This document shows, piece after piece, positions 1 through 64,000 of a stretch of 64,000 bases of DNA; position 1 is the first letter of the stretch; every line of letters starts with the position of its first letter. The translations under genes and the position numbers were made by a program. The notes beneath the pieces are model-generated. The model did no database searches. It had not been told where the DNA came from and saw only the letters and a program-made list of their open reading frames with translations. This stretch comes from Moniliophthora roreri. Taxonomy: Eukaryota; Basidiomycota; Agaricomycetes; Agaricales; Marasmiaceae. Where the stretch lies: the NCBI GenBank assembly GCA_001466705.2, contig LATX02000020.1, positions 1 through 64,000 of the forward strand, read 5' to 3'.

Positions 1-27
1 ATACTTGAACTAAGCTAACTCTATCAG

Positions 28-760
28 GCTCCCAGAGAGGCTGAAGCAGAGCTTGCAGAGATGAATTGTCAAGGAACCATTGATGTTGTTCTGACTGATG
101 ATGTTGATGCACTTATTTTCAGTGCAGAATTTGTTATCTGCCTTACTCAGTTAGTATTCTTCCTCTGAACTTGAAATTCTTTCTCACTGCTGACATATCA
201 GGCTGGAATACAAGAAAGGACAGAGTGTAAGAGATGACATTTGGATCTACATGAGTATGGTGTTAGAGAATGATGATAGGTTGGAGCTAACATGACCAGG
301 CCTTGTATTGTTAGCTCTTATCACAGGAGATGATTATGATACTGGTATTAAGAAAGCAGGTATTGAGACTGGGCTGACAATGGCTCAGTGTGGTTTTGGG
401 AAGACACTGATTGAAGGTTATACCAAATTCAGGGACATTCTGATGCAGCTACACTAGTTTCTCAAACAATGGCAGCAGACTATTAGGGAGGAACTTTGAA
501 CCAACTTGTGGGGATTTCTGGTTCATCAATGCCCAAGTGTAGCTGAGAAAGTCCTCAAATCATTTCCAAAGCTTGAGATACTTGAAGCATACTGGAGCCT
601 AGTGACATCATAGAGTCCTGAGCAGATGCCTCCCAATACCACTTCCTGGTGCCCATCATTACTATGACTCAATGAACTTGCAGAGTTCTGCACAGAGCAC
701 CTTTTTCCTTGTCAACAAATCTTCAAACAGCTTCATTGTCATATCTGGCCTGGCATTGTT
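28..760 (+). pseudogene. Decayed XPG/Rad2-type nuclease (GEN1-like) fragment
   Basis: A peptide beginning APREAEAEL and continuing TDDVDALIF is encoded at 28-138, directly after a plausible intron end (CTAAC...CAG). This is the XPG I-region, whose acidic residues (E, E, D, D) bind the catalytic metals in FEN1/XPG/GEN1 nucleases. A second in-frame block at 296-457 contains LLALITGDDYDTGIKKAG, the helix-hairpin-helix-like region that follows the I-region in this family. Further family-like residues (WQQTIREEL, then SFPKLEILEAYW) follow to about 760. Stop codons lie between and inside the blocks, and the N-terminal half is missing because the window starts here. GEN1-like proteins cleave branched DNA in the nucleus, but this copy cannot encode an active enzyme. 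It lies in CpG-poor repeat DNA, so it may have been carried or duplicated by a mobile element (inference). Confidence 0.7.
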
Positions 761-925
761 TTTAAAATTCTTTCTTTAGTATGTTATGTGGACTCTTTTA
801 TGTGTTCCCATCACTCACCACCACATCTAATTTTGTAGTCAAATGTAGGCTATGATCCCAACAGTCACCAAATACATACTGGTATATCTTCTACCAGCTT
901 GAAGCTAGTATCAAAAACAGTGCAG

Positions 926-2365
926 TAATAGGGCAAACCCAGAAAAGGCCCAATTTTATTTGTTTTATATTACTTTTGAATCAGAACACTTTAATATGAC
1001 ACAAGATAATGGGTAATTAGGACTAGAGTGAGCCCAGTCTGCTAGTCATTGCCTTAGAGAAGCTATGGTGCATTGGAAAGTATGAAGAGCTATATAATAT
1101 GCTATACAGAGGTGTCTAAGCTGTACTTTCTGACCTATCTATGTATCAGATCCAAAAGCAGATCACTCCTGAAAACTGTAGGGAACCTAACTATATCCTA
1201 ATGAATGTATTGGCTAGTTAACCAAGCTCTCAAAAGTGCTATCAATGGAATTTTATTTTTATTTTAACTTTCTATGACATCTGCAAAGTGCAATGTGCAG
1301 TCAAACAGTATGAAGGTACTTAGATGAGATATCAAAACAAGACAACTTAGAACAGGAACAATCAAAGAACAATTGTCTTCCAAATTCAATATATGGATCA
1401 AAGTAGACAATCTCTTAATGAAGAGTTCAGAGGTGGCAAAGACATATGAAATAACATAACTAGGTATGGAGCAACCTCAGAAGGAAGGAAACCATTTTTG
1501 AAGGACTGCTATTATCTACAGACCTATACAACAAGACAGAACATAAATCTTTAATGCATAAGAAGTCCTAAATAAGACTGAGCATGTGTAGTTGAAGGAG
1601 ATAGAAGCAGTAACAGCATGTTCTGACCTCAGAATCTTTGGCATTTAGTTCTCTGCTGAAGTGTGGATGCTAGAAAGGGAAATGCTGTAAGAAAATAGGA
1701 CAGATACACCTATCTGCTTGTAGATACCTGAATTAGAAAAGAGAAAATACAAAATTATAGAGTCCAGACCACCTGGAGAAGTAGATACCCATGCAGATAT
1801 GGTTGGATACCCTAGTGGCCAGACTCCATGACATCCAAATATTCCCTCTTTTAGCATCTCAGTCACTCATTTATTATTTCTGAATTATTGGACATTATTC
1901 CTAATTTTCTGTAGATATATTCCATGGACTGTATATAAGGACAGCTAGATATTCATATATACTCAAGTAACTCTGCCCCCTCTGATTGTGAATACATGAT
2001 GAGTTTGTTTAGTGTATAATTGTGTGTGCTATTCCAGTTTTGCTTCCTCACTTCAGGCTCTGGAGATTGGTCCTGAGTGATTCCAGAGAGATAGAAATCT
2101 GATAACAAACTTGCATTGTAAGAGACAAAGAGTAACATCTTTAGTGCATTTGGCACTTTTCTAAGAGACACTTTACATCAAGAAGAAGCCTTGGGCACTT
2201 GGAGTGTGGCCTGTGTTGGGTATCAGGTTGTGACACACTTAGAGTCTTAGCAAGGGGTGTGCCTATGCTGAACTCTTTGTAGAAATTAGTCTAGGACCTT
2301 TTCCAGTATGCTGTATGCTGTAGTTGTCTTAAAGAAGTCTTGAACTCCATAGGGTCAGACTAGGC
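926..2365 (-). repeat. R-family repeat, inverted truncated copy (R0)
   Basis: This stretch is the diverged reverse complement of the 1.75-kb repeat found at 41941-43695 and 44943-46691. Shared landmarks include the tract resembling TCATATTAAAGTGTTCCAAT near one end and the segment around GGAGTTCAAGACTTCTT near 2340. The copy stops at about 2365, where a T-family repeat starts, so about 300 bp of the R 5' end is missing. It has diverged more from R1 and R2 than they have from each other, so it is the oldest copy in the window. No protein of recognisable family is encoded. Confidence 0.8.
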
Positions 2366-2463
2366 ATCAGTATATTGACACTGTGCCTTCTGGCCTTTTA
2401 TGGCATTTCCAGCCTTTCTGGCCTTTCAAAAGGTTGAGACCAAGATATCAAAAGTTGAAGCAT
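2366..2463 (+). repeat. T-family repeat, truncated copy (T0)
   Basis: About 98 bp match the beginning of the T repeats at 4420 and 7090 (TTGACAC...GCCTTCTGGCC...AAAGGTTGAGACCAAGATAT). The match ends exactly at the ambiguous base N at 2464, while the other copies continue for another 400 bp. Confidence 0.8.
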
Positions 2464-2464
2464 N

Positions 2465-3689
<1,225 letters not shown>

Positions 3690-3890
3690 CAGCCCATATT
3701 GATGGACCACTAGGGTTGTAATGTGATTGTAATGCCCTTCTTGGGTTGTAATGGTGTTGCAACTGATCATAATTATTATTGTATGTTACAACTAGGTTAC
3801 CATATCTGACTTGGCATATAACGGGGTTGCTAATGATTATGTATCTCATAATGCATTATGGGGGTTATAACCCTATTATAATGTGACGTG
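3690..3890. repeat. Cluster of GGGTTRTAA-type motifs
   Basis: Several copies of GGGTTGTAATG, GGGTTATAACCC and related motifs occur in both orientations within 200 bp. Similar clusters lie at 28858-28985 and about 29830-29930. Such subterminal repeats are common in DNA transposons, but no terminal inverted repeat could be paired here. Confidence 0.5.
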
Positions 3891-6505
3891 CTTTTTGCAG
3901 GTGAACAGCCATCGCTTTGGTATCAAGAACCTGGCCTTCAGCTTCCATGGTAGGTGAGTTGACGGTGTTGACCTGTACAGCATCCATAGCAATGTCCACA
4001 TTCCCAGATTTGGTGCCTGATTGATGGTTAGCATTGACATTGACAGAGCCAATTGCCTGAGAATTGGATTCTGAGAGTCTGTCAGAATCCATAAGAGGTG
4101 GTGTGCATGTATTGATAGACACAGTAGGTGAAGACCTAGTCATTGGATCAAGAGTGTTCATAGCAGTACTTGCTGCAGTGGGCCATCAGGGTCTGATGGC
4201 AATTACGAGTCTGTTTCTGGCATTGTGGTTTTGCAGAAACTTGAAAGCTGAACAAACAATGAAGTGAGCCAAATAAAACAATCTATCGACATCTATCAGA
4301 CCACAACTTTCCCACCCACTTATACCTTCCACATAAGGAAAAATTTGGCAGATAAAGACGAATCCTTGTAAACTTGGACTTGTAACCTACCTTGCTTGCT
4401 GTTCCTTCATGGGGTAGGGCCATCAGTACATTGACACCATGCCTTCTGGCCTTTTATGGCATTTTCGGCATTTTCGGCCTTTCAAAAGGTTGAGACCAAG
4501 ATATCAAAAGTTGAAGTGTTATATGCTACTTACAGGTATCAACTATATACCTGTTAGCTAGTAACACTACCTCCCAGATTATAGAGGGCACCATATACTC
4601 AACAGACTATTTTTCAAGTCAATTTCATCTAGTTGATGGTATCCCGGGCATGTTGACCAATAAGGGTTCACAGTGAGCTTCTTGTGCATAGAAATAGACC
4701 TATTTACAGTAATTTAATCTTAAACTACCCTCTCAGCTTGACTTGTTTACTCCCAACAATGTAGTACAATGTGACACAGCTAGCTGCTCTGGGGGACCTA
4801 GCCTTTTGAGAGTCTAGACCACCTGGCCCAGCCAGCCTTTTGGCCTTTTTGGGGGTGATTCCCAGCCAAAAAGTTGTCCCAGCATTTCGGCCCAAAAGGC
4901 CACAAAAGGCCACAAAAAGGCCAGAAATGCTGGGTGATGTCATCCTGCTGATGTAGTGGAATGTGGGTTGCAGTTGGGTTCAAGATAGAGTCAGCCGTAC
5001 CCATGACTTGAGTTTGAACAGGGTCTGTTGTAGTTGGTTGTATAACTCCTACAGAAGGAGAATTCGTCTCAGCTGAGGATAATGAAGCAGCATCTGTGGC
5101 TGGTGGGCTGTGATCAACATCATTGCAGATGATAAAATAGTAAATGTACCCAGAGTCAGAGTTCCCCATGCCTTCAAAGGTTCTTCAAAACCTTCCTTGT
5201 ACTTCACTTATAGTGCTTTGGGAATTCTCAAAAGGATGCTTCTGGGTCCAGCAACCATAACCCTTAATAAATATGAGTTAAATTATCAGTGAAGGGAAAG
5301 GAGCATGATCTCACATTTCTGTATAGGTTTGGCCATTACTGAGATTGCAGATGAAATGTACAATGAATCGGACATTGCCACACTGATTCCAGCCAGTTCC
5401 AATGAGGGGTTTCAGAGTGATGGAAATCCAGGCTGGTAGGTTCTCCTGGTTGCTAAGATAAAATCAGTATGATGCTGAGAACAAAATAGCTAAGTGACTT
5501 ACTCTGCAATGTGTTCAGATGGCAGATCCCAGAATCTATTCTTGTTGATGGTCTTAGCTTTGTCTTCGAATGGCTTCTTCTCAAGTTCAGTAAGCTTTCC
5601 CCACAGTTCATCATGGACTGTGTTCCAAGTGTGGAGATACACACTTCCTCAAGAGCCAGGAGCATGACAATGAACCTCTGTCTGGATGACGTTAGTGTTT
5701 TCATGGCACCATTCACTTATTGTGTTGGTCACCCAGGATATATTACCCTGAGACATAGATGAACTGGTGGCTGTAGTAGCAGGAGCAGAAGCTGGAGGTA
5801 GTGTGCTAGGGACTATGGCAGCCACTGAAAGTGGAGCAGACATAGAGGCACCTGGCATTGAGGGAGGTGAGACGATAGTGGTTGGCATTGGATGTGAAGT
5901 AGCTGGTGGTGGTGGAGTGGGTAGAGGTGTGGTCAGTATTGAAGGATTAGATGTCATAGAATATGGTGGTGGTGGAAGATAAGGCAGTGGTGGAAGATAA
6001 GGCAGTGGTGGCAGAGGAGGTGGTGCATCACCTCTCTGTAACCTTGTGCAATGGATATGAGTAGTGTTAGTGAGAATCTTGAAAAGAGGCTGCATTGAAT
6101 CAGTAACAAGTAAAAACTAGGGATAAGAGCACATACCTGAAGAAAGATTGCTCAAGGCAAGCGACCATAGTTGAAATGTTTGACAAATGGTGTTGGAACA
6201 TTTCATTCTACCCATGACTTCTTTGTGAACAAGAGATGCTGAGGTAACTTGGTTTCAGCCCAGTACCTCTTGAAGAACTCAGCTTCAACCCAGTTTTTCT
6301 CAGAGGTAGAACACATATGGTTAGCCATAGCAGTACTAATGGCTGTAACTGGACCACTGAGTACACTGACAACAGTACCGGTGCTTGTGACATGGATGTC
6401 AGGTACAGTAGGAGGAAGGGTTGGAGTTGGGTTTGCTGCACCTACTACAGCACCAGGAGTGGCACAAGAAGCAAGTACATTGGAAGTAGGGGGTGTGATG
6501 GTCAT
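3865..6505 (-). pseudogene. Decayed Pro/Ser/Thr-rich multi-exon gene, family not recognised
   Basis: On the minus strand several long open pieces look like exons of one gene read from 6505 downward. They are: a Thr/Pro/Val-rich start with WVEAEFFKRYW at about 6250-6300; a Pro-rich piece at 6095-5750 with repeats of PPLPYL; a charged piece with WGKLTELEKKPFEDKAK at about 5600-5560; and two Ser/Thr/Gln-rich pieces at 5169-4950 and 4161-3900. Stop codons and frameshifts separate them, and a T-family repeat (4420-4938) interrupts the last part. The charged piece resembles, in composition only, HMG-box-like segments of Agaricomycete proteins. The presumed N terminus lies only about 30 bp from the telomeric tract. 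Function unknown. Confidence 0.4.
4420..4938 (+). mobile_element. T-family repeat, full copy (T1), MITE-like
   Basis: About 520 bp shared with 7090-7620. The left part reads CATTGACACCATGCC followed by TTCTGGCCTTTTATGGC. The right part, read on the other strand, also contains TTCTGGCCTTTTTGTGGC, so the ends carry inverted GGCCTTTT-rich motifs repeated several times. There is no coding capacity. It interrupts the decayed gene at 3865-6505. The class is uncertain; a non-autonomous DNA transposon is the best guess. Confidence 0.6.
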
Positions 6506-6537
6506 GGCGTTACCAGAGGCAACAGCAGTGGCTATAN

Positions 6538-6676
6538 TAACCCCTAACCCCTAACCCTAACCCCTAACCCCTAACCCCTAACCCCTAACCCCTAACCCTA
6601 ACCCCTAACCCCTAACCCCTAACCCCTAACCCTAACCCCTAACCCCTAACCCCTAACCCCTAACCCCTAACCCTAA
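6538..6676 (+). repeat. Interstitial telomeric repeat tract
   Basis: Sixteen CCCCTAA and four CCCTAA units run without interruption after a leading TAA. The order is 2 x CCCCTAA, CCCTAA, 5 x, CCCTAA, 4 x, CCCTAA, 5 x, CCCTAA. The C-rich strand reads 5'->3' on the plus strand, the orientation expected for a left chromosome end with the chromosome body to the right. An ambiguous base N lies at 6537, immediately left of the tract. This is either an assembly join at a true telomere or a genuine interstitial insertion. Confidence 0.95.
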
Positions 6677-7089
6677 GTAACCCCTATAAATACTGTCATA
6701 TATTTCAATTTAAGATTGTGAGTTCATCTGCATCTGCAATCTCTTATTGTCTAGCATATGACCTCAACATGGTCTTTTTGGGTTTATCCGACATTTGACT
6801 CTAGCCATTCATCATGCTGTGATGAACTACAGACCCCTCAGATTCAACACCTACTGGAAGATCAAAACCCAATACAGCTGCTATAGTTGGAGGAGTTGTT
6901 GGTAGGCTTGCTCTAGTGGCACTTTTGATTTCAGTGCTTTTATAGGTGTGTTGTCACCATGTGAGAGATGTTGAGAATCATCAATCCACTGACAACCCCA
7001 TAATTCACTCTGGGATCATCAGTGAGCATCTGATACAGGAGAAAAGCCACCTATTTTTGCCTCCCAGACATTTGAGCTCTGGCAGTATC
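6677..7089. other. CpG-poor DNA next to telomeric tract, no gene recognised
   Basis: About 410 bp with no recognisable family. The minus strand at about 7085-6960 is open for a short Arg/Gln-containing peptide that could be a decayed exon, but nothing supports a product. Confidence 0.3.
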
Positions 7090-7620
7090 ACATTGGTGCA
7101 TTGACACCATGCCTTCTAGCCTTTCAAAAGGTTGAGACCAAGATATTGAAAGTTGAAGTGTTATATGCCACTTACAGGTGGCAACTATGTACCTGTTAGC
7201 TAGTAACACTACTTCCCAGATTATAGAGGGCACCATATACTCAACAGATTATTTTCAAGTCAATTTCATCCAGTTGATAGTATCCTAGGCATGTTGATCA
7301 ATAAGGGTTTATAGTGAGCTTCTTGTGCATAGAAATAGACCTATTTACAGTAATACAATCTTAAACTACCCTCTCAGCTTGACTTGTATATTTCCAACAA
7401 TGTAGTACAATGTGACACAGCTAGCTCTGGGGGACCTAGCCTTTTGAGAGTCTAGACCACTCAGCCCAGCCAGCCTTGTGGCCTTTTTGAGGGTGATTCC
7501 CAGCCAAAAAATTGTCCCAGCATTTTGGAAAGCTGGACCTAGTCTTTTACCTTCAGCATTTCAGCCCAAAAGGCCACAAAAAGGCTGAAAATGCCAGGTG
7601 ATGTCATCCTGCCAATGCAG
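7090..7620 (+). mobile_element. T-family repeat, full copy (T2)
   Basis: Same order of blocks as the copy at 4420-4938: TTGACACCATGCC, the TCAAAAGGTTGAGACC block, the TAGTAACACTAC block, and AAAGGCCACAAAAAGG near the end followed by GGTGATGTCATCCTG. It carries a small extra segment near 7530-7560 and scattered, mostly transition-type differences. Confidence 0.75.
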
Positions 7621-10047
7621 AAGATCTAGCAATGACAACATCAGAAACTTCTATGTCTCAGTCAACAGCTGGTGATCAACTTACCACTGTCCCAACAGAA
7701 GTACTTGTCGGAACATTGAATGACAAGCTTCAGCCTCAGCACTGGAGACCAGATGAAAGCCCACTAGTTTATGTAGAGAATTCTAGAAATTAATAGATAC
7801 TTCTATACAATCACTCAAATCAACTTGATCAGCTTTTGTCTCACTGATTGTGACATGAAGCATTCACCAATACATGCTCAAGGAATTGCCAGGTCTTTGG
7901 GAACATAAGTAGAGTCTATACTAAAGGTTGTATGTGCAATGTCCACACATAACTAAACAGCTGAAAAGAACTAGTGGCTAAGAATTCAATAGTGTAAAAA
8001 CACAGCTACTCACAGTTCCCATTTGTCGACCTTGCCACATTGTACATGGCTAGTAGGATGCTCACAATCACCAGATTGAATGAGCAGGTAGTTTGCTGTA
8101 TGCTGAATTTTGGTCATAGCAGAACACTCACCATAGTGCTGAGAAGGTATTATATGCTGTGAGCATATAGCCTTAGGGTGTGGCTTACAAGACTCATAGG
8201 CTGCTTTTGTAGTGTTCTTTCTTAGCTGCCAAGGTCAGAAAGGATTGCAAGAGGCAATTTCATTCCTGAGCATTGACTTTAGTCTGTTGATGAAGTGGTC
8301 CTCAAAACATTAGCAACAATATCTCTTAGAATGGCTTGTACAGTGTAAATAGTACATACATTATTCACTGCTGAGAATGCCCAATCCAATGCTGGCTTCC
8401 TTTTAGCTTCATGAACATCAGTTCCTGCAAGGCATTTTCCATCAAAACCATTTCTCAACAAGCAAACCATGTTTGTAAACTCCACATTCAATTCATATAC
8501 TCCAACTCACTAGTTCTCTATAATGTTCACTATTTCAACCCATCTGTGCCTATAGCATGCTCACTTGTACTTTGATAGCAAGCTCATGATGCTGATGTGC
8601 CCAATGGCTAGGTATCTGGACAGATCATTTCTGTAGTAGCATTGAGCCCTCCCAACTAAAATAGGTGACAATTGTTGGATTTTAGCCAAGGAAAATCAAG
8701 AATGGACAAAGCCACTAACAGCTTCATATTTTCCTTCCAACATGTAAAATCCTGATACCGTACTCAGCATTCTGAGGACTCACCCAGTTAACACTACCCC
8801 CAACTCATCGCCACATGATCACCGTCCTTCACTGTCCATATGCTCAATCTTGATCACAGGCCTGCCAAACTAGCGTAATTGACTCGGAAATGTAGAAATA
8901 CACCTGGATAAGACCATTAGTTGGATAGGAATGTGGATGGCTGGGGGAGTAGGGATGAAACTTGTCGAGAGTGTCAAAATTATGGTGCGTACTTATTTCC
9001 TTTCCCCAAAAATTCGAACTGACCCCTCACTTAAGCAGCCTTCGAGTCCAGCGGTGAAGATAATTTACGCGGGAAGTCAGGTGGTTTCCGAAAGTTTCCT
9101 TCCTCTGCTATCTTTGGGTGGCGTTCAATGGAACATGTCTGAACTCAGCTGAGTGTCCTGATGAGCTATAACTTTGTTATGTAGCTAATGTACCTATCTA
9201 GCGTGTCTCTCCAGCCCCCGAATCAAATCAGACCACTGGTATGTCATCCCCCGAGGTATGTCGTCGTTATCTACGTCTGAGCTTCGATACGCGACTTGTG
9301 CTCCCCCAGGTGTTTTTACCCTTGAAATGGCACGATCTGGTGAGCGGGCATAGCGACCGGGCGACAGGCGGCGGGGTGTAGTACAGCGGATGGGCAGGGA
9401 TGGACAGGGAGAGGCAGGGAGAGGCAAGGGGAGGGTCCGAGGGCATTCGAAAGAGGCACCTGGCCGATATCGTCACTCATTGTCACTCATTGTCAATTAT
9501 AGTGATCGATGTATTCTAACAGCAATAAAATACACATTGTTCACTGCTACCATCGTCACCACTCGTCGTACTTCGTCTATAGTCCTTAATTTACCAATTT
9601 GATAATAAACGTCTTTTGGCATCTGTCATCTGCTCATGTCGTCTGCTCACGGCCATACCCGACACCAAGTTTCACTGGGATTGAGGTGCTGCTATGGGCT
9701 AGACTGGTGGTCACTTGAATCCCAAAATGATGAATTGCCATATACATACATATACACTAGATACTTGAGATAAACAACAACCAGAAATATGAACAGAAAT
9801 GATAGAAACCCTAGTAGCCATCCAGCCATATGGGTAGTGCAAGTACTACAATCATGTCACGCTCCTGTCATAATTTCAGTAGCGAAACCAAAGTCAAAAA
9901 TCCCTCTCGGGCGTTGCTTGATAATCACTGATATTGACAGCGCTTGCAACAACAAGAAACGAATAGCTGAGCACAATGAACTAATTAGGAATCAAATGTG
10001 GGCCTGTAACAGTGTTCACTCACAATATCCGGGACCGCTCCTCGTCA
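7621..10047. other. Transition from decayed repeat DNA to host DNA, no gene recognised
   Basis: Positions 7621 to about 8750 are CpG-poor like the left flank and hold only short open frames. From about 8780 CpG becomes frequent and base composition matches the gene-bearing block. A purine-rich G tract (GGACAGGGAGAGGCAGGGAG and onward, 9399-9436) could form unusual structure. No conserved exon was recognised. The last few hundred bases are probably the 3' flank of the SWIM-RING gene. Confidence 0.4.
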
Positions 10048-11502
10048 TCACTCAAATTCATACTGCCGATAGTCGTATCGGTATCCACGTTCATAATGAC
10101 CATAGCCGCGCCTCACGCCGTGATAGTCTGTCAACAACTCGTCGGCCTTGAAGTCATATAGGCGAAGAAAGCATACGTACATGTCGAGGTGTCCCTTACA
10201 GGACTGACGCTTTCAAAGCCAGGCATACCCGCTAGGTTCATGTACCCCTCACTCGTCCTGGACCCTCCTGCATGGGCCGGCATGTGAGAAGGGTCTGGAA
10301 GTGGAAGGCATCAGTATCTTATAATGCTCTGACATAGCATGACAACATACCGCTCCAAGGAGACCGACAATATACGCACTCCAATTTACTATCTGCCAGG
10401 CCGCCTTTGTAAAGCAAGTCTGAAAACAACAGATGAAGGGGTCTGAATCGGAAATGTAGAAGAAGTGGAACAAGAGCTGACTGGCATCCCAACATTCCCT
10501 ATGAACAGCATTATAACATGTCTTGCACCATTCCAGCGTTCCTTCGTACTCTTTAACGTCGATCATATTAGCACTGTGGAGAGTGGTGTAGCATATCCCA
10601 CAGTCGTCCTCCAGGGTTGGGAGACGGCGTTTATCGTCTTTCAAGAGATTTATCAGCCTCATGTCAGTGGTTAGGTCAGACATGGAAACATACCCGCATT
10701 GGCAGTAGCTTTGGACGACGACGATTCAGCTTGACCAGTGGCACCTTTCCAAGCACCGATAGCCGTCTCGCTTGCTGCAACAGAGCGAAGTTGCGGAGGT
10801 GGAGGTGCAGAGGCGAATATATCCTCGAGTTCATAGGATAGCAGGGCCCTGGTTACAAGGGATATGAGTTCAAAGCGAATCTTGAGTGAATCACGGAACA
10901 AGAGAGGGGCGTACTTTTGGAACCAGTGATTGGAAGATCGATTGACCTGCAGGACCCTGAGGAAAACGAAGATCTGGCGCAAGAGATGGGATAAGGAAAA
11001 CAGTTTAAGGTCATCGATTTGAAACGCACAATATGTTTGCAGTGATTCCCCTTCCCGCAGTCGGGGCAGTCACAGCGAGGAGTTTTGTCAATAGTGACAG
11101 TGTATACCTGGTAAGAAGACCTCAGCTTTATGAAGTGAATGATAAGATAGAACGAAGGCACATTTCCCGTCGACCCGGTGATAGTAAAAACCTCCTTCAA
11201 TTCGCCTTCCTCACGCTGTCTGTTGAGGAGAAACAACCTGCTCGAGGAAACGTTAAGTTCAAGCCAGGAGTCCACATGGCAATGACGTACCTCTGCCCCA
11301 AAGCCCTATCCAGCCTATCTGAGATTGCATTCGGGCACTTGCTTCTGTACCTTGCTAACCGTTTTTCGGGCTCCACTACATCGCTAGCCTTGCGTTTTCC
11401 ATTGCCCTTCTGCGGAGACAAGGAACTGAGTCGATTGGGCTCTAATTTTGCCTTTTTGAAGGATGATTCAGCTTCGGGATCGTTCGCCTTGCGTTTGCCC
11501 AT
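10048..11502 (-). CDS. SWIM zinc finger / RING finger protein, putative E3 ubiquitin ligase
   Basis: Read on the minus strand with short introns removed by eye, this forms one open protein. It has a basic N terminus (MGKRKANDPEAE), then VFTITGSTGN and a SWIM finger CDCPDCGKGNHCKHI (about 11030-11085, pattern CxCxnCxH). After a low-complexity linker comes a RING-type finger: CGIC, then CKTC, HREC and CVYC at about 10590-10380. The Gly/Tyr/Arg-rich tail ends RQYEFE before the TGA at 10048-10050. SWIM plus RING is the arrangement of MEX/ZSWIM-type E3 ligases, in which the RING recruits an E2 enzyme. The start is the first Met of the basic segment. About seven introns, each near 50 bp, were placed by GT..AG and frame. 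The divergent neighbour at 11820 is a dead P450. Substrate unknown. Confidence 0.85.
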
Positions 11503-11819
11503 TGAGTAGCGGGGTGATAGTCGTGGTCGAAAAGATGCAAGCCGGCTGCAATTGCTTCACGATGGTCACATGCACGTGGATACCGAGTCACGTCACAGGT
11601 GACGAATTTTCTTTTAGGCCACGTCGGAACCGGCCGGCTGCTGTTCTGGCCCGAATCCATCTTCTCTGCTTCCGAATGTCCTTGCGATCGTATTTGAGGG
11701 ATTCTATGAGACCAAATGGATTTACGGTAATTTTACGCTGGAGAAGCTGGGTACCGCGGTCTACGGTAAACGCGCTCAATGGATCCACTCCGTCAATTTA
11801 GAAAACGTCCTGTTGGCGA
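11503..11819. other. Intergenic stretch, no gene recognised
   Basis: About 320 bp between the start of the SWIM-RING gene and the first recognisable P450 residues. It probably holds the promoter of the SWIM-RING gene. One minus-strand frame at 11588-11788 is open but has no family features. Confidence 0.35.
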
Positions 11820-12835
11820 TCTCTGAATGACTCTAAATATGCTTTCGACATGCTTGATAAGAATCGCCTGTACAGCAACAGATTGCGACTTGTTATGGAC
11901 GGCGAATCGGTTGGATGGGATGAGGCAACGTGGTCGCAATATCGAAGATTGATGCAATATTGATGACGCGGTTCCTTGGTACCGAGCGAAGAGGAGCATA
12001 TGATTAACGTGATGCTGGAGTTCCTAAAGAATATATTAGGGTCTCCAGGAAATTGGAAGGAGCATGGAAGGCGGTGAGTTTGTTTTGTTTCTGGATACAT
12101 CTCTATGTAGTACTTAGACACATGGCACATTCGCAACAGCAATCGTTTCGGAAATCGCTTTTGGGTACAAAGCAAAAAGCAATGATAATCTTATGAAACT
12201 CGTCGGCGAAGCCATGGAAAATTCTCTGAGGTGACTGCGTTGGTGCTATAAACGAGACATTTCTCCGTGCAATAATAATTCATCGAGAACAGTTCCATGC
12301 TCAAAGGGAAATCGAAAAATTCTCGGTCGAGGCATCTTACCAACACTCAACGATCGCATTCGCTTACTATATACGGAAGCGCTAATCTCAGAGGTATTCA
12401 AAAGGTATATCATTGGTCCCCTCAATTTGTCTATTTCTTCTTCCGCCAACTTTTGACCGAAAGGATGCCTCAGGGTTACATCACGTAGCAGCATCCATGA
12501 AGGACACTTCATTCCCAAAGGATTAGTCATTTTGACGAATAACTGGTACGCACCCACACAGACCGTCAAGCAGGGCTGATTAACGAAATAGGTGGTACTA
12601 TCATGATGGGAGAGACTACAGGAACCCCGATGTACTCTTCCCACAACACTCCATGGGCGAGAACAAAGAAAGGGATTCAAGAGAATTCCTATTCGGATAC
12701 AGATGTAGACGATTCACCCACTGTTTTCCGCTTTTACGAAGCTTACAATGAATACTACGTGAGCAGAGCATGTCCAGGTATCCACCCGGCAGAATCATCC
12801 CTCTTCTTCCATTCTCGCCTTGTTTATTATTGAGC
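11820..12835 (+). pseudogene. Cytochrome P450 pseudogene
   Basis: Plus-strand fragments follow P450 order across several frames. At about 11830-12070 are SKYAFDMLDKNRLYSNRLRL, VGWDEATWSQYRRLM and GNWKEHGRR (helix B-C region). At 12140-12232 is ATAIVSEIAFGYK. At about 12310-12420 is LPTLNDRIRLLYTEALISEV, the helix K approach with the E-R region degraded. Near 12500-12545 are EGHFIPKGLVILTNNW and then NPDVLFP. Near 12685 is REFLFGY. The heme-ligand motif ACPGIHPAE is at about 12768-12795, separated from FGY by some 60 bp. The N-terminal membrane anchor and the I-helix oxygen-binding region are missing, and stops and frameshifts occur (two stops after RRLMQY). P450s are ER haem monooxygenases, but this copy is not functional. 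It lies back-to-back with the SWIM-RING gene and tail-to-tail with the F-box gene. Confidence 0.85.
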
Positions 12836-13216
12836 TCCCAGTTGGTGAGGATGATAAGCCAGTTGTAGCACGTCGTCAATGAGTTTATTGATTGCGCCGG
12901 AACCGATGCGTGCTGAAATTCAGGTGAGGCTGGATTTGAATCGTGCGATTGAACCGTGACAAGACATACCTGCAGATTTCCCCATTACTCTGCTCAAATA
13001 TCGAAACGCTGAAACGAACGGGCGTTTATCCCCTAGTATGGAGGCGAATCAATATAGTGAATGTCATGCAGGGCCGTTGCAATGCTCACTGTATAAACGC
13101 AATGTCAATTAGTTCACACTGCGTGGTAGAAGTCCTGAACTCCAGACCACCAAAGAAATTTAAGTTGCACTATGATATATTTACACGTACGATTTAAATT
13201 ACGTATACATTTTGAT
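12836..13216. other. P450 3' remnant and intergenic DNA
   Basis: The first part probably continues the decayed P450 C terminus, but no residue pattern can be followed with confidence. The rest is the 3' flank of the F-box gene. No other gene seen. Confidence 0.35.
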
Positions 13217-15504
13217 TCAGTCTGATGCATACAAGAAATCATTTGGGATTATCGCATTCAATATGCCGTGCCTAGAGACTCAGAAGGTCAGTCAATCTGA
13301 CGAAACAAGAGTCGGCCACATACCGTGCTATGAGATGATTAACGACGATCTCTCTCGACACAAAGTGCTCCACATGATCGTTGCAGCGACTACAGGCCCA
13401 CTCCTTTCCGACTGAGACTATGTGGCTTCCCTGCAGCTTTCGAACCTGCATATCTTCCTTCCCAACATAATTCGGACACATAGATGAAGCGGAGTGTGCG
13501 TGTTCCACCTGATCCGAGTTATATCACTCAGTAGCGTGGTACACGACGAAATACGTACCCATGCTCGCCACGTCCCATGGAACGCACACGCGACACACTG
13601 AAATATTGAACCTCTCTGATCCATCTCGTCCGTCGTTGCAGACCAAGGATTCAAGCCTTCACCAATGATACATAACGCTGCCGCTCTAGAAAGGTCCGGC
13701 TCAAAGTTGAACTTTGCAGTCTTCAACTCGGTCGGCTTGCGTGCTGCACAAGTATCGCCGTGGAGATGACGAATAGCGGCGTCGAAACCACAACAAAAGT
13801 GGCCGCAGTGCCTACATTTGATCGCAATCACCGCGAGATCCGCGTCGAAAAATGGATCAAAGTCAGGGATTTGTGTCTCGTTATACACCCCGCGAATGAA
13901 GTTCCGCCAACCATTGGGGATCCTATGCATACTCAACCGTTCGACCAGTGACCTTTTCTGCTTGTTTCTCCAGAGTTGAATGGAATGAATAAGGTCGGCT
14001 TCCATAACGGTTTTGAACCCTTCCTCTGTCACGCCGCCATCGGGGGATACTTTGAGATGATGTACAGGGTTTAGAAGGCCAATAGTGTAGACACTGGGAA
14101 AGGTTCGCCAAGCTATACCAGGTAGAGACCGCTTAAAGCTGATATAGGCCCTCGAGATCATATCTTCGCGAGATAACAGCACGTCTTGCTGCTTCTGCAG
14201 TTTGGCTTGGTTTATGGTATCGATGACTTGCTTCTGGATTAGCGCCCAACCTGCATGTGACAGTGTTTCGTTAATGTGATAACGAGAAGTATGGATTCCG
14301 GAGTGGACTTACTGCGATCCGTGAGCGGTGCGGCTCGCCTGACACATGGAAGGCGAGAGACTTTCCAGTAGTCTTCACGGGTATATCCCATGGCAATAAG
14401 GCGTTCCTTGATACTAAACAAGATGTAAAAAGCAGTAATGACGAGTTATGAATTACTTACGCTTCACGACGTTCGGCCTTAAGGGCCCAATTTGCCGCAA
14501 GTCTTCTCCTTTCTTCATCTGCGATCCAGGACCGGATTTGTGAGTTGATCTGCAGCGTTCCACGGTTAAGTAAATAGAAAGCACGTGAAGGATGGCTTTA
14601 CCACTGGCAGTCCTTCAAGCCGCGTTTTCCGTCCTTCGATGTACTCATCGCGTTCCTCTTTACTGACTAGGTTCTGCAGCACATTCAGCAGTTCATCCAA
14701 CTCTTCCTTTGAATAGTATTCAGTCAAGGGAGATGAAGAGTCCTTGGCACCTGAGGAAGACGCTCGTCGAGATTAGTTAAACAAAGAGGAGATAAACCTC
14801 ACCTTGCGACCGAGAAGCCAAGCTTAGCACCGAGGGATCCACATTGGCGTAAGAAAGTGCGACATCATTGCACTTGATACCACTAGTATATTTATCAGCA
14901 GTGATATCCATGCCAAGAAAGCGCTCTCACCCGGCAGCAACACAGAAATGACAGATCCGTTTTTCGAGCGCTATATTCTGGGATCCGTCTTGAGATCCGC
15001 ATACCTGCAGTATATCAGCATGAAAGGAAGGAGACATATCGAGAATAGGGTGTACTTGCTTCACATAAAGTCGAGCTGTCGAATAACAGAGTCGCCCATC
15101 GTGCTTCGGAGACACCTTGGAACGGTCCAGGAGCATCATTGTAATGTTGCTGTCGTGCAGTTCTCCAGATCCCAGTGGCAGCTTTGTCTAATAACTTGGT
15201 GCAAATATCTCGGTTCGTACGAGTGAGAGCCAGCAGGTCTTTAGGCGAGAGGTAGCTGAAGACCTTCTTGTGCGGATTTAGCCTTGGTTTCTCTTCTCTA
15301 CACGATAATGACGCACCTCGTAGCCAAGATCGATGGGCATCTCCATGAATGGGAAACATTTCTTGATCCTCCGTCTTTTCGATGAGTTGATGGGTTTCGA
15401 TCGAGGTCGCGAAGCCTTGGATGTTGTAGCAGGCATTCCTGTAGACCATACGTTAACGCGATTCTCCACAGAGAAGAAGATCCAGACGTACGCTGCCTCG
15501 TCAT
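13217..15504 (-). CDS. F-box protein with C-terminal zinc finger
   Basis: Read on the minus strand, exon 1 is ATGACGAGGCAGC, spliced to a basic segment ending KRRRIKK. The F-box follows: MEMPIDLGYE joins across an intron to VFSYLSPKDLLALTRTNRD (about 15340-15210), then DKAATGIWRTARQ. Downstream exons include CHFCVAAG, a charged region with KEELDELLNVL, WKVSRLPCVRR, the long exon at about 14190-13560 (HHLKVSPDGG, CRHCGHFCCGFDAAIRHLHG) and, after two more introns, WACSRCNDHVEHF...NHLIARHGI, a C2H2-like finger. Stop TGA is at 13217-13219. F-box proteins couple substrates to the SCF (Skp1-Cullin) ubiquitin ligase. The CxxC...H clusters suggest zinc-stabilised folds, possibly for substrate binding (inference). 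Multi-exon, about 550 residues, no lesion seen. Confidence 0.85.
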
Positions 15505-18500
15505 TGTAGTATCGTCAGTATTGGTATGTAATGGGTCCAAACGGTTCGCAGAGTTCCCCAGGGCCTGAATGTCTGCAACTGAGATGGTGGGAGAAGCGAA
15601 GAACAGAGCATGACGTTGCTTCAATGGCCATGGACGACACGCGCTAAAGGCCGGAAACATGAGGCGTCGGTTCCTATTTGGTCTGGAATGGTCCGACGCA
15701 ATGAAGTGAAAAATCAGCTGGCCACTCGACTAGCGCTGATATTGTTGATTAACGCTTGAGATACATACGATAAACGGCCTTAGTGTGGTGGATGGGTAAT
15801 GATCTGACGGGGCACAATGCTGGATGTATGACTTGATTCGGAATGAGTTCCGCGAATTACTACAAGGAAAGATGCACATCGTTCGACGTGTTATCGAGTA
15901 TGTAGAGTAAGGACATGGAAGTCAAGCAGAAAGAATTAAGATAAGATAATCGGCACGTTATTCGGGGCTTCGGAGTAAAATCGCCGGTAGCGCACCCTTG
16001 CTTCCTAACATCCATCGTCGACTATCACCGGCCCACAACTAGTCTGCTTCCCCCCGAAAATCTACCCACCTGGCTGTCTCAGCGTTTCTTTCATGGATAG
16101 CAGTCGCAATGGAACGTTCTGCTGGATAATCTGAGGAAGGGAACACGTTGGTCGGACGGGCGGTGAGTGTGAGTAGATATCCGAGTACGTCGTCTTTTAT
16201 TTGACCTCAATTCTAGAAGCAATGTCTTCATCTAGCGTCTACCGCCTCTATCCACTACACCACCCATCACCGAATAACATTCCGTCGTCCCTTGCCTAGT
16301 TTGGCATCCATAATTTCCCCTGGACATTTTAGATGATGCCGTCGTATTCCGACGATCAAGAGCGTTTTCGAATCAGAAACAGGTGATAATCATTCGTGAT
16401 GACAAGATTCAACGCGCCAAACTGCCAAGTCCTCACAACACTGCTGTTGGTTCTCTACCGCCGCCTCCACCGTATACAACGAAACGAGGGTGTGAACGAC
16501 CAGACAACGAAGGAGGACAGGAAACGCCCCCATGGCAACCTCCCAATGATCTCTATCCTGATGCTTTTGTGTCGATGTTGTTTCCGTGGACATTTGTTGG
16601 GGTGACAGCAAAATCTCAATCGGGGGGTCGATCTAGCTCAATAAAGTAACGGGTAGGGTAGGTGACGAAGAGAAAACAAGGAGTGGGGGAGGCAGTTAGG
16701 GGATATGGTATGCTTCGGTCGTCAATTCACTTCAAGCCCGTCATTGATTAGCTCCCAATGCAGGCTCCTGCTTCTTCGTGCGCCACCTCGCCAGGCGTAA
16801 CACTGGTACTATTGATTATGGCAATGATTTCAGGGTCAGCCTTTCTGATTCCGATGCCGAAAACAAGAGGCGGGTTTCGGATTCGGGTCCGAAAGCACTA
16901 GATACGGAACGGGCTACGGTATGTGCCGTTACCTCCTCCTGTCTTTCCGCTAACAAGATTCTCCACAATGATACCCGTACCTCTGTGACCTTCTGGTCTC
17001 AGTACGACATGAAACACAATTCATACCTACATCATCGCCGTCGCAACGATTGCTTCACTTCCAGCTCTACACCTTTCCTTGTTCATATGCAATCGGATTA
17101 TCGGACTCTGGCTAGAAGGTCACTCTTTGATGAACTCGGAGAAGAAGGAAGCTGGTGAAAATGGCCCCTTGCCGATACACTGAACCTTATGTTCTTCGCA
17201 GAGTATCCAGTGTGTGTGTGTTGCTACCTCCCGCTTCATCCCTTCTCCTCGTTTAACTAATGAACTCGATTCAAGGTACACTAAAATTGATTATGAAACG
17301 AAAGTGGTATAGATTGAGGATGACGGAGCCAACGTGGAGATTCTCCGGAACAGGTTATTATGGGTGTTTGGCCGATGACTGAGGATGCATGTGGCGTCGT
17401 TCCTTGGGTCATGATATCTACTTATATGTGCTTTATTGGTACGTATAGGATACAGTCGTCGTTTGTACTATAGTCTATCGCACTGAATATAGTGTAGGAA
17501 TCGGTAGAAGCATCACTCCCTGGATCCGTGTCCATATAGTCGCTATCTAGGGTCATGATCGCCTAGTCTTCAACTTATCACGCTGACATATTGGAGTGCA
17601 TTCTTCATCCCCTCTATCCACCGATTCGCGAATCTTGGGGCTTCTTGGGGCTTCTGGATGGGGAAATCGTTCTTCTTTGGGTCTCAATTGCCTCTGGATC
17701 ATTTCCAAATCTTCTAGGTCATCCGTATGCGCTGCTTCGATACGTCTTCCGCCAGCCGGAACGCATCAGGAACCGCTCGTCAAGACCCAGTCATATTAGA
17801 TTTTCATCGAACTACGCATCACTCAAAAGATGCCAGCCTTCACACGTCCAGCATCATTCCGCTATATCTCTAGTTCGAGGTTTATTCAGGCGGCTTTTGA
17901 AGAATGCGTCGTTTCAGACATTTGACAAAACATATACACAAGGTCTACTTTCCTGGCCTTCGTGCTGTTGCATTGACGGCTTTCCTCTTGAACATGGCAT
18001 TTTTTCCCCTTCGTCACTATTGGGTTCAATTAGTCTTTAGCTCAACATCGGGAAGCAACGGTTGATTCACTGAAGGGCGTGTCGAAATGATATATTACTT
18101 CCGGGTTAAAGTGTTTGCGACTGTTGCTGAAGATGCTCGAAGCTCATGTCGATAGGTTTCATTGGTTGACCTTGGTGGTGAAAAGAAATGGGATAAGCTC
18201 AAACCAGCAGCGATCGGTGGCGCTGCACGACCAAGGACTCGTCGTGAGGGTAGAGGTTGCCGATGGAAATGAATCTGTCAGAGATAGGGAAAACCGACCA
18301 AGGCATGTGAATCGAAGTTGTCCTTTTTCAAGTCCAAACCTGCTCTTTCGGCTTTTACAATCAGTCTTCTGTCCATACTATGTGCGTCTCTGAGCTATGG
18401 TTCTTGCAAAAAGCCAGCCTTGCACTTATAAGTCTGTCCGCGTTTTTGAAAAAAACACTTTCACGTATATTTCAGTACAGATTTACATTTTAATCCCAAC

Positions 18501-18566
18501 GTTACAACAGTGTTTCATGGACATGGACAATCTATGTCGAGTTAGCATCCATTGGTTTGAGAGTAT
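15505..18566. other. Unassigned 3-kb stretch with possible exons
   Basis: No family could be recognised. Open, coding-like pieces exist. On plus, 16383-16649 is Pro-rich with a PPPPPYT motif typical of linkers or adhesion-type proteins. On plus, 16778-17158 is an open charged frame with RHLARRNTG. On minus, around 17780-17560, there is an acidic/basic frame with DDLEDLEMIQRQLRPKEERF. They do not join into one convincing gene by eye. CpG is frequent, so this is host DNA rather than decayed repeat. A complete gene with many short introns cannot be excluded. Confidence 0.35.
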
Positions 18567-20027
18567 TTATGCACGGAAGCACTGGGTGTCTTGCCAGACT
18601 TGGGTAGCGAAGCACTAGATGTCAATGTAATTAGCGCCCCTTCGCTGCTTGTCTTATTAAAAGCTTACATTGTAGTTGTCGGCATTGACAAGTTGGTCGT
18701 CAGCATAAAGGTCCTGGTCATCCCCGCACCCATAGCTGACATCAATAGTCGAAGAAACAGCGTGGGTGAGCTGTTGAGAGCTGAATCAGAGTCATATATG
18801 TCGATGTATGAGTGGACTAACCTCATGGAGAGCAGTGCCACCACGGATGTTCCTCTCGCTAACGCTGGTTGCTCCAGTGCAAAGATCGTTCTGGGGTACC
18901 TCGTCGAAAAAGATCGGGCAGAAGAAAATCTATGAAATGGGAACTAAATTGGTACGGCACGGATAAAGACTAGATAATCAACTCACGTTTGTGTCGGCTA
19001 TAACAGTGAAAGCAATCACATTGGGGTGCGAAGCGCAATAATTGTAAGGGTCGTTGCAGTCCAAACTAAAATTGACTAGTCAGCACAATGGAAAGCATCT
19101 GTCAATTTACAACCCACGTTCTGTTAGGGTCATTCTCCGTTGCAGCTAGGGTGAGTTTGTTCTCCACTGCTGCAGGGTCGTTGTTCTTGAAGTATGACCT
19201 GAAGAGAGAATTTTGCCGGTTATCATTAATATACTTTGCGGCTGCCGCAGCCAATGCCTGTCCCTCGAAGTGTCTGCAGTAAAAATTAATACACAGCACT
19301 TTGTTTGATGCGGATGTACTTACGCGGCATCGATGAAAGCCTTCTTTGCAGGATCATTGCAAGTGTTTGTGGCACGCTTGGCCATCTCGCGCTTCTCGAG
19401 TTGATCGGTAACATTGACTTCGACGGCGTCGGAAGAGACTTGGACTCGTTCAAATTGAGCGAGACTGGACAGCTTGTCGTTAGAACTGCTGGTGACATAG
19501 AACGATGTCACAGGTTCAAAGCGGAAGGTTCCAGTTCCGGCAGATGCGAAGTCGAAGAGGTCGGTAACTATTGAAATTCTTCAGTATCACCGACTATGTA
19601 TCACTAGATTGGAAACCTGACCATCGTGATCAACAGTGACGCTCTGTCCTGCGGGAATGGAGACAAAGGACGAGTCATCGGGCTTGTCGAGGGAAACTTG
19701 GAGCTAATGATCCACGGTTAGCACATAATGATGATGTGTTGGATGTGTCTGACTGACCTTGATACCGGTGAATTGGACGTCTTCACCGTCTTTGGTGACT
19801 GCAAACGAACGAGTGGGCAGGCTACTGTCGAGGATAGTGCCGTACTTGAGGATCTTCACGTCCTCCGAGCCTGTGTTTTTGACTGTTGCCTTGAATTTGA
19901 GCTGATTAACGTCGCTGACAGGACCAGTAGGACCAGTAACGTCAACGGTGAGACCACTGGACCTCTTCATGGGGCCGGCGAAAATGGTGCTGGCGAGAAC
20001 GAGAGCAACAAAAGCAGAGCGAAACAT
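18567..20027 (-). CDS. Secreted M35 metalloprotease (deuterolysin / peptidyl-Lys type)
   Basis: The start at 20025-20027 gives a signal peptide, MFRSAFVALVLASTIFAGP. A propeptide-like beta-rich region follows, with GLTVDVTGPTGPVSD and VKNTGSEDVKILKYG. The catalytic domain follows CNDPAKKAFIDAA. The zinc site HELTH is split by an intron: HE at 18822-18827 and LTH at 18762-18770, with 51 bp between. It is followed by SSTIDVSYG, corresponding to the GTxDxxYG aspzincin motif that supplies the third zinc ligand (Asp). The protein ends CFATQVWQDTQCFRA, stop at 18567-18569. About seven introns of near 50-60 bp were placed by eye and keep the frame open. The enzyme is a secreted zinc endopeptidase; fungal members serve extracellular protein degradation. 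All key residues are present. A TATA box lies 64 bp upstream. Confidence 0.92.
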
Positions 20028-20090
20028 GTCTGAGGAGGTGAGAAGAGACTTTGGATGAGTCCTGCGTCCTTGAAGTTCCCTACCCGTAGT

Positions 20091-20097
20091 TTTTATA
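20091..20097 (-). promoter_or_regulatory. TATA box of the M35 protease gene
   Basis: TATAAAA on the minus strand lies 64 bp upstream of the chosen start codon. This supports a strong, TATA-driven promoter and the start at 20027 rather than an upstream Met. Confidence 0.6.
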
Positions 20098-20309
20098 GGT
20101 TTATTTTCACGGCAGTAGATGCTGGATGGTTCGTTAAGCACGGTTAACAGTAACCCGAATTTCGGAAATGTCAGACGCCAGACTCCAGGGCTTCCATCCA
20201 AGAAGGCGAGGCATTATCGCTGCCCTGTATTACGTTCAAGGCGAGATTAGTGTCCAGACATACTCAGTTGATTCTGAGCCAAATACCTTCTGCAAATACG
20301 TCGAATACT

Positions 20310-20700
20310 GAAACCCAACGACTTCTCTTCAACATAAGCGCTGAAAGGGACGGCTGGCAAAAAGAAAGCGACTTCAAAACGAACGCTGTGAGGAATATGA
20401 AGAAATTCTGTTCAAATCATCTACAACGATGCTTCACCTGGACATCACACGGAGGTGATCCGGGCTACATGGAGAGAGGTCGCTAATGTGTTGTGGCGGA
20501 CAAAAAAATGGGATCCTTGCGTGATCCATATACGTACCTCCAGACAAAACCTGAAGGTGACTTGGAAGAAATTCCACCAAATTCTGAAAAGAAAGCGCGA
20601 GAACGACGGCCTTCCCAGTTTGGAGTCTTGCAAGCGACGTTTCTCAGCGAGAGCTCTAGTAGAGATCAAGCAAATAATATACGTACCTAATCGATTCTCA
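20310..20700 (+). pseudogene. F-box-type gene relic, copy 1
   Basis: The plus strand encodes VIRATWREVANVLWRTKKWD and then VIHIRTSRQNLK (about 20455-20560). This resembles the segment after the F-box in Agaricomycete F-box proteins, where a W-R-x-V-A motif precedes a Leu-Trp pair. No upstream F-box start (LPxE) is preserved in frame. The same sequence recurs in decayed form at 57918-58135, where an F-box start is visible. It leads directly into the segment duplicated at 60.5 kb. Confidence 0.5.
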
Positions 20701-22002
20701 AGAAACAAAAGATGCACATTTTTCATTGACATGTACAGCGCGAAAGAGGCATAATGCTCTGATTCCAGCTTCCGTTTGCGTAATCGCTAAGAACGTTCCC
20801 AATGACTCCGGTCTGGATAGGTCGATGAGTACTATCGACTCAGAAAGCGATTCGGCAATAAACCGATAATGACGGCCTTGAGAAACAGAGAGAAGAGCGG
20901 CGGAAGACGGTCAGTCGTATCTCTCGAAACCTAGCCCTGATAACGGTACGCGTCGTTACGTACGTTACAAAACACGGTGAAGACGCCGGAAAGTCTATTT
21001 TGGTCGCCGTCAGAGCGGTCAGGGTAAAATTTGCCGAACATGGGTGACTTGACTGGCTCGTCCTGTTGATTTCAAGCTTTGCAGCAGGATATAAGATAGT
21101 GTAGGATGAACGAGAGCGTTGATGGGGGCTGGGATGCATCTAGAGCCAGTAAGACCATGTATATATCATCAGTAATAGGAAGCTAGTTCAGTTGGTCGGC
21201 GCACCGGAGTTTACTAGTATATCCACCAATCCTTCCGCTGCCGAAGAGAAAGATCCAGGATAATCGTGCTGACTAGGCGAATACTGACGAACTAGGTTTT
21301 GGGAAAGCCGATCCAAATTTTTGGGTCAAACTGTTACAGTTCTTCACCCCGTGAATAACTCTAAATGACACTCGTAGACAGCATCGTACCGGAAACGAAC
21401 ATCCAACACATGGGCACAGAATATCCCCTATTCGAACACCTAGGCCCGCACAAGTGATAGTAAGTTGGTGAATAGCCAAAGCTGAAGGGAAAAAAATCTC
21501 ATTGTGTCCTGAGCTTGAACATCATACTTTCGGTAGGTGCTCTTCAATCCGTAACAAAATTCAGAGACAAGAGCTGATGAATCTCGTGCGGTATTGAGGG
21601 GGACGTAGGCGGTGATGGTGTGCTGATGTAGAAATAATAGTCCGTGGTGAATCAGAGGCACTGAGAGACAGACCAAGATGATTGAATTCGGTATTGTGTA
21701 GCCATCCACTGTCTGCGATACTCAAAACGTCAATTAATATGCATGATCTATTAAGACCTTTCAATAACGACATACTTATCAGTTGATATGTTCGTTCCTC
21801 ATCTGGCAAGCCATCGACATAGTTCTCACACTGATAGGACATCGACACTGCAGTGGACAGCACTGGAACATGAAAGCAGCAAAGAAGCGACATGGAAGGA
21901 AGAAAGGAAGCGGCACTCGGAACTTGCACGTGCACTTAGGTGAGCGCTTTGCTGGGTGTTCTCACGCTGTCTCGCTTCAATCCGAACATCCATTCCACAA
22001 CT
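20566..22002 (+). repeat. Duplicated 1.44-kb segment, copy 1
   Basis: This matches 60483-61919 at a constant offset of 39917 bp, almost without indels and with only scattered substitutions. Shared minus-strand open frames (21273-21479, 21440-21709) are nearly identical in both copies, but no family is recognisable and hydrophobic runs look chance-like. Homology ends sharply at CATTCCACAACT, after which the two loci differ. Confidence 0.9.
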
Positions 22003-22653
22003 GCACAACAGTGGACGTAGCCGTCTGATCAGAACCCCCACATTTTCTTGTGGGCCATCTTTAAGACGCACAGCCAGAGAAGCTGCATTTCAGATTGGGA
22101 GGGAGATATTCAGATGACTTTCCCACCAGCTATCAGGATACAGCTATTTGTCCCTCCTTCATTTTGTTGTATGTAGCCCAAAAAGGTATATGGTATGATA
22201 GGTGTTTATCACATAAATTGGAGCAGAGGAAAAAGGGAAAAAATACCAGGCAACATTTAAGGAAACAGTGTGTTTTTCGGATAGTGGTGCGTATTTTCAG
22301 ATAGCAGCGGGAAATTTCAGATCACATAATGGGGCTGAGAACTTGGTCCGAAATCATCTGAAAAAAGACATCAGAACATCTACGGGCACCTGCCCATTCC
22401 TCCATACACTACATGTGGATTTGCTACAGTGTTTGGGGTGGAAAAAGGAGAAAAAAAATACTGCATGACTATTTGAGCAAACAGCAATGTTTCCTCAGAA
22501 AGTACTATGAATATATAAGTGTTATTCTTCTGGAAACAGAAATGAGGAGAGGAGTAGAAAACATACTGCTTCACTATGGCAGTATTGAACAAACAGGTTG
22601 ACTACTTGTGATTTGTGTCTATATTTGAGTCTTTAAGTGACACATAAGTAGCT
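22003..22653. other. Intergenic stretch, no gene recognised
   Basis: AT-richer DNA with several A-rich runs (22280-22460). Nothing identifiable. Confidence 0.35.
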
Positions 22654-23340
22654 CTAGGAGGTGGGTGAAGTAGTAGAAGGGTAGAACGAAAGATTGCCAA
22701 AGGGTTGTACGTGGTCTATGGGTGTCAGACCGGTGCTAGTGCTCACCGGCTCGGCATCAATATAGCCGGCTGTACGAAAAATGAGAAAAGAAATCATAGC
22801 CGACGAAATACGCACCTTCCTATCTAGATAGTGTAGATCCTAAGCCAAATAATAAGTCAGATCAACCAAAAAATTCAGTGAATACAGGTAACCAAAGAGT
22901 AAAAGGTTACGCAACGCACCTGATTGACCTGTTCCCAGACTGAGTGTCTTGGTGAAACGTATCCGATTGGGCTAATTTTCAAGCACTCCAGTATAGCTTT
23001 TGTACTGTATACTGACATACTGAAAGGCTCCGCTGCTGCTGAGAACGTGTATGGGACTGGTATACTAATGTGTGGAATTGGTTATGCAATACTTTCAACT
23101 TGAAGTTGCTGCAGGGGGCTTGATCAATATCGCTTGCTGGCAGCACATCAGGACTATATAAGGGATAATTAGAAACCTACTTGGAGGTCAAAGAGAGCAG
23201 CCGTATGAGTTCCAGGCACGGCGAGACGTATGTTTTCGAGTTTCAATGAACTTTCCGGCTGGCGACCAATCACTCTGATTGGTACCGATATTGCTGCATT
23301 AGCTACATCAGTGATGCTGAATCTCCAACATATGTAGAAA
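22654..23340 (-). CDS. Unrecognised multi-exon coding region
   Basis: Several consecutive minus-strand exons look truly coding but match no family I know. One is about 23325-23195, with DVANAAISVPIRVIGRQPE and LENIRLAVPGTHTAALFDL before a GTAGGT donor. The next is about 23065-22922, with PVPYTFSAAAEPFSMSVYST then KAILECLKISPIGYVSPRHS and EQVNQ before GTGCGT. A small exon DLHYLDRK follows, then a final exon with GYIDAEPVSTSTGLTPIDHV ending SPTS and TAG at 22654-22656. The joint before the last exon does not keep frame with the obvious splice sites, so a lesion or an uncertain intron is present there. The 5' end could extend beyond 23340. Function unknown. Confidence 0.4.
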
Positions 23341-24837
23341 ATCTGCTTGACATTGAGTCACTTACAAGCAAAACACAAAAAACATACTGTCAAGTATATG
23401 TCAAAAAGCGAAAAGAAAGGGCGACGGCAGAGATTAGAGCACGGGAATATCCGAAATGCCGACGGCATCCCGCCTGCTTTCAGATTCGATCTGAAACAAT
23501 GTGCCGGTTACCCTCATCCTCCGCCCACCTCCACATTGCCTCAGATTGAAATATCTCATATATACAGTCTATGTAGAGTAGAAGAGGCTTCTATGGGAGG
23601 GCAACAAGTCAGGAGGAGCGGGGCTGGGTCGTGGGAACCACTGTCTGAAAATCTGGCTTACTGCTAGTTGCCCCTGTGAAATCTGAAAGACGGCTACATG
23701 TATTCCTCCTGAGCAGTTTGATGCCGACAGAGGATGTCACGCACTTTAGTTCAGATTACCGGCTCATTGTATAGGATCTCCGCATATTAGCTATAATGGA
23801 CAAATTTAACATCTTGCATCCCACAACGCCACAGCACTCAGCTATTCATTCCAAAGCAGAAGGAAAGTGGACTCGGGTGTAGATGCAGCTTCAAAGGTGC
23901 CAAAGGGAGGACGGGGACGCAGTCGAAAAGGGAGTAGGTGTGACAGTAGCACATGAGAGAGACCCCTAATATCGTGTGCATATTCCTACGTTGCATGCAA
24001 TAGGTGAGTCGTCTTTTCAGGCTGCCTTGTCGGTTCGTTCCCGGACTGTCTGGGAACGTGTGTAATACTGCCGCCAATATAATATCATTATGCATTATAT
24101 ATGCTTCCGGTCTTTATGGTCTTGCTTGTCAAGACCTCTAGACTTATGTTTCGCAGCAATTCGGTCCGCGTACTGTATTAAAGCTAAGTAGTTTGGCTGG
24201 AGCTTACTGACAAGTGCGGTACACGCGCTACCAAGTGTGAAAATCGCATTGGTTTTTAAAACAAAATCTGTTAGATAGAACTGATAGTAATGCAATCTGA
24301 TTCACCTTGAATCAAAAATGTGGTTCTGTCTGTCGTGTAGCATTTTTACATACGAACAACGCAGAAGTTAAAGATCGGAAGACGCACCCATAATTATCGT
24401 CCAACTCCGTTCTATCCGGGCCATTTGGGGGCTTTCACAGTGCAATTCCTGCCCTCTGGCCAGATGGCGGGGAACTTTTCGTTATTATATTTGAATCCTT
24501 TGAGGAACCAACAAAGATAGTGATATGACTGCTCGACTTGTCATATTGAGATTTCGGCTTGTGTTGCTGAGCAGCCCAAATTGACGGAGTAGTCCGCGGG
24601 CCGGTCCCCGATTAAGGTTTTTACTCCGAAACCCCGAACGCGTCGTGTTGCGTCAACTTTGTGTAATCCTGTTGTTACAATGTGACGGCCACCATTTTTC
24701 CCTTTGATCCCACCCACATCGTTGCTGAGCTGCCTAGTCTCCTCCGTACTTCTTCGGTTTTTATCTTGAATATCTCAGTCTATTCTTCCCCATGGCTTTT
24801 GGGGACTACGAGCATCAAAATCCACGTTGTCCCAGTA
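23341..24837. other. Unassigned host DNA
   Basis: CpG-containing DNA. A plus-strand open frame at 23347-23667 and minus-strand frames at 24095-24295 and 23838-24095 lack family features. Some could be upstream exons of the minus-strand gene at 22654-23340. Upstream elements or a first exon of the BTB-like gene may lie at 24680-24837. Confidence 0.3.
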
Positions 24838-25735
24838 TGTTCTTTGCTCATCCGAGGCTTTCTAGATCTGACATTGATAATTACCCAGTTCCAGGGTGCG
24901 AGATATTCGTCGACTCTGTCGTCGTATCAAGCGAAGGAGAAGAATCTGGAACTCATGCGAGCTAGGGTCCTTCAACGCCAACTTGCGGGATTGCGGACGT
25001 GTAAACCTCGGTCAAACCTCGGAGGTGGTGCAACTCCTCCTTCGGCTCTCACACAACGCTCGAAGATCCACGGCTATTGGCTCAGATGTTGACTTTGAGG
25101 TATTAGTGTCATTGGCGGATGCAGCAGTCCTGTATGGGAATGAGGGAGCTTGGGAGGCTTGTGAATATGCTTTACGGTGCGTCTCGTTCGTTTGTCGTCA
25201 TTTTTCAATGTGACTGATATGGATGATTCGCAAGTTCCTAGCAATGCCTTCCGAGTGCTGGTATGGAACGAGAAGAATAGACGCGTTCAAAATCGAACGA
25301 TGGAAGACCTCGATGATATTGCTAGGCGAGCCGTTGAAGCGCGCTGGGACGTCATCAAATAGAGGAGGCCAATTCCACCGTACTCGGGTTCCACTCAACC
25401 GTATACGTGCGTCTCCTCATTTACCAATTTCCTGCGTATCAACTGACCTTTCCCCGTGACGTTAGAGCTTGACGCTGGAGGGACTCCATAGACGATTATC
25501 GTCGTCGTCTTGATCGTGATGAACCCAGGTCATCGATACAAAAAGTCGAGAACAAGTGGAACGATACGTTCTTTTGCAATCTTCGCTACCTTGATAATTC
25601 CTCGTTTGCGGACGTTGCTAGAGCAGCGAAGGCCGCTGATGAGAGAAGTTCTCATCAGGGCATCAACTGGCAACTTCGTAGGGATATCGAAAGGCTTATA
25701 GAGGCTTTTCCGAGGTGGGGAGATTCTTGTTAACG
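24838..25735 (+). pseudogene. BTB/POZ-domain protein gene, probably damaged
   Basis: Plus-strand fragments follow the order of the Agaricomycete BTB family. They are: FFAHPRLSRSDID near 24850; KEKNLEL near 24940; then TSEVVQLLLRLSHN, VDFEVLVSLADAAVLYG and AWEACEYALR (about 25015-25175). After a short intron come PSNAFRVLVWNEKN and LDDIARRAVEARW. The last exon has WRDSIDDYRRRLDRDE and NWQLRRDIERLIEAFPRWG before TAA at about 25735. BTB domains dimerise and often bind Cullin-3 as ubiquitin-ligase adaptors; fungi have expanded lineage-specific sets. The early fragments lie in different frames with no convincing splice sites, and a TGA precedes the last exon, so it is called a pseudogene. A correctly spliced gene with unusual introns remains possible. 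Confidence 0.5.
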
Positions 25736-27629
25736 TATGTCTATATATTTGTGGTTGCAGAATTCTCTTTATCCTTCTCTTAGCCAATGTCGTAAGGTCA
25801 GAGGGAACCATCGGATACTGTTTCTGATAGGTTTGCTTATAGACTTTACAGCATGTATCTATATCCAAACGGATCTGCCATCATGAAGTGCACACGCTCT
25901 TTCTCTACGTTGATTCACGTTCACAGGACGGTCTGCGTGTCAGGGTACCTTTGACGGCTTCATAACGAAACCAGTACCAACACCCTTCCTTCGCCGCTCA
26001 CCACCACATTGCCAATGATTCCTGGCCGCCGTATGTGCGGCTGAAAAGCTCATCTATCATCGAGGTATGTTCACCCCCACTATAACCTTGACTTGCCTTT
26101 TTGCTCAGCGTCCCAGTACTCGCTTCGTCTCTGGAAGCGAAACTGACGAAATCAGCCGTTCCGCATTCCACTCTGCCTTAGACGATGATCGGTCTCCTCA
26201 AGAACCAGTTCCAAGTTATCATGCTTTTTCGTCCTTATTCGTGCGTCGCTTGTCGCCTCATGGGTACACAAACGAAACCTTATCTCCGTATTCGGTGGCA
26301 GCTATCAGAGCGTATTCACCGCTCCTCCAAGTTAAGCTTTCCTACGCTTTTTCCCCCTTATGTTGACTCTGGCTTTTCAAGCTTTGTATATCCGCGTTGG
26401 CTTGATAGGGTACATAAAATGTCATGTTTTTAAAACGTTGTAACGTGTATGTTTATCCTCTTATCTCGCTCGATCACTGGCTCATTCTTCACTTTTGAAG
26501 CTACTATCTGCTCTGAATGAGGAACGGAAGTGTTCGCCGTTATCTCAGCTGGCAGTAGCTCCTCACGTCCTGATTCACGGCCATTCCTCAAGCTTCAAAT
26601 GACAGTGAATAAGTACGAAATGGCATTGAACTATGCAGATTTAAACTAATTAACGTAACAATCCCTGTAGAGACCGGCGGGAGGCGCTTCAATTCTCATC
26701 CTATCTACACCCCCGTCGTCTCCCTTCATCTCAACCTATACCTTCCCCAATACCCGCACCCGACTTCCTCCCTTACCATCCATCAATCGGGAAAGGAACC
26801 CTGGGGGTAACACTGGAGACCTTGAAATGTGTGGGTGGCAGTGGGAGGCATATGATCGTTTAGCAGATATGGCGAAACGCCGTTGCGGAAATGTCGGGAA
26901 GAAGTAGCATGAGTCAGGGTGTGTAGGGACGGTGGATCGTGGAATGTTGGGGGGGTGTGTGCTGGAAGGTGGATAACACCCGTATCTTGCGTTGCGTTGC
27001 GTGTCCTTTTCCAGTTTACTAGCCACTAGTTCCTTCTCAGACCACATCTCTACTCTTTCATTCTAGCGCTAAGCCGACGCGAATCTGTGTAGTTCCAGGA
27101 ACCGCGGATTATCATTCAACTTAAGGTGTAGATTGAACTTGAGCGCTGATAGCTGTAGGGGAGGAGTTACTGGTTAGGGGGTGAAGGCGAGGTGAAGGAG
27201 GTCTTGAGGAGGTCTGACTCCTGAAACGCAATCATTCGGCACGTACCGTACAGCCCTCTTCCGGGTGCCGCCATTGCCATTACAACTATACGCTAGAGCT
27301 CAGTCCTCGGTCAAAAGACACCGTGCAAGGAATTGAACAGAGGAGCAGCGTTGTTCGTTTTTCAAATGCCCAATATGACATGTAATGCCGCCATCACAAT
27401 CCATTGGCGGGTGTTGAAGGCTCCTCGTGGATTCACCAGGTACATGTACCCCCTTGATGCTGAAACAGACACTGACCGTTCCGCGAAACGCCCCTGGCCA
27501 TCCGACTATTCATTATATCGGGTAACTCAAACCAGGTAAACGTGAAAATCGGGAGGCGGGAGTGAACAATCAAATCCTATCCGAAGTTTTAATTGAGAAT
27601 CGGCTGTTTCCAGATTCTTCCGTCTTGCG
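25736..27629. other. Intergenic host DNA, no gene recognised
   Basis: About 1.9 kb with frequent CpG. Open frames (26067-26366 plus, 26736-27047 minus) have no family features. CT-rich tracts occur at about 26690-26750. The last part is the promoter region of the secreted protein gene. Confidence 0.35.
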
Positions 27630-27636
27630 TATAAAA
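27630..27636 (+). promoter_or_regulatory. TATA box of the secreted protein gene
   Basis: TATAAAA is 39 bp upstream of the start codon at 27675, with a pyrimidine-rich leader (CAGTTTTTTCTCC) between them. This arrangement is common for highly expressed fungal secretory genes. Confidence 0.6.
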
Positions 27637-27674
27637 CGTCCTTGGATCCCTTCAGTTTTTTCTCCATCACAATA

Positions 27675-28530
27675 ATGTTGGCCAACAAGCTCTACGCCTA
27701 CTTGACTGTCGCTCTCTTCTATGCTGGTGGCCTGTCCGTCCTGGCCGCAGACGTCGACAAGCTTGGCATTCCCAAAGGATGCCAATCCGTTTCAAAGCAG
27801 CAAGTCGGTGATGGCAAGGAGATCACGGCAGAAAAATTCGAGTGTGCGAAGAGTCCTCTTGATGAATCCAAGTTTGCCGTGCAAAAGCCCCTCAATGTTT
27901 GCGGTGAAACGTGTATGTGAACACCTCTTTTTATTTCATCTCTATCGATCTTGACTCGGCTATATTAGATGACATTCAGTGCTATGACAAACAGCCTTCT
28001 CCGTACTATCAATGGGAAGACTGTCAAGATTTGTTCAGTAATCTCGAACGTACGTCGCAACGTCTGTCTCTGTCCTTCCTCCCTCGATGCTTACACGCCA
28101 GTTTACAGATGGATTGACTTTCACTGTTAAGCCGGTGAGTATAAACTACATTCTGCTAGGCTTTGGATTCTCACTGCTCTTTCGCTGTTCAGGCCGACTG
28201 GTTCATATTTAACTACAAGTCCTGTATAGCATACTTTGTCAACAAAGGCACCCAGACATTGGAATTCTGTAATGATAACATGGTATGTCTTGGTCATAGT
28301 TTATTTTTCATTCCACCGCTGACATTATTCGGACTCGGACTGTGCAGGGAGATATCATTAAGGCCGTTGTAGTCGACAAGAAATGCCAGTTCGGGGGCGC
28401 AGCTGTTTACAAAGATGGCTGGGGAGACGTCTCGTGGTATGTTCCGTAAGTGTGCCATATTTTTGTGTTCTGGGAAACGATATTAATGCCGTGGTACAGC
28501 GTTGTTGGGCCTGGTGCCGTCCCCAACTAG
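27675..28530 (+). CDS. Small secreted cysteine-rich protein
   Basis: Six short exons join in frame by GT..AG introns. Exon 1 carries a signal peptide (MLANKLYAYLTVALFYAG, cleavage probably after LAA) and GCQSVSKQQVGDGKEITAEK, ending GET. Later exons contain YDIQCYDKQPSPYYQW, GLTFTVKPADWFIFNYKSC, VNKGTQTLEFCND and IIKAVVVDKKCQFGGAAVY. The protein ends VVGPGAVPN with TAG at 28528-28530, about 185 residues including the signal. The mature part has eight cysteines (GC, EC, VC, QC, DC, SC, FC, KC), consistent with four disulfides, and many aromatic residues. It is presumably extracellular. No enzymatic motif or known family is recognised; effector-like or structural roles are possible but unproven. 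It is the last intact gene before the repeat block, about 300 bp from its edge. An AATAAA signal lies at about 28590. Confidence 0.85.
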
Positions 28531-28587
28531 TTTGGACGTTAAAAAAGTTTTTTTCTCTCTTGTATAATGTATTCCGACTTGAGCGGA

Positions 28588-28597
28588 AGAATAAATG
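28588..28597 (+). terminator. Polyadenylation signal of the secreted protein gene
   Basis: AATAAA within GAATAAATGT lies about 60 bp after the stop codon, following a T-rich stretch. Confidence 0.45.
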
Positions 28598-28857
28598 TGT
28601 GTTTTGAAAGTTGAACCGAGCGTATGAGCCAGACTTGGGATTTAACAGATATAGGCCGAGTAGAGCGGAGTGATTGGACCACCATACTCCACGAGCTACG
28701 GAGCACCGTCACCCGCAAGTCATTCCATCAGCAAAACCGGACAGCGGTATAGCGGGTTAGCAGGGGAAACGACACCTGATATGCGACATCTATGAGTCTG
28801 TTAGTGTTGTAGCCGTGTATATAAAGCCCTGTTACTGTACCTTGAGAATACAACATG

Positions 28858-28985
28858 TATTATAACCCCCCATGACCGTGAACGAGGGTTATAACTGTTG
28901 ATATATGACCACAACAGAGGGTTATAATGCGGGATATAGCCAGAGTCATGAATGGGGTTATATCTCTCCTTTACCTTCAGAGAGC
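28858..28985. repeat. Cluster of GGGTTATAA motifs at the edge of the repeat block
   Basis: TATAACCCCCC, AGGGTTATAACTG, AGGGTTATAATGC and GGGGTTATATC occur at about 30-bp spacing. The motif is shared with the clusters near 3690 and 29830. CpG becomes rare from here to the right, so this marks the boundary between host DNA and decayed repeat DNA. Confidence 0.55.
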
Positions 28986-31900
28986 AATATAACACCGGAA
29001 TCTCATTACAGGGTCTCAGGACAGTTCCTGTAGAATATCATGTTCCATAGGAGACAACCAGAAGTCTATCCCAGTAGTCCACATACCTATTTACCAGTGG
29101 ATTCACACCAAAACTGCCTCTTTGCAAGACTGACACTCCTCTGATTCAGTCAATTTGGAGGGTTATTGGTGAGAACTTGGTTGCCAAGCACTACTGTGGA
29201 TGTTGTTGATGGTCAGAGAGTGTTGGACACATGGGATCTGGATGGGATCAGAGATTCAGAGCATTGGACCCACCTGAGGTATGCAATTGACTGAGGACTC
29301 CACTTTAATGCCTAATGTCATTTTTCACTGACCATTGAGTTCTTAGCCCTTCTGAACCCTCACACTTGGCACTCAATATTTCTGATTGTTGCCATCTAAT
29401 AATTCACCTCAACTACCACATAGCCACATATCTTACATGTCAGCTCACCAACCCACCACAGGTATGGCACCTGCAGCATACTTCTATGTCTATCTCTGCT
29501 AATGTTGACCTAGGGCCACTTACCCTCTCACACTTTCATAGTCTAGATGTCAATATGTCTTCTCTTGTTTATTGCCAGTCATAGGATCTACTTCAAGGTA
29601 ACTGACTTGTCCTTTAGCCAGTTAGGATTCAAGTGGCCTTGTGGTGGATTCAGGTAGTATGGGTGTTTTTCATGTAGGTTATATGGTAGTCTTTATATAT
29701 GTATCATTTTATAGGAATTGAAAGTACTTTTCCAAAATAGTGTTATGTCATCTGAAATATGCTGTGATAAATGGTTCATGAGATAATGTCTATTCCTAGT
29801 GGTAATCCTGGGGTTTACTTCTCACTCCCACAGCCCACTATAATGGTCCAAAACCTACCATAACCCATGTTACTCATTATGAGCCATGTAATCTGGTATA
29901 ACCCTTTAAAACCAGTTGTAAGTCTCAAGACTTGCTGTATTACATGGTACATGTCATATTCTCTGCTTCTTGTCCTATTATCCCTCATCCATTATATTTT
30001 TGCAATCCTTGAGACTGTTGGTGCTGGGTATTGGGCACTATATTATGCTGGAGATCAATTATGGTTGCAGCTATAATTGACACTGACCTTAATGGGGGAT
30101 TGTCACCAATCTCAAGGGTAAGTACTTAGTTATAACTCTCTCAGGATTTCACTGATGTCTGAACTTTGGCTAGCACCTCACCACAATAACCAAGCTTTAG
30201 TCTGGGAATGTAAGGAGGGTCAGACACATGCTTGGAATGACATCAAGAAATAGAGGTCTCTGACTTTTACATTTGAACAAAATTGCTGCTGAATTTTATT
30301 GTGAACATGAAATAAAATAATCTTTACATTGTGGTAGCTGCAGTATAAAACCTGCAGTATACTGCTGTACCTTTTTTTTGTCTTGCTGTGAAAGAAGTAA
30401 AAGTGAGTTGACATCATTGTTACTATTTATGGTTTTTAGCTGCTCAGCAATAATTAGTAATAGTATTATTGCTAAGACTCTTGTCATAAGAGTCCTGTCC
30501 TGTCATGATGGTGAGTCTCAATACTGGGTTATTTCAATTGATTTGGATGGCCTGTGACCTGTGACTTGTCCATCTGGACTCAACCATTTGGATGAAGGCC
30601 TGGCAGTTTGTGACTGCCAAATTTTTTTGGATTTTAGTACCCAAAATTAACCTAAAACTGCCAAATTTGGAAGTTTTTTTGATGGTCATAGTCCAAGCCT
30701 ATTTGAATAGACCCTCCATGATCTGTGACCATCTGAATCAATTGAAATACCCTAGTATTGCAAGGTGGTCAAATAGAACAGTGCTTTCAAAATAAAGCCA
30801 AGTACCTTACTTCATAATTGACAAAACCAGAGCCACTTCTGATTCCTTGCTCATCAAGTCACTTCAATACCAGAATGCAATAAAGCTCAACCAGTGTCTC
30901 ATTTTGTTGATTCTTTCAGAAAGAGAGTGCATTTTATGTCTGTATCTCTTGTTACGTCAAGAGCAGGTCTAAGAACTTGAGAAATTCCTTTCTGATAGTA
31001 CCAATGGCAGCCAGGCTGGACATCCATATCTCCCAATACTGTGGTGCTGCAATGACTCTAACTACAGTGGGTAATACCCTCTGCACTGAAGTTGTAAAAG
31101 ATAGGAAAAGAGATGATCTGGCATAGACTCTAGGTTGATACAACATTGAACTCAACAGACATGAAGTCAATGCCTAGCACAAATGATCAAGTTAGTATAA
31201 CTACTGAGAGGTATGTACAATAAACACTTGCCTAGCCCAAATGACCAAGAGGTCAAGATGGGGAACTAGGCTACAAAGGTCAGGTATAAATACAATAAGT
31301 CTGTCTCAGCAAGAATAACTGATGGAAATAGAAGAATGATCTGGATATCTTCTATAGTAGAGTAGAAGTTGAATGATCCAGTATTGCATGGAACAACTAG
31401 ATACAACTGAAATATCAAGATTGAACCCAGTTCAACCTCTATTAGAAAATCTGTCTGAAAAAATGGCATAAAAGTTACTTTGAGTGACCTGCCAGCATTA
31501 GAGCATCCATAGATGTCCTTTTAATCAACAATCTGTTGAAAGCATTACAAAATACATTGCTATAGCAGCAAAATGAACAGACATTGTAGTGATACACAAT
31601 CACAAGAATAGAAAGGAAGGTGTTAATGAATGATCTACCTGTATGAAGTCAATAGTCAGTATTTATACTTGTAGGTGAGTAACAAAGTCTCACCATTTTC
31701 TTTCCCCAGTACTCTAGCCAGTGACTTGTTCTGGTGTAATTGTGTTTTGTGTTGGGGTGGTTTGCCTATCAGAAGTACATGGAGGAAGTGTGCTGGGTCC
31801 AAATGAATGTAATGCAGTCAGAAATCAGCATTGTGGCTCTCAATCTACAGTGTGTTTGCCTTACTCAGTTTGAATGGTCTGACTTTGATGAAGTGTAGTG

Positions 31901-34065
31901 TGTGGGAGTGTGCCAATTGTTCCAAGATCTTGAGTCTCCACATGCATGAAGGCCCTTGTAAGCCATGGAGAAGGAATTAACTGGACTTGTGAGCACAACT
32001 GTTGAGAGCTGAGGTTCTTATTGGTTGAAGTGCAGATTATGGTTGTATTTTGTGTTCAAGAGAGTGCACATCTGGGGTAGTAGGAGTCAATCTTAAGGTA
32101 CAGTGAAAGAGAAGCTGAGCTGACAAGGATGAACAGTTAGAAGTGCATCATGGAACTATTCAAGTGGTAGGCTTGATTGGTTTTGGTGAGTAGAACAGTT
32201 CTTGACACATAAAGCAACAGCTACATACCAAATGTCTTTGCATGTCTATTGTCTTGGAACTGCTTACAGTACTTCTCCTAGCAGTATCACAGACATCTTT
32301 ATGAATTTTTCTTTTCAGATCTTCAATGTTGGGATATTGAGCATAGTCTTTGACTTGGCAGTAAGTAAGCTGTACATGTTTCTATGCACACAGTCATGAA
32401 GGGCTTAATGTCAGACTTCCGGGAGCAATATCCAAGTGAGAAGACATAGTGAGGAGAGGACCATAAGGTGACATACCCACTGACTGTGTCTTAAAGTTCA
32501 AATTGCACAGTCCTCCTGAAAAAGTGAAAAAACTCTTTGAAGAATGCAGAGAGAAGTATAAGACATACTTTTAGATGGTGCCTCAGCCTACAAACCAGTG
32601 AGAGTAGGTGGAGAACATGGACGTTGAGGAAGAGAAAAGTTTGTGGCTGTGCCCAGTGCTGGCGATTTTTCATTGCCCACACAGCTAGCAATAATCTTAT
32701 CATCTCTCTTTACACCTGACTTGGGTGTTCTTTCACCAGAGGCCCTTTGACTTGACTTGGTGATGCACTCAAAATACAGAATAGTTATTCCATATTCTGT
32801 TCATTGAGATTAGGGGTTAATGCTACTCTGACAACACTCCTTCACCTTACTTTACTCCCAGTGTTGTCTTTAATACTATTTGGTATGAGTCTCAGATGAA
32901 TGGTATGTAGCAATGTCTTTGTTAGTCTCTGTCTATGCACTCCAGGGCTTACAGATCCTATTCACAGTCAGTGGTCAGTCTCTCATCATTCCAACTGTAA
33001 GCAAGCACTTATCTACATACACACCTTCCAAGCTCAATACTTGTCTGCAGGCAGACATTTCAAGGCCAATTAGCAAGAATGTTTTGCCTTGCCTGTGTAG
33101 TTTAAACATATCTCTGGCTCACTGGCTTGGATTTAAACTTGGACTGTAGGGTAATGTTAGTGACTGTTGTTTTTGTTGATGCTGTGTTATAGGCTGAGAG
33201 TATGACACCCATTCTAGGTAACTGTATAGGAATTTTAAAAGTATGCCAAAGAGTGCTGGCTCTTTTCACAGGCCCAATTATTACAAAAAGCTATAATCCT
33301 CAATTGTTGTCTGCCCAAATATCCTAGTTTGATTGTCAGATTCTTATAGTATGCAATCTTTAGGATTCATAGTGGGCTAACAGATGCCATCTGCTGCTTA
33401 ACAAGATTCCACACAAATGTCTTCCTATCTTGCTGAATCTTTCAAACACACAATGTTGGCTTTACCTCAATGGGTTGAATGAAAGTTCAACAGGTACAGC
33501 TTAACCATACATCTTTTAGCATACATTCAAGAGATGATATCAAGGCTGTAGAAAGACACACACATCCCAATATCTGAATTGAAAACATGAAAGTGGGCTT
33601 GAGAATCAGATAGCATGAGTAATATTGAGAAGATGCAATGTGAATCAAAAGGTATGGTATTGACATCCTGATACAAGATTGATATACAATCTCAACTGAA
33701 TAGGCATCATCAGGCTAGAGCAAGATTGCTGATGTGTCTAATCCTATAACCATAGCCTAGCATCTGCTACCAAACATGAATGGGCAGTTGAAAGCCTATG
33801 GAGCTTGAGCTCTGTGAAGCTCAAAAGACTGGAGAGATAGCATTGGTTTAAGCAGTGTGGCTGCTACAAAGTCACTCACCATAACCTTTCTCTCTAAACC
33901 TGTCTCAACACCATTCTGAACTTACAGATTCTGTGAAATCACCAATTATACCAAATCTGTGAGAGCATGATATGAGGGATTAATGGCAGTCCTTGTTCAC
34001 TCCTCAATGAAAGAATAGAACTTGGGTTCAGGGAGCTGCTGACACTGAAGAACATAAAGGAAAAC
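28986..34065. other. Decayed repeat DNA, no element resolved
   Basis: About 5 kb of CpG-poor, TG/CA-rich DNA with no open frame longer than about 80 codons that looks coding. A GGTATAACCC-type motif group lies at 29830-29930. No LTR pair, zinc knuckle, polymerase motif or transposase catalytic pattern was seen. It is most likely old transposon DNA with an untraceable family. Confidence 0.4.
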
Positions 34066-34554
34066 TGTTATGTTACTTGTACAGCAATGATAACTACTCA
34101 ACACCACTAGTGAAGTGATGTTAAATAATAAGGTTCAAGTTTGAGTTCAACAAGAACAATGAGTAAAACCCTTTGCTCGATGCCTAGAGTTCGGACTTTG
34201 CTTTGGACACAAGTTTTTGATTAACTAGATTAAGCTGGAGAGCTATGATCTGTTTCTAGCTACCTTTATACATCCATTGTATTTACTAGTTTGTACTAGA
34301 GAGAATGTCTTGGAATGCTGTAGAAATAAAGGTGACTAAGAGAAAGAACTTCAAGGAAATGAGAAGAACAAAGTGAAGTCATCATGATGTAATAAATAAA
34401 AGAGATAAGAGGAAATTGATAAGATAGACAAAAAAGGGAGCTGGGGAGGTGGATATGTCCAGATGTTAAAAGGAAGCATATGATGAGATGTACAGTGTCT
34501 AATTGATAAGAAAAGAAAGGAAAGAAAGTCTATAGTGAAAAAAATTTTGTAACA
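34066..34554 (-). mobile_element. Solo LTR related to element B
   Basis: On the minus strand it starts TGTTACAAAA and ends GTAACATAACA. It contains the sub-blocks seen in the B LTR, including the segment resembling AGCTTGATCTAGTTAAT and the TTGAACTTGAAC-like block. The flanking direct repeat AAAAC (34061-34065 and 34555-34559) is a perfect 5-bp target duplication. No internal region is present. Confidence 0.8.
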
Positions 34555-34849
34555 AAAACCAGCATTTCATTAGATGTTTCCAGCAGCTGATAGTGTACTG
34601 TTACACATAGTATAGGCTATTTTGAAACAGATCAACATTAATGTAGCAGATTCCACCTCATTGAGATGACCAAGTTGACATCCAGGCTTAAAACTGTCTC
34701 ACAATCCTTTCTGATTATGAAACCTTGTCACAGCATGCAAATTGCCCTCTCCACACTATAGTGAGCATTCCAATATAACTAAAAAGTCAGTGTCTAGTGT
34801 GCAGCATGGAAGGTCATACTAGCCTGGAGACATTACCATGGCAGTTATA

Positions 34850-35123
34850 CAGCCATGGCCAAAATTATTGCAATACCATTTTTGGGAATATGTTCCCATT
34901 ACCATAAGAAATGCAGGATACCTTAGAAAACACCCACCAAAATGTACTCTCTTCTTGAATTTTTTACTGATCACAGCAGACAGGGCCCAAAACACTTGAT
35001 TGGACTCAAAAGATCTGGAGAAAAAGAAATTTTAGCAAGGGTGTGTACCCAACCCTTATTGATTTTGGCATACATGTGAATGAATTCCCTTTTTTAGTAT
35101 TGCAATAATTTTAGCTGCAGCTG
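34850..35123. mobile_element. Tc1/mariner-like MITE, 274 bp
   Basis: The left end reads CAGCCATGGCCAAAATTATT. The right end, on the other strand, reads CAGCTGCAGCTAAAATTATT; both continue GCAATA. Each end is preceded by TA, the standard Tc1/mariner target duplication (34848-34849, 35124-35125). There is no transposase frame, so it depends on an autonomous relative. Confidence 0.8.
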
Positions 35124-35656
35124 TATTTGATAAGTAGAGATCAAAGAGAACACTCATTGGCAAAACAGAATGAGAATAGTGTGTTCAGGACAATAATGGT
35201 TTCAAAGTGGCATTACATAACCTTTGGAGAAAAGCACACATCAGTTTATGTTGTTGAAGGCAACCATTGAGAAAAAAGTCTTCCATGTACCAGGAGTAGC
35301 TTTCTGGTGTACAAAGGTATCTCCCACTGTGAATAATGCAAGTGGGAGAGACAAGCAGGTGTAGATCAATGGGAGAGGAGAGGTTAGCACATGGACATCA
35401 TAGAGCTAGATTAGGGAAGACGCATGAAATGGATTACATAAAACTTATTCTAATTGCCCTTAGCTGATAGAGCAATTATGCTAACTAAGAATTTGGCCCT
35501 CAAAAGGTACTTTGCACCATGCAACACTCTCTACCAGCATTGCACTCTTAGCAGCTAAAGCAGAGATAATAAAGTGAGGATTGCTGGACTCACATCAAGC
35601 ATATGGCAAGGGCTATGTTATGAACACACTGACATCACTGGACTACACAGCTAGCA

Positions 35657-36052
35657 TGTGATTGTATTACTAATCTTTTTCCTCACTGTTCTATTCCTTT
35701 CCATCTGCCTTAGTCAGATTGTTCTTTTACATTCTACTCCTTTCCATTCACCTCAGTCAGATTGTTCTCTTGCTTTCCATTTACTTCCAGAATGATTACT
35801 CAACTCCTTCTTCTATATTCTTCTAGTTTCTTTATTGTTTGTCATCATATTTACTCGATTGTATTTAAGCAGTAGTAACTAGGTCCAAGTTTCTCAGCTT
35901 GACCTGGTTAACAATAAACCTTGTACCAAGCAACAAACTTCTGAACTGCAGAGCAATCTGCATGAACTCGAACTTGAACCTCTATTGACTTAGCAGAAGG
36001 TTCTACCTACTGTTAGGTTGGTTAATGACATTGCTGCGCAAGTAATGTAACA
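35657..36052 (+). mobile_element. Solo LTR related to element B, plus orientation
   Basis: The 3' part closely parallels the B LTR: a CCTCAGTCAGA block, ATTTAAGCAGT, GCTTGACCTGGTTAA, AACTCGAACTTGAACCTC, and an end GCGCAAGTAATGTAACA. The 5' boundary is uncertain (TGTGATTG at 35657 or TGTATTAC seven bases later), and no clean target duplication was found. Confidence 0.65.
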
Positions 36053-37747
36053 GACTAAATCAAGAGAGCAGACATTTGAAGTTTTGTTGTGGAGGTGGGC
36101 TGCACCAAGTTGGGTCTGAGAATCCAATGTCAGTTTCAAGAAGACAGTGATACTACAAGAGAGAACACATACTTGCTTGGTAGATGATTCCAATGCATTG
36201 AAGATTGATGTTCTCTAGCAATGGTTTCATCTTCAAGTTCTGGTAGTGTATTATATAAAATTTGGTGATCTGATACAGACTCTCTGGACTTTCATGAGTC
36301 TGCAAGATCAACAGAACTCTTGCAAAAAATATGCACTTCATCTCACTACATTCAACTGTTCCTCCAAGGCAAGTAGGTTGAATTGCCCAAAACTGGATAT
36401 TCTATCAGATATAAATGCTTTTGTCAACCTTAGCTCATCAATGCTGCCATATTAGTCTGGATAATAGGAGGAACAATGTTGGGAGAGACACTCATGGTGG
36501 AAGCAGAAGAAGAGGTTCATGTGCTACATTGTAGGTGCTGGTGCCTCACTTCTTGCTTTCCAACTGTGTTATCATTGATAATGTTTGAGGCCAGCAAGTG
36601 GCATAGCCTGCCTCTGCTTTGCTATAGGGTCTTTCTTGTTGCTCATCACCCACCACACCTTACAGAGTCACTGATTGTGACATCCAATGAGCTGGAGAAA
36701 GTCTTGCCTCCTGTATTCATTTATCTAGCAGAATGACAATAGCCTCTGAGAATTCTTCCTCCTCATGGCCAATTCCCCATAGTATACACTACCTTCTGAG
36801 CTTCATCTAGAAGTAATCCAAATGCTTACCACTATTGACCTATTATGACTATAGCTGACCAATCATTCAAACCACCAATCTGTAGACTGACATTTTTGGA
36901 AAAGCATAACACCAGAGGCATTCCTTTGCTGTTGGTTCACTCCATCCCAAATTCCATGCATTAGAGAACTGCAGACCTGGATGAGCTTGCTTCTCTCTGG
37001 ATCCATGGTCTTAGCCCTTCTAGGTTGGCTACCCTTCACCTCCAATGATCTGAACTGTTATGTTACTATTCAGGATAGTGTTCCATTCTTCAACTTGCTT
37101 CATGACTTTGGTCACAAGTATGTGCCCAAAGTGAGATCAGATATGGATGATCTGATAGACACCTTGAGGTGAGAATGCTATAAACACCTCACAATGCAGT
37201 TATATCCTATGCTAGGTGTTTAAGGCAATTACTCTTTTGTTTTCAACACCCCTACCAGTAGGGGCTCACTTTCACATGCGAAGAAGATGCATGTAGTGGT
37301 CACCACAACCAGTCTGTTATCTGCAATCTTGAAATTTTATTCCAGTAAGTGTCTTAACCACTATCTGCCTTCCAATAATGACCTTATTATCAGATGTTGT
37401 AATAAACTTTCCCATGTATGACCAGTTTGTTTGTGTCTATCCAGTTTTTGACCCTCAGGACATGAGTTCTGATGCCCATCTTCTCCAAGGATGCCACAGA
37501 CCATGTTACCCCAACAACACAGGCTTTGCTCAACCAATGTTATAACAAATATACTGAATGAGGTTACTGTCAAAAGAATGAGCTTTTGCTTCACCAAGTG
37601 TTTGATTATCAGTTGGAATTCAAAGTATGGGACAGATATATTGGGGATTCACAAACTTTCATCATTGACAACTCAAACCCTAAGGAACAGTCTCATTCTT
37701 CTCACTTCCATTCAAGTTTGGACATGCTCTAAGTGTGCAGTTGGTTG
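36053..37747. other. Decayed repeat DNA left of element A
   Basis: CpG-poor, with no recognisable family. It continues on the far side of element A at 55365, because element A inserted here. The TTTC-containing site at 37748-37752 is the A target duplication. Confidence 0.4.
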
Positions 37748-37752
37748 ATTTC

Positions 37753-37921
37753 TGTAAAGAGGTGCACACTCAAGATCTGAGGAATGTAGTGTTGGATTGA
37801 AAATACGACTAGCTAGCATACAAGATGAATGTAAGAGAAGAAGAAGGAAGATAATGTATGTAAATAGTAGAATCTATATATGAGGTGAATGGGGCATGGG
37901 AAGCTAACCGTCATAGTTACA
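37753..37921 (-). repeat. 3' LTR of element A
   Basis: It reads TGTAACTATGACGG on the minus strand at its start and ends CCTCTTTACA, so it has TG..CA ends. It is about 95 percent identical to 55191-55359. Confidence 0.9.
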
Positions 37922-37989
37922 CTCTCCCCCAATCAAAAGCAAGCATACCCTCCCAAGAAACCAGAATTGAGAGTACCAATAAGAGAAAA

Positions 37990-40900
37990 GAGATCAGTTC
38001 TGTGCTAAAACATCAGGGCTGTCACCACCCTATGAGTACCAAGTATCCAACATGGCGCAGTCCTTGAGTGACAAATATGAAAGCCACTCATTGTGCAGGT
38101 GGAAAACCTACCTACTGCACTAGAAACTGCCATCCACATCTGTGCCATCGAGAATCAAGGATCCAGTCGATACAATATTCATCTAGACTGTTAACTACAA
38201 CAGGCTTGGGGACAGGCAACGTTTGACCCAGGAAAAGCCTGTCATCGTTGTGTACATACCGACGAAGCTCAGATACATAGAAGACAGGAAAGGTGCTTGG
38301 ATGTCAAGGCATATTCAGAGTGTAGCAATCTATCTCTGGATGGGCCTCCATGACCTTGTAAGGGCCATTGAAACGGGGGAAGAACTTAGCAACTCAATTT
38401 TCTCCCTTTTTTAGGTATTTCCAATGATGATGGACTGTCATTACCATAACCCAGTCACTGACATCAAAACAGTCCTGTCAGCCTGAAAGCCTTGCAGGAC
38501 TTTCAAAGCAAAGAGGTTATCCTTGGCCTCATGTTCCATCAAATACATCTGCTCAAGGAAATACTCTGCAGCAGCAGTGTCCTCTGACACTTTTAGAGTC
38601 TCAGGCAAATTTCCAGAGATGAGAGGAGGGATTATCCAAGGTGAGTGTCCAGTCTTCAACTTGAACATTGACAGCCCAGTAGAAGCTATGACACTGTTTA
38701 TAATGTGGAAGCAGATGTGGGGCAGAGCCTTAGACCACCCCTTTTGATTATGCTCCACATGAAAACAGATGCTCTGGTTGATGGTCCAATTACTTCTTTC
38801 AGATATTCTATTAGTCTCCAGGTGAAAGGCTAATGACATCTTCAAATCCATCCCCAACAAGTGGTGGAGCACACACCAGAATTTTGACACAAAAAGCTTG
38901 TCACAGTCAGATACAATATTAGTAGAAAGTCTGTTTTCACAGTACCAGTTGTCGAAAAACAGGGCAGCGAACTCTTCTGCTATTGTGCTAGTGCAGCAAG
39001 GAATCAGTTGAATATCCGAGTGTAGCTGATCTGTAATAGAAGCAATGCAGTTGAAGCCATTGTCTTCTGGTAAGAGTCTAATGAAATTGATGTCTATAGA
39101 GTTGCATCTGTGGTTAGGAACAGGTAACAGGTGTAGGGGCCCTTTAGATGATCTTCCATAGCTTTTGTTGTGTTAACAAGAGTCACAACTGGGAACATAT
39201 GCCTGGTACAGATCACAGTGCATACCCAGCCAGAAATAAGAGTCCCTGAGCAATGCATAGCACTTATCAGCACAAAAGTGTCCTGCCAAACTGTGTGCCA
39301 GCCAATATGGGTTCTCATAGAGGTTTTTCACTTTTAGTATGACCAGTCTGTCAGCAATATACTACAAGCCATTACAAAGTGAAATACCCAGTACTATTGC
39401 AGAACGTTTAGAGCAAAAATCATCAGCAGCATACCTAGACTTTATATCATCCAGGAAAGCTCTATCTGAGGAAATTTCCATGACAGCATTAACTGACAGC
39501 CAACCATTGGAAGGCTCAGCTGGACAAGTGACAGCGATGGAAGCAGATGTCGTTTCTGAAGGATAGCACCCTAGAGGTACATGGGAAAGGGCATCAGCTG
39601 CTGTATTATCAGTGCCCCTTATGTAGCCAATAGTCAAATCAAATTGTGAGAGGAATTCCTGCCACTGAAGTTGACATCTACTAAGATCCTTCTGTGTCTC
39701 AAAATTCTCAAGGGTGCAGTGATCCATCATCACATAAACTGTTGATCCTAAACAGGTCAGAGCACCACTTCTTTAGTGCATATATGATGGCAAGGAGCTC
39801 TTTCTCATGCATAGGGTAATTAGCTGCAGCTTCAGAAATTTGTTGTGAATCAAAGGCAACCAGCCTTGCAGAAGGCAAGTCCAGGCCCCACATAAGTACT
39901 GCTCCTGTATGCCAGTCAGATGTGTCACAAACAAGGAAGATCTTGCTATCACCCAGGTTCTCATGACCAATCAATACAAGCACTTTGTGCGAGGAAACCA
40001 AGTCCTTGATTTGAGTGAAGGCAAGCTTGTGATGGTGTGTCCAAGGTGGAAAATTTTTATCTGCACTCTAACCAAGTGAGAGGTGTGAGGTGATGTGTAT
40101 GCTCGGCCAGGTTTGGGCAGAAGTCAGCAACAAAATGAACAAGACCCAGGAAATGTTGGACCTCCTCCACATTCTAAGGCCACAGAAAGGCAGAGACTGC
40201 TTCAACCTTGGATTTCTGAGCCTGAATACTATGCTGTGATACATGATGATCCAAGAAATCTAATTCTAGCAGGAAGAAGGCATATTTATGAGAGTTACAG
40301 TATAATCTGGTGTCACAGAGAGTCTGCAGAATAAGCTCAACATGTTGTTCATGCTCCTCAACAGATTCAGACAAAATAACAATGTCATCTAAGTATACAT
40401 GGCAAAAGTAGCCAATGTAAGGCCTTAAAGTAGCCATCACATGCCGCTGCTGAACAGCAGGTGAGTTTCGGAAACCTTGAGGCATTACAGTCCACTCGAA
40501 AAGACCATAAGGAGTTTGGACCACAAAATAAGGTATTGCATCTTCAGCAAGATGAGTCTGGAAGAAAAAATCCATCATGTCCATCTTGCCCCAAATCTTA
40601 CTCTTAGAGCAGTCAGCAAGAATATCCTCAATCAGAGGCAGTGGGTATCTATCAGGCACTGTATTGGTGTTTAACTGTCAGAAATTGTTAACCCAATAGT
40701 AGTTACCACTCAATTTAGGCACCAGAAATGCCAGGCTTGCAAACTGAGATGTGGCCAGACTTGAGAGCCTTATCCAGCAGGATATCCCATGCTGCATGAA
40801 GCTTCCAGGGAGATTGATAGGAGTGTGTCTGAATTGTTTTGTATATATCTTTCAAATGGATTGAACAAGTGATATCAGTAGATAGCATGTCCACATGAGG

Positions 40901-41935
40901 AATAGGCTCAAAAACTTCTTTATATTTGCACTTCAAGTCATTAGAACATGCAGTCAATGAAGACTGAAAAGCCAGCATATCAATATGTCCATATACAGCC
41001 ACTATGCAGCCTACATTATGCATGATTTCTTCTGGACAAAGGCCAACAGATCTTCTCAGTGACAGGACAGCTCTGAGCTCACACAACATAGCTGAATAAG
41101 ATTTCATAATACTATATTGCCAACCAGCAGCATCCAAATTACTGCAGCAGGCTTCTTGGGCTAAAGTATGACATGCTACAGGTGGAGATACAATGGGAGG
41201 TACAGGTCTAGGTACAGGGGATATGTCAGGATGTAGGAGATCAAAACCAGAGGGTCTGTGTATAATGGAACTGAATTTGAGGTCACATATTAAAGAATTG
41301 TAAGCTAAAAAGAGGAGACCAAGAATCATGGGAATACAGAGAGAGTCAACCACAACAGCCCAAACAGTATAAGAGGTCCAACAACCATAAGGGTCAGACA
41401 GCTTCAGACAAACAAAATGAGATGAAGAACAAGAACTGGAACCTGCAGAATTGAATGCCACACCGAAAACTTCAGGTTTATGGAGCCTTTCGAGATGTAG
41501 GCCTAGGTGCTCAAAAAGATCTCTGCAAATTAGGACAAGATGTGAGCCATCATCTGCAAGAAGCTCAACTTCAATAGGTGTAGCCAAACGAGGGCCAATG
41601 AGCAAGGCCCTCCACATGAGGTGTGACATATGAAGAGGCTGCTTCTTCAGAGCAGAAGCTGTGACTCAGATAGGCTGGCATCATGCAGTGTGCACAGAAA
41701 CAACAGGGTCTGGACATATCTCAGGAGGAGCAGAATCTGCATGTTGACATTTAGAAGCAGGCTGAAGAGTCATTGAGTGAGACAAAACCTTGCATAAATG
41801 TTTGTTGGAAGCATCTTGGGCCTCAGATGTCTGATGTCTAGGTTCCATAGCAGGCACAGAGCCATGAGAGTCATGTGAAGTGGGGACAGGTGATGGAGAC
41901 AGAGGCAGGGAAGACTGACAAGAAATGTTACTCCT
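37990..41935 (-). pseudogene. Element A pol: protease, RT, RNase H, integrase, chromodomain remnant
   Basis: In minus-strand order: an aspartic protease-like domain with LLADDGSHLVLI (41560-41500), DDG standing where D-S/T-G is usual, and later LGLLFLAYN. Next is reverse transcriptase from about 40730, with MPDRYPLPLIEDILAD, TPYGLFEWTVMPQGFRNSPA and YLDDIVI (catalytic YxDD, about 40400). RNase H at 40001-39708 has CDTSDWHTGAVL and YPMHEKELLAIIYALKKW. A connection domain and decayed zinc-binding region follow. The integrase core and tail (38913-38441) has SDCDKLFVSKFW and NQSICFHVEHNQKGW. A degraded chromodomain-like end, with DEYCIDWILDSR near 38180, closes it. Many stops and frameshifts break the polyprotein. 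Confidence 0.9.
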
Positions 41936-41940
41936 GCAAT

Positions 41941-43695
41941 AATTTGTCTAAGATAAGACTAGTGGAAAACTACCTCAAAAGATAACCTCCAAAAGTCTAA
42001 CTCAGGTTGTTGTGCAAGTGTGGATTGATGTGATCAGAGTTGCTGCACTTAGAATGCCAACAAAACTCTTAGCTAGGTTGATTCTCTCTTATTGAAGCAA
42101 TCTACTTCAAAGTGTTCACCTCCAGAGGAGTATATATGGGTTTTAAAAGAGTTTATATTCAAACACACAAACACACACACAAGAACACAGTGCACAAAGC
42201 ACAAAACACAAGAGCTACAGTCCCACCAAAAGACTCAGTAGCCGATATAGTCTGACTCTATGGAGTTCAAGACTTCTTTAAGACAACTACAGTACACAGT
42301 GTACTGGAAAAGGTCCTAGACCAGTTTCTACAAAGAGCTTAATCACAGGCCCAATTCCTTTGTTAAGACTCTAAGTGTGTCACAACCTGATACCCAACAC
42401 AGGCCACACTCTAAGTGCCCAAGGCTCCTTCTTGGTGTAAAGTCTCTCTTAGAAAAGTGCTACAACACACTTAAGATGTTATTCTTAGTCTCTTATGATG
42501 CAAGTTCATTATCAGATTCTATCTCTCTGGAGTCACTCAGGACCAATCTCCAGGGCCTGAAGTGAGGAAGCAAAACTGGAATGGCACACAAATTTATACA
42601 CTAAACAAACTCATCACGTATTCACAATCTGAGAGGGGCAGAGTTACTTGAATATCTATGAATATCTAGCTGTCCTTATATATGGTCCAAGAAATATATC
42701 TATAGAAAATATAAATAATGTCTGAGAATTCAGGAAATGATAAATGAGTGACTGAGATACTAAAAGAGGGAATATTTGGATATCATGGAGTCTAGCCACT
42801 AGGGTATCCGACCATATCCATGTGGGTATCTATGTCTCCAGGCATTCTGGACTCTATAATTTGTATTTTCTCTTTTCTAAGTCAGGTATCTACAAGTGGA
42901 TGGCTGTATCTGTTCCGTCTCTTTACAGCATTTCCCTTTCTAGTATCCACACATTGGCAGAAGCCTAGATGCCAAAGTTTCCAAGGTCAGAACATGCTGT
43001 TACTGTTTCTATCTCCTTTGACAATGCATGCTCAGTCTTATTTAGGACTTCTTATGTGTTAGATATTCTTCGTATGTCTCACTGTATCTGTCTGTAGGTA
43101 GTGGATGTCTTTTGGAAGTAAGTTCTATCTTTCCAAGAAAACTTTGTATCTAGTTAGTTTATCTTGTCTGTTTAGCCGCTGGTGCACTCTTTATTAAGAG
43201 ATTACCTGCTTTGACCTTGATCCATATATTGACTTCAGAGGAGGATCATTCAGTGATTGTTCCTGTTCTAAGTCATCTTTTCTGTTTTGATGTCTCCTCT
43301 AAGTACCTCTGTACTGTTTGACTGCAGATTGCACTTTGCAGATGTCATAGAAAGGTAAAGTAGAAATTAAAATCCCATTGATAGCACTTTGAGAGCTTTG
43401 TTAACTAGCCAATGCATTCATTGGGCTATAGTTAGGTTTCCTACAGGTTTTGAGAGTGATCCATTTTGGATCTGATACATAGATAAGTCAGAAAGTACAG
43501 CTTTAACACCTCCGTATAGTGTATCATATAGCTCTTTGTACTTTCCAAGGTACTATAGCTTCTCTAAGGCAATGACTAGCAGACTGGGCTCACTCTAGTC
43601 CTTATTACCTGTTATCTTGTGTCATATTAAAGTGTTCCAATTCAAAAGTAGTGTAAAATGAATAAAAGTGGGTCTTTTCTAGGTTTGACATATTA
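41941..43695 (+). mobile_element. R-family repeat copy R1, inserted in element A
   Basis: 1755 bp flanked by GCAAT on both sides (41936-41940 and 43696-43700), a 5-bp target duplication. The ends are inverted: AATTTGTC at the left and, on the other strand, TAATATGTC at the right, with TGTC..GACA inside, so it resembles a long solo LTR. It contains a TATA-like stretch, a CA-rich microsatellite (about 42160-42190) and no recognisable protein. Removing it rejoins the gag-pol frame of element A across the GCAAT site. The copy shares an almost perfectly identical 1-kb tract with R2. Confidence 0.85.
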
Positions 43696-43700
43696 GCAAT

Positions 43701-44518
43701 ACCCATTCTCATTGCTGCCAAAGACTGTGGTAACTGGAAGACAATGTGAATTGGAGGAGAGATGAGAGGAAGAGTGGGAACGGGAATGATATTCACAATT
43801 ATAAAGGTTATCTTGTGAAAGGTGGTCAATGTGGTGACCAAAAATTGCATTAACAGTAGGTACAGGTGCTGGAGGTGAATCTGGAATCTCTGTGATGGTG
43901 GCCAATATGCTGGAGGTAGCAGCAACGGCAGCTGTCTTCATCTCCTTCTTGAGTAAGGCTTTAAAGGAGATTGGGGCCTGCCCTCCAGCTGAAGGTGGTA
44001 TCGATGGGCATTCACACCATCTTCAGGAGTAATGCAATGAACAGGGGATGTCGAAGAGCTGTAGACTCCTGCATCCAACTTTGGTCTTCCAATGATCAGA
44101 GTAAAAGTCATGGCATTTGAAACAACCTTGGTGCTTGTGGAGGACTGCATGCTCTGCATTGTTTAGCAGGCCACAGACATATGTGCCTGAACCAGTCTGG
44201 GAATTGCTCACAGAATGAGTAGCAGAAGAAAGCTTTACCAAGCACATTTTCGAGTTGTAGGCTGAAGAGAAGGTGAGAAGACTATACTTGGACTTGTAAT
44301 CCTTGACAAAGGAGTCAAAGTGCACTTTAGCAGAAGCTTTCTGCAGAGTGTCTCAAGTATAGAAGGCACTATCATATTCCATAGCCTTCTGGGCCCATTG
44401 AGCACAGGGGAGTGCAGATGATACCTGTTTATCCTTCAGGTAGGCACAATATGCATCTAAAATACTGAGCTGGGCATGAACCTTGAGCCTCTCATCAGTC
44501 TGGTAATATTGAGTACCC
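43701..44518 (-). pseudogene. Element A gag, 3' part with zinc knuckle
   Basis: Minus strand. It begins LKGTQYYQTDERLK directly at the B insertion site, continues with a helical region (LSILDAYCAYLKDKQ, WAQKAMEYDSAFYT) and a Gag zinc knuckle-like motif CFKCHDFYSDH followed by a Cys (about 44130-44080). It runs to the R1 insertion site with GSNENGYC. A stop follows DSAFYT. Together with 54152-54802 it forms one Gag interrupted by element B. Confidence 0.85.
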
Positions 44519-44523
44519 TTCAG

Positions 44524-44942
44524 TGTTACATTCCCCTGTCTTTTCCTATGCTTCTCTTTCCCCTCAGACCTATTACACCTTTCCAGTCTCCTTTTTCGTT
44601 CTACATTATATGCTTCCCCCTCTATCAGACAAATACACTATTCCTGCTCCCTTCTCTATCTCATTGTACTTCTTATATGCCAATGTCTTCACTATTCATT
44701 AACAATCACCGACTTCTTTGCTATATATTGATATAGTAATTACAAGATCAGTTGTACTTATTTAAGCACTCAAGCAGAGACAGGAACTCTAGCTTGATCT
44801 AGTTAATTATAACTTGTGTTTAAACCAATGATGAAGGACCTCTGAACTTCAACAACAGTTAAATGAACTCAAACTTGAACTTGAAGCTATCTCGACTTGC
44901 CTTTTGTTGAGTTAGTAGTAATGTTGCTGCACAAGTAACGTT
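44524..44942 (+). repeat. 5' LTR of element B, split by R2
   Basis: It starts TGTTACATTCCCC and runs to CAAGTAACGT, where R2 interrupts it. The last bases TAACA appear after R2 at about 46695-46699. The TGTTA..TAACA ends form the LTR inverted termini. Confidence 0.85.
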
Positions 44943-46691
44943 AATTTGTCTAAGTTAGGACTAGTGGAAAACTACCCAAAAAGATAACCTCCAAAAGTCT
45001 AACTCAGTTGTTGTGCAAGTGTGGATCAACATGATCAGAGTTACTGCACTTAAAATGCCAACAAAACTCTTAGCTAGGTTGATTCTCTCTTATTGAAGTG
45101 TTCTACTTTACAGTGTTCACCTCCAGAGGAGTATAGGTGGATTTAAAATGGGTTTATTGGGCAAACACACACACAAAACACAAAGAACACGGTGCACAAA
45201 GCACAAACACAAGAGCTACAGTCTCATACAAAGACTCAATAGCCGATATAGTCTGACCCTATGGAGTTCAAGACTTCTTCAAGATAAATACAGCACACAG
45301 TGTACTGGAAAAGGTCCTAGACCAATTTCTACAAAGAGCTCAGTGCAGGCACACCTCTTGCTAAGACTCTAAGTGTGTCACAATCTGATACACACACAGG
45401 CCACACTTCAAGTGCCCAAGGCTCCTTCTTGGTGTAAAGTCTCTCTTAGAAAAGTGCTATAACACACTCAAGAAGTTACTCTTATCTCTTATGACACAAG
45501 TTCATTATCAGATTTCTATCTCTCTGGAGTCACTCAGGACCAATCTCCAGGGCCTGTAGTAAGGAAGCAAAACTGGAATGGCACACAAATTTATACACCA
45601 AACAAACTCGTCATGTATTCACAATCAGAGGGGGCAGAGTTACTTGAATATCTATGAATATCTAGCTGTCCTTATATATGGTCCAAGAAATATATCTATA
45701 GAAAATATAAATAATGTCTGAGAATTCAGGAAATGATAAATGAGTGACTGAGATACTAAAAGAGGGAATATTTGGATATCATGGAGTCTAGCCACTAGGG
45801 TATCCGACCATATCCATGTGGGTATCTATGTCTCCAGGCATTCTGGACTCTATAATTTGTATTTTCTCTTTTCTAAGTCAGGTATCTACAAGTGGATGGC
45901 TGTATCTGTTCCGTCTCTTTACAGCATTTCCCTTTCTAGTATCCACACATTGGCAGAAGCCTAGATGCCAAAGTTTCCAAGGTCAGAACATGCTGTTACT
46001 GTTTCTATCTCCTTTGACAATGCATGCTCAGTCTTATTTAGGACTTCTTATGTGTTAGATATTCTTCGTATGTCTCACTGTATCTGTCTGTAGGTAGTGG
46101 ATGTCTTTTGGAAGTAAGTTCTATCTTTCCAAGAAAACTTTGTATCTAGTTAGTTTATCTTGTCTGTTTAGCCGCTGGTGCACTCTTTATTAAGAGATTA
46201 CCTGCTTTGACCTTGATCCATATATTGACTTCAGAGGAGGATCATTCAGTGATTGTTCCTGTTCTAAGTCATCTTTTCTGTTTTGATGTCTCCTCTAAGT
46301 ACCTCTGTACTGTTTGACTGCAGATTGCACTTTGCAGATGTCATAGAAAGGTAAAGTAGAAATTAAAATCCCATTGATAGCACTTTGAGAGCTTTGTTAA
46401 CTAGCCAATGCATTCATTGGGCTATAGTTAGGTTTCCTACAGGTTTTGAGAGTGATCCATTTTGGATCTGATACATAGATAAGTCAGAAAGTACAGCTTT
46501 AACACCTCCGTATAGTGTATCATATAGCTCTTTGTACTTTCCAAGGTACTATAGCTTCTCTAAGGCAATGACTAGCAGACTGGGCTCACTCTAGTCCTTA
46601 TTACCTGTTATCTTGTGTCATATTAAAGTGTTCCAATTCAGAAATAGTGTAAAATGAATAAAAGTAGGTCTCTTCTAGGTTCAACATATTA
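44943..46691 (+). mobile_element. R-family repeat copy R2, inserted in the B 5' LTR
   Basis: 1749 bp aligned end to end with R1 at an offset of 2996 bp in the 3' part. It is flanked by ACGTT (left) and ATGTA (right), consistent with a decayed ACGTA target duplication. The related solo LTR at 36052 shows the undisturbed sequence GTAATGTAACA at this point. There are no coding features. Confidence 0.8.
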
Positions 46692-46699
46692 ATGTAACA

Positions 46700-48140
46700 C
46701 AAGATCAAGCTGATTGATTGCTAACCTCTCGAGGTTTAGGCATTACATAAAGGAAAGACTATGGTGCCTCCAAAGACAGAATGGCAACTTGAACAGGACA
46801 TCACAGAGGCAGAAGAATGGTAGCATAGATTACAAACCCAATTGATATTGAACCCAGGTGGATGAGTGATCCCACCATTAACCAGAGCATCCCACAGGGA
46901 ACTCCTGACCCTCTTGCAGTTGCCATTGCTAGAGAGTCATCCTCCAATCAAGACTGCTGAAAGACTAACAGAAACAAAGAGAACCTTAACTCCATTATTC
47001 ACCACAGTTGAATCAGAAGGGAAAGAATCCGAAGACAATACCTCTCAGCATATGTTGAAGAAGGAAGACTTGGATATATCTACTACCTCATTACCATCAG
47101 CAGAGGAATAAGACCCCTTCAAAAAACTCCTCACAGCGCTCAAGAACAGTCCCAGACCGAAGAAGCAACCCCAGATTGAAGAAATGGCTGAAGACAAGAA
47201 ACCATCAGGAAGCAGACCAAAAGTGGAACCAGAGGTAGAGGAAACAAAGATAGGCACCATGGTACCCATACAGATAGTAGCAGCTGAAAAAGAAGTGAAG
47301 GTGGCACTGCCTCAAGCATTTACAGGACAATGAAAGGAAGCCAAGAGGTTTCTCAGGGAAGTCCTCCTATATGTCACCCTCAACCCCAAAACCTTCACTA
47401 GTGACAGAACGAAGAAGCTCTTCTTGTTATCTTATATGACAGACAGGCCTGGGGAATTCTCGAAAAACAAGAAGATGGACCTATTACTGGCAAATGATGC
47501 TGAAGCTGAAAAGGTCACTTGGGCTGAGTTTGTTGAGGACTTCAAGCTATCCTTCAAACCATTGGACACTACCTTAGAGGCCCAGATGAAGCTTAGAGAC
47601 TTGAAGATGAAGGAGAGGATCAATGAATATATGTACCAATTCACCTATCTGGCTAAAAAAACAGGATATAATAATGCAGCATAAATCGAGGCGTTCAAAT
47701 GAGGATTACCAAGAAGCCTCATGCTGAAAATCATGACCTGACCAGAAAGGAAGCCAGAAACTATAAAGGAATAGATAAACACAGCAATCCTGTTCAATGA
47801 AAGCTACAAACAGGCAATGGAATATGGAAAAAGATAGGACAAAGATAATAGAAGAAAGCTGCAGTGGACCTTCCAGAAGAAAGAAGAAACAGCAGTAAAA
47901 AGGATTATGGAAGTTGACAGGAAGGAATACATGGCCAAAGGGCTTTGCTTCCAATGTGGAAGAAATGGCCACTGCATCAAAGATTGTCCAGATGGGGCTA
48001 AGAAAGAAGGGAAGAAGGAAGAGACTAGGAGGCTGACAAAGGAAGAAAGGTTCACAAAGATCTAGGCCTTAATAAATGAACAAACAGACGAAGAAAAGAA
48101 TCAACTTTTGGACCTCATGGAACAAACAGGTTTTTGAAGC
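46700..48140 (+). pseudogene. Element B gag
   Basis: The plus-strand frame runs through KTEWQLEQDITEAEEW, an acidic/basic N-terminal region, then a retrotransposon Gag core with ALPQAFTGQ, EAKRFLREVLLYVTLNP and WAEFVEDFKLSFKPLDTTL, and MKERINEYMYQFTYLAKKTG. It ends with a CCHC zinc knuckle CFQCGRNGHCIKDC at about 47948-47990. Gag would form the particle that packages element RNA. Stops at several CAG/CGA-type positions (for example after FTGQ and YNNAA) break it, in keeping with C-to-T decay. Confidence 0.88.
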
Positions 48141-48189
48141 AGCAGAAAAGAACAACGTCTTTACTGCCCATAATTATTTCACACTTTGT

Positions 48190-48702
48190 ACTAGCTAAAA
48201 TCAATTGAAATTCTATGCACCTTCCTCTGCAATACAAAGTGAGAAATCAAATTGTTGAAACCCAAGTATTACTAGACTCCAGAGCAGGAGGAAGATTCAT
48301 CAGTCCAACGATGGCCAAGAAGTTGAGGAAGAAATGGGAAAAAATCCCAGAGCAGATTAAGGTATTCAATGTAAATGGAACTCTGAACAAAACCGCCTGA
48401 ATATCGCATGCAGTCAAGGTCAAATTTCAGATACAAGGAAAAAGCTTCAAGGAGAACTTCTTGATCTCAGGGATTGGAGAAGAAGAAATGATCTTGGGAC
48501 TCCATTGGTTGAGGTTTCACAACCCCAAGATCAATTTGGAAACAGGAGAAATGGAATTCCCTCCAAGAAGGAAGATCTAGATCAAACAATTTGTAGGGAT
48601 ACTGGACAGCACCCCCGAAGAAGTACTCATTGGAGCAAAAATAATGGCATCACAAGAGCTTGCACACCAAAAGGAGGAAACAAAGAGAAGCATTGATGAC
48701 AC
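48190..48702 (+). pseudogene. Element B aspartic protease region
   Basis: The sequence QVLLDSRAGGRFISPTMAKK corresponds to the retropepsin active site. The usual D-S-G is D-S-R here (Gly to Arg), which would inactivate it. EEMILGLHWLRFHNPKI, the second conserved protease block, follows. The frame continues to DDTT, where a 718-bp inverted-repeat element interrupts it. Confidence 0.85.
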
Positions 48703-48708
48703 TACATA

Positions 48709-49426
48709 TAAGGTGTTCTTTTAACATGGTATTCTGATTAAGAAAGCACTTAATCTTCTTTCAAAGAGAATTCTTATAAAAACATATATAAATTCTAAAT
48801 TTCAATTGTGTCCTCTCAACAAGAATATGCCTGGAGAACACTGAATTTTCAGCAGCAAAAGATATGGAATTTTCAAATTCTGAGAGTTAGTAGATAATAC
48901 AATATATTAAAATAATTTCTATACTGGGAAAACATTAAATTTTCTCTGGTTGAAGATGCTTAGAAAATGCTGATAAGATAAGATAAAAATACCACATTTT
49001 CTGTTGTGGGAAAGTCAGAGAAAACACTAGGAAAACACTAGGAAAATAGTAGGAAAATCATGTGAAAACACTATATTTTAAAGCAGTTTTGAGATAGTTT
49101 TCATATAGTTTTCCTTTTGTATTTAACATGTTTCCTTTGATATAAAATTCAAAATCTTATATTTGTTTTCTCACTATTCTATAAGGCAGAAAATTGAGTA
49201 TATCTGTAATTAGAAAATTAAAGGATAATTCTGTAATTTCATTATTATAAAATTATCAAAAAACATGGACTCTTCTGGAAATTAAAATCCAGAGTATGCT
49301 TGCTGTTTTCACTGTGTGATAATAACTTGAAACTAATAGAATTTTCTGAGTGTTGTCTGGAAGCAAATATATAGCAGTATTCTGAGTGTATTTCCTTTGT
49401 ATTAATAGCATAAAAAGAACACCTTG
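48709..49426. mobile_element. AT-rich inverted-repeat element inside element B
   Basis: 718 bp bounded by TAAGGTGTTCTTTT at the left and the inverted CAAGGTGTTCTTTT at the right, flanked by the direct repeat TACATA (48703-48708 and 49427-49432). It is very AT-rich and non-coding. After removal, the B pol frame continues with CELIPLYLQEYRSHFEK and IELKPDFVPQNCKLYPLSP, the expected segment before the RT. A non-autonomous DNA transposon of uncertain superfamily (6-bp duplication). Confidence 0.75.
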
Positions 49427-49432
49427 TACATA

Positions 49433-52330
49433 GTGTGAATTAATTCCATTGTATCTCCAAGAGTATCGAAGCCATTTTGAAAAAGGAAAATCCAAACATT
49501 TTCTTCTGTCCAGAATGTATGATCATGCAATTGAACTTAAACCAGATTTTGTCCCTCAAAACTGCAAGCTTTACCCACTAAGTCCTTAGATGAGAGCAGG
49601 ACAAATTTCTAGAAGAAAACTTATGAAAAGGGTACATCAGGAAATCAAAGTCACCAATGGTGTCACCCTTCTTCTTTGTAGCAAAGCAGGAGAAAGGAGC
49701 TTTATGGCCAAATCAAGATTATTGGGAACTCAACAAAGGAACAATCAAGAACACCTACCCATTACCACTTGTATCCAAGTTATTGGACAAGTTGAAGGGA
49801 GCAACAATCTTCAGTAAGCTAGACCTTCAAAACAGTTACAATAATGTTCAGATCAAAGATGGTAATCAATGGAAAGCTGCCTTCAAGACAAATAGGGGGC
49901 TTTTCATACCAACTGTGATGTTCTTTGGGCTTAGCAACTCACCAGCCACATTCCAAGCATTTATGAACAATATACTTTCTGACTTCATTAATGAAGGATG
50001 GTCTGTTGTTTATATGGATGACATTCTTCTCTTCTCAAAGAACCCAGAGGACCATCGTGAACAGACTGAGAGGCTAATGCGAAGAATTCAGAAACACAAT
50101 CTTTACCTAAAACTAGAGAAGTGCAAGTTCGATGTTACAGAAGTAGTCTTCTTGGGAATAGTTATCTGACTGGGCTATGTTGCCATGGATCCCATCAAGC
50201 TTGCAGGAATAGCCGATTGGGAAGCTCCCAGAACTGTCAAAAGTGTATAAAGCTTTTTAGAGTTTGGAAACTTCTATTGAAAATTCATTGGGAGGTACTC
50301 TCATATAGCCAAACCCCTCCACAACCTCACAAAGAAATTACAAAGATTTAAACAGACCCCAGAATGCCAAACATTATTTAAACTTCTGAAACAAAAATTG
50401 CTTTCAGGGCCAGTGTTAATAATGCCCAATACCAACAAACCATTTGTAATAGAAGCAGATGCATCTAAATAGGCAACCAGAGCAGTATTGCGACAACAGG
50501 GAATGGATGGGGAATGGAATCCATGTGGTTACCTGTTGAAGTCCTTATCTCCTATGGAACAAAACTATGAAATCTATGACCAGGAACTATTGGCAATTGT
50601 ATGAACATTGACCGAATGGCATCATTACTTAATGGAAGGGAAACACAAGGTTGTCATCCTTTCTGGTCACAAAAACCTTACGTACTTTCAAACAGCACAG
50701 AAACTCAACCAAAGGCAGGCCAGATAGAGCCTCTTCTTATTATAATTTGACCTTGTGCTAGTTCATGTGCCTGGAAAGAACATGACGCAGGCTGATGCCC
50801 TTTCAAGGAGAACAAATGAATGTGATGATGAAGAGAATGATAATGACAACATGGTTCTCCTACCAGAACATCTATTTGTATGAGGAATAAACCTGGAGTT
50901 GGGAGAAGAGATCAGAGAATGATTGGGCCCAGACAACTTCCACAGGTCGGCCTTGGAAATGTTGTTACACCAAGGCATGCTGCCAATCAAATCAGCATTG
51001 TCTGATTGAGAAATCAAAAATGATTTATTACTCTTCCAAGGACAGGTATATGTGCCGAACAATACTAAACTAAGAAGGTTGATCATACAAATGATCCATG
51101 AAGTACCAGGGGTCAGACATCCAGGACAATAGAATACATTAGAACAGGTACAATGGGACTTTTGGTGGCCCAGAATGGCTAAATTCATTGTAAGCTTTGT
51201 GGATGGATGTGTGCCTTGTCAGCAGATGAAGGTAAACACCCATCTGACCAGAACCCTGATTCAGCTGATCAAACCAATGGAAAATTCGTTTCCATTCTAA
51301 GTTTGCACTATGAATCTGATTACTGACCTACCAGAGAGCAATGGATTCAATTGTATTTTTGTCGTGGTGGACCACTCCTCTACAAAGAGGGTAATTTTTA
51401 CTCCATGCACAAAGACAATAGATGTGTTGGAAATTGCAGAGATATTAATTCAGCAACTATACAAAAGATTCAGACTTTCTGACCACATCATTTTGGATCA
51501 AGACCCCAGATTCACTGCAGAAGTCTTCCAAGAAATGGGAAAACAATTATCTATAAAGCATTCCATGAGTACCACTTTCCACTTACAAATAGATGGAGAA
51601 ACTGAGAGAGTCAACCAGAAAATTGAACTCTACCTTCAAATCTTCTGTGCAAAGGAACAAACCTGTTGGAAGGAATTCCTACCTCTTGCAGAATTTGCTC
51701 ACAACAACAGGACTCATTCAATGCTTAAGAAGTCCCCATTCTTCATGATGATAGGTTACCACCCAAGAGCGCTCCCCACAATATTTACAAAAACAAACAT
51801 TCCATCAGTGGAGGAAAGACTCTTGGAGTTAAAGAGAGTACAAGAAGAAACAACAATTCTGTTGGAGCTAGCAAGACAATAGATGATAAGAAGAGAAAAA
51901 CAAAAACTGGACACCTTCGAAGTAGGTCAGAAGATGTGGCTTGAAGAAAAGAACCTGATTATTGGGTATCCTTCCAAAAAGCTCACCCCGAAAAGAGAAG
52001 AACCCTTTTCAATATCCAAAGTAATGGGACTAGTAACATACAGGTTGGAGCTCCCACACCAATGGAAAATACATCTGGTGTTCCATGTGGCATTACTGTC
52101 CCCATACAAACAAACAGCAGCACATGGACCAAGTTTCACAGAACCTCCACCTGATCTCATTGAAGAATTTGAAGAGTATGAAGTAGATGCCATTGTTGGA
52201 CATAGGCCAAAGAAGCAGCCTAGAGAATTCCTGGTGTCCTATACAGGGTACAATTCTTCTCATAACTGATGGATCGAAACCGAGGGAATGGTCAACTGCT
52301 TGGATCTCTATAAGAATTATATAAAGCACC
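49433..52330 (+). pseudogene. Element B pol: RT, RNase H, integrase, chromodomain
   Basis: The RT at 49657-50169 has IFSKLDLQNSYNNVQI, FGLSNSPATFQAFMN and the catalytic YMDD at about 50011-50022. RNase H (50395-50790) has VIEADASK, then EIYDQELLAIV and [14 protein letters not shown]. The integrase zinc-binding region (about 50960-51240) has IHEVPGVRHPGQ and CVPCQQMK. The catalytic core carries FVVVDHSS, ILDQDPRFTAEVF and DGETERVNQ (the D, D, E positions). A chromodomain at about 52165-52325 has EYEVDAIVGHRP, REFLVSYTGYN and WIETEGMVN. Chromodomains of this type can direct insertion to heterochromatin, which fits a nested home. Several stops occur (for example after ADASK and before WIETEG). 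Confidence 0.92.
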
Positions 52331-53734
52331 ATTGGCTGAATCCTCAAGACCCCATTTCCACTCCATAACATATCTACCAATGTGTCTGCTTCCACTTCTG
52401 GTTCTGGTTCTTCTGCTAGTCACCAAGCACAAGGACTCCCAAGCCCTACTCTGACTGAAGCTGGAGAAGGAAGGTATGGTGAGAATATCACCTATCACCA
52501 TGGCCTTCATCCAAACCCCTATCAATTCCTCCACCTCTTCAACTCCTAGCAGTATGACCAACAGATCTGAAATGCAGCTAATTCCAACAACCAACTGGAA
52601 CCCACTGTCAAAAGCCTCTTTTTTCTACAGGCCCAACACCACCTACTTGAAAAGGTCACTAAGAGTTGCAACCTTGAAATCACTAATCAGGTTCTCTTTG
52701 TGTGCAACTATGGAATAGGTCTGGAAGGGCCTGTTATGGTACCGTCTACATTCCCATATCACCCACACCTATCCATGCCCCCTCCCACAGATCCCTGAGC
52801 AGCTTCCAAATATCCTGACCCAAATACTCTCAGTCTTCTTGACAGACTCAGACAATGAATGGATGGGAATGGATACCCCCGACCTTCCCTTCAGGAATGA
52901 ATCACCTTCCCCCCTGCTTCATCCACCAAATCTGCTTCTGACTATGCCCTCCTTTATTCTGAACCCACTCCTGATCCTGACATTAAACCAAAAATCAAAC
53001 ATGCTCTTCAAAGGGTCCCCACTCCCGACACCCTCGTTGTTGATGCCAGCCATCTGGTTCAATCTGCAGGTTGAGGAAGGTGTGGCAGCCAGAGAAGGAG
53101 AGGAGGAAGAAGAGAACAAGCCCCCTCAATCCCCACACCTATTTATGCTTGAACTACCTGCTGACCACTGACCGAGCAACAGATCGCCACTGCCAATTCC
53201 AGTAGAGACATGGATGGACTGCACCTCTGCCTTGTGTGTAAACTGGACTGCTATCTCCTCTGAAACTGGTTGAGCTACTTTTGTAGGCAATGCCTCCACT
53301 ATGTGCCTGGACATATCACTGCTGGGTGCACTGTCCGCCAATAGTCTTCAAGACTTTTGCATGAAAGGGTTGGTCTGGATAGTGGCACTCTGTCAGACTA
53401 TAACAATTATAATGATGACAGATACGACAATCATGATGGAGAATGATGATCAGACATTCATTATTGATACAGATCAAGAGCAGAGGGAATTTATATTTAT
53501 GGGGGTAGATCTGAAAAAGGTTAGACTAACTAACGTCAAGAAAGGGGTTGCGGAGAGGATGATGGAGGGATGGCAACCAGGAGTATCACAGAGGGAGGTA
53601 ACAACAGAGGAGGAGATGCTGGAGTGGGCTCCCGAAGAGTCGCAGGAGTACAATAGTGAGTTGTACAGTGATGGAGAGTCTTAGAATGTCTAGAGCTGGA
53701 ATCTAGACCTTAACAGAGGGGTAATGTTATGTTC
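52331..53734 (+). pseudogene. Element B extra 3' region with cysteine-rich tail
   Basis: About 1.4 kb between the chromodomain and the 3' LTR is unusually long for the family. A Pro/Ser/Thr-rich frame is followed at about 53220-53335 by LHLCLVCKLDCYLL and CRQCLHYVPGHITAGC, a CxxC...CxxC...H...C cluster that looks like a zinc knuckle. An acidic stretch with AERMMEGWQPG and TEEEMLEWAPEE sits at 53550-53650. Stops interrupt it. It may be a second ORF or a C-terminal extension of the polyprotein. The polypurine tract CAGAGGGG lies just before the LTR. Confidence 0.55.
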
Positions 53735-54146
53735 CTCCATCTTTTCCTATGCTTCTCTTTCCCCTCAGACCTATTACATCTTCCCAGTCCCCTTTTTCAT
53801 TCTACACCATATGCTTCCCCCTCTATCAGACAAATACACTATCCCCGCTTCCTTCTCTATCTCATTGTACTTCTTATATGCCAATGTTTTTGCTATTTAT
53901 TAACAATTACTGACTCCTTCGCTATATATCGATATAGTAATTACAAGATTGGTTGTACTTATTTAAGCACTCAAGCAGAGACAGGAACTCTAGCTTGACC
54001 TAGTTAATTATAACTTGTGTTTAAAGCAACAATGAAGGACCTCTGAACTTCAACAACAGTTGAACAAACTCAAACTTGAACTTGAAGCTATCTTGACTTG
54101 TCTTTTGTCAAGTTAGTGGTAACGTTGCTGCATAAGTAACATAATA
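53735..54146 (+). repeat. 3' LTR of element B
   Basis: It starts TGTTATGTTCC and ends GCATAAGTAACATAATA at the TTCAG target duplication. Differences from the 5' LTR are numerous and mostly C/T or A/G. Confidence 0.88.
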
Positions 54147-54151
54147 TTCAG

Positions 54152-54802
54152 AGCTGCATTCAAGGCTTTCAAGGCAGACCAGTAATTGGAGAACAGCATT
54201 TGATCCTGCTTTATGGAATCCAAACGAGCACCAGCCTCGTCATCCCAGTCAATGCCAATAACAGCCTCTTTAAGTGAAGTAAGAAAAGAGGGGTCAGTCA
54301 CAGACCACTCCTTTGCCACAAGCTTGTCCCGGATGGCTATTAGCATGTTGGATAAACATGTGCTCTGAAATATTGAGAGAAATGCCAACTTGCATTCATA
54401 ATGGTCTTCAATTTGTTTGTGTTTAAGGTAAGACTCAACAAGAATGGCAGCATGTCCAAATGTTTCAAGAGAGATATAACCAGCGTTGACTGTTGGGAGC
54501 TTGTTGTAGCCATTGTCCACAAAGTCAGATTGAGGGGCCATGAAAATGTCTATAGATGAGTCAGAGGATGAAGAATCTGAGGAGTAGTCATGTGAACCTG
54601 GCTCAGAGGGAGCAGCAACAGGTTTGTGAGAGGGGTGTGAAGGGACAATAGGCAGGTCTTCATCCACTGTTGAGAGCACATCACTATTGGAGTCCAACTG
54701 TACACACAATGAGGAGTGAGTGACAATTCTTTTATTAATAGCAGAAGTAGGCTTCATTGCACAAGACGACTTGGGTTTCAAAGTAGATGACATGGATGCC
54801 AT
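54152..54802 (-). pseudogene. Element A gag, 5' part
   Basis: Minus-strand frame from MASMSSTLKPKSS. It has a Ser/Asp-rich region (HDYSSDSSSSDSSIDIF), then LPTVNAGYISLETFGHAA and the helical capsid-like segment KHKQIEDHYECKLAF and FSNYWSALKALNAAL. It ends at the B insertion point and resumes at 44518. No stop is seen in this 217-codon piece. Confidence 0.88.
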
Positions 54803-55190
54803 GATGATCTGTTGAAACATCTCAGAGATCAGGAAGAACTGGGAAAACAGGAGAACAGAGAGTATGCTATTGCAGTAGCACATGAGACAGGATGTGGGCA
54901 CTTAATAAGTGGCCCAAGGATTGGTCAAGGACCAGGCAAGAACATGAAAGGCGGGAAAATCCTATGTATATGCAGAAGCAAGACCATGCCCACTAAGGAA
55001 AGAGCCTGCCAAGGGAAGCAAACTTCAAATTTTCATAAAACTCACCTAGGTGAGATCAGGGCAGAGGAGAAAGGAGATGCCTAACAGGGCCAAGAATGGC
55101 TGGATGGAGGAAAAATGGACTAAAAGAGTGGGAAACTTACATACATATAAGCAGGGCAGGGGAAAACAATACAAATGACAGAAAAAAAAG

Positions 55191-55359
55191 CATAAAGAGG
55201 TGCACACTCAAGATCTAAGGAACATAGTGTTGGATTGGAAATATGACTAGCTAGCATACAAGATGAATGTAAGAGAAGAAGAAGGAAGATAATGTATGTA
55301 AATAGTAGAATCTATATATGAGGTGAATGGGGCATGGGAAGCTAACTGTCACAGTTACA
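55191..55359 (-). repeat. 5' LTR of element A
   Basis: Partner of 37753-37921. The outer bases adjoin the ATTTC target duplication at 55360-55364. Its inner terminal TG/CA pair is changed by transitions relative to the other LTR. Confidence 0.9.
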
Positions 55360-55364
55360 ATTTC

Positions 55365-56531
55365 TTACAAATCCCAGATGGCAATGTTGACTATTGATTT
55401 CCAGACTCTCAATGACATGGACTACTGCTTCTCATCCATCATACACCAATGTATCAAGGCCTGTTACATGAAGTTCTCATCAAATGGAATGATGTACATA
55501 ACATGTCCATTGCATCATCAATGCCTGACTTGTTTACAGGTTGTCAACTCATCTAAATGCTATGGCCTTTGAAGAACAAGAAACATTGTGCATGGAAGAT
55601 CCAGAGGCAAAAGCATTTTTGATTGTTGCACAGTTTGCCTGACAAGCAGCATACCAGTTCTTACAGCAGCAGGGGTTACTGTTGCCCAACACAGAAACCA
55701 GAAGCATTGTATGCAATGTTTTACAACATATCTATACCAATACAGAGGTTGCTCAATGGTCCAAGATAGGAATAGTATTGTCATTCAGAATTTTAGAGCT
55801 AAAACCTTAGTGTTAGGTCTGAGTCAAACTTCAACTATGTTACTTGGCCTGACAGAATATTGGTTCAAATCACAATCTGTTTCAGCTGTCCTTATCACCC
55901 CAAAACCCCATATGAGTACATGGAAGAAGCAGAGTTAGATCAATATAAGATTGGTTTTCATCAGGAGCTGTGAAGCAAAAGTAGATGGACCAGTCCTTGA
56001 ATGTCCTTCTCTCTTCTTTTCTCTCTTTTTATTTTGTTTTTTCTTTTCATCCAAGTTACCATATATTCATTATGTGTTCAGTTGCAAGTATGAATCAAAT
56101 AAACAATTGCAGGTTGCATACTACATGGTGGTTAAGTTTGGCATGGGTTTAAAGGTGTCTTTACAGCAATAATAATCTATTCTAGGTTTCACCAGACAGG
56201 AGGCTCATTTCCAAAAATATGAATCAATTTAAAATTAAAATTGTACAACCAGGAGACAGTCTGACCCAATTCTTTTGACTGATCCAGCACAGGAGGCTTT
56301 CACAAACTCCATAAACTGTCAATTTCCTTAAATTTGTCACTGAGCTGGTCTGAAGCAAGAGAAGAAGGGTCTGCTTTATGGTTCCAATCTGAATGAACTT
56401 CAAATCCAACCTTTGAATCTCTAGCACTTTCTGGGACTTCCATAGCAATTGAAGTAAACTTACTGCAGTAAAGTCATTGATAACCATTGACAAAGCAAAT
56501 AACTGACATTTTGAATGGTGTAGAAACCTCA
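55365..56531. other. Decayed repeat DNA right of element A
   Basis: This continues the sequence interrupted by element A. A broken plus-strand reading (55560-55790) with TFEDQETLCMEDPEAKAF looks like an old exon, but no family could be named. Confidence 0.35.
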
Positions 56532-56969
56532 TGTTACATCACCTGTTCAGCAATGCATCAACCTCAATACCTAGTGATGTTCAGTGTTAAGTTAAAGATC
56601 AAGTTTGAGTGTGCTCAGAGGCTTTTCTGAGGTTCAGAGTTCCTTCAGTTGTTGCAAGACACAAGTGATAGATTAACTAGGTCAAGCTGGAGAGCTAAGA
56701 CCATAGTATGAGTGCTTAAATAGATACATCCAATGTCTACATAAATATGTTCATGTAAGGAGTAGAATTGGTTAAATATAAGTAATCTCCAGCACTACCA
56801 GGATATACTGACAAAGTAGTATTACAAGCATGAGAAAGAGAAGGGGACTGGGAAGGTGTATGTGTCCATATGAGAGAGAAGCATAGAAGAGACAAAGAAG
56901 GGGACAGGGAAAGTGTAACAGGTCCAAGGAAGAGAGAAGCATAGGTACATAAAGGGGGAATTTGTAACA
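56532..56969 (-). mobile_element. Solo LTR related to element B
   Basis: It has TGTTA..TAACA ends (TGTTACATCACC at 56532; minus-strand start TGTTACAAATTCCCCC). The internal AGCTTGACCTAGTTAAT-like block and the TTAAGCACTCA block are shared with the B LTR. Flanks CCTCA and CATCA agree at four of five bases, consistent with an aged target duplication. Confidence 0.75.
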
Positions 56970-57699
56970 CATCAAGTGAGGCACAATTATGCTGTTGAGC
57001 CAGTTCCACATCATTACACAAGTATCAATGTTGTCTGTCATTAACTTTCAAAGAAAGCAACCCTCTCAAGCACTGTCAGATGTGGGCAGTGACCAGTGGG
57101 TGACCAAAAGCAAGGTTGTGCTGAAAGCCTAGTGACAAATGTTCAATGCTTCCAAATCATCTCACTTTTCCAGAGGGAGCATTGCAAGGTGTGCCCATGC
57201 AAGAATTATGGGGCTTCATCATTGCCTTGCAGTGTTGCTTGATGTTGTTTAATGGTGCATTGCCTCTCCCAGACAAAAGGTTGGCCATTACAAACAGTTT
57301 GTCAAGGGTTGGTTTCCAAAAGAACAGGATACTTACCCTGTGGGTATCCATAAATGCTGACAGCTATGACAAGTTTTGAAATCACCAAGTCAGAAGAAAG
57401 CAATGCAAAAGTGAGACAAGTGAGATGAAACAAGAAACAAGTTCCTGAACAGCAAAAGAAAAGGTCCCAAGGCAATGCATGTGCAATCACATGATTTGTC
57501 ACATGATCCACATTGCTGTGCATATCAAGGGGAAATTTTCAGCCTGTCATAAACCCTCTACTTAGCAGTGGCAGGAATTTTTTGGATTATTGCTCTTGTT
57601 CTCACACCTCTCAAGTTAATTGGGCTGCAATACTTATTTTTTTTTTTCATTGCTTACTAGGTATGTCTACAAAGCAGAACTTGAAGTAGAACTCATTGA
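56970..57699. other. Decayed repeat DNA, no element resolved
   Basis: CpG-poor. A poly-T run lies at about 57635. Open frames at 57146-57379 and 57302-57523 have no recognisable features. Confidence 0.35.
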
Positions 57700-58135
57700 C
57701 ACTGTTTTGGCTTGATGTGACAATGTCTCAAGAGTCAATGGCAGCATCACTCCCTAGACCTGTTTCAGTTAGCTGGCTACCTTCAGAATTGCTCTCAAAC
57801 ATCTTCTCCAGCATCACCCTTGATCCAGATCAATATTATATCCAATCTCATGGGATTTACACCCAGAACCAAATTCTTGCCAAGACTGCAACACTCACTC
57901 CATATCCACTGCATAATGACTTCTCTTCAACCCATCCAAGCAGAAGTGCTGAAAGGGGCAACTGGGGAAGAGAAAGTGAACACTATGAGGAATATGAACA
58001 AATTCCATCCAAATCCTCCACAATAATCCTTTACCTGGACATTGCACAGAGGTGATCTGGGCTACATGGAGAGAGGTTGCTAATGTGCTGTAGTGGACAA
58101 AAAGATAGGATTATTGCATGATTCATATACAGGCC
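57700..58135 (+). pseudogene. F-box gene relic, copy 2 (decayed)
   Basis: The plus-strand frame has SWLPSELLSNIFSSITLDPD at about 57765-57825, the LPxELLxxIF pattern of Agaricomycete F-box proteins. From about 57918 it aligns with 20318-20540: both contain the GACTTCTCTTCAAC block, GAGGAATATGAA and GGCTACATGGAGAGAGGT. It is CpG-depleted, whereas copy 1 keeps CpG. Homology breaks at about 58135 and resumes at 60466, so an insertion of about 2.3 kb splits this copy. Confidence 0.6.
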
Positions 58136-59259
58136 ACAACAAATTGGATGCAAGTCACTAGAGGACATGTCCATGGGCTCTTCCAAGGCCAGATGGAGGC
58201 CAGATGGAGGCAAGGTACATCTCATAGTTGAATACTTTTCAATGATACTTCAATACAAGTTGATTTAATCTGCATACCTATCAAGGATGTTCTGCTCTCA
58301 ATATCCCTTGTTATCATCATTGACAATGATAAATGATGTCCAATGTGGGCCTATATAATTTATAGTAATGGATGAAAGTAACATTACTTACTATTACTGA
58401 CATAAATTACTGTAACTTACAGTGGTTCTGAGGGGGTTTGGTTATGTCAAAGACATACCTTTGAGCAGAACCATCTTGTCATTATTGTCCAAGAGGAGGA
58501 ATGTCCATGCTCATTGTCTGATCAGATCAATGCATTACCATCTTGTCAGGACTTGCCAGACTTTCACCTTTCTTCATGTTTGTCCTCTAGAATATATGGG
58601 TTTTGTTCTCAATAACTCTTTAAGACACCCTGCTACACCTTCCTGGGGGCCACAACAAATTGGATGCAAGTCTTTGGAGGACATGTCTTTGGGTTCCTCT
58701 GAGGCAATGTTGAGTACATCCTGTAGTTCAATAACATCCCAATACAATTTGATTCAGTCTGCGTACCTATTAAGTATGCTCCACATTCATTGTTCTTCAT
58801 TGTTGTCATTGTTGATGGAGATGTTCAATAGTGCTGTGCCTGATGGTGATGTTGGCTTTCCCATGTTCAAGGGCCAATGATACAGCACATTCAGGCATCA
58901 ATTTTCAATCTACCCATCTGCTCAATTGCCAGTAGATAGAAGTAGAATAGAGAATAGAGTAAACATTTGTATACCTATTGAGGCACATTAGAGTACTACC
59001 CATAGTGATGTGCCAGGCATAAGCCCTTATAGGTTTGTTCTACCCAATACCAGTACTCATTGTCTATGAAAACTTGTACTGGCATCTATGGTTATAAGTA
59101 AGATATTGTACAGATACGTGGCAATTGGGTTTATGGTATGTAGATCAGGTAGCGAGATATGATGAAAAAGGAAAAGATAAGATATATATGATGGCTCTTT
59201 ACAACATGCCACAAATACCCAAGAATGAATTATGGACACTTGGAGGCAAGCTGAGGATA

Positions 59260-59440
59260 TGTCTGATAATTTCAAGGCAAGACTCAAGGCAAGTTGAGGA
59301 TGATCCGAGGCAAGTTGGTGGCAGTCGGTGATAATCCAATGCAAGTTGGAGGCAAGGTGGCAATAACCCAATGCAAGTTAGAGGCAAGTCAATGATTGTC
59401 TGAGGCAAGTTGGCATCAAGTCAGCGACAGTTTGAGGCAA
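59260..59440 (+). repeat. Minisatellite, GGCAAGTTGGAGGCAAG core
   Basis: GCAAGTT occurs at 59289, 59310, 59341, 59373 and 59405, giving a period near 32 bp in the later units. Degenerate GGCAAG and CCGAGGCAAG motifs lie between. Open frames on both strands here are artefacts of the repeat. Confidence 0.7.
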
Positions 59441-60118
59441 TCCTCACTGAGGTTGAGAACATCTCAAATGCAATTTTAACTCAATGTTTGGTGTTGAACT
59501 TGGTATTGCATTTCATCCTGTTCTAAGTCTGTATTTTGCATCACACACATCTTTTAGGGCTGTAGCTAGTTGATGAATATTATTGAGCCTCTTTTTATCT
59601 ACTCAGAACCATCACTGGAGGCCCAACTAGAACCCACAGGTGGTTCAAGCATCAAAAGATGTGGGAACTGAGACCAACATGATTCATTGAGCAATACCTG
59701 ACTCCAGATTTTCATATTAGATTCTATACTATAGGATACCTGGAGTGCTTGTACATACCTTTAGCGTCAATCCCTATCCAACTCACGCAACGGACGAGCA
59801 TCATATCCGCCATCAAGTATCGTGGGAAAATCTACTGTACTACCACCATCAGTCTTCGACATGTCTTATACTCACCCTACCATCATCCTACAACTAGCTG
59901 AATTTTTTCCTGTATTTTAAACATCATAAGTCACTCTCTTGCCCTGTATTTAGCTCAGATTCCTTTGGGAACCCTTTTCCCCATAATCCTGCAAGTTTGA
60001 CCCACACACGTTGCTGAACCAATTCTATTTGTGGTCTAAATGCCTTGCAAAGAATACTCAACGTAGAACATGAGAGTTTTGACGGTTTGGGGCAGTGATT
60101 GCGGGTATCAGATATGTT

Positions 60119-60186
60119 GGAGGTTGATTGGAGGACATTGGAGGACACTTGGCGGACACTGGAGGACATGGAGGACATGTCCTCCA
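60119..60186 (+). repeat. Short tandem GGAGGACA repeat ending in a palindrome
   Basis: GGAGGACA/GGCGGACA units are repeated five times and end in GGAGGACATGTCCTCC, a perfect 16-bp palindrome. The same GAGGACATGT word recurs near 58163, 58675 and 60260. Confidence 0.7.
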
Positions 60187-60465
60187 GTCTTGCATCCAAA
60201 TTGTATATGCCCCTATTGATCCATGTTGTTACCTATAATGAAGGTTATTAAGTTTCATCACTAGAGGACATGTGAACGCGTCCTCACACGATATGACTGC
60301 CGATTTAATGAAGCTCTTGTAATTCGGGATAGTACTCTCACGTACGCCCATGCTCCCGGGCAAGGAAATCAGAGACGGCGGTTCATCCGTATAGCTGAAA
60401 GTCGGAATTTCCGAACGGAGAGCTTCATTCAGAGTGACAATGCAAATTCTGAATGAGAATGTACC

Positions 60466-61919
60466 GGACTTTGTGACTTTAGAAGAAACTCCACGAAATT
60501 CTGAAAAGAAAGCGCGAGAACGACGGTTTTCCCAGTTTGGAGTCCTGCAAGCGATGTTTCTCAGCGAGAACTCTGGTAGAGATCAAGCAAATATTGTACG
60601 TACCTAATTAATTCTCAAAAAACAAAAGATACACATTTTTCATTGACATGTACAACGCGAAAGTGGCATAATGCTCTGATTCCAGCTTCCCTTTCCGGAG
60701 TCGCTAAGAACGTTCCCAATGACTCAGGTCTGAGTAGTTCGGTAGGTACCACCGACTCAGAAAGCAATTCGGCAATAAACCGATAATGACGACCTTGAGA
60801 AGCTAAGAGAAGAGCGGCGGAAGACGGTCAGTCGTATCTCTCGAAACCTAGCCCTGATAACGGTACGCGTCGTTACGTACGTCACAAAACACGGTTAAGA
60901 CACCGGAAAGTCTATTTTGGTCGCCGTCAGAGCGGTCAGGGTAAAATTTGCCGAATATGGGTGACTTGACTGGCTCGTCCTGTTGATTTCAAGCTTTGCA
61001 GCAGGATATAAGATAGTGTAGGATGAACGAGAGTGTTGATGGGGGCTTGGATGCATCTAGAGCCAGTAAGACCATGTATATATCATCAGTAATAGGAAGC
61101 TAGTTCAGTTGGTCAGCGCACCGGAGTTTACTAGTATATCCACCAATCCTTCCGCTGCCGAAGAGAAAGATCCAGGATAATCATGCTGACTAGGCGAATA
61201 CTGACGAACTAGGTTTTGGGAAAGCCGATCCAAATTTTTGGGTCAAACTGTTACAGTTCTTCACCCCGTGAATAACTCTAAATGACACTCGTAGACAGCA
61301 TCGTACCGGAAACGAACATCCAACACATGGGCACAGAATATCCCCTATTCGAACACCTAGGCCCGCACAAGTGATAGTAAGTTGGTGAATAGCCAAAGCT
61401 GAAGGGAAAAAAATCTCATTGTGTCCTGAGTTTGAACATCATACTTTCGGTAGGTGCTCTTCAATCCGTAACAAAATTCAGAGACAAGAGCTGATGAATC
61501 TCGTGCGGTATTGAGGGGGACGTAGGCGGCGATGGTGTGCTGATGTAGAAATAATAGTCCGTGGTGAATCAGAGGCACTGAGATACAGACCAAGATGATT
61601 GAATTCGGTATTGTGTAGTCATCCACTGTCTGCGATACTCAAAACGTCAATTAATATGCATGATCTATTAAGACCTTTCAATAACGACATACTTATCAGT
61701 TGATCCGTTCGTTTCTCATCTGGCAAGCCATCGACATAGTTCTCACACTGATAGGACATCGACACTGCAGTGGACAGCACTGGAACATGAAAGCAGCAAA
61801 GAAATGACATGGAAGGAAGAAAGGAAGCGGCACTCGGAACTTGCACGTGCACTTAGGTGGGCGCTTTGCTGGGTGTTCTCACGCTGTCCCGCTTCAATCC
61901 GAACATCCATTCCACAACT
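60466..61919 (+). repeat. Duplicated segment, copy 2
   Basis: Near-identical to 20548-22002 (offset 39917). Its first about 20 bp, GTGACTTTAGAAGAAACTCC, extend the homology leftward to the point where the 58.1-60.4 kb insertion ends. It keeps CpG, unlike its separated left part at 57.7-58.1 kb. Confidence 0.88.
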
Positions 61920-62341
61920 ACAAGTACGGAGAGGAAGGCAACTATTATGGGATTAAGCCGGAAAATCAGCAGCTGGATGACACTTGGCTTCCTGCCTACA
62001 GCAATGCTTCCTGTTTCCTTTTCTTTCAGGCGTCAGGTCAGAAGTTTAGAATCACCCAATTTCTGCTGCAGTTTCTGCTTACCTTATGTTCTGCCAGATC
62101 CACAATGAACAGTTTCTGGCTGAAATCTGTCTAACCGATTCTTTTCCTAAAATGATGTGGTTTTAGGCTCATAGTATGTCATGCACAAGAGGTCGAATAG
62201 CGGAGAAAGGAGGGCTGCACTGCCAACCATCTGCAACACAGTTCAATTGCCGAGCCTCAGCATGTAGCCATTCTATTACACCGAACACGATACTCAAGAC
62301 GCTCTCGTGAGTCCAGTAGATCTAGGTTGTGTTTTCCTCCC
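61920..62341. other. Intergenic host DNA, no gene recognised
   Basis: A plus-strand frame starting KYGEEGNYYGIKPENQ at about 61922 could be a decayed exon, but no family could be assigned. The right part leads into a TATA box. Confidence 0.3.
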
Positions 62342-62348
62342 TATAAAA
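62342..62348 (+). promoter_or_regulatory. TATA box upstream of the GH16-like relic
   Basis: TATAAAA lies 55 bp before the ATG at 62403. Confidence 0.5.
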
Positions 62349-62402
62349 GATGGTTGCTGCTGCATGGAATAGAACCAGTTCCGCACCCATCGCGATCGAA
62401 GC

Positions 62403-62850
62403 ATGCGTTCGTCGTTCTCAACCACGGTCCTATCCTCGGTCTTTCTGGTTGCCGTGAAAGCTCGTGCTCCTTACACGCTCCAAGACAATTGCCGAGAGGC
62501 ATTCTTTGAGCGAGTTGCGCTCCATACTTATCCTTCCGCCTATAAAACTGATAGAATTTATCCCAGTGAATTCAACTCTTCTGTTCTCTAGATCGTACTC
62601 AAGGCCTCGCATTTGTTCAAGATGACTGACGGTACTAACTGTAGACAACACGGTCCACGTGCTAATTGACATTGCCACGTGGGCATGGGCGCCTCGCTTC
62701 CCGATCATTATCATCGATCGTCGTCGCCTTCGTTCCCACACCTCTCAGGTCGATTTGGGTCACCGAGGACTACGACACCCACTCTGTATCGACCCCATTA
62801 TGCGGCTAGGAGCTTCGCTGGTACGAAATGACTACATAGAATAATTCATT
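62403..62850 (+). pseudogene. GH16-like glycoside hydrolase relic
   Basis: The plus strand starts with a signal-peptide-like MRSSFSTTVLSSVFLVAVKA, then APYTLQDN...EAFFERV, which matches the N-terminal YxLxDNxxGxxFF pattern of fungal GH16 enzymes. After a broken stretch comes GLAFVQDD and, in another frame, VLTVDNTVHV, which match the next GH16 segment (LAFVQDDGT..VLxVDNT). The reading then becomes unrecognisable near 62700-62850, and the catalytic ExDxxE motif is not seen. GH16 enzymes cleave beta-1,3/1,4-glucans outside the cell or in the wall. Frame changes and missing active-site residues mean it is not functional. The promoter and the signal peptide remain. Confidence 0.45.
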
Positions 62851-63007
62851 TGTGTTACCTGGTCGGTGGAAAATGGTATGAATACGTGTCTTCTGTTGCC
62901 CTATAGCACTGTCTTCCTGAATCGGGATACGAAATCTCTCGCGCGACAATCGCGATATCCTGCATCCTTTTTTCCACTAAATTCTCCAGGCGCTAGTAAA
63001 TGCGGCA

Positions 63008-63403
63008 CGTATCCCAAGACCCGGTGAAATGGGTGGCGAGGCCGTTGTTGTGGCAATCTCAGACAGGTTTTTGTCCAAACACTCTTGAAGTTCTGCTCGG
63101 TCTCGTTTTGTCCAAACCTCAGATCAGGCTTCAGCCGGACCCTAATTTTTGTCCAGGCTAGCGATTGGCCTATAAAGAACTCAAAAAATTCCACAGGGTG
63201 CGAAATTGCTACAGTGTTTGTAGATGTCCGTCATTGTCGGGGGGGCCTCTGTGGCTTTCTGTGGAAGAGCGCCGGACGTACTACTAATTTGGGTCGACAA
63301 TACACCTCACAGGGCCTTCCTTGTCCAAACCTGACACGGACACGGGTGTAAGTCCCTCCAAGCTCGATCGGTCTCATTACCCACTTCACCGGGTCCTCAT
63401 ACG
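63008..63403. mobile_element. MITE-like element with 35-bp inverted ends
   Basis: The left end CGTATCCCAAGACCCGGTGA is mirrored at the right by CGTATGAGGACCCGGTGAAG on the other strand; the match continues through TGGGT to about 63044 and 63369. Roughly 396 bp, non-coding, CpG-containing. Its interior carries TTTGTCCAAAC or close variants at 63069, 63107, 63151 and 63321. A target duplication is not obvious. Confidence 0.65.
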
Positions 63404-63839
63404 CTATTTGACGCTTCTGCTTTTCAGTCGCAAGATTCATGTCGTACCTGTTACGCAAATATCGCCTATTGGTTGGTTTCTGTACATATATGCTCACGTG
63501 ACTGCATGTCGGATTGTTCCCACTTGTTTCAGAGACAAGATAATAGCCATGTGAGGCGTCTCATCTCTGCATCATCCTTCCCTCAGGAACAATAGTGATT
63601 ATCTCGGCAGTCACAGTCATGAGATTATTGCCATGATAAATGCAACTCTATTGTTTTATCCTGTGGGGTATAAATTCCATCCTCCAGTATGGAGATACAC
63701 TGCTTATCCCAAGTGAACCGCCCCGTCGCTCATTCTCAATAATTTGGCGAAATTCCTGTGAGCCGAAGATCAGGTATGTTCATATTCTATTGGCTACTAA
63801 AACTTCTAACGACACAACTATCAAGTACACCCTTTCGCG
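63404..63839. other. Promoter-side DNA of the F-box gene, no other gene recognised
   Basis: About 430 bp of host DNA. TATAAATTCC at about 63669 lies about 170 bp upstream of the F-box start and could be its TATA element if the 5' UTR is long. Confidence 0.35.
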
Positions 63840-64000
63840 ATGAAGGTCACACAAGATGTCGTTGATCTTTTGATTGATGAGTTCTCTTGCAATGAAGACG
63901 CACTCAAGACTCTCTCGTTGGTCTCTCGTTCATGGGTCCCACGTGCTCGTAGACACCTTTTCCGAACCCTCTGTCTTCCACAGTTCCCACAGTCTCGAAC
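63840..64000 (+). CDS. F-box protein, N-terminal part, cut by window end
   Basis: The frame from ATG at 63840 stays open for 53 codons to the edge. It has MKVTQDVVDLLIDEFSCNED, ALKTLSLVSRSWVPRARRHL and FRTLCLP. This is the F-box pattern of Agaricomycete proteins, in which a short first helix (DLLIDEL) is followed by LKxLSLVSRSWxPxARxHLF. It would bind Skp1 and act as the substrate adaptor of an SCF ubiquitin ligase. No lesion is visible; the rest lies outside the window. Confidence 0.8.
   Translation, partial: MKVTQDVVDLLIDEFSCNEDALKTLSLVSRSWVPRARRHLFRTLCLPQFPQSR

What the first reader, a model, noticed from the sequence alone, without database searches (positions are those of the whole stretch)
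37753..55359. Multi-level nest of mobile elements whose order can be read from target duplications
Element A (minus) has ATTTC duplications. Element B (plus) sits in the A gag with TTCAG duplications, and closing the gap restores Gag reading NAALKGT in frame. R1 sits in the A gag-pol with GCAAT, again restoring frame. R2 lies inside the B 5' LTR, and a 718-bp inverted-repeat element lies in the B pol with TACATA. The order is therefore A, then B and R1, then R2 and the small element. Every boundary is explained at base level.
Basis: seen in the sequence. Interest (0 to 1): 0.75.

Follow-up and report, generated by a model that had tools for sequence, protein, structure and literature searches.

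The report
Nested fungal transposons, boundaries partly corrected
A stretch of fungal DNA holds five mobile elements inserted into one another, which is real but ordinary; two of the reported boundaries were wrong, and one stretch shared by two of the elements looks recently copied or is an assembly error.

Summary
The nest is real. Window 37753-55359, probably Moniliophthora roreri, holds five nested elements, each flanked by a target duplication (TSD). A (Ty3/gypsy, minus) has ATTTC. B (Ty3/gypsy, plus) sits in A's gag with TTCAG; three independent natural A relatives lack B and align across the site with an exact 5-bp overlap.

Two boundaries were wrong. (1) "TACATA" around the small element is not a TSD but inverted-repeat sequence (CACTAYRTAYRAGGTGTTCTTTT). 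The element is 736 bp (48700-49435) with TSD TGA: 21 of 25 measured family copies have exact 3-bp TSDs, and four B relatives show the empty site in register. It is a non-autonomous CACTA-type element; 830 such ends in the genome suggest roughly 400 copies.

New: R1 and R2 are identical over 1010 bp inside about 9% divergence: recent gene conversion or assembly error; some joins elsewhere in this assembly carry identical duplicates of that size.

Order holds: A first; B and R1 later; R2 and the CACTA element after B. B versus R1 and R1 versus R2 are undetermined. Ordinary in kind.

The parts
37753..55359 (-). Element A: Ty3/gypsy LTR retrotransposon, 17,607 bp with its guests; LTRs 37753-37921 and 55191-55359 (169 bp each)
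   Evidence: LTR alignment, LTR ends; RT PF00078, RNase H PF17919 and integrase H2C2 PF17921 in Ty3/gypsy order on the minus strand; length without guests 6,219 bp, against about 6.3 kb between the outer LTR ends of the C117 relative (positions)
37748..37752 (.). A target duplication, left copy ATTTC
55360..55364 (.). A target duplication, right copy ATTTC
44524..54146 (+). Element B: Ty3/gypsy LTR retrotransposon inside A gag; 5' LTR from 44524 (interrupted by R2, ends 46699), 3' LTR 53725-54146
   Evidence: gag PF03732, RT PF00078 and integrase core PF00665 (below its curated cut-off) in that order; solved relatives of the RT piece include Ty3
44519..44523 (.). B target duplication, left TTCAG
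   Evidence: exact 5-bp overlap in 3 of 3 uninterrupted A relatives
54147..54151 (.). B target duplication, right TTCAG
41940..43695 (+). R1: 1,756-bp element TAATTTGTC...GACATATTA inserted in A (gag-pol region)
   Evidence: genome family, 79 matching places from the 40 candidates scored of 876; ends and flanks of 21 copies
41936..41939 (.). R1 target duplication, left GCAA
43696..43699 (.). R1 target duplication, right GCAA
44942..46691 (+). R2: 1,750-bp copy of the same family inserted near the end of the B 5' LTR (8 bases of LTR, the right duplication included, follow it)
   Evidence: uninterrupted LTR ends in L074-L077
44938..44941 (.). R2 target duplication, left ACGT
46692..46695 (.). 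R2 target duplication, right ATGT (one CpG-type transition from ACGT)
48700..49435 (+). 736-bp non-autonomous CACTA-type element in B pol; terminal inverted repeat CACTAYRTAYRAGGTGTTCTTTT
48697..48699 (.). CACTA element target duplication, left TGA
49436..49438 (.). CACTA element target duplication, right TGA
42635..43644 (+). R1 copy of a 1010-bp tract identical to 45631-46640 in R2
45631..46640 (+). R2 copy of the identical tract

Best explanation
An ordinary transposon graveyard. A Ty3/gypsy element (A) inserted in what is now single-copy sequence on its right side (ATTTC). A second Ty3/gypsy element (B) integrated into A's gag (TTCAG), and a copy (R1) of a high-copy 1.75-kb non-coding element integrated into A's gag-pol region (GCAA). 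Later another R copy (R2) integrated near the end of B's 5' LTR (ACGT, now ACGT/ATGT), and a 736-bp non-autonomous CACTA-type element integrated into B's pol (TGA). Shown: boundaries, duplications, nesting, and empty sites for B, R2 and the CACTA element in natural relatives. Inferred: integrase-mediated insertion of A and B, mobilisation of R and of the CACTA element in trans by transposases encoded elsewhere, and CpG-type decay afterwards.
For: TSDs at all five elements (R2's with one mismatch). Uninterrupted relatives with one copy of the target: B site in 3 of 3 independent A relatives; CACTA site in register in 4 of 4 B relatives fetched, with TGA in L070, L071, L073 and CAA in L072 (L070 and L071 are identical around the site, so three independent copies); R2 site in four B-family LTR ends L074-L077. 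Family-wide TSDs. CACTA-type ends 419 + 411 in the genome against 0 + 1 for the reversed control pattern. RT-RNase H-integrase order in A and gag-RT-integrase order in B. An M. roreri MCA 2997 protein, from another assembly, is 98% identical over 59% of an A pol ORF, whereas this genome's two other copies of an overlapping stretch are 74-75% identical in DNA, so A is probably also present in that isolate.
Against: At the R1 site both relatives carry 21 nt that A lacks, so a small deletion accompanied or preceded R1, or the relatives gained it. The B LTRs (39 of 409 differ) look older than the A LTRs (7 of 166) although B is younger (Fisher p = 0.04); after masking CpG-type doublets it is 18 of 305 against 3 of 122, p = 0.21. 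R2's TSD has one mismatch; 7 of 21 R copies and 4 of 25 CACTA-family copies show no duplication within the limits used. The assembly has single-N joins with duplicated sequence elsewhere, though none lies inside the nest. No empty site for A itself was available.
Confidence: 0.95

Rival explanations
1. The 1010-bp identity between R1 and R2 is a recent non-crossover gene conversion between two neighbouring direct copies, so R1 and R2 no longer carry independent clocks.
For: Identical over 1010 bp (42635-43644 / 45631-46640) but 67 differences in 736 aligned bases outside; log10 probability of that much identity at uniform divergence about -42. Divergence stands on both sides of the tract, and R1 and R2 each keep fitting TSDs at both ends, so no crossover. 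The tract in each is 88-93% identical to the 20 other aligned copies.
Against: Zero differences means the event would be very recent compared with the divergence outside. The two other neighbouring direct pairs with long identical runs have other causes: the C76 pair is a tandem duplication with shared left flank, and the C22 tract runs on through 333 of 333 identical flank bases to an assembly N. An inverted neighbouring pair (C93) shows no such tract.
Confidence: 0.4
2. The 1010-bp identity is an assembly error: one R core was filled or corrected with sequence of its neighbour.
For: This assembly joins contigs with single Ns. At 5 of 20 N positions examined (19 distinct, since L012 and L013 share one) in 14 of the 15 R-family loci that hold an N, 670-1141 bp abutting the N on one side repeats the other side at 99.85-100%, about the size of the tract. 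R is a very high-copy repeat.
Against: No N lies in the nest, and the tract is internal, with R1- and R2-specific sequence on both sides. At most of the 20 N positions the neighbouring R sequence is only 86-98% alike or not similar at all, as separate copies would be.
Confidence: 0.55
3. R1 and R2 are solo LTRs of a long-LTR retrotransposon rather than a terminal-inverted-repeat element.
For: Short duplications, no long reading frame, high copy number.
Against: Ends are TAAT...ATTA, not TG...CA. 14 of 21 copies carry fitting 4-bp flanks on both sides (at most one mismatch). The right flanks of the other 7 share no common start, apart from the C22 pair.
Confidence: 0.2
4. The whole nest is a misassembly.
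For: Repeat-rich draft assembly with single-N joins.
Against: Five duplications fit at both ends, and relatives show the empty sites of three of the five elements.
Confidence: 0.03

Closest known systems
Ty3/gypsy LTR retrotransposons (Metaviridae)
   Same: LTRs, 5-bp duplications, RT-RNase H-integrase order (A) and gag-RT-integrase order (B)
   Different: Both copies are degenerate and interrupted; A shows no complement of 9 nt or more between its LTR and the 42 bases after it, so its priming is unresolved
Tf1/sushi group of self-priming Ty3/gypsy elements
   Same: The bases just after the window's B 5' LTR are complementary over 10 nt to a stretch inside that LTR; the same site in four relatives is complementary over 10 nt to the matching stretch of the window's B 3' LTR. 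Tf1's first 11 RNA bases pair with its primer site (PMC7175516, passages)
   Different: The transcription start of B is unknown and the relatives' own LTR stretches were not fetched, so self-priming is only suggested
CACTA (En/Spm) non-autonomous elements, such as pvCACTA1 of bean (PMC4938662, passages)
   Same: 5'-CACTA terminus, 3-bp duplication, small, no coding capacity, high copy number; inverted repeat of about 23 bp, within the 10-54 bp given there for the superfamily
   Different: pvCACTA1 has inverted repeats over 150 bp and AT-rich duplications; here the transposase partner is not linked: Plavaka-type matches (PF18759) lie at 37 places, some of them pieces of one gene, but were not tied to these ends
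Nested LTR retrotransposons of plants and fungi (PMC6911290, search listing with start of abstract)
   Same: Younger elements interrupt older ones
   Different: Nothing in kind; the R1/R2 identical tract is the only unusual feature

Membership tests
Ty3/gypsy LTR retrotransposon (A) | LTR pair with short target duplication | tested here: met
Ty3/gypsy LTR retrotransposon (A) | integrase downstream of RT and RNase H | tested here: met
   RT 40174-40659, RNase H 39708-40067, integrase zinc-binding domain 39173-39361, all minus strand; no integrase core match in the 243-aa frame downstream
Ty3/gypsy LTR retrotransposon (B) | gag, RT, then integrase between LTRs with duplication | tested here: met
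   gag 47334-47684, RT 49657-50169, integrase 51310-51882 at E 2e-6 but under the curated cut-off, TTCAG
Tf1/sushi self-priming group (B) | primer site complementary to the first bases of the transcript | tested here: inconclusive
   10-nt complement to an LTR-internal stretch; transcript start unknown
CACTA superfamily (48700-49435) | CACTA terminus in inverted repeat | tested here: met
   window ends CACTACATA and, on the other strand, CACTATGTA; 23 of 25 measured copies begin CACTA and 2 begin TACTA; 830 ends in the genome
CACTA superfamily (48700-49435) | 3-bp target duplication | tested here: met
   21 of 25 copies exact; shuffled mean 1.8, maximum 7; empty site in register in L070-L073
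CACTA superfamily (48700-49435) | mobilised by a CACTA-type transposase | tested here: inconclusive
   Plavaka PF18759 matches at 37 places; not linked to these ends
LTR (R1, R2 as solo LTRs) | TG...CA ends | tested here: not met
   left end TAATTTGTC in 20 of 21 copies and TAATTAGTC in one; right end ATTA in 21 of 21
Terminal-inverted-repeat DNA element (R1, R2) | inverted ends with constant-length duplication | tested here: met
   short inverted ends (TAATTTGTC, and TAATATGTC on the other strand, with variants); 4-bp duplication exact in 7 of 21 and with one mismatch in 7 more; superfamily unassigned

The most novel reading that the evidence does not exclude
Neighbouring direct R copies in this haploid, reportedly asexual fungus are being homogenised by non-crossover gene conversion over about 1-kb tracts, so that elements nested at different times carry identical cores and neither LTR nor copy divergence can date the nest. 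R itself would be a very high-copy 1.75-kb element family with 9-bp inverted ends and a 4-bp duplication that I could place in no superfamily.
Probability: 0.35. Interest if true: 0.45.

Novelty: new member of a known kind. Interest (0 to 1): 0.22.

Why it matters
It is a clean worked example of reading insertion order from duplications, and a caution: an inverted repeat that happens to contain the same six letters at both ends can pass for a duplication until family copies and empty sites are compared. The 1010-bp identical tract shows why sequence divergence should not be used as a clock in such nests without read evidence. The CACTA-type family (roughly 400 copies) and the R family would be useful entries in a Moniliophthora repeat library; two paper searches that paired Moniliophthora with CACTA or MITE brought up no description of either family in their listings, which is a weak test.

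Tried and rejected
TACATA as a target duplication: rejected, since the corresponding bases (TAYRTA) stand inside the inverted repeat in the 25 copies measured, with real 3-bp duplications outside in 21, and relatives resume at TGA.

GCAAT as a 5-bp duplication: rejected in favour of GCAA.

R as solo LTR: disfavoured. Internal repeats in R that would suggest a miniature retrotransposon: only two imperfect 18-20-nt direct pairs and no inverted pair at the settings used. Coding capacity of R1: of four frames of 50 aa or more that overlap it, the two wholly inside have 62 and 80 aa; the other two run out of R1 into A.

LTR divergence as a contradiction to the nest order: not significant after CpG masking.

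RNA families in the window: none at gathering score.

Empty site of A: the right flank 55365-56165 matches only itself in the genome, so no paralogous empty site could be compared; the left flank was not searched.

More A relatives at the R1 site: only two other matches were found.

Copies dropped before counts: of 30 R loci fetched 22 were aligned and 21 used for duplications; L020 and the others left out are partial matches. Among the 25, L047/L068 and L058/L060 have the same or mirrored flanks and are probably duplicated segments, so independent copies number about 23. In one search, 14 of the 15 R loci with an N were examined (L011 was not).
Full report
What is there. The window lies in a 59.4-Mb genome of 154 contigs. 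The host is probably Moniliophthora roreri: of two protein matches to an A reading frame one is an M. roreri MCA 2997 protein, 98% identical over 59% of the query, and the other is 41% identical; the size fits the 56.8-59.6 Mb of published M. roreri long-read assemblies (PMC10468315: abstract, passages and section 8). M. roreri was reported to hold more LTR elements than M. perniciosa (PMC3948071, passages); CACTA, hAT and Tc1/mariner elements were reported in M. perniciosa (PMC2644716, passages).

Element A (minus, 37753-55359) is a Ty3/gypsy element with ATTTC duplications, RT, and RNase H and integrase zinc-binding domains in Ty3/gypsy order; the 243-aa frame downstream gave no Pfam match. 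Taking the lengths of its guests and one duplication each from its span leaves 6,219 bp; the C117 relative spans about 6.3 kb between its outer LTR ends (from positions).

Element B (plus, 44524-54146) is a Ty3/gypsy element in A's gag. Three independent A relatives (L002 on C34, L003 on C117, L005/L006 on C143) lack B; the left flank ending at 44523 and the right flank starting at 54147 overlap in each by exactly five bases, the place of TTCAG. In L002 a stop follows directly.

R1 and R2. Both belong to a large family: the first look gave 876 candidates, of which 40 were scored, giving 79 matching places. In 21 full copies the left end is TAATTTGTC (TAATTAGTC in one) and the right end ATTA, with 4-bp duplications (7 exact, 7 with one mismatch; at most one mismatch in shuffled pairs: mean 4.6, maximum 13 in 2000 shuffles). 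In 7 of 21 no duplication shows. Four uninterrupted B-family LTR ends (L074-L077) read AGGTAACATAACA, AAGTAACGTAACA, AAGTAACATAACA and AAGTAACATAACA: one copy of the duplication site where the window has two, apart from point differences. At the R1 site both relatives that cover it, L003 and L006, carry 21 nt (7 codons) that A lacks; whether that loss preceded R1 is open.

The small element. Measured family copies begin CACTA (23 of 25) or TACTA (2 of 25) and have 3-bp duplications: 21 of 25 exact, shuffled mean 1.8, maximum 7. In the window the element is 48700-49435 with TGA on both sides. Four of four B relatives fetched show the empty site in register: over 25 bases the left flank is identical at 23, 23, 17 and 19 and the right flank, sharing the same three bases, at 21, 21, 18 and 19 in L070, L071, L072 and L073; the shared bases are TGA in three and CAA in L072 (BLAST pieces, where only L073's two pieces themselves overlap). 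L070 and L071 are identical around the site, so these are three independent copies. The pattern of the inverted repeat, one mismatch allowed, occurs 419 times forward and 411 times reverse, against 0 and 1 for the reversed control, so roughly 400 copies. A CACTA terminus, inverted repeats and a 3-bp duplication mark the superfamily (PMC4938662, passages). Plavaka-type transposase matches lie at 37 places, some of them pieces of one gene, but were not linked to these ends.

The R1/R2 tract. Between 42635-43644 and 45631-46640 R1 and R2 are identical over 1010 bp. Outside it they differ at 61 of 685 and 6 of 51 aligned bases. Among 231 pairs of 22 R copies only three have identical runs over 177 bp (1373, 1010 and 776 bp), and all three are neighbours on one contig in the same orientation. 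The C76 pair is a tandem duplication that shares its left flank, and the C22 tract continues through 333 of 333 identical flank bases to an N. The assembly uses single-N joins; at 5 of 20 N positions in 14 loci (19 distinct positions) 670-1141 bp of identical or nearly identical sequence stands on both sides, while at the others the two sides are less alike or unlike. The tract may therefore be gene conversion (0.40) or an assembly error (0.55). In Podospora, conversion among retrotransposon LTRs has been inferred (PMC10787394, passages).

Clocks. B LTRs differ at 39 of 409 positions, 38 of them transitions and 21 in CpG-type context; A LTRs at 7 of 166. Taken at face value the younger element looks older (Fisher p = 0.04); after masking CpG-type doublets it is 18 of 305 against 3 of 122, p = 0.21. 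Cytosine methylation and deamination would explain the excess of transitions; this is inference.

Priming. The bases after the window's B 5' LTR are complementary over 10 nt to a stretch in that LTR; in L074-L077 the same site is complementary over 10 nt to the matching stretch of the window's B 3' LTR. This resembles the self-priming Tf1/sushi group (PMC7175516, passages), but the transcript start is unknown. A shows no such complement of 9 nt or more.

Order. A precedes B and R1; B precedes R2 and the CACTA element. The order of B and R1, of R1 and R2, and of R2 and the CACTA element cannot be read from nesting.

Verdict. A real and well-documented nest of known kinds of elements, with two corrected boundaries and one unresolved identical tract. 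Interest is modest.

Noticed in passing
42635-43644 and 45631-46640: 1010-bp stretch identical between R1 and R2 inside about 9% divergence; gene conversion or assembly error
   Followed up: partly
L002:1429-2892 (C34): An A-family copy whose gag ends directly at an inverted A-family LTR: probably another nest, A into A
   Followed up: no
L020:1480-1540 (C67): A B-family LTR end runs directly into an R copy that lacks its first 57 bases
   Followed up: no
L027, L034, L019, L024 (C76, C124, C12, C153): Single-N joins with 670-1141 bp of identical or nearly identical sequence on both sides, probably unmerged contig overlaps that would inflate repeat counts
   Followed up: yes
46702-46711 and 44791-44800: 10-nt complement between the stretch after the B 5' LTR and the LTR itself: possible self-priming
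   Followed up: partly
19704-20201 minus: Start of a deuterolysin-type (M35) metalloprotease gene outside the nest (Pfam PF02102)
   Followed up: no
2464 and 6537: Single Ns in the window, likely assembly joins
   Followed up: no
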